21,227 nt of DNA from Acidimicrobiaceae bacterium (GTDB taxonomy: Bacteria > Actinomycetota > Acidimicrobiia > Acidimicrobiales > Microtrichaceae). Below are positions 1 through 21,227 of this stretch, piece by piece. Below the pieces are notes generated by a model that was not told the origin of the DNA, did no database searches, and saw only the letters and a program-made list of their open reading frames with translations. Within the stretch, counting starts at the first letter, position 1, and each line of letters begins with the position of its first letter. Position numbers and translations under genes: made by a program. The stretch lies in contig DORQ01000318.1 in assembly GCA_003514205.1 (NCBI GenBank), positions 3,241-24,467 on the forward strand, written 5' to 3'.

Positions 1-161
1 CCGCCATTGGACATGTAGATCGAGAGCAGTATGACTTGGATGATGCCCACGATCGCACCTCCAACCTGCGCCTCCGACGGTGGCGGCCCCGTGCATGCTG
101 CCCCTGTGGTCAACGAACCGGCGACAGCCAGTGCGACAACGGTCTTGCGAGTCCTACCCAT
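1..161 (-). CDS. Putative lipoprotein, N-terminal part only (runs off left edge)
   Basis: The complement of this stretch is open from an ATG at 161 to the window edge and encodes about 53 residues. It begins MGRTRKTVVALAVAGSLTTG and is followed directly by A-A-C. This is a textbook lipoprotein signal peptide: a basic n-region, a hydrophobic core and a lipobox ending T-G-A-A-C, so Cys23 would be lipidated. A Pro-rich segment follows, then a hydrophobic stretch (IVGIIQVILLSIY) at about residues 38-50. A strong ribosome binding site, AAGGGGG, lies four bases upstream of the ATG at 166-172, which supports the start. The gene diverges from the hypothetical gene at 203. The mature domain is outside the window, so no function can be given. 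Confidence 0.7.
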   Translation of the reverse strand, partial: MGRTRKTVVALAVAGSLTTGAACTGPPPSEAQVGGAIVGIIQVILLSIYMSNG

Positions 162-202
162 TACACCCCCTTGTTTGACCCGCCATTCAGGCTAGACGGT
201 CC

Positions 203-895
203 GTGCCGACGGTGCGCCGTGCGCGAGCGGACACGAGCCGGATCGAGCCGCGAGGACGCCGCAAGTTCGACCAAGTCGACTTCACATGTCGCCAGTACGC
301 TCCAGGTGTGCCCGAGAACAACTCACCCGAAGATGGCGACGGCGACGCAGTATCGCTTGACGAGCTTCATCCCGTCGGGGGCAGCTGGGGTGGGCTTCTG
401 TTCGACAACCCGACAATCGGGTTGCCCACCCGCTTCTACTGGTCATTCGAGGTCGAGTTCGCCGAGGTTGTTCGAGACTACGGAACTGTCAGCCCGAACG
501 TCGTAGTGGACTGGGTGACTGATGGTCCCGGGTCGTGGCGCAAGATGCAAGGTTTCGAGTTCGAACGCCACGACTGGAACGGATTCGAGGCGAGTGTCTA
601 TTTCTTCTCGCACTACAGGTACGACTCGGCTCAACTGTCGGTGCTTGGGCAGCAGGGCAGTCGCCTCCTAGTTGCCACTCGGCTCGCCGGCGATATTGAC
701 GGCCTCGGGCTCCCAGAGGTGTCTGCAAGTTGTTGGCTCGACCTCTCCCAGGTCGTTGTCAGCGTGTCGACAGTGGACGATCTCGAGAGAGCGGCTCGAG
801 CACTCTCGGCCGCCGCCGTCGATATCGCCGAGCTGACGGGCGAAGCGTTTGGCTCAGGGTTCAGATTCTCTCCGCCGCCTACCGATCTCGGATGA
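203..895 (+). CDS. Hypothetical soluble protein
   Basis: A 230-residue open frame starting with GTG, with no family I recognise. The first 35 residues are Arg-rich and look less convincing than the rest. A second GTG at 308, just before an acidic PENNSPEDGDGD stretch, could be the real start; neither has a clear ribosome binding site. The body from about residue 60 on has the aromatic, alternating pattern of a mixed alpha/beta protein (FYWSFEVEF, FEASVYFFSHYRY), and the end is an Ala-rich helix. There is no signal peptide or membrane segment. The stop is one base before the ATG of the next gene at 897, so the two are probably translated together. It is short, soluble and in a mosaic of unknown genes, but calling it an immunity or toxin-related protein would be a guess. 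Confidence 0.55.
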   Translation: MPTVRRARADTSRIEPRGRRKFDQVDFTCRQYAPGVPENNSPEDGDGDAVSLDELHPVGGSWGGLLFDNPTIGLPTRFYWSFEVEFAEVVRDYGTVSPNVVVDWVTDGPGSWRKMQGFEFERHDWNGFEASVYFFSHYRYDSAQLSVLGQQGSRLLVATRLAGDIDGLGLPEVSASCWLDLSQVVVSVSTVDDLERAARALSAAAVDIAELTGEAFGSGFRFSPPPTDLG

Positions 896-896
896 C

Positions 897-1379
897 ATGG
901 AAAAGAACCAGCTGGCCGACGCCAACACGATGCGGAGACCGGCGTTGAATCAGGAGCAACCCCCGCACCGCAGGCTAGGGAAATCGCTGAAAGGCAAGCC
1001 GCTTTGGTTACGGCTGCTGATCATGCTTGCGCTGATCCTCGCGTCGGGCACCCGCTGCTACCTCGCAGCGCAGACGCACGAGGCAAGGACTCGGCCAATT
1101 CCAACCTATTGCGTCCCCGAAGATCCCGCTCGCATTGACTACCTATCGGTCGACGGTGTGTGGTCGGAAACCTCCACGCCTGGATCCATCAGGGCACTCG
1201 TCTATCGATCACCTAGAACGACGGACGACCAGCGAGTCATCGATCTACCGGAGGGTTGGAAACTCGACTCAGCTCCCGAGGCTCAACGAGCAGCACTCCA
1301 GCCCTCCATGGTCGGGGACTATCTGATGATGATGTACCCACCAGCGGAGTGCTTCACAGGAACTAGCGCTGCAAGATAG
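897..1379 (+). CDS. Hypothetical membrane-anchored protein
   Basis: A 160-residue protein, unrecognised. I chose the ATG at 897 because it follows the upstream stop by one base; the same frame is open further up (GTG at 849), but that would overlap the previous gene. Residues 1-35 are polar and basic (RRLGKSLKGK), followed by one hydrophobic span at about 36-58 (LWLRLLIMLALILASG). The remainder, about 100 residues, is polar with two cysteines (C72, C152) that could pair outside the cell. The positive-inside rule puts the N terminus in the cytoplasm and the C-terminal domain outside. It is probably co-transcribed with 203-895 and converges on the membrane-protein gene at 1395-1850 with only 15 bases between stops. 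Confidence 0.55.
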   Translation: MEKNQLADANTMRRPALNQEQPPHRRLGKSLKGKPLWLRLLIMLALILASGTRCYLAAQTHEARTRPIPTYCVPEDPARIDYLSVDGVWSETSTPGSIRALVYRSPRTTDDQRVIDLPEGWKLDSAPEAQRAALQPSMVGDYLMMMYPPAECFTGTSAAR

Positions 1380-1394
1380 ACGCCGCACTTCAAC

Positions 1395-1850
1395 CTACCG
1401 CCGTCGGCTCGTGATTCGTGCGTCGAGGGTCTTGACGGCAGTTCCGAAGACCAGAACCGAAAGCAGGAGGATGATCAGAACGCCCCACGCATCAACACGC
1501 TCCGAGGACGCGAATCCATGCAATACCAATACCGGCGAGAAAAGGGGGAGTATCAGGGCAGCGAACCAAAGCCGGTCATTCGATGCCGCCGTCTTGCCTT
1601 CCTCAAATCTGTCGGACCAGGACTGCTTGGTGAAATCCTGCCCAGGTAGCCACCGCCGTAGCCAAAGCACATACCAAACCAGACCTAGACCCATAAAGCA
1701 CCAGAACGCCCAGTCGGGTTTGTCAGAAGCGAATTCCGACCAAATCGCAACGCCAAAGCAACTGACCAGGAGCAATGCCTCAAGGACTCGCAATGGGTTT
1801 CTGACGAGGTATTGCCACGCTGATCGACTTCGATCACGGATTCGGGACAT
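1395..1850 (-). CDS. Hypothetical four-helix membrane protein
   Basis: A 151-residue protein starting at an ATG at 1850. It has four likely transmembrane segments, at about residues 20-38, 46-66, 94-113 and 120-139, with a basic N terminus (MSRIRDRSRS) and basic C terminus (ARITSRRR), so both ends are probably cytoplasmic. A polar loop at about 67-93 (WLPGQDFTKQSW...) separates the two hairpins. No family is recognised and no catalytic motif is visible. The upstream bases read CATACT then six bases then ATG, which could be a weak leaderless promoter. The opposite strand is also open here but gives a Ser/Arg-rich translation typical of a shadow frame. Confidence 0.6.
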   Translation of the reverse strand: MSRIRDRSRSAWQYLVRNPLRVLEALLLVSCFGVAIWSEFASDKPDWAFWCFMGLGLVWYVLWLRRWLPGQDFTKQSWSDRFEEGKTAASNDRLWFAALILPLFSPVLVLHGFASSERVDAWGVLIILLLSVLVFGTAVKTLDARITSRRR

Positions 1851-2084
1851 GGTTTGAGTATGCCCGGCCTACGACTGAACAGGTCACGGGTTTCGCCGAG
1901 AGTCCGGGGCGTTCCGGCTCAGTCCGATCGGTTCACCGCCCACTCCAGGAGCACGAGTGACTCCTCGACTCTCTCGTTCTTCAACAGCAGGAAGGATGCA
2001 CTCCGAAGAAGGCGAGCGACTGAGTTGCCATTACAACGGCGACCCGCGGGGAGGAATCGCGGCGACTTTTGACGCACCAAGGCA

Positions 2085-2456
2085 TTAGGGCTGAAACGGG
2101 AGTCGACGAACCCGCACACGATCCTGGTCAAGGACGACAACTGCGCCAGCGTCGAGATCGGCACCCACTGGACCGAGATTGGCCAGGAGCAAAGCCGCGA
2201 CCTGGTGTGCGCGCCGTCGGTCCTGGCGCCGCAGGAGGATCACCGAAGGTTTCAAGCTATTTGTCTCAGCGAGCAGGTCGCCAAAGTCAGTGTCGCCTGA
2301 CACGATCACTCGGTCTTGCTCGGCCGCTACCGCGAAGATCTCAGCGTCACTTGCCTCGCCCAGACCTAGGTTTCCAACATGCACCGTGTCATGTCCGGCA
2401 CTTGCGAGCAGCGCAACAAGCTTGGGGGATTGGTTTTGGTCGAGCAGAAATCTCAC
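2085..2456 (-). CDS. DUF5615 family PIN-like protein, putative toxin of a TA pair
   Basis: A 123-residue protein starting with GTG at 2456. Its N terminus (MRFLLDQNQSPKLVALL) and central VIVSGDTDFGDLL are characteristic of the DUF5615/Mut7-C-like branch of the PIN-domain fold. Asp6 and the two Asp residues in SGDTDFG (about 55 and 57) fit the acidic metal-binding site expected of a PIN-type ribonuclease, and the family is known for toxin-antitoxin-like pairs. The end (VLDQDRVRVRRLPF) is also typical, and the length is normal. Its GTG overlaps the last codon of the upstream DUF433 gene (GTGA overlap), implying translational coupling. RNase activity is inferred from the family. It could instead be inactive or serve a non-toxic role. 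Confidence 0.85.
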   Translation of the reverse strand: MRFLLDQNQSPKLVALLASAGHDTVHVGNLGLGEASDAEIFAVAAEQDRVIVSGDTDFGDLLAETNSLKPSVILLRRQDRRRAHQVAALLLANLGPVGADLDAGAVVVLDQDRVRVRRLPFQP

Positions 2457-2683
2457 GCCGGCAGACGAAGCGGGAGCTCGCGTTCTTGAACGGCTAGTGC
2501 AGCGTATTTGAGTGCCTCGACGATGTCAGCTGCCTCCAGGGCTGGGTGTTCATCCAGGATCTCTTCGCTGGTCATCCCGTCGCCCAGCATCGCAATGACG
2601 GTTGCCACAGGGAACCGCAAGCCCCGGATACATGGCACGCCTCCCATGTGTTCAGAGTCGACCGTGATGCGAGCGAATGCCAT
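2453..2683 (-). CDS. DUF433 family protein, putative antitoxin
   Basis: A 76-residue protein with the classic DUF433 layout: ITVDSEHMGGVPCIRGLRFPV, then a short helical DNA-binding-like part with LGDGMTSEEILDEHPALEAADIVEALKYAA. DUF433 proteins are small helix-turn-helix-type proteins that usually precede a DUF5615 gene and act as the presumed antitoxin and autorepressor. The start at 2683 (MAFARITV) gives the normal family length. The frame remains open to an ATG at 2821, but that would add an uncharacteristic 46-residue extension. TATCAT on the same strand lies seven bases before the chosen ATG, consistent with leaderless transcription. Its stop overlaps the DUF5615 start by three bases. Confidence 0.85.
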   Translation of the reverse strand: MAFARITVDSEHMGGVPCIRGLRFPVATVIAMLGDGMTSEEILDEHPALEAADIVEALKYAALAVQERELPLRLPA

Positions 2684-2690
2684 GGTTGCG

Positions 2691-2696
2691 ATGATA
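2691..2696 (-). promoter_or_regulatory. Candidate -10 element of the DUF433/DUF5615 pair
   Basis: On the minus strand the hexamer TATCAT is followed by seven bases and the ATG of the DUF433 gene, so transcription would begin at or next to the start codon. No Shine-Dalgarno sequence is present in the gap. No clear -35 hexamer is visible. The site supports the short start over the longer open frame. Confidence 0.4.
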
Positions 2697-2793
2697 CCCC
2701 CGGGCGTTTGGTTTCGATAGCGAATAGCGCATCGCTGCACTGCGGCATCCGAGATCCACTCACTCAGCCACGCTGGGCCAACAATGCCCTCAA

Positions 2794-2818
2794 AACCCCC
2801 AGCCACCGTTAGGGGGTT
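2794..2818. repeat. Perfect 7-bp inverted repeat in divergent intergenic region
   Basis: AACCCCC at 2794-2800 and GGGGGTT at 2812-2818 form a perfect inverted repeat around an 11-base loop. It lies between the divergent DUF433 gene and the hydroxylase gene, 42 bases before the latter's ATG. It could be an operator, an mRNA hairpin in the hydroxylase leader, or chance. Confidence 0.35.
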
Positions 2819-2860
2819 CACCCAGTAGTAGCGAAGATCGACTGCACCGAAGATGAGCGT

Positions 2861-3634
2861 ATGCCGATCGCCTACACCGTCCTCGCCGTCACCGGAGTTG
2901 TCCTCGTTGTCACCGAACTCCTTCTGCGCCGTTGGAGAGGTATCGGAATCGACGCCCGTGAAACGGCGGTGAGCGCCGCAGTTGGTTCAATCTGGTTCGC
3001 CACGAAAGCCATCGGAGGTGCCACAGGCCTCGTTGCCGTGTACACCTGGGTCTACGAGGTTTGGGCACCCTGGCACCTCGATATCGGAAATCCGCTCACG
3101 TGGGTTGCGTACTACCTGGTCGGCGACTTCGCCTACTACTGGGTGCACCGGGCCGAGCACGAGATGCCGTGGCTCTGGGCGTCACACGTGGTGCACCACT
3201 CCGCGAAGGACTTCGGGTTCACCACAGCGATCCGGATGCCACCAACCGAGATCTTCTACAAACCGCTCACCGGGTTGTGGGCCCCGTTGCTCGGTTTCCC
3301 GCCGGCGATCTATGCCGCAATGGCAGCCTGGGGCCTGATCTCGGGCCAACTTCAGCACACGCAGCTGATCGGCCAGCTCGGGGTGCTCGACCGTTGGCTA
3401 GCAACTCCGTCGAATCACCGTGTGCATCACGGCTCCAATCGCCAGTATCTCGACAAGAACTATGGCGGCCAGACAATGATTTGGGATCGAGCGTTCGGCA
3501 CCTACCAACCCGAGACCGAGCCAGCTATCTACGGCGCCACCGAAGAGCTGCTCAACACCGGAGTATCGGGCACGATCCTCGGTGGGTATCCGAGATTGCT
3601 GCGAGAACGCGTACTGAGGAATCAAACAGCGTAA
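2861..3634 (+). CDS. Fatty acid hydroxylase / sterol desaturase family membrane protein
   Basis: A 257-residue integral membrane protein with the histidine signature of the fatty acid hydroxylase superfamily, whose members use a non-haem di-iron centre and O2 to hydroxylate or desaturate lipids. The visible ligands are HRAEH (H96, H100), HVVHH (H109, H112, H113), a histidine at H166 in QLQHT, and NHRVHH (H186, H189, H190). Hydrophobic segments at about 4-22, 38-66, 78-93 and 137-162 place the clusters on the cytoplasmic side, as in the family. The motif order and length match sterol-desaturase-type enzymes rather than soluble oxygenases. The substrate, such as a fatty acid, sterol, carotenoid or ether lipid, cannot be read from the sequence. 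It stands alone among unrelated genes, with no lipid-synthesis neighbours. The ATG lacks a strong ribosome binding site. Confidence 0.88.
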   Translation: MPIAYTVLAVTGVVLVVTELLLRRWRGIGIDARETAVSAAVGSIWFATKAIGGATGLVAVYTWVYEVWAPWHLDIGNPLTWVAYYLVGDFAYYWVHRAEHEMPWLWASHVVHHSAKDFGFTTAIRMPPTEIFYKPLTGLWAPLLGFPPAIYAAMAAWGLISGQLQHTQLIGQLGVLDRWLATPSNHRVHHGSNRQYLDKNYGGQTMIWDRAFGTYQPETEPAIYGATEELLNTGVSGTILGGYPRLLRERVLRNQTA

Positions 3635-3681
3635 TCTGCGGTACCTCCACCTCGGGCACCTCGGGTGCGAGACTGTCCCAA

Positions 3682-4247
3682 GTGTCTATCGCTGAATGGA
3701 ATGAAGAACACTGGGAAGAACTGGCGCTCACCGCTCTGCTGTCGGGATTGCCGCAACCACCTGTTCATTTCAAGGAAGGGATCTCGGTACCGGTTTCGCG
3801 ATGGGTCGGGCCCGACATCGCTGCCGTGTTGTCAGTGGAATGGATGGAGGAGGACGAACCCAGTCTCCCTAGCTCTATTTGCTCGGAGGTTCGACTCTTT
3901 CTCCCCTCGCCTCAGGGCTGGGAACCGACTGGAGGGTCCGGGGGTGGAGGATGGTTCGACCCTCCGTTTCGGCGCCCCGAGATAGAACCTGACGCGCTGC
4001 TGCCGGGTGGGATTCACACAGAGTCGGGAGAGGGTGAAACCGCATCAACGATCTGGGGGGGGTAGTGGGTTCGAACATCGACGCGATCGAAGTTGTCCAC
4101 GCCGGAGAGAACCATCGCCGCAAGGTCGAGTCACCAACTGGGGCTTTCGTTTGCGCCGTTCGAGGAGCAGGCCGAGTAGAACTCGTCGCATACCGCTCTA
4201 CTGGCCAGGTGGCCGCTCGGTACCGGTTCGATATCCCAACGTATTGA
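3682..4247 (+). pseudogene. Hypothetical gene split by a frameshift at a run of eight G
   Basis: Two reading frames join into one plausible protein. The first runs from a GTG at 3682 (MSIAEWNEEHWEEL...) to a TAG at 4063-4065. The second is open across 4065-4247 (GSNIDAIEVVHAGENHRRKV...). The switch falls exactly on the homopolymer G8 at 4055-4062. One extra G, two fewer G, or a -1 slip would fuse them; the +1 version would be 188 residues reading IWGGVVGSNIDAIEVV across the joint. The second part (VESPTGAFVCAVRGAGRVELVAY) has the beta-strand pattern of a genuine coding region, which is why I do not treat it as noise. A Gly-rich GGSGGGG stretch lies near residues 90-97. The family is not recognised. 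The cause may be a real mutation, slippage expression, phase variation or a sequencing error. Confidence 0.55.
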
Positions 4248-4271
4248 CCGTTCAATCTGCGGAAAGTTAAG

Positions 4272-4286
4272 CACTCGACTCGAGTG
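4272..4286. terminator. Candidate terminator hairpin at a convergent junction
   Basis: CACTCG, loop ACT, CGAGTG forms a perfect 6-bp stem. It lies 25 bases after the stop of the split gene and immediately after the stop of the converging gene at 4290. On the minus strand it is followed by CTTAACTTT, a weak pyrimidine tail. Position and symmetry suggest a shared terminator; the short T tract limits confidence. Confidence 0.4.
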
Positions 4287-4289
4287 GGC

Positions 4290-5081
4290 CTACCCGATCT
4301 CGCACCAGCGCCACTCCTCAATTAGCGGTCCGCAATTCCACGCAGAAGCGGACTTCCCAGCCATTCTCGCATCTCGATTCTCCAGCAGCCCTTCTGGGTC
4401 ATAGACCGGTCCGTAGCTATGAAGAATCCAACGGGTCTGCAGCCAAGCAACAGCTACTCTTTGGCCTGAGCCCTCCCGGAGGAGCATCGGTGTGCCAGTT
4501 GGCGGGTTCTCTAGCTCGCTGGATGGGTGAGCGATCAGGTACTCACCCTCCGCTTTGAGGTGCGCTTCGAGCAGCGCTACCTCGCCATGGCGACCAAGCG
4601 TGGCAAGCTCGTACGAATGCTCGTAGATCGGCACATGGAGTAGGAGGAGTACTAGCGAGACCACACTGTCAGCACGATGAACCCCGATTCTGATGAGCGC
4701 TAGGCCGGCCGCAAGCATCGGCAACCCAGAGGAGGCCATAAGGAGGAGCACTCCCAGGGCGGATGAACCCTTTGGGAAGGTCCGGGATTGGAAAAGCCCA
4801 ACAGCCAGGACTCCGCTGAACGACGCGACCGGCCACCTTGCAAGAAATCCGCGCTTTTTCGGGTCCCGAAAGAACGAGAGCCCGAGTCCTGCCGAGATCA
4901 CGGTAGACACGGTCGTCACCAACACGAGGTCGGCTATCCAACCGAGGGCAAGAATCACATCCCAGAGGAGCACCGAGGCCCAACCAAACACGAGAAGCAG
5001 GATGAACTCGAAGACATAAGCCACAGTCATGAGCCCGACGGGTTCGCAAGGGTTATCGGCAGAGACCTTCAGATTGGCCAT
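4290..5081 (-). CDS. Hypothetical multi-pass membrane protein
   Basis: A 263-residue protein from the ATG at 5081. About five hydrophobic segments are visible, at residues 18-40, 47-69, 82-98, 108-131 and 138-155, followed by a soluble C-terminal domain of about 105 residues with several Trp (VAWLQTRWILHSYG, EEWRWCEIG). A dibasic loop (DPKKRG) lies between segments 2 and 3. The start is uncertain: the frame is open to 5198, but the extra N terminus is Cys-rich and unlikely, and an ATG at 5030 just before the first hydrophobic segment is equally possible. None has a good ribosome binding site. No known family is recognised. It converges on the split gene at 3682 with a hairpin between them. 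Confidence 0.55.
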   Translation of the reverse strand: MANLKVSADNPCEPVGLMTVAYVFEFILLLVFGWASVLLWDVILALGWIADLVLVTTVSTVISAGLGLSFFRDPKKRGFLARWPVASFSGVLAVGLFQSRTFPKGSSALGVLLLMASSGLPMLAAGLALIRIGVHRADSVVSLVLLLLHVPIYEHSYELATLGRHGEVALLEAHLKAEGEYLIAHPSSELENPPTGTPMLLREGSGQRVAVAWLQTRWILHSYGPVYDPEGLLENRDARMAGKSASAWNCGPLIEEWRWCEIG

Positions 5082-5280
5082 GCCCGAACGTACCGTGAAG
5101 TAGTCACCGCAACTCCTATGGCAGCAATCCTTCGCCGAATCTCCACAGGCCTTGAACCATCTCAACACGAGACTCGGCACGACTTCAGGGACAAGCACGA
5201 AGATCAGTCAGCAGGAGACAGTACCTAGTCGCAATCGGCCTGAGTCCCAACCAAACCTGTGCGTTTCCCGGAGTTGAGAG

Positions 5281-5655
5281 CTATAGGCCTCCGTGACGTT
5301 TCTGAACCGGGCGAGGCAGGGCAAGAACCTCATTCACTTCGTCTGTTTCCTCGTCGAAATACTCGACCTTCCATTCATCGCTCAGCTCGGCACGAACTCG
5401 TTGTGCCAACGCTCGCCCCTCAGAATTCAGAGCTGACAGAGCTTCGATATCCGGACTGTCCCATTTCCGAGTGTCGGGGCCGCTCCGACCCCATATCAGG
5501 GAGGTCATGTTGTCGGACCACGACTGGAGATCCGCCGCGAGATCTACTGAAACGGGAACCCCGCGACTGCTGGCCTGACCGAGCCTTCCTGCAGCCACCC
5601 ACAACGGGTACGCCTCGTAGTCCCACATCACCTTGACGACCCGCTTGCCCTCCAT
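5281..5655 (-). CDS. Small hypothetical protein (WDYEAYPLW-type)
   Basis: A protein of 124 residues from the ATG at 5655; the same frame also opens with a TTG at 5697, which would add 14 residues. The N-terminal VVKVMWDYEAYPLW, the middle LAADLQSWSD and the end ALAQRVRAELSDEWKVEYFDEE resemble a type of small actinobacterial protein I have seen without an assigned function. It is acidic at the C terminus and has no signal or membrane segment. Such small proteins occur among toxin-immunity genes, but no toxin is visible here, so that link is only a guess. It is divergent from the gene at 5755, with about 100 bases between start codons. Confidence 0.6.
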   Translation of the reverse strand: MEGKRVVKVMWDYEAYPLWVAAGRLGQASSRGVPVSVDLAADLQSWSDNMTSLIWGRSGPDTRKWDSPDIEALSALNSEGRALAQRVRAELSDEWKVEYFDEETDEVNEVLALPRPVQKRHGGL

Positions 5656-5754
5656 GGCCAGAAAGCCTAGGTCCGGAAGCTCGACCACACGCTCCAATTA
5701 CGAGGCGCCAGGAATCGACGACAGGAGATACCTGATCTGTGCAATCCTCAAACC

Positions 5755-6243
5755 ATGTTCAGACGAAAGCAGCCGCAGTCCCAGGCCGGAGACAACCCGT
5801 ATGAGGGCCTCAGAGCCCAGGCGATTGGTGCTGTCCAAGCAGGGCTCCTGGCCCCATCTCGCCACCCGAAGGTGCAAGGCGTGGTGATCGACATCCCCTC
5901 CGACGGCGAATGGATTGCCATTGTGGCGTTGGGCGACGACACCACATCGATGTACACAAGTGTTGGTGGCGGCACCATTGGAGCTGGTGAGCACGAGATC
6001 GTCCGAGACGCCAACCGCCAGCTCCTCGGCGTGATCGAGCATGAGGTGCTTCCCTATCTCGACGCCAATCCTGGAACGCACCCGGCGCCGGGATTCGTTC
6101 GATACCACGTCCTCGGTGTTGATGGGCTGGCCGGCATCGACATCCCCGAGCCGATGTTCTGGGGAAGTGTGGAGGGAGGAGGCAATCTCGTCGATGCCAC
6201 TCAGTATCTGATTCACACAATCAGCACGGTCTCACCCGGCTAG
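5755..6243 (+). CDS. Hypothetical soluble protein
   Basis: A 162-residue protein starting at ATG 5755, not recognised. Its first 20 residues are polar (MFRRKQPQSQAGDNPYEGLR). A conserved-looking core follows: GVVIDIPSDGEWIAIVALGDDTTSMYTSVGGGTIGAG, broken here only by residue choice typical of a beta-rich sandwich. It ends with a strand and helix (VRYHVLGVDGLAG, TQYLIHTIS). There is no signal peptide or transmembrane span. The gene converges on the DUF4188 gene at 6293 with 49 bases between stops, and it diverges from 5281-5655. The opposite strand is open over the same stretch but yields His/Arg-rich translations characteristic of a shadow frame. Confidence 0.65.
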   Translation: MFRRKQPQSQAGDNPYEGLRAQAIGAVQAGLLAPSRHPKVQGVVIDIPSDGEWIAIVALGDDTTSMYTSVGGGTIGAGEHEIVRDANRQLLGVIEHEVLPYLDANPGTHPAPGFVRYHVLGVDGLAGIDIPEPMFWGSVEGGGNLVDATQYLIHTISTVSPG

Positions 6244-6292
6244 GCGGTTGCAGCGATGCGGCGGCCGGCGGAAAGGTCAGGCAGTAATCGGA

Positions 6293-6808
6293 TCAAACCG
6301 CAGTCGGATCCAACGCCGGCTCGTCAGCTACGCCATCCAATCGAGCAGCAGCACTGTGGCGTCCAGCGCCGATGATCTGGGGCCCACCGGTCGCTCCGGC
6401 GAGTCCAAAGGAAGGCATGTTGACGTAGATCGCCTCATACATACCGGGCGAGACTCGATAGGTCTCATGCCAGATGCCAACATCGGCCGAGTTCCTCACC
6501 GCCTTGTTAAACGCCTTCCAAGCGGGAAGGTGCTGATGGTCGCTAGCGCGGGCATATGCCTGTAGTTCCTCCGCTGATCGCCAGTACTGCACCACCATCA
6601 CATCGCGGCCGGACACGAAGGTCCGAGCCGACAACAATCCGAGATCGCCTGAGCGGAAAAGCTCAGTCAACATCCGGCCCATCGCCATTCCCGTCCGAGC
6701 GATCTGGCCAATCGATCGAAGGCGGTTCATGCGCATGCCGAGCATGAACACGATCGCCTCGGCCTCAGGGTCAGTGCTTTGTCGTCCGATGTTGATCTTC
6801 TTTGTCAC
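6293..6808 (-). CDS. DUF4188 domain-containing protein (monooxygenase-like fold)
   Basis: A 171-residue protein from the GTG at 6808. Its VFMLGMRMNRLRSI start, VMVVQYWRSAEELQAYAR, HLPAWKAFNKAVRNSADVGIWHETY and YEAIYVNMPSFGLAGA segments are the hallmark of DUF4188 proteins, annotated in databases as monooxygenase-like, related to the dimeric alpha/beta-barrel fold. The catalytic role is unproven; haem or small-hydrophobic-ligand binding has been suggested for relatives. The GTG is preceded five bases upstream by AGGAGA, so the longer frame to 6844 is rejected. It is divergent from a TetR regulator, with an inverted repeat between them, so it is very probably the regulator's target and may respond to the ligand the protein acts on. 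Confidence 0.85.
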   Translation of the reverse strand: MTKKINIGRQSTDPEAEAIVFMLGMRMNRLRSIGQIARTGMAMGRMLTELFRSGDLGLLSARTFVSGRDVMVVQYWRSAEELQAYARASDHQHLPAWKAFNKAVRNSADVGIWHETYRVSPGMYEAIYVNMPSFGLAGATGGPQIIGAGRHSAAARLDGVADEPALDPTAV

Positions 6809-6813
6809 GACAT

Positions 6814-6819
6814 TCTCCT
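6814..6819 (-). promoter_or_regulatory. Ribosome binding site fixing the DUF4188 start
   Basis: AGGAGA on the minus strand lies five bases before the GTG at 6808. It is one of the few strong Shine-Dalgarno sequences in the window and selects the GTG over the upstream ATG at 6844. Confidence 0.7.
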
Positions 6820-6832
6820 CGCATGTAAATGG

Positions 6833-6868
6833 TGTAAACATCACTCACTCTGCCAGTGTATGTTTACA
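6833..6868. promoter_or_regulatory. Inverted repeat, probable TetR operator
   Basis: TGTAAACAT at 6833-6841 and its exact complement ATGTTTACA at 6860-6868 flank an 18-base spacer in the 68-bp region between the divergent DUF4188 and TetR genes. A further TGTAAA at 6824-6829 repeats part of the left arm in direct orientation. The right arm overlaps the regulator's -10 hexamer, and the left arm lies 14 bases before the DUF4188 ribosome binding site. That layout is expected for a repressor shutting off both genes. Confidence 0.65.
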
Positions 6869-6870
6869 AT
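6865..6870 (+). promoter_or_regulatory. Leaderless -10 hexamer of the TetR gene
   Basis: TACAAT followed by six bases and then ATG 6877 places the transcription start on the start codon itself. There is no ribosome binding site, and the hexamer overlaps the right arm of the inverted repeat, implying autoregulation. Confidence 0.55.
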
Positions 6871-6876
6871 GTCAAC

Positions 6877-7503
6877 ATGGCATACCATCATGGCAATCTT
6901 CGCGAGGCATTGTTGGAGGCCGCCTACCAACTCGCACGCGGCGATGGGGCCGATGCCGTCACTGTTCGAGCAGCTGCCCGCGCAGTCGGAGTCAGCGCAC
7001 CCGCCGCGTACCGTCACTTCGAAGATCGAGACGCCTTAGTTGCTCAGGTCGCCCAACGATGTCGTGTGGACCTGGCCCACCAAATAGCGGCCGCTCGAGA
7101 CCGCCACCGTTCCCCCAGACGACGCTTCCGCGCCACAGGCCGTGCCTACATACTCTTCGCACTCGAGGAACCCGGATTGATCGATTGCGCATTTGCTCCC
7201 CGACCGTTGTTCGCTGGGGCCGCAGAGATTACCGACCCGACCGCGCCGGCCGACCCGATGTGCGAGAGAGATACAGCTGCCGAGATCGACCCAGACGGCG
7301 ACGCCCTCGCCGTGCTCGTTGGCGTCCTCGATGAACTCGTCGAGGCCGGCCAGATAATCGCTGATCGAAGAGTCGGCGCCGAGCTGGTTGCGTGGACTGC
7401 AGTTCACGGCCTCGCAATGCTGCTCGCTGGCACCGAACCTGAGGATGCTGGTCCGGCCATCGATCGCGTGCTGAAAGGAATAGAGGACTCGCTCCTCACG
7501 TGA
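6877..7503 (+). CDS. TetR/AcrR family transcriptional regulator (WHG-type C-terminal domain)
   Basis: A 208-residue repressor-type protein. Residues 1-50 (MAYHHGNLREALLEAA, VTVRAAARAVGVSAPAAYRHF) are the TetR DNA-binding domain, with the helix-turn-helix at about 28-47. The C-terminal part contains WTAVHGLAML (about 173-182), the mark of the WHG ligand-binding/dimerisation domain. The start at 6877 is chosen because TACAAT lies six bases upstream and MAYHHGNL is the usual family beginning; the frame also opens with ATG 6856. It is divergent from the DUF4188 gene and most likely represses it and itself through the inverted repeat at 6833-6868. The inducer is unknown. A hairpin follows its stop. 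Confidence 0.9.
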   Translation: MAYHHGNLREALLEAAYQLARGDGADAVTVRAAARAVGVSAPAAYRHFEDRDALVAQVAQRCRVDLAHQIAAARDRHRSPRRRFRATGRAYILFALEEPGLIDCAFAPRPLFAGAAEITDPTAPADPMCERDTAAEIDPDGDALAVLVGVLDELVEAGQIIADRRVGAELVAWTAVHGLAMLLAGTEPEDAGPAIDRVLKGIEDSLLT

Positions 7504-7516
7504 CGAATCTGCCCGC

Positions 7517-7547
7517 TTGGGGGCACGCAGCGTCTGCGACTCCCCAA
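7517..7547 (+). terminator. Candidate terminator hairpin after the TetR gene
   Basis: TTGGGG (7517-7522) pairs with CCCCAA (7542-7547), and inside it CGCAG (7526-7530) pairs with CTGCG (7534-7538) around a CGT loop. This two-part hairpin begins 14 bases after the TetR stop. No long T run follows, only AAATTGTTTC, as is common in GC-rich actinobacteria. Confidence 0.5.
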
Positions 7548-7609
7548 CTTCGGGGGAAATTGTTTCGGGATTTGTTGTTCCTCGCGCCCAGATTGTCAGG
7601 ACCGTCAAC

Positions 7610-7615
7610 TACACT
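7610..7615 (+). promoter_or_regulatory. Candidate leaderless -10 hexamer of the HNH gene
   Basis: TACACT, then seven bases, then ATG 7623. No Shine-Dalgarno sequence is present. It supports starting the protein at MFDLQQ rather than at the upstream ATG or GTG codons. Confidence 0.45.
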
Positions 7616-7622
7616 AGAACAC

Positions 7623-8999
7623 ATGTTCGATCTCCAGCAGCTAGTGGCCGGCCCACACACCACTGCCCCCGCCACCCTCGTGGACAGCACCGATACCGAA
7701 CTCCTCGACACGATCCGCACCCTCGCCGCCACACGCCGCCACCTCGACATCACAGAAGCAGCAACCCTCGCAGAACTCCACACCCGCGGCACCTGCGACC
7801 GACTGTTCGGCATGACCACCCAAGCCTGGGTCGCCTACGAAACCGCAACCCCTGCCGCGCATACCAAGTCCCGCTGCAACACTGGCCTCAAACTCCGCAC
7901 TCACTTCGAAACGGTCCAACAAGCAGTACTCGAAGGCACCATCTCCTTCGAACATGCAGCAGTGATCTGCCGAGCGGCGAACCCTCGAATCATCAACGAC
8001 TTCGCCGCCATCCAAGACCAGATGATCAACATGGCCCAAGGCACCGTGTTCAACCGCTGGAAACAACAGATCAACGCCCTGGCGAACCTCATCGACCAAG
8101 ACGGCGGCCACAACCCCAACGACGATCTCAACACCAACCAGCTCTACCTCAACACCAACTTCGATGGCACCACACAGCTCAACGCCACGTTCACCGGCGG
8201 CATCGCCGAGACGCTGATCCAGACCATCGACCGAGTGGCCGACGAGCTCTTTCGCCAGTACGCCAACGACAACAACTACCTCATTCCTCCGGCACCAATC
8301 CCACCCCGGGCCACGCTTCGGGCACTCGCGTTCATTGAGATCTGCCGACGAGCCAACGCCAGCGAAACTTACGCTGAAGCAAACAACACCAATGGCGAGC
8401 CCTGCTCCGATAGTTCGGTCACCAGTTCTTCCGAGGAATCAAGCGAAGCCAACCCCCACAGCAATGGCCCTACTACTGGAACCGGCGGGCTCCGAAAATC
8501 ACGCCTCTACAGCCGCCCCACCCGACCCGAGATCACCCTCGTCATCAACGCCGCCGAACCTCACCGCGTGTACACTCCCCGAGGCCTCGAACTCACCGAC
8601 TCCTATATCCAAGCCCTCTGCTGCGACACCGACCTGTACCCCATCGTCGTCAACAGCCTCGGAGTCCCGCTCAACATGGGTCGCAAGATCAGAAGTGCGA
8701 ATACTCACCAGCGTCGGGCTCTCGCACTCAGAGACGGCAGTTGCGTCTTCCCCGGCTGCGAAGCACACCCAACCAACACCGACGCCCACCACATCAACCA
8801 ATGGACAAAAGACCTCGGCGAAACCAACGTCGAGACCATGGCCCTCTTTTGCCGCCATCATCACGGCATCATCCACCGCACCGGCTGGAACATACGCATC
8901 AACCGAAACGGCCACATAACCATCACCACACCAACCGGCCAACAACTCCCTGGCCAGCAACACCATCAGATCAAGCCGAACCCGCCAGACACCACCTAG
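7623..8999 (+). CDS. DUF222 domain-containing HNH endonuclease-like protein (13E12 repeat family)
   Basis: A 458-residue protein with the two-part layout of the actinobacterial 13E12 family. The N-terminal DUF222 helical domain (about residues 20-240) includes LAELHTRGTCDRLFGMTTQAWVA-type and FEHAAVICRA segments. The C-terminal HNH domain has CVFPGC (C374, C379), DAHHINQW (D387, H389, H390) and a final CRHHHGIIH (C410, H412-H414, H418). The paired cysteines suggest a structural Zn and the DAHH/N/H set a metal-dependent nuclease site. A low-complexity Ser/Asn/Glu linker separates the domains (about 260-300). The family is often multicopy and associated with mobile or repetitive elements, but its biological role is not established. 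The start at 7623 is supported by TACACT seven bases upstream. It is rich in Asn and Thr, with strong C-ending codon use, unlike the neighbouring short genes. Confidence 0.9.
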   Translation: MFDLQQLVAGPHTTAPATLVDSTDTELLDTIRTLAATRRHLDITEAATLAELHTRGTCDRLFGMTTQAWVAYETATPAAHTKSRCNTGLKLRTHFETVQQAVLEGTISFEHAAVICRAANPRIINDFAAIQDQMINMAQGTVFNRWKQQINALANLIDQDGGHNPNDDLNTNQLYLNTNFDGTTQLNATFTGGIAETLIQTIDRVADELFRQYANDNNYLIPPAPIPPRATLRALAFIEICRRANASETYAEANNTNGEPCSDSSVTSSSEESSEANPHSNGPTTGTGGLRKSRLYSRPTRPEITLVINAAEPHRVYTPRGLELTDSYIQALCCDTDLYPIVVNSLGVPLNMGRKIRSANTHQRRALALRDGSCVFPGCEAHPTNTDAHHINQWTKDLGETNVETMALFCRHHHGIIHRTGWNIRINRNGHITITTPTGQQLPGQQHHQIKPNPPDTT

Positions 9000-9081
9000 C
9001 TGCAGAGTTCGCCAGCACCTCCGAAACGAATCAACCCACCCGCAAGCCGAAAACCGCGCCGGTGGAGCACAATGGGTAGCT

Positions 9082-10647
9082 ATGGCCTTTTCGCGACGGA
9101 CCTTTCTGCAGGCTTCAACGATGGTGGGCCTCGCCGGGCCAGCCTTGGCTGCCTGCGCACCATCCACGGGATCGAGCCCTGCGCCCTTCCGCTACGGAGT
9201 CGCCTCAGGCGACCCCGATTCTCAATCGGTCGTGTTGTGGACGCGCCATGATCCGGGCATCGCGTTCGTCACGACATCTCGCGCCGCACCCGCTCCAGCA
9301 CGGAAGTCCAAGGCGCGCTCCAAGTCACGAGCGAAGAATTCCACCAACGTCACCCGTTCATTGGCAACAGTCGCTGTGCCAGTCCGCTGGGAGATTTCCC
9401 AAGACGAGTCATTCTCCAATCTCGTGGGAAGCGGCGAGGTGCAGGCGCTCCCCGAGCGCGATTGGACAGTGAAGGTCATTCCTACTGGCCTCGCCGCAGG
9501 CACCACCTACTACTACCGCTTCATCAGCGCACAGGGCACATCTGTTGTGGGCCGAACCAAGACTGCACCCACTGGGCCAACCTCAGCGCTGAAACTGGGA
9601 TTCGTGGCCTGTTCCAATTTTGGCTGGGGAGCATTTCACGCCTACCGCCACCTAGCGAACAGAACCGATCTCGACGCAGTCGTGCACCTCGGCGACTACA
9701 TCTACGAACACGCCAGCGCAGGGTTCGGCGACACCTACGGCACCCATCGCGCACTCGACCCGCTCGGCGAGATCCTCAGCCTTGGTGACTACCGGCGCCG
9801 ATACGCCCTCTACCGAACCGATCCCGATCTCTCGGAACTACATCGACTCCACCCAATGATCTGTATCTGGGACGACCATGAGTTCGCCAATGACCCCAAA
9901 GCTGGGGGCGCCCAGAACCACACCCCAGCAACCGAAGGTGATTGGTTCCAACGCGTCGGGTTTGCCACACAAGCCCACGCTGAATGGATGCCAACTCGAG
10001 TCGAGGGAGACGTTGCCTACCGATCGCTGCAATTCGGATCTCTCGCGACGCTGGTCCTCGTAGATCGTCAGCGCCGCTACCTGTTCCCCCAGCCCGACGA
10101 TGGCGACTTGTACCTCGGCCGTGCCCAAGCCGAATGGCTCGACGCCACGCTCAGTGCAGCCGAGTCAACCTGGGTCATTCTTGGATCCCCATCAAACTTC
10201 GGCCCCAACGTTGCTGGACAGACAGGCGGCGGTTGGGGTCTGCGAGACCGAACTCGAGCGATCAATGCGTTTCGTGCCTCACGCTCAGGAAACCTTGTCG
10301 TCGCAGTTGGCGACATTCACAAGTTCCGGGCAATGGACATCCCATTCGTTCCCGGCCAGTACGACCCCGCAACTGGGGCCGGGTCAGCAGGAGTCGAGTT
10401 CGCAGTCGGCTCAGTCACATCGCCGGGAGCGACCGATCCCAACCCCGGAACACAGGTGAAGTACAGCAATGGGTCTTCACGCGGATACACACTGATGACC
10501 TTCACCGGAGGCTCCGTCGATACCGAATTCTTCGGGTTTGACGACGCGCTGAAGACCTCTTCCCAACTGCCTGCCGAATCTCGCCTCGCCGGATTCCGTG
10601 TCGCCGCCGGTACCCCACACCTGGTGCCCATGAGCAACCCGACCTGA
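9082..10647 (+). CDS. PhoD-like alkaline phosphatase lipoprotein (Tat-exported)
   Basis: A 521-residue secreted metallophosphoesterase. The N terminus has a Tat motif, SRRTFLQ at 4-10, a hydrophobic core, and a lipobox ending L-A-A-C at C25, so export by Tat and lipidation are both likely. The PhoD N-terminal domain follows (FRYGVASGDPDSQSVVLWTR, about 36-55). The catalytic domain contains LGFVACSNFGWG (C177), HLGDYIYEH (D205), IWDDHEFAND (D264, D265, H266), VILGSPSNFGPN and VVAVGDIHKF (D411, H413), the expected metal ligands for Ca/Fe-type PhoD phosphodiesterase/phosphatase. An unusual basic insertion, RKSKARSKSRAK, lies at about 74-85 in the N-terminal domain. It would release phosphate from organic esters outside the cell. 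No Pho box is evident. The stop codon falls in the 15-bp tandem repeat. Confidence 0.9.
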   Translation: MAFSRRTFLQASTMVGLAGPALAACAPSTGSSPAPFRYGVASGDPDSQSVVLWTRHDPGIAFVTTSRAAPAPARKSKARSKSRAKNSTNVTRSLATVAVPVRWEISQDESFSNLVGSGEVQALPERDWTVKVIPTGLAAGTTYYYRFISAQGTSVVGRTKTAPTGPTSALKLGFVACSNFGWGAFHAYRHLANRTDLDAVVHLGDYIYEHASAGFGDTYGTHRALDPLGEILSLGDYRRRYALYRTDPDLSELHRLHPMICIWDDHEFANDPKAGGAQNHTPATEGDWFQRVGFATQAHAEWMPTRVEGDVAYRSLQFGSLATLVLVDRQRRYLFPQPDDGDLYLGRAQAEWLDATLSAAESTWVILGSPSNFGPNVAGQTGGGWGLRDRTRAINAFRASRSGNLVVAVGDIHKFRAMDIPFVPGQYDPATGAGSAGVEFAVGSVTSPGATDPNPGTQVKYSNGSSRGYTLMTFTGGSVDTEFFGFDDALKTSSQLPAESRLAGFRVAAGTPHLVPMSNPT

Positions 10648-10692
10648 ACAGGTCCAACCTGAACAGGTCCAACCTGAACAGGTCCAACCTGA
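10642..10692 (+). repeat. Three tandem copies of a 15-bp repeat with a palindromic core
   Basis: The unit ACCTGAACAGGTCCA occurs at 10642-10656, 10657-10671 and 10672-10686, exactly repeated, then a partial ACCTGA at 10687-10692. Each unit contains ACCTG-AA-CAGGT, a palindrome with five-base arms. The first copy contains the stop codon of the phosphatase gene, and the array ends 63 bases before the permease start. The regular 15-bp spacing and symmetry suggest a multi-site operator for the permease gene, or simple slippage expansion. A single near-copy of the core is at 1875-1885. Confidence 0.9.
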
Positions 10693-10743
10693 GCCCGCTT
10701 CCAGCCTCGAAGCGACCGCGAACCCTTCAATCGTCTTCCTCAG

Positions 10744-10749
10744 TACACT
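10744..10749 (+). promoter_or_regulatory. Candidate leaderless -10 hexamer of the permease gene
   Basis: TACACT, six bases (CTGGCA), then ATG 10756. This is the same arrangement as in the TetR gene, with no ribosome binding site. The three-copy repeat lies about 50 to 100 bases upstream and could be its regulatory site. Confidence 0.5.
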
Positions 10750-10755
10750 CTGGCA

Positions 10756-13371
10756 ATGTCGGCTCCCCTCATTCGGCGTGAGCTTGCACATCGGGGCGGG
10801 AGATACGTCTGGCTTGGTCTCGCCATCGCGATAGCGGTGACCTTCACGGTCGGCGGGTTCGGCTTTTCGACTCACATGGCCCGGCTATTGCTCCCCGCGG
10901 CCGACCTCACCGCAGAACTCGAGGCGCTTCCGGCCGGCTCAGTAGTGATTGCCGCGAAGACAAATTCCGTCACCACAGCCACTGCGCTCGACGACCGACT
11001 CTTGGCCCAGGTCCGGGCCCAACCGGGGGTCGCTCTCGCCGAAGGCAGCTTTGATCAACCCGTCGCGTTCCGAGTTCCCGAGGACGCGCAACCCGAGCGT
11101 CCCGCAGCACTCCGTGGAGTTCTGCTCTCCTCCACCTACTCGCAACAACGCTGGGAGATCATCTCTGGGCGAGCACCGAGCGGGCCCGACGAAATCGCGG
11201 TGGATCAAGGTGGCCTCGCCGTAGCCGGACTGACAGCAGAAGACGTTGGTTTCACGTCGACCAGGCTCGTCCTTCCAACTGGAACTCGCAGCGTGACGAT
11301 CGTTGGTCTTCTCGGACGACCAACCGGCACCGCGCCGGCCATTGCACCACCGATTGACCCCCGCGCCGTCGCCTTAGCAAGTGCACATGTCATTCTTGAC
11401 CCAGATTCGGCGCCGCTTCTTCTCGATGCAGTGGGCAGAGTCGATCGGATCACTGTCACCCCGTTACCAGGCCAACAACCAGGGGAACTCGCCAACCGAC
11501 TCCGTACGGCCCTTCCCAGCGGAGTCAACGTTGTTGCAGCAGAAAGCCGCGAAGCCGCCGAACAGCACACCGTGCAGCAGCTCAGCAGTCAGATTCAACA
11601 ACTCGTCACCGCGTTCGCACTCCTCAGCGCAGCCATCTCTGCACTCGTAGTCGTGAACACACTCGGAGTTGTGCTTGCTCAACGCGTGCGGGAGTTCTCC
11701 CTCCTCAGAATTCTGGGTGCCAGCCGCGGACAGGTTCTGTGGCTGGTGCTTCGCCAGTCTCTGCTCATCGGAACTGGAGCAATTCTGGTGGGGTTGCCCC
11801 TCGGTACCTTTCTCGGGTTTTGGGCTGCCAAGTTCGTCGGCCAAGGCTCCGCCGATCTGAACCCGAACCTCACAGCCACCATGGCAATAGCCGGTTGCGC
11901 TGTCGGCTGGGGGGTATCGACCATTGGCGCGCTTGTACCCGCCCTCCGTGCGAGCCGAGTCGATCCAATCGCCGGATTGTCGGATTCCCGAGCTGGCGCA
12001 GAACGCACATCTCGACTGTCGGTGCCGATTCTGGCCCTCGCTCTTGCTGGGGCAGCTGGGTTCGCCGCAACAGAACTCCCACCATCTCCGCGTTGGACAT
12101 CGATCCTGCTCTTGGTCCTTGCGGGAGGGCTATTCTTCGTTGCGCTCGCCAGCGCATCACGGTGGATCGTTCAACCATTCCTTGCCGTCGTTGAACTGGC
12201 GCTGCGCCGAATCGGTGGCATCTCGATGAGGCTCGGCATGCGAAACGCCAAACGTAGTCCTGCCCGAACTGTTGGCTCCGCCTCCACCCTCATGGTTGCT
12301 CTGCTCCTCGTTGGAATCGTTGGGACCCTTGGTGCCTCGACGCGGGCCGCTGTTGTTCAGGAGTTCAAATCCTCCGCTGATGTCGACCTCTATCTGGAAC
12401 GGCGTGGAGTGCTCAGGGTCTCACCAACCGTTGTCGAGGAAGCCTTCGCTGCGGCGAGTGGGTTCGTCGAGTTCGCTGGCATCTCCTCAGTGGACGGCCA
12501 ACTGCTCATCGCCGGATCTGCGGTTGACCAACCAACGGTCACTAGCTTCGAGGACCTCTCGGCTCTGACGGACCTTGATCTGACATCGGGACGTCTTGAC
12601 TCTCTAGAGCAGAGCGCGCCCGGGCAGGGTTCGCCACTCGCAATTTCACTCAAGTTGGCTACCCAACTCGGAGTTGGCGTTGGCGACAGTGCAACGCTCG
12701 TCACAGTTTCCGGTGACACGGTGCCGTTGAGGATCGTTGCCACGTACCGGAATACGGCCCTGGTTGGCGAAGCTGTGCTGGACCGGGGCACGGCGATTCT
12801 GCCTGCAATGGTAGGTACGTTGGAGCTTGGTCTAGTGCGTTGGTCCGACACGCCTCAGTCCCGGAGATTCAACGATGCCCGGATCGACCGAGAGATCAGA
12901 AGGTTCGCTCGCGAATTCGGCTTTCTACGAGTGCACACGCCGGAACGTTTCGGTGAACTCAACGCATCGGTGGTGGACACCGTGCTGAATGTGCTCACCA
13001 TCATCTTGGTGGCAATGACCGCAATCGGATACCTCGGGCTTGTTGCCACCCTTGGCCTCGCAACCCTGGAGCGTCGCCGAGAGCTTGTGATGCTCCGCGC
13101 AATTGGTGCCGGAGTCGGACAGGTTCGCCACATGGTGTGGGGCGAAGCGGCAGCGGTTGGATTTCTTGCAGCGTCCATCGGCCTCACTGCGGGGGCTGGC
13201 CTGGGCGCACTGGCAATTCGAATCGGCGCGATCGGCTCCGCGTCTGAGGTGGTGATTCCTTGGCGGAACAACCTCTTCATCGGCCTCGGTTCGATCTGTG
13301 TTGCCGTGGCCATTTCTATGAAGGTGGCGAGGAGAGCAAGCTTGGTCCCGCCCGCAGAGGCAGGGCGGTAG
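10756..13371 (+). CDS. FtsX/MacB-type ABC transporter permease, two FtsX domains
   Basis: An 871-residue membrane protein with a duplicated permease layout. A first transmembrane helix (about 17-40) is followed by a large external domain (about 41-280), then three helices in the FtsX arrangement (about 284-309, 330-358, 374-400) containing VREFSLLRILGASRGQVLWLV. Further hydrophobic segments run at about 421-478. A second external domain (about 531-735) precedes a second FtsX unit with LERRRELVMLRAIGAGVGQVRHMV (helices near 739-771, 797-822, 839-858). The ERR-ELxxLRAIGA pattern is the family signature of the ATPase-contact loop. Such permeases need an ATPase subunit, but none is in the window. 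They act in lipoprotein sorting, peptide export or envelope signalling; which applies here cannot be told. TACACT six bases upstream supports a leaderless start. Confidence 0.9.
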   Translation: MSAPLIRRELAHRGGRYVWLGLAIAIAVTFTVGGFGFSTHMARLLLPAADLTAELEALPAGSVVIAAKTNSVTTATALDDRLLAQVRAQPGVALAEGSFDQPVAFRVPEDAQPERPAALRGVLLSSTYSQQRWEIISGRAPSGPDEIAVDQGGLAVAGLTAEDVGFTSTRLVLPTGTRSVTIVGLLGRPTGTAPAIAPPIDPRAVALASAHVILDPDSAPLLLDAVGRVDRITVTPLPGQQPGELANRLRTALPSGVNVVAAESREAAEQHTVQQLSSQIQQLVTAFALLSAAISALVVVNTLGVVLAQRVREFSLLRILGASRGQVLWLVLRQSLLIGTGAILVGLPLGTFLGFWAAKFVGQGSADLNPNLTATMAIAGCAVGWGVSTIGALVPALRASRVDPIAGLSDSRAGAERTSRLSVPILALALAGAAGFAATELPPSPRWTSILLLVLAGGLFFVALASASRWIVQPFLAVVELALRRIGGISMRLGMRNAKRSPARTVGSASTLMVALLLVGIVGTLGASTRAAVVQEFKSSADVDLYLERRGVLRVSPTVVEEAFAAASGFVEFAGISSVDGQLLIAGSAVDQPTVTSFEDLSALTDLDLTSGRLDSLEQSAPGQGSPLAISLKLATQLGVGVGDSATLVTVSGDTVPLRIVATYRNTALVGEAVLDRGTAILPAMVGTLELGLVRWSDTPQSRRFNDARIDREIRRFAREFGFLRVHTPERFGELNASVVDTVLNVLTIILVAMTAIGYLGLVATLGLATLERRRELVMLRAIGAGVGQVRHMVWGEAAAVGFLAASIGLTAGAGLGALAIRIGAIGSASEVVIPWRNNLFIGLGSICVAVAISMKVARRASLVPPAEAGR

Positions 13372-13542
13372 AGGTATTACCGTCCTCGAAACTTATGCTG
13401 AGTGCGCCGTTGGCTGGCCACGTCGACCTGTAGATTTCGACGAGCAACCCAATCAGGAAACCAGCCACCGAGCCACCCACCGGCCACGGAATCGTTGGCA
13501 CATTCCGCACAGCAACTTTGGACATCGAGACGGAGACGATCC

Positions 13543-14286
13543 ATGGAATCCCAGACACACTCACCGCAACTCCAGCGGTCTGCCCCCCTCCGCTCTCCGC
13601 GCCGCAGTCAACCACATGGCCGACGACCGCTGGGAGTGAAAGGCCTCGCAGTTGTGGCAATCTGCGCAACGCAATTGCTCGCGGCCTGCGCGGACGGAGA
13701 CACCTCCACCTCAACAGCAGCGTCAGACAGCAACACCAGCTCCACGGCCGCTCCCTCCACTACTGGGGCTCCCGCCGGTGCAGACTCTGCCAACACGTCA
13801 ACAACCGAACCAGCAACTGGCGCAGACAAGGACACCCAGGCGCCAGCCGAGTTGGCTGCATGGCAGACCATCGAACTCACCGATTCCTCAGGGGCCTCCT
13901 TCGCCTTCGCCGATCTGCTGGGAACACCCGTCTTTGTTGAGAACTTTGCCACCTGGTGTTCCAACTGCAAGAAGCAGCTCGTCGATACCCAAAAGGCAGC
14001 GAAAGCCGCAGGCGAGAATGCCGTGTTCGTCGCTCTCAGCGTAGAAACCGAACTCGACGCGAGCGACCTGGCTGACTACGCGGAAGAGAACGGCTTCAAG
14101 AACATCCGCTTCGTCGTCATGTCGCCGGAAATGCTTGGAGCGATCGACGACGCGTTCGGGAAGTCCTCGCTCAATCCGCCCGCAACACCCAAGTTCGTTA
14201 TCGATGCCACGGGCACCCCAGACAAACTCGAAACTGGTTTCGAGTCGCCCCAAGAAATTGCCGATCGACTTGCCGAAGTCGGGTGA
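13543..14286 (+). CDS. TlpA-like thioredoxin-fold lipoprotein
   Basis: A 247-residue exported thiol-disulfide protein. It has an Arg-rich n-region, a hydrophobic core (GLAVVAICATQ) and a lipobox L-L-A-A-C at C49. A 50-residue Ser/Thr/Ala-rich linker follows, then a thioredoxin domain with W138-C-S-N-C142 and a cis-Pro region NPPATPKFVI (P216). CSNC is an unusual CXXC pair; WCSNC in an AhpC/TSA-type fold is typical of TlpA/ResA-like membrane-tethered reductants that reduce disulfides in c-type cytochrome or copper-protein maturation. The start at 13543 is backed by GGAG seven bases upstream; a GTG at 13636 would give a shorter signal peptide and is possible. The next gene, 89 bases away, is a CcdA-like protein, its likely electron donor. 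Confidence 0.88.
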   Translation: MESQTHSPQLQRSAPLRSPRRSQPHGRRPLGVKGLAVVAICATQLLAACADGDTSTSTAASDSNTSSTAAPSTTGAPAGADSANTSTTEPATGADKDTQAPAELAAWQTIELTDSSGASFAFADLLGTPVFVENFATWCSNCKKQLVDTQKAAKAAGENAVFVALSVETELDASDLADYAEENGFKNIRFVVMSPEMLGAIDDAFGKSSLNPPATPKFVIDATGTPDKLETGFESPQEIADRLAEVG

Positions 14287-14375
14287 GACCAGTGCGAGTC
14301 TGACCGCTCGCCACGCATCTCCTCTGACCTCCTCTTCGACCGCTTGCCCGACGCTAGGTACAGGACCGCACCGAG

Positions 14376-15041
14376 ATGAGTGAGTACTTCGAGGCTTTCC
14401 TTCTGGGGAACGCCGCCATCATTGGCAACGTGTGCATGCTTCCGCTCTACCCAGGCCTGTTCGTAATGCTTGCTTCACGGCTCGAGAATGGCGCGACGCC
14501 GAGGTCGGTTCGATGGATGGGAGCGCTGGTATTGGCAGGGGTCCTGACAGCAATGCTGAGCATCGGGTTTCTGCTGCACCTGCTACGAACTCCCTTTGCA
14601 GACGTGCTCCCCTACTCACTCCCGGTGATGTACGCGGCAGTCGCCATCCTTGGTGTCGCGATGCTCTTCGACAAGAACCCGTTTGTACGGATGCAGGTCG
14701 GCCCGATTACTTCGAGCGGCGGGGCGGCACTCCAGGCGTTCCTGTACGGAGTGTCGATCGGACCAATGACGCTGCCCTGCACTGGCCCCTTAATCATCTC
14801 AGCTTTCGTCCTTGGCGGAGTTCAAGGGTCGGGCGCTCTGATCGACGCGCTGACCTACTTCCTGTTCTTCGGACTCGGGTTCGGATGGCCACTCGTGCTG
14901 GCTCCGCTGCTCGCTGCTCCGGTTCAGCAACGCCTCACTCGACTCATCACGAAGAACCATCGCGCGGTCACGATCTTCTCCGGCCTCCTGCTCATCGCAG
15001 TTGCGATCGTCGGTTTCGTCAAGGACGTCGCTGGCAACTAG
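14376..15041 (+). CDS. CcdA-like cytochrome c biogenesis protein (DsbD transmembrane family)
   Basis: A 221-residue, about six-helix membrane protein. Two cysteines sit in the signature positions of the CcdA/DsbD transmembrane domain: VCMLPLYPGL (C20, in helix 1) and TLPCTGPL (C135, in helix 4). This pair accepts electrons from cytoplasmic thioredoxin and passes them to an external thioredoxin-fold protein. The C-x-LPLYPG and LPCTGP motifs, length and helix pattern all fit. It follows the WCSNC lipoprotein gene with an 89-base gap, so the two probably form a CcdA-TlpA relay. No CcsA or CcsB (ResB) partner is present, so cytochrome c maturation itself is only one possible destination. The ATG lacks a clear ribosome binding site. 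The gene converges on the radical SAM gene. Confidence 0.88.
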   Translation: MSEYFEAFLLGNAAIIGNVCMLPLYPGLFVMLASRLENGATPRSVRWMGALVLAGVLTAMLSIGFLLHLLRTPFADVLPYSLPVMYAAVAILGVAMLFDKNPFVRMQVGPITSSGGAALQAFLYGVSIGPMTLPCTGPLIISAFVLGGVQGSGALIDALTYFLFFGLGFGWPLVLAPLLAAPVQQRLTRLITKNHRAVTIFSGLLLIAVAIVGFVKDVAGN

Positions 15042-15092
15042 CACCCGAGTGGCCGGAGGTGCAAAGCAGCATGGCAGATGACCGGGTGCGAG

Positions 15093-15965
15093 TTAGAGCC
15101 CTCGGGCCCACTCAGGCCGAAGCCGGATTTCGCCAGCTAACGCTGCGTCGAGGGCTGCGAGCATTGCATCGCGATCCTGAGGAAGCCTCCCGCCAATCGG
15201 CAAGTAGTTCGACGCGTGATTGGTTCTGAACACGGCGTTTGTCAGCTCAGCGGTTGCGAGGAATGTTCGCAGTTCTCCCAACAGGGTGTTCACATCGGGC
15301 AGTTCGAAACGACCCTTCCTCTGCGCAACGCCCATCCGTGTCCCATCGAGCACCGTGAGCGTGAGCGCGGAGAGAAACTCGGGATCCATCGCGGTAGCGA
15401 GTCGGGCTGATTCGACAGCATGTTGACTGCTGCGCTCAACTCCGCCCGCACCCAACAGGAAGATCACCGACAGCGCCATACCTGCAGCCTTCGCACGTTG
15501 TGCGGCCAGCGCATGATCTGCGGCGGTACCGCCTTTGGCAATCCGATCGAGCGTGACGTCGTCACCTGACTCCGGTCCGACATAGAGCATCTTGAGCCCA
15601 AGCTCCGAAAGCGCTGCGAGCTCATCATCTGTCTTGGCCAAAATGTTCGACGCCATTGCGTAACAGCTCACGCGCCGCAGCCGAGGAAACGCTGCGCGAC
15701 ATGCCTTCAGTAGTGGTTCCCACTGCTCCATCGACATGACGAGCGCATCGCCGTCGGCCACGAAGACCTTCTCGACCCCACTTCCCAGCCGTGCCTGAGC
15801 CATCGCGATGTCCTCAAGGATCTCCTCGGTTGGTCGCGTTCGGAACACCTTGTCGATGTACATGGCGCAATAGGTGCACTTGTTCCAGGAACAGCCGATG
15901 GTCGCCTGCAGGATGTAGGCATCGTGCTCACTCGGTGGTCGAAACATCGTGCCCTCATATCGCAT
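15093..15965 (-). CDS. Radical SAM protein with CX4CX2C cluster motif
   Basis: A 290-residue protein. Residues 21-36 (ATIGCSWNKCTYCAMY) carry the 4Fe-4S ligands C25, C30 and C33. The spacing is CX4CX2C rather than the usual CX3CX2C and is shared with a lineage of radical SAM proteins that have GCS-N-CxFC motifs. Downstream features of the partial TIM barrel are visible: FVADGDALVMS, SCYAMASNIL, LKMLYVGPESGDD (a GP-E-S SAM-binding element) and LSVIFLLGAGG. No additional cluster-binding cysteines or B12 domain appear, so the substrate is unknown. The start at 15965 (MRYEGTMFRPP) gives the normal beginning; the longer frame to 16049 has an uncharacteristic Ser/Arg/Cys-rich extension. It is divergent from the gene at 16086 and is not embedded in a modification-peptide cluster. 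Confidence 0.85.
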   Translation of the reverse strand: MRYEGTMFRPPSEHDAYILQATIGCSWNKCTYCAMYIDKVFRTRPTEEILEDIAMAQARLGSGVEKVFVADGDALVMSMEQWEPLLKACRAAFPRLRRVSCYAMASNILAKTDDELAALSELGLKMLYVGPESGDDVTLDRIAKGGTAADHALAAQRAKAAGMALSVIFLLGAGGVERSSQHAVESARLATAMDPEFLSALTLTVLDGTRMGVAQRKGRFELPDVNTLLGELRTFLATAELTNAVFRTNHASNYLPIGGRLPQDRDAMLAALDAALAGEIRLRPEWARGL

Positions 15966-16085
15966 AGCTACTTGGCTACACCAACAGCAGGACTGAGTTC
16001 CAGATCGATGCTGGGATCGTCGCCCGGCCACTGACGCGCCACCTGTCATGGTCTCAGTGTCAGTGGTCGATGCGACGATGGGGCC

Positions 16086-16421
16086 ATGGGAACCTCCTCC
16101 TCAGTTCGCTTCGCCGAGTCAGTTCGGATTGTCGCTGCCGAAGCCCGGCGGCTCGGCTTGATCGTGCCCGCATTCCGCTCCCCACCCTCGCTCCCCCAGT
16201 TCGACCGCACCATTGCACGGCGGCCCGATCCTGCCGATTGCACCATCTCCATACGTGTCGTTGGACGTCCATTCGCCGCAGTGCAGGCCGACATCGTGGA
16301 AGGCACCCTGCTGGTGAACCAACGTTCACCCGAACAGGATTGCGAGCTCCGACGAGCGCTCTGGGCGATACTCAGCGTTCGTGGCGCAACCGAGTCTGGT
16401 CCCACGCTGGTTGCTGCGTAG
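16086..16421 (+). CDS. Small conserved hypothetical protein
   Basis: A 111-residue protein from ATG 16086. It begins MGTSSSVRFAESVRIVAAEA, continues LIVPAFRSPPSLP, IARRPDPADCTISIRVVGRPFAAVQADIV and ends with ALWAILSV. The VRFAES start, PAFRSPP turn and ISIRVxGRPFAAVxADIVEG part resemble a small protein type I associate with Acidimicrobiia and relatives, with no known function. It has no signal peptide. It is divergent from the radical SAM gene, separated by 120 bases, and is followed immediately by the heptanucleotide repeat; its stop codon's final G is the first base of that repeat. Confidence 0.7.
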   Translation: MGTSSSVRFAESVRIVAAEARRLGLIVPAFRSPPSLPQFDRTIARRPDPADCTISIRVVGRPFAAVQADIVEGTLLVNQRSPEQDCELRRALWAILSVRGATESGPTLVAA

Positions 16422-16466
16422 CAGCCTGCAGCCTGCCGCTTGCCGCTTGCCGCTTGCCGCTTGCCG
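16421..16466 (+). repeat. Heptanucleotide tandem repeat (two GCAGCCT then four GCCGCTT units)
   Basis: GCAGCCT occurs at 16421-16427 and 16428-16434, then GCCGCTT at 16435-16441, 16442-16448, 16449-16455 and 16456-16462, ending with GCCG at 16463-16466. It lies between the small conserved gene and the 2-oxoglutarate oxygenase gene, 17 bases before the latter's ribosome binding site. As a 7-bp unit it changes frame when copy number changes, but it is outside the coding frame chosen here. Confidence 0.9.
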
Positions 16467-16482
16467 AAGTGGATTCGACACT

Positions 16483-16488
16483 GGGAGG
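16483..16488 (+). promoter_or_regulatory. Ribosome binding site fixing the oxygenase start
   Basis: GGGAGG lies eight bases before the GTG at 16497. It decides this start over the ATG at 16440 in the same frame, which sits inside the heptanucleotide repeat. Confidence 0.65.
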
Positions 16489-16496
16489 CTTCCAGC

Positions 16497-17471
16497 GTGT
16501 CTCAATTGCACCACCCTCCCGTGATCGACCTTTCCCCGCTTGTGAACGAGGCGCCCAACCGGGAGGAAGTCATCCAAGCGATCGACCAAGCCTGCCGCGA
16601 GTGGGGATTCTTCATCGTGACTGGGCATGGGGTCGACCCAGCGCTCGTCGATACCCTGCTTCAGCTCTGCAGCAAGTTCTTCGCACTTCCCGAAGAAGAG
16701 AAGGCTCGAATCGCGATGCCGCTGAGCGGTTCTGCGTGGCGCGGATGGTTTCCTCTCGGAGGAGAACTCACCTCGGGAGTTGCAGACCACAAGGAGGGCA
16801 TCTACTTCGGCACCGAGTGCTCGCCCGAACAGGCGCATGGCCGACCCATGCATGGTCCGAACATGTTCCCCGAGGTTCCTGAACTCCTTGGAGCAACCGT
16901 GCGTCGCTACCTTGAGGAATTGACCTCCCTTGGACATCTCCTTATTTGCGCGTTAGATGATGCTCTTGGCGTCAACGGCCAGCTCCGTCACCTCACCGAG
17001 GATCCGCTGATCCTCTTTCGAGCGTTCATCTACCCGCCACACCGAGACGGCTGGGGAGTTGGCGAACACACCGACTACGGGCTCCTCACCCTCCTCGCAA
17101 CAGACGGGCACCCAGGCCTACAAGTTCGGGTCGGCGAGCAATGGATCTCGGTCGATCCGGTTCCAAACAGCTTTGTCTGCAACCTCGGCGACATGCTTGA
17201 GCGAGCAACAGGTGGCCGCTATCGGTCAACCCCGCATCGAGTCAGGAACCTTGCCAATACCAGCCGAATCTCCCTACCGTTCTTCTTTGACCCTGGATGG
17301 GAATCGCGGGTGATGCCTCTCGACCATCCCGCCGAAGCAGCGACGAGCTCAGCTCACCAAACACTGCCCTCACGCTGGGACGGTGCGGATCCCCTGCTCT
17401 TTGAGGGAACCTATGGGGAGTACGTGTGGTCAAAGGTCGGGAAGGTTTTCCCAAGGATTCACCACGCTTAA
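16497..17471 (+). CDS. 2-oxoglutarate/Fe(II)-dependent oxygenase, isopenicillin N synthase-like
   Basis: A 324-residue protein of the isopenicillin N synthase-like oxygenase superfamily. The N-terminal DIOX_N part has PVIDLSPL and ACREWGFFIVTGHGVD (about 9-47). The jelly-roll core shows the Fe(II) ligands H191 and D193 in GEHTDYGLLTLL, and H247 in STPHRV. The RxS motif that binds 2-oxoglutarate carboxylate is R257-I-S259, followed by LPFFFDP. The length and order match plant-like and fungal-like 2OG dioxygenases, which hydroxylate or desaturate small molecules; an IPNS-type oxidase using no 2-oxoglutarate is less likely because RxS is present. The substrate cannot be inferred. The GTG start is supported by GGGAGG eight bases upstream. 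It converges on the large fusion gene, with 23 bases between them. Confidence 0.92.
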   Translation: MSQLHHPPVIDLSPLVNEAPNREEVIQAIDQACREWGFFIVTGHGVDPALVDTLLQLCSKFFALPEEEKARIAMPLSGSAWRGWFPLGGELTSGVADHKEGIYFGTECSPEQAHGRPMHGPNMFPEVPELLGATVRRYLEELTSLGHLLICALDDALGVNGQLRHLTEDPLILFRAFIYPPHRDGWGVGEHTDYGLLTLLATDGHPGLQVRVGEQWISVDPVPNSFVCNLGDMLERATGGRYRSTPHRVRNLANTSRISLPFFFDPGWESRVMPLDHPAEAATSSAHQTLPSRWDGADPLLFEGTYGEYVWSKVGKVFPRIHHA

Positions 17472-17494
17472 TATGAACCGATATTGGGAGGTAC

Positions 17495-19729
17495 CTACGG
17501 CGTTGCTGGGTCAGCTGGCTTCGGAGGGAGCGTCGTGATCGTCGCGAAACACATCTCGTCCAAAGTTCCTTCTGCAAAGAAGATGTAGCGCAGTGGTCGG
17601 CCCGGTTGGAGGTTCCTGTCCCATGTGCAAGAGATTTGCAATTTGTCTCCAGGCTTCACACTCACCGGCTCAACTGGCTGATAATTCAGCTGCCAATTGA
17701 AACTCCAGCGAGGGATGTCCAGCAGCACCTTCTCCTCGGGAGTGCCCGGGTTGAGCTTCATCGTGAAACTCTTCCCGATGACGTGCATGTGACCGAGCAC
17801 ATCGACAATCGATGCCGGTTGACGCATGTTGAAGGTGCAAGTTGTGGTGGCTGTAATCCCATCGCTTTGTGCGGCAAGCGAGGCGGGGTCCGTGCCACAT
17901 ACTCGGTGAAGACCATTGGCCAACATCGAAGCATCGCCGAGACGTTCGGAGGTCTCAACCATGGCGGCGTCGCGATCACACAACGCCTCGGTGGAGCCAG
18001 CCGGACACGGAAGCTCGACTGGCCCAACCAGCTCACGAGTCCTCAGCTCTTGGATTCCAGGACGCTCATCCTCCAACGACAACGTCATCTGCGAGGAATC
18101 CTCGGGAGCAGCGGTCTCGTAGTGGTAGTGCATCTGAGAAATGAAATAGTCACCGGGGTTGAGCTTGAACCCAGTATCTGGCGCAAATCGCAGAGGGCGT
18201 TGGCCGGGAACCCAACCCGCAACGAGTGGCCCTCGAGGAACAGCTTGTCCCTGCCCAACTGGGTTCTCCTGTCCGGCCAAGCCCGAGGGCCCTGTCGCTC
18301 CAGACGGCCCAGCTGCGCCAGACGGCCCAGCTGCACTTGCCTGCCCGCCAGCGTTTCCACCACCGCCGAATCCTCCGGCACTACAGCTCCAGCCGGGCTT
18401 ACCATCAGCACCGTCTTTCGCATCGGCCGCGGCACGAGTGGCGGCATCCATCTTGTAGGTCAGAACATGGTGCACAACGGCCTTCGCATCAGGAGTGAAG
18501 TAGTAGCCCGTCATGTACTGGGTCGTCGTCAGCTTCGGGTCCATGATGAGACAGCGGTAGTCATCCTTGACGTCGGTGGAGCCCGCATACGGTTCGTCGA
18601 ACGTGATCGTGAGGTCGTCGTCGATCGTCACCATCGACGGGTCCTCCGCCGCTTTCAGCGGTTGGGATCCATCAACATCAAGCGGTGCCCCTGCCTTGGC
18701 CCAGTTGACGAAGGCCTCAATCTGGGCATCGCTGAGCCCTCGCGTATGTTGCAACGGCACGTTGGTTTGGGCCGCTGGCCACGGCGGCATGAACTTCGCC
18801 GTGGTGACAGTGGCCAATCCGTCTGCCACTGCCGCGGCATCATGAGCCTCGTTCAGTACCCAGAGATGCGACCCCATTTCACCCGACCCGTGACAGGACA
18901 CGCAGTTGGATTCCAGGATGGGCTTGATATCCCTTGAGTACGAAGGAACACCAGCGAGTTGGGCGGTGACCTGCTTTGAGCCAGGATCCTCCGAGAGGGC
19001 CTTCGGTGCCTCGAAGGAGTCTCCACTCCTGGCGAGGATCTTCAATTCGAGTGTGGCGGTATCCTTCGCCGTTACCAGGCCCGCGAGCGCAACCGGGCCA
19101 ATCTTGAACTCGCTGAGGGTCAGCGTGGTGCTCGCTGTCAGGCGGAGCTGATCTCCCTCCCACTCTCCGTTCACATCGAAGGTGACTGGGTTCGTCACAT
19201 CGTGAACCTTCAGGTCGCCGACGAGAGTGAACTGCGTCTTCGTTCCCTGCTCGAATCGTTTTGGTGCTCCAGAGAGCTTGACATCGCTGAGCCTCGCGAT
19301 CGGGTACTTCGTGGACTCCAAATAGTTGGCCCGGATCTGGCGATCTCGAAGTCGGTTATCACTTGTCAATTGCTCAACATCGACGAGGATTTCGCCGACG
19401 CGCGAGTCGGCTGCTCGTTCGGTGTTCAGCGCAATCTCTCCAGACATGGCCTGGGTGACCAGGGTTGCCTTGTCCACAGAACTACCGACGAGTTCCTCCT
19501 CGACCACAACCGTTGCGCTCGACTGGTTCGGATCGATACGGAAGAGCAACTCGTCGCTGCCGAGCTGACCCAACGGCTTTGCCTGAGGCACGGCATCACC
19601 GACTGGCGTGTCGGCGGTGAGCGCGACTTTCACTACATCGCGAGTCAGGTAGAGCGCGCCAGCGACCAAAAGGAGCGGAACAGCACTGCCGATCGGATGC
19701 CTCTTTACAAACGAGATGACGTTGCTCAC
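17495..19729 (-). CDS. YceI domain - cytochrome c-like - copper type II monooxygenase-like fusion, secreted
   Basis: A 744-residue protein with an N-terminal signal anchor at 12-30. Residues about 60-235 form a YceI domain (FRIDPNQSSATVVVEEELVG, FTLVGDLKVHDVTNPV), a lipocalin-like barrel that binds isoprenoid lipids in relatives. Residues about 262-352 are a cytochrome c-like domain: C276-V-S-C279-H280 binds haem, with M314 in FMPPWP as the probable second ligand. Residues about 365-735 resemble copper type II ascorbate-dependent monooxygenases: VVHHVLTY (H420, H421), MHYHYE (H534, H536), GHMHVIG (H647, H649) and DEMCF (M726) fit the two copper sites of PHM/DBH enzymes. A Gly/Ala/Pro/Ser-rich insert with GPSGAAGPSGATGPSG at 468-483 interrupts the copper domain. 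A GTG start is supported by GGGGGAG five bases upstream. It probably hydroxylates an unknown substrate outside the membrane. Confidence 0.88.
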   Translation of the reverse strand: MSNVISFVKRHPIGSAVPLLLVAGALYLTRDVVKVALTADTPVGDAVPQAKPLGQLGSDELLFRIDPNQSSATVVVEEELVGSSVDKATLVTQAMSGEIALNTERAADSRVGEILVDVEQLTSDNRLRDRQIRANYLESTKYPIARLSDVKLSGAPKRFEQGTKTQFTLVGDLKVHDVTNPVTFDVNGEWEGDQLRLTASTTLTLSEFKIGPVALAGLVTAKDTATLELKILARSGDSFEAPKALSEDPGSKQVTAQLAGVPSYSRDIKPILESNCVSCHGSGEMGSHLWVLNEAHDAAAVADGLATVTTAKFMPPWPAAQTNVPLQHTRGLSDAQIEAFVNWAKAGAPLDVDGSQPLKAAEDPSMVTIDDDLTITFDEPYAGSTDVKDDYRCLIMDPKLTTTQYMTGYYFTPDAKAVVHHVLTYKMDAATRAAADAKDGADGKPGWSCSAGGFGGGGNAGGQASAAGPSGAAGPSGATGPSGLAGQENPVGQGQAVPRGPLVAGWVPGQRPLRFAPDTGFKLNPGDYFISQMHYHYETAAPEDSSQMTLSLEDERPGIQELRTRELVGPVELPCPAGSTEALCDRDAAMVETSERLGDASMLANGLHRVCGTDPASLAAQSDGITATTTCTFNMRQPASIVDVLGHMHVIGKSFTMKLNPGTPEEKVLLDIPRWSFNWQLNYQPVEPVSVKPGDKLQISCTWDRNLQPGRPLRYIFFAEGTLDEMCFATITTLPPKPADPATP
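18275..18343 (-). repeat. Short Gly-X-Y (collagen-like) coding repeat in the fusion protein
   Basis: This stretch encodes Ala-Gly-Pro-Ser-Gly-Ala repeated with small changes (GPSGAA, GPSGAT, GPSGLA), preceded by a Gly-rich GGFGGGGNAGG segment. At DNA level, an 18-bp unit containing CAGACGGCCCAGCTGC is repeated on the plus strand. It is a low-complexity loop between the first and second copper-binding halves. Confidence 0.7.
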
Positions 19730-19827
19730 GCTGGCTCCCCCACCTCAGCGACGTGCTACCAACCGAGGCCATCAAATGATTTCGTCCAACTGTACCTGCA
19801 GATGGGATCAAGTCATCCTCAGGTCAA

Positions 19828-19845
19828 CTTCGGGCAGTGCCGAAG
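19828..19845 (-). terminator. Candidate terminator hairpin after the alpha/beta hydrolase gene
   Basis: CTTCGG (19828-19833) pairs perfectly with CCGAAG (19840-19845) around a GCAGTG loop. It starts seven bases downstream of the hydrolase stop, reading on the minus strand, and precedes the fusion gene by about 100 bases. There is no T run after it, only TTGACCT. It would separate the hydrolase transcript from the fusion gene. Confidence 0.45.
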
Positions 19846-19852
19846 GTGCGCT

Positions 19853-21079
19853 CTATTCCTCGTGGCGGTAGGTCACAGCACCTGGCGCGAAGGCTGAGAC
19901 GACACCGCTTCCCAGCCCGACGGGTACTGGATCCAGCCCCGAGCGGTAGCGAAGCTCCGCGGTGACGAAGTGATGTGTAATTGGCCAGACGTCGGGCGAG
20001 AGTTTGTTTGGCGGCACGATGCACCCGTTCTGGGCGAGGTTGATCACCGAGTCCGGAAGAAAGAGCCCGCCAGACTGAGCAAGCCCGATCAGTCCACCCT
20101 CTGGGCGACCGATCTCGCAGATGTCAGTCACTGCGTTGTTATGACCCGCACCAGAAATCACCACGATCTTCCGCTCGCCGGCGCTGTAGCGATACCCGTT
20201 TTCAACGGAGGGCAACTGCGCCACGCCATCAATCTCGCCGGTCAGCCACATCACGTTCTTTGAGGCGTTTCCGAGAGCTGCAGGGACCTTTGGCGATGGG
20301 TTGAAGATAGTTGGCGTGAGGTTCACCCCTGCGCTCAGCACAATCCACGACTGCACATCAGTTCTGGTGCCCGCAAGTTCGGTGGATTGAAACCCGCCAG
20401 CGGAGTGCCCGATCGGAAACAATCGACTCGTATCGATCGCTCCAGCAAGCGGACCCGAAGCGTTTGCCGCTTCGATTGCCGTCATTGCCAAGTCGGTAAT
20501 CGCCGCGTTGGATTTGGCGGGCGCCGGGGCCGTTCCGAGGAGCGACTGAAGACCGCGTTCGAAATAGTCGGGCGACATCACCACAAAGCCCCAGGAGGCG
20601 AGGTGCGAGGTGAGGGTTGAGGACTGCGACCGATACGACATGGTGCCGTGACTAAACAGGACCAACGGGAACGGCCCGGCAGTGCTGACCGGCAGAGCAC
20701 GCACGGCTCCGGTAACAAATGGTGGGTTGACATTGGGTGCCAACAGGGCCGAGAGTTCCGGCGAGAGAAAGTCGCGAATGTGATACACCTCAGGAGCGAG
20801 GCCAACAGCGGAGGCCGGACTCGCTGGATACCAAATCTCCATGTCGCGACCGGGCTCAACTTCGACGGTGGTGACGCCCACCGCGAAGGGTCCTCGCTCG
20901 GCGTAAACAGCCTCGGAGGGTTGCTGGCCAAGGTCGGGATCGAAACCACCGTCCTTCGCTGGTGGGACCGGAGGCGGCTCTGAGGCGCATGCACCGCCGA
21001 GGAATCCAAGAAACACGACGGCAGCAGCCATCTTGCGTGCCAGTCTTCGGTCCGTCCTGAAGTTGTGTGTAGCCCTCAT
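19853..21079 (-). CDS. Alpha/beta-hydrolase lipoprotein (PAF-acetylhydrolase/chlorophyllase-like)
   Basis: A 408-residue exported hydrolase. Its signal peptide (RRLARKMAAAVVFLGFLGG) ends in a lipobox L-G-G-A-C (C31), followed by a Pro-rich linker. The fold is seen in PLVLFSHGT (oxyanion-hole region, H144), the nucleophile elbow IGHSAGG (S226), an acid candidate TGEIDG (D284) and the catalytic His in ISGAGHNN (H313). This matches esterases related to platelet-activating-factor acetylhydrolase and chlorophyllase, which cleave short ester bonds in lipids or polyesters. The start at 21079 (MRATHNF) has GGGGGAG nine bases upstream; ATG 21097 and ATG 21031 are possible. It shares orientation with the fusion gene downstream, but a hairpin lies between. 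Confidence 0.85.
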   Translation of the reverse strand: MRATHNFRTDRRLARKMAAAVVFLGFLGGACASEPPPVPPAKDGGFDPDLGQQPSEAVYAERGPFAVGVTTVEVEPGRDMEIWYPASPASAVGLAPEVYHIRDFLSPELSALLAPNVNPPFVTGAVRALPVSTAGPFPLVLFSHGTMSYRSQSSTLTSHLASWGFVVMSPDYFERGLQSLLGTAPAPAKSNAAITDLAMTAIEAANASGPLAGAIDTSRLFPIGHSAGGFQSTELAGTRTDVQSWIVLSAGVNLTPTIFNPSPKVPAALGNASKNVMWLTGEIDGVAQLPSVENGYRYSAGERKIVVISGAGHNNAVTDICEIGRPEGGLIGLAQSGGLFLPDSVINLAQNGCIVPPNKLSPDVWPITHHFVTAELRYRSGLDPVPVGLGSGVVSAFAPGAVTYRHEE

Positions 21080-21134
21080 TGTCCTGCGCTCCCCCATTCG
21101 CCCGTGCGTTCCACCCGCTCAAGGTGCTTGGACG

Positions 21135-21147
21135 TTGTGTACCACAA
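21135..21147. promoter_or_regulatory. Palindromic site upstream of the alpha/beta hydrolase gene
   Basis: TTGTG-TAC-CACAA is a 5-bp-arm palindrome centred about 60 bases before the hydrolase start, where an operator or promoter would be expected. No regulator is identified in the window. The rest of 21098-21227 shows no convincing gene. Confidence 0.3.
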
Positions 21148-21227
21148 TCCCATTAACCCAGCAGCTCGGCAACAGCGAGTTTGTGAAACGGAGAGTTCAG
21201 CGAGCTCAAGAACCGCAGTGCTCAAGA

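Follow-up and report, generated by a model that had tools for sequence, protein, structure and literature searches.

A single minus-strand gene in the window (the whole stretch of DNA analyzed here, 21,227 nucleotides) encodes a YceI barrel, a c-type haem domain, and a two-half PHM/DBH-type copper monooxygenase in one chain. Pfam and family profiles agree on this composition, which an earlier note on the same DNA had proposed. As far as our searches show, the fusion is a real, conserved, and apparently undescribed combination of known parts: in literature searches that covered the titles and abstract starts of the papers listed, with most subscription journals outside their coverage, we found no report of YceI, cytochrome c, and a copper monooxygenase fused together. 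By its domains and ligand set, the protein is a PHM/DBH-type (copper type II) monooxygenase, with hydroxylase activity and copper content predicted. We propose, with a confidence somewhat short of even, that it may act as a copper hydroxylase outside the cytoplasm, associated with the membrane and supplied with electrons from within its own chain, including by a quinol held in the barrel. Papers are cited by PMC number, and what is drawn from them is limited to the portions of text accessible.

Organization of the gene and its product

The features of the gene are as follows (window coordinates; rows are those of the family alignment described below).

17495..19729, minus strand: YceI - cytochrome c - Cu monooxygenase fusion gene; complete ORF, 744 aa
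19643..19696, minus strand: hydrophobic stretch near the N terminus (residues 12-29); mean Kyte-Doolittle value of 1.69 for these 18 residues
19037..19543, minus strand: YceI barrel domain, residues 63-231; Pfam, and profile against solved YceI structures
18674..18949, minus strand: c-type cytochrome domain, residues 261-352; Pfam (below cut-off) and family profile
18890..18904, minus strand: CVSCH motif for haem attachment (residues 276-280); both cysteines and the histidine present in 75/75 rows with a letter
18788..18790, minus strand: M314 (in MPPWP), presumed axial haem ligand; 76/76 rows
18098..18619, minus strand: copper domain 1 (CuH domain), residues 371-544; family profiles
18467..18472, minus strand: H420-H421, equivalents of PHM H107/H108 (CuH); conservation and profile alignment
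18300..18334, minus strand: GPSG repeat of the collagen-like type within copper domain 1; 1.9 copies of an 18-bp unit
18128..18130, minus strand: H534, equivalent of PHM H172 (CuH); conservation and profile alignment
17525..18034, minus strand: copper domain 2 (CuM domain), residues 566-735; Pfam and family profiles
17783..17791, minus strand: H647-M-H649, equivalents of DBH H412/H414 (CuM); conservation and profile alignment
17552..17554, minus strand: M726 in the DEMC motif, corresponding to M314 in PHM and M487 in DBH (CuM); conservation and profile alignment

The reading frame starts with GTG (19727-19729), closely preceded by a GGGGGAG run, and stops at 17495-17497; a scan for sigma-70-type promoters found 0 against 0.8 expected. 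Of the 68 database proteins that show the full architecture and have no fewer than 30 residues ahead of the barrel, 62 also carry a hydrophobic N-terminal segment scoring at least 1.6. The prediction that the fusion protein is exported rests on this segment (residues 12-29), which may be a membrane anchor or a signal. The linkers are short and even, with 20 to 31 residues from barrel to haem domain and 16 to 37 from haem to copper domain, and the mean pairwise identity of the barrel is 0.44, versus 0.42 and 0.48 for the two copper domains.

The copper core and its ligands

Conservation was read from a family alignment of the window protein with 75 of its 120 database homologues (76 rows, some of them fragments). 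Since the closest homologue is the window protein itself except for one substitution and one 6-residue repeat unit, the rows count as 75 at most. The GPSG repeat varies in length, as this near-identical protein lacks one 6-aa unit.

Pfam places Cu2_monoox_C at residues 616-729 (E 1e-5, over the cut-off) and, from the single sequence, the N-terminal Cu2_monooxygen domain at residues 502-537 (E 0.0072, below the cut-off). Single-sequence searches of solved structures with the whole protein, the YceI part, or the C-terminal part gave chance or marginal matches only, and profiles were therefore needed. Against the PDB, the 76-row profile matched DBH (4zel, 6.5e-5) and PHM (1yjk, 4.6e-4) by whole-sequence score only, while a profile of 30 relatives of simpler architecture reached DBH at 1.1e-8 and PHM at 1.8e-8, the weaker half of each match (C-terminal in PHM, N-terminal in DBH) scoring about 7 bits alone. 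In the 30-relative profile, the VHH, QxHY, and DEMC motifs align on those of PHM, and HMH aligns on the HTH of DBH, PHM's own HxH lying outside the displayed profile alignment. The 76-row profile aligns the last motif of DBH in a shifted register, and the EMC-to-EMC match of the 30-relative profile was adopted.

The six predicted copper ligands are invariant: H420, H421, and H534 occur in 76/76 rows, H647, H649, and M726 occur in 75/75 (one gap), and all six are kept in 30/30 relatives of simpler architecture. We take M314, the PHM residue matched by M726, to be the copper-ligand methionine of that enzyme. In the accessible text on PHM, H107, H108, and H172 are the ligands at CuH, and H242 and H244 are also named at a copper (PMC6123673); the ligands given for DBH are H262, H263, and H333 together with H412, H414, and M487 (PMC4846438). 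Four cysteines of the fusion (C393, C449, C701, and C727) are conserved as well, and the equivalent cysteines in the related profile align with cysteines of PHM and DBH. The core disulfides described for DBH, C232-C283 and C466-C488 (PMC4846438), thus have aligned counterparts in the fusion, where the bonds themselves are predicted. The residues that the earlier note had singled out held up for the haem (C276, C279, H280, and M314) and for the six copper ligands; H536, which it had added to the copper set, did not. This position is His in 62 and Asn in 14 of the 76 rows, and Asn in 18/30 simpler relatives, and a residue so variable is therefore ruled out as a ligand.

PHM anchors its peptide substrate by an arginine two residues before the first CuM histidine and by an asparagine and a tyrosine two and four residues after the CuM methionine. 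In the family, no Arg occurs at position 645 in 75 rows, position 728 is F, I, Y, or M, and position 730 is T, S, or A, with one R. Peptide amidation, the reaction of PHM proper, was dropped as a candidate function because these anchoring residues are absent.

The haem domain and the YceI barrel

The haem domain combines the CXXCH motif and the distal methionine by which c-type cytochromes are recognized, and M314 would be the axial ligand. Its cytochrome CBB3 Pfam match in the window protein (residues 268-319, E 5.5e-4) stays below the cut-off, with 20.6 bits against 27 for PF13442 and 16.7 against 21.3 for PF00034, values to be read against a detection threshold and not as a trait of the protein. 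In precomputed Pfam assignments, PF13442 is present in some relatives.

The barrel was expected at residues 60-235 from the earlier reading, and Pfam finds YceI at 63-231 with an E value of 7.5e-18 (65.8 bits against a cut-off of 23.7). The profile of the 76-row alignment also matches YceI structures in the PDB (1y0g, 1.9e-7). A homologue search with the YceI part alone returned the window's own protein and one other, and the host genome contains three further YceI matches besides the fusion. In a tree built from barrels only, 83 fused barrels fall on one side of a branch and 4 free barrels of the class on the other; with the bootstrap not settled and the free barrels found with a profile built from fused ones, a separation of fused from free barrels is suggestive only.

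Most YceI structures contain an isoprenoid, the usual ones being octaprenyl phosphate, octaprenylphenol, and ubiquinone-8, according to the accessible part of PMC9113575. The same source describes a Neisseria YceI protein that copurifies with ubiquinone-8, and it states that BcnA binds other hydrophobic compounds. Ubiquinone-8 in YceI barrels is likewise mentioned in PMC8981238 and PMC10154616.

Distribution and history of the architecture

All four domain models are present in 72 of the 120 database homologues; 1 lacks the last copper domain, and 47, some of them fragments, are haem-copper proteins without YceI, in line with the earlier statement that haem-before-copper proteins exist elsewhere. 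The best 80 of the 273 matching genome stretches, a set biased toward long matches, comprise 75 with all four models, 4 without YceI, and 1 without the last domain, at a contig end. Within the class, 251 of 395 genomes match the family profile at 1e-10 when no more than two candidates per genome are scored. Among the matches listed, the full-length fusion occurs in at least 30 genomes, haem-copper proteins in at least 11, and copper-only proteins in at least 14 (one at a contig edge), the others listed being the YceI part only. A search of 396 genomes of the phylum, which does not give the share lying outside the class, returned 17 matches at 1e-30, 16 of them in the class (one being the YceI part only) and one outside, a 208-aa copper fragment.

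The architecture, called unusual in the earlier note, was found almost exclusively in one class, apparently Acidimicrobiia; it is no one-off and characterizes a conserved family. In a quick tree, the window row groups with a record of Microthrixaceae, a family of Acidimicrobiia. Where the proteins are named, the names are mostly "YceI family protein" or "polyisoprenoid-binding protein YceI" (dozens of proteins). Family genes inside the acidimicrobial tree also come from metagenome bins labelled Acidobacteria (L039) and Actinomyces (L034), and two bins labelled Bifidobacterium breve (L017 and L019) encode proteins 93-94% identical to that of IMCC26207; these four bins are probably mislabelled. 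Tandem pairs were seen twice, as two adjacent full-length fusions in L123 and two adjacent copper-only genes in L110. A search of the host genome with PF01082 gave no match, as in 14/14 control genomes, and is therefore uninformative.

In the quick tree (152 rows left from 242 after a 75% identity filter), copper-only genes form one clade, and explaining the distribution of YceI takes 7 changes, of which starred branches force 4; two YceI rows (P0062 and P0063) lie separately at a fork left open. A careful tree was built from 68 selected rows, with four long rows omitted and the YceI and distant rows partly sampled at random. In it, 3 haem-copper and 6 copper-only rows branch beside a group formed by all 33 YceI and 16 haem-copper rows; this group has a support of 95/67, and 5 YceI changes are forced. 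With roots placed at midpoints, the simplest reading suggested by these trees is that an older haem-copper enzyme gained the barrel once and that the barrel was then lost repeatedly.

Whenever a copper protein among those scored carried YceI, it also carried the cytochrome; the counts behind this include duplicates among loci (for instance, the window and L081, or L084 and L124). The 18 copper-only genes, which have no YceI, form one branch, and this co-occurrence is weak evidence because it comes close to a single event. Nearly all of the copper-only PHM/DBH-like genes (L094-L110) belong to one family of the same order (f5, with L097 in f23). Family-profile searches of the fetched stretches found neither YceI nor a cytochrome gene of the family type next to these genes. 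The result was the same next to the barrel-less relatives; other kinds of cytochrome would escape such searches.

Genomic context

Upstream sequence of 3.5 kb or more is available at 58 genome loci, and at 19 of these, ccm genes precede the fusion gene on the same strand. The set from ccmA to ccmH is complete in 14 of these 19 loci, the other 5 being cut by the contig start, and ccmH ends 31 to 1252 bases ahead of the fusion ORF as called; the ORF lying between the two in L049 encodes a TPR protein. In L053, Pfam confirmed CcmB, CcmC, CcmE, CcmF, and CcmH, and NCBIfam confirmed CcmA. The ccm-linked loci make up one part of the family, a branch other than that of the window's gene. In the host genome, ccmA, ccmB, ccmC, and ccmE lie on a 4.6-kb contig (C307); ccmF was not seen in the host, and this contig ends soon after ccmE. 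Many Actinomycetota use System II for haem maturation; System I (Ccm) genes were observed in Acidimicrobiia at the 19 loci, which lie between L041 and L075, and at L127. The host genome also contains MenD and, in two pieces, MenA over the cut-off, as well as three matches to the cytochrome b561 family, of which one just reaches the cut-off and two fall short of it.

In the window, an alpha/beta hydrolase gene (PAF-AH/chlorophyllase/PETase-like; 19853-21097, minus strand) lies 123 nt upstream of the fusion gene on the same strand. The two genes may possibly form an operon, and the N terminus of the hydrolase reads as lipoprotein-like. A TlpA-like thioredoxin gene (13402-14286, plus strand) is followed by one for a CcdA-like membrane protein (14376-15041, plus strand), the latter assigned by reading of the sequence, with no Pfam match over the cut-off; this pair could have a part in extracytoplasmic haem or disulfide chemistry. 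At E 1e-8, the hydrolase, 2OG-Fe oxygenase, radical SAM, TlpA, CcdA-like, and FtsX-like neighbors had no match in the fetched related loci, where PhoD was found in 6 and the DUF222 and fatty-acid-hydroxylase proteins in 1 each. Since the neighbors are rarely kept, no pathway was built on them. In L041, a 334-aa frame without Pfam or NCBIfam match (7922-8923, minus strand) lies beside the fusion gene in convergent orientation; similar frames occur in 10 related loci, in the same 10 of which the opposite strand is also open, so that either strand may be the coding one.

A proposed electron path and its alternatives

DBH makes noradrenaline, and the animal PHM and DBH enzymes take their electrons from vitamin C (ascorbate). 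To our knowledge, bacteria are generally without ascorbate; it may work in vitro, but these bacteria are unlikely to use it as their natural donor. Transfer from menaquinol to haem c and on to copper is downhill by textbook potentials. In PHM, each copper takes one reducing equivalent from ascorbate (PMC6123673, in the part accessible).

In the mechanism that we propose, Ccm would attach the haem outside the membrane, the haem would pass single electrons to CuH and then to CuM, and CuM would bind O2 and hydroxylate a substrate. The least certain steps concern the YceI barrel, which would draw an isoprenoid quinol (menaquinol in the host) from the membrane and reduce the haem, the barrel-held quinol replacing the ascorbate of the animal enzymes. 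In its most specific form, that of a single-chain, quinol-powered copper hydroxylase with the barrel as an on-board menaquinol holder and no ascorbate, the proposal is tentative, and we rate it as less likely than not. The overall mechanism is favored by the conserved copper ligands and core cysteines, the invariant haem motif and methionine, the ccm genes linked to part of the family, the ccm, MenD, and MenA genes of the host, the ubiquinone-8 reported in YceI barrels, and the example of Cbp2D. The co-occurrence of barrel and haem, the even linkers, and the equal conservation of the domains fit a quinol path without proving it. Several observations count against the proposal. The same class contains haem-copper relatives that lack YceI, and the core can thus do without the barrel; YceI structures also contain octaprenyl phosphate or octaprenylphenol, and BcnA binds other hydrophobic compounds; Cbp2D/E are hypothesized to have a role beyond electron transfer (PMC12542752); the ccm linkage lies in another branch; and the cytochrome match of the window protein lies below the Pfam cut-off.

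In the earlier note, the barrel presents a hydrophobic substrate, the haem feeds electrons, and the two-copper site hydroxylates. Spelled out further, the barrel would capture a lipid, isoprenoid, or hydrocarbon compound, and the haem would be fed by a separate donor. We regard this as somewhat unlikely, and the sequence itself gives no sign of a substrate-presenting barrel. YceI barrels bind several isoprenoids and other hydrophobic compounds, as far as the accessible text of PMC9113575 goes, and barrel-less relatives keep haem and copper, as would be expected if the barrel merely widened substrate access. However, the papers listed in our literature searches, read by title and abstract start, gave no YceI barrel that hands a substrate to an oxygenase, YceI was never found with a copper core lacking haem (few independent events), and the haem sits between barrel and copper in the chain, in the order of an electron path, which is weak evidence. 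A path from quinol to haem to CuH to CuM seems to us at least as likely as a substrate-presenting barrel because of the ubiquinone-8 in YceI barrels and the precedent of Cbp2D discussed below.

In another alternative, the barrel is only a membrane tether or lipid sensor, the haem being fed by a separate membrane cytochrome of the bc1 or b561 type and the substrate diffusing in. The conservation of the barrel, which equals that of the catalytic domains and exceeds what a mere spacer should show, speaks against this idea. The hydrophobic N terminus, the repeated loss of YceI with haem and copper retained, and the b561-family matches of the host (one just at the cut-off, two below) agree with this idea, which we consider unlikely all the same. 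It is quite improbable, in our judgment, that the copper part is an oxidase, a peroxide producer, or a radical scavenger, resembling the system of YceI lipocalin and cytochrome b561 that detoxifies lipid peroxyl radicals in Gram-negatives (PMC9113575, in the part accessible). Such a role would suit a bacterial family for which we found no substrate on record and from which PHM's substrate-anchoring residues are absent, but the six ligands of two separate copper sites, present in every row with a letter and in 30/30 simpler relatives, are the pattern of PHM and DBH. A protein that unites the barrel with the haem and the dicopper site allows two questions, the reductant of bacterial PHM/DBH-like enzymes and the role of quinone in YceI barrels, to be tested together, and it offers a testable function for dozens of proteins now named mostly after YceI.

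Comparison with known systems

PHM and DBH (PF01082/PF03712) share with the fusion the two-domain copper core, the six ligands, and the core disulfide cysteines. The window protein differs from them in being bacterial and in carrying cytochrome c and YceI ahead of the core, where DBH has a DOMON domain (PMC4846438, in the part accessible). The bacterial cytochrome c - Cu monooxygenases without YceI have the haem-copper core in common with the fusion, and for many of them about 63-66% of the query is matched; some carry redoxin, EF-hand, or TPR domains, whereas the fusion has YceI. The YceI lipocalins (Escherichia coli YceI, Thermus thermophilus TT1927b, BcnA, and GNA1030) have the barrel domain in common with the fusion but are stand-alone proteins, while the window barrel is fused to haem and copper domains.

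The combination of barrel and haem has a counterpart in Cellvibrio japonicus, whose Cbp2D, with an X158 YceI-type domain and c-type cytochromes, was proposed to feed a copper LPMO (PMC8981238). When isolated, the haem domain of Cbp2D, with a potential of about 0.2 V, is a slow reductant of LPMOs (PMC8981238 and PMC10916295), a result repeated in a review (PMC10154616), and in a 2025 Cellvibrio paper, Cbp2D/E are hypothesized to do more than transfer electrons to the LPMO (PMC12542752). According to the accessible parts of these sources, X158 is present in both Cbp2D and Cbp2E, the c-type cytochromes belong to Cbp2D, and a cellulose-binding module is carried. A carbohydrate-binding module gave no Pfam match up to E 1 in the window protein, and membership in the Cbp2D/E family was dropped. 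Judging from the same portions of text, Cbp2D resembles the fusion in being an exported protein with both a YceI-type domain and cytochrome c domains. The Cellvibrio copper enzyme, however, is an LPMO, different in kind and on a chain of its own, whereas the window protein includes a PHM/DBH-type enzyme in the same chain. If the tentative quinol-powered reading is true, the fusion would be the one-chain counterpart of the Cellvibrio YceI-cytochrome-LPMO arrangement, with a different copper enzyme.
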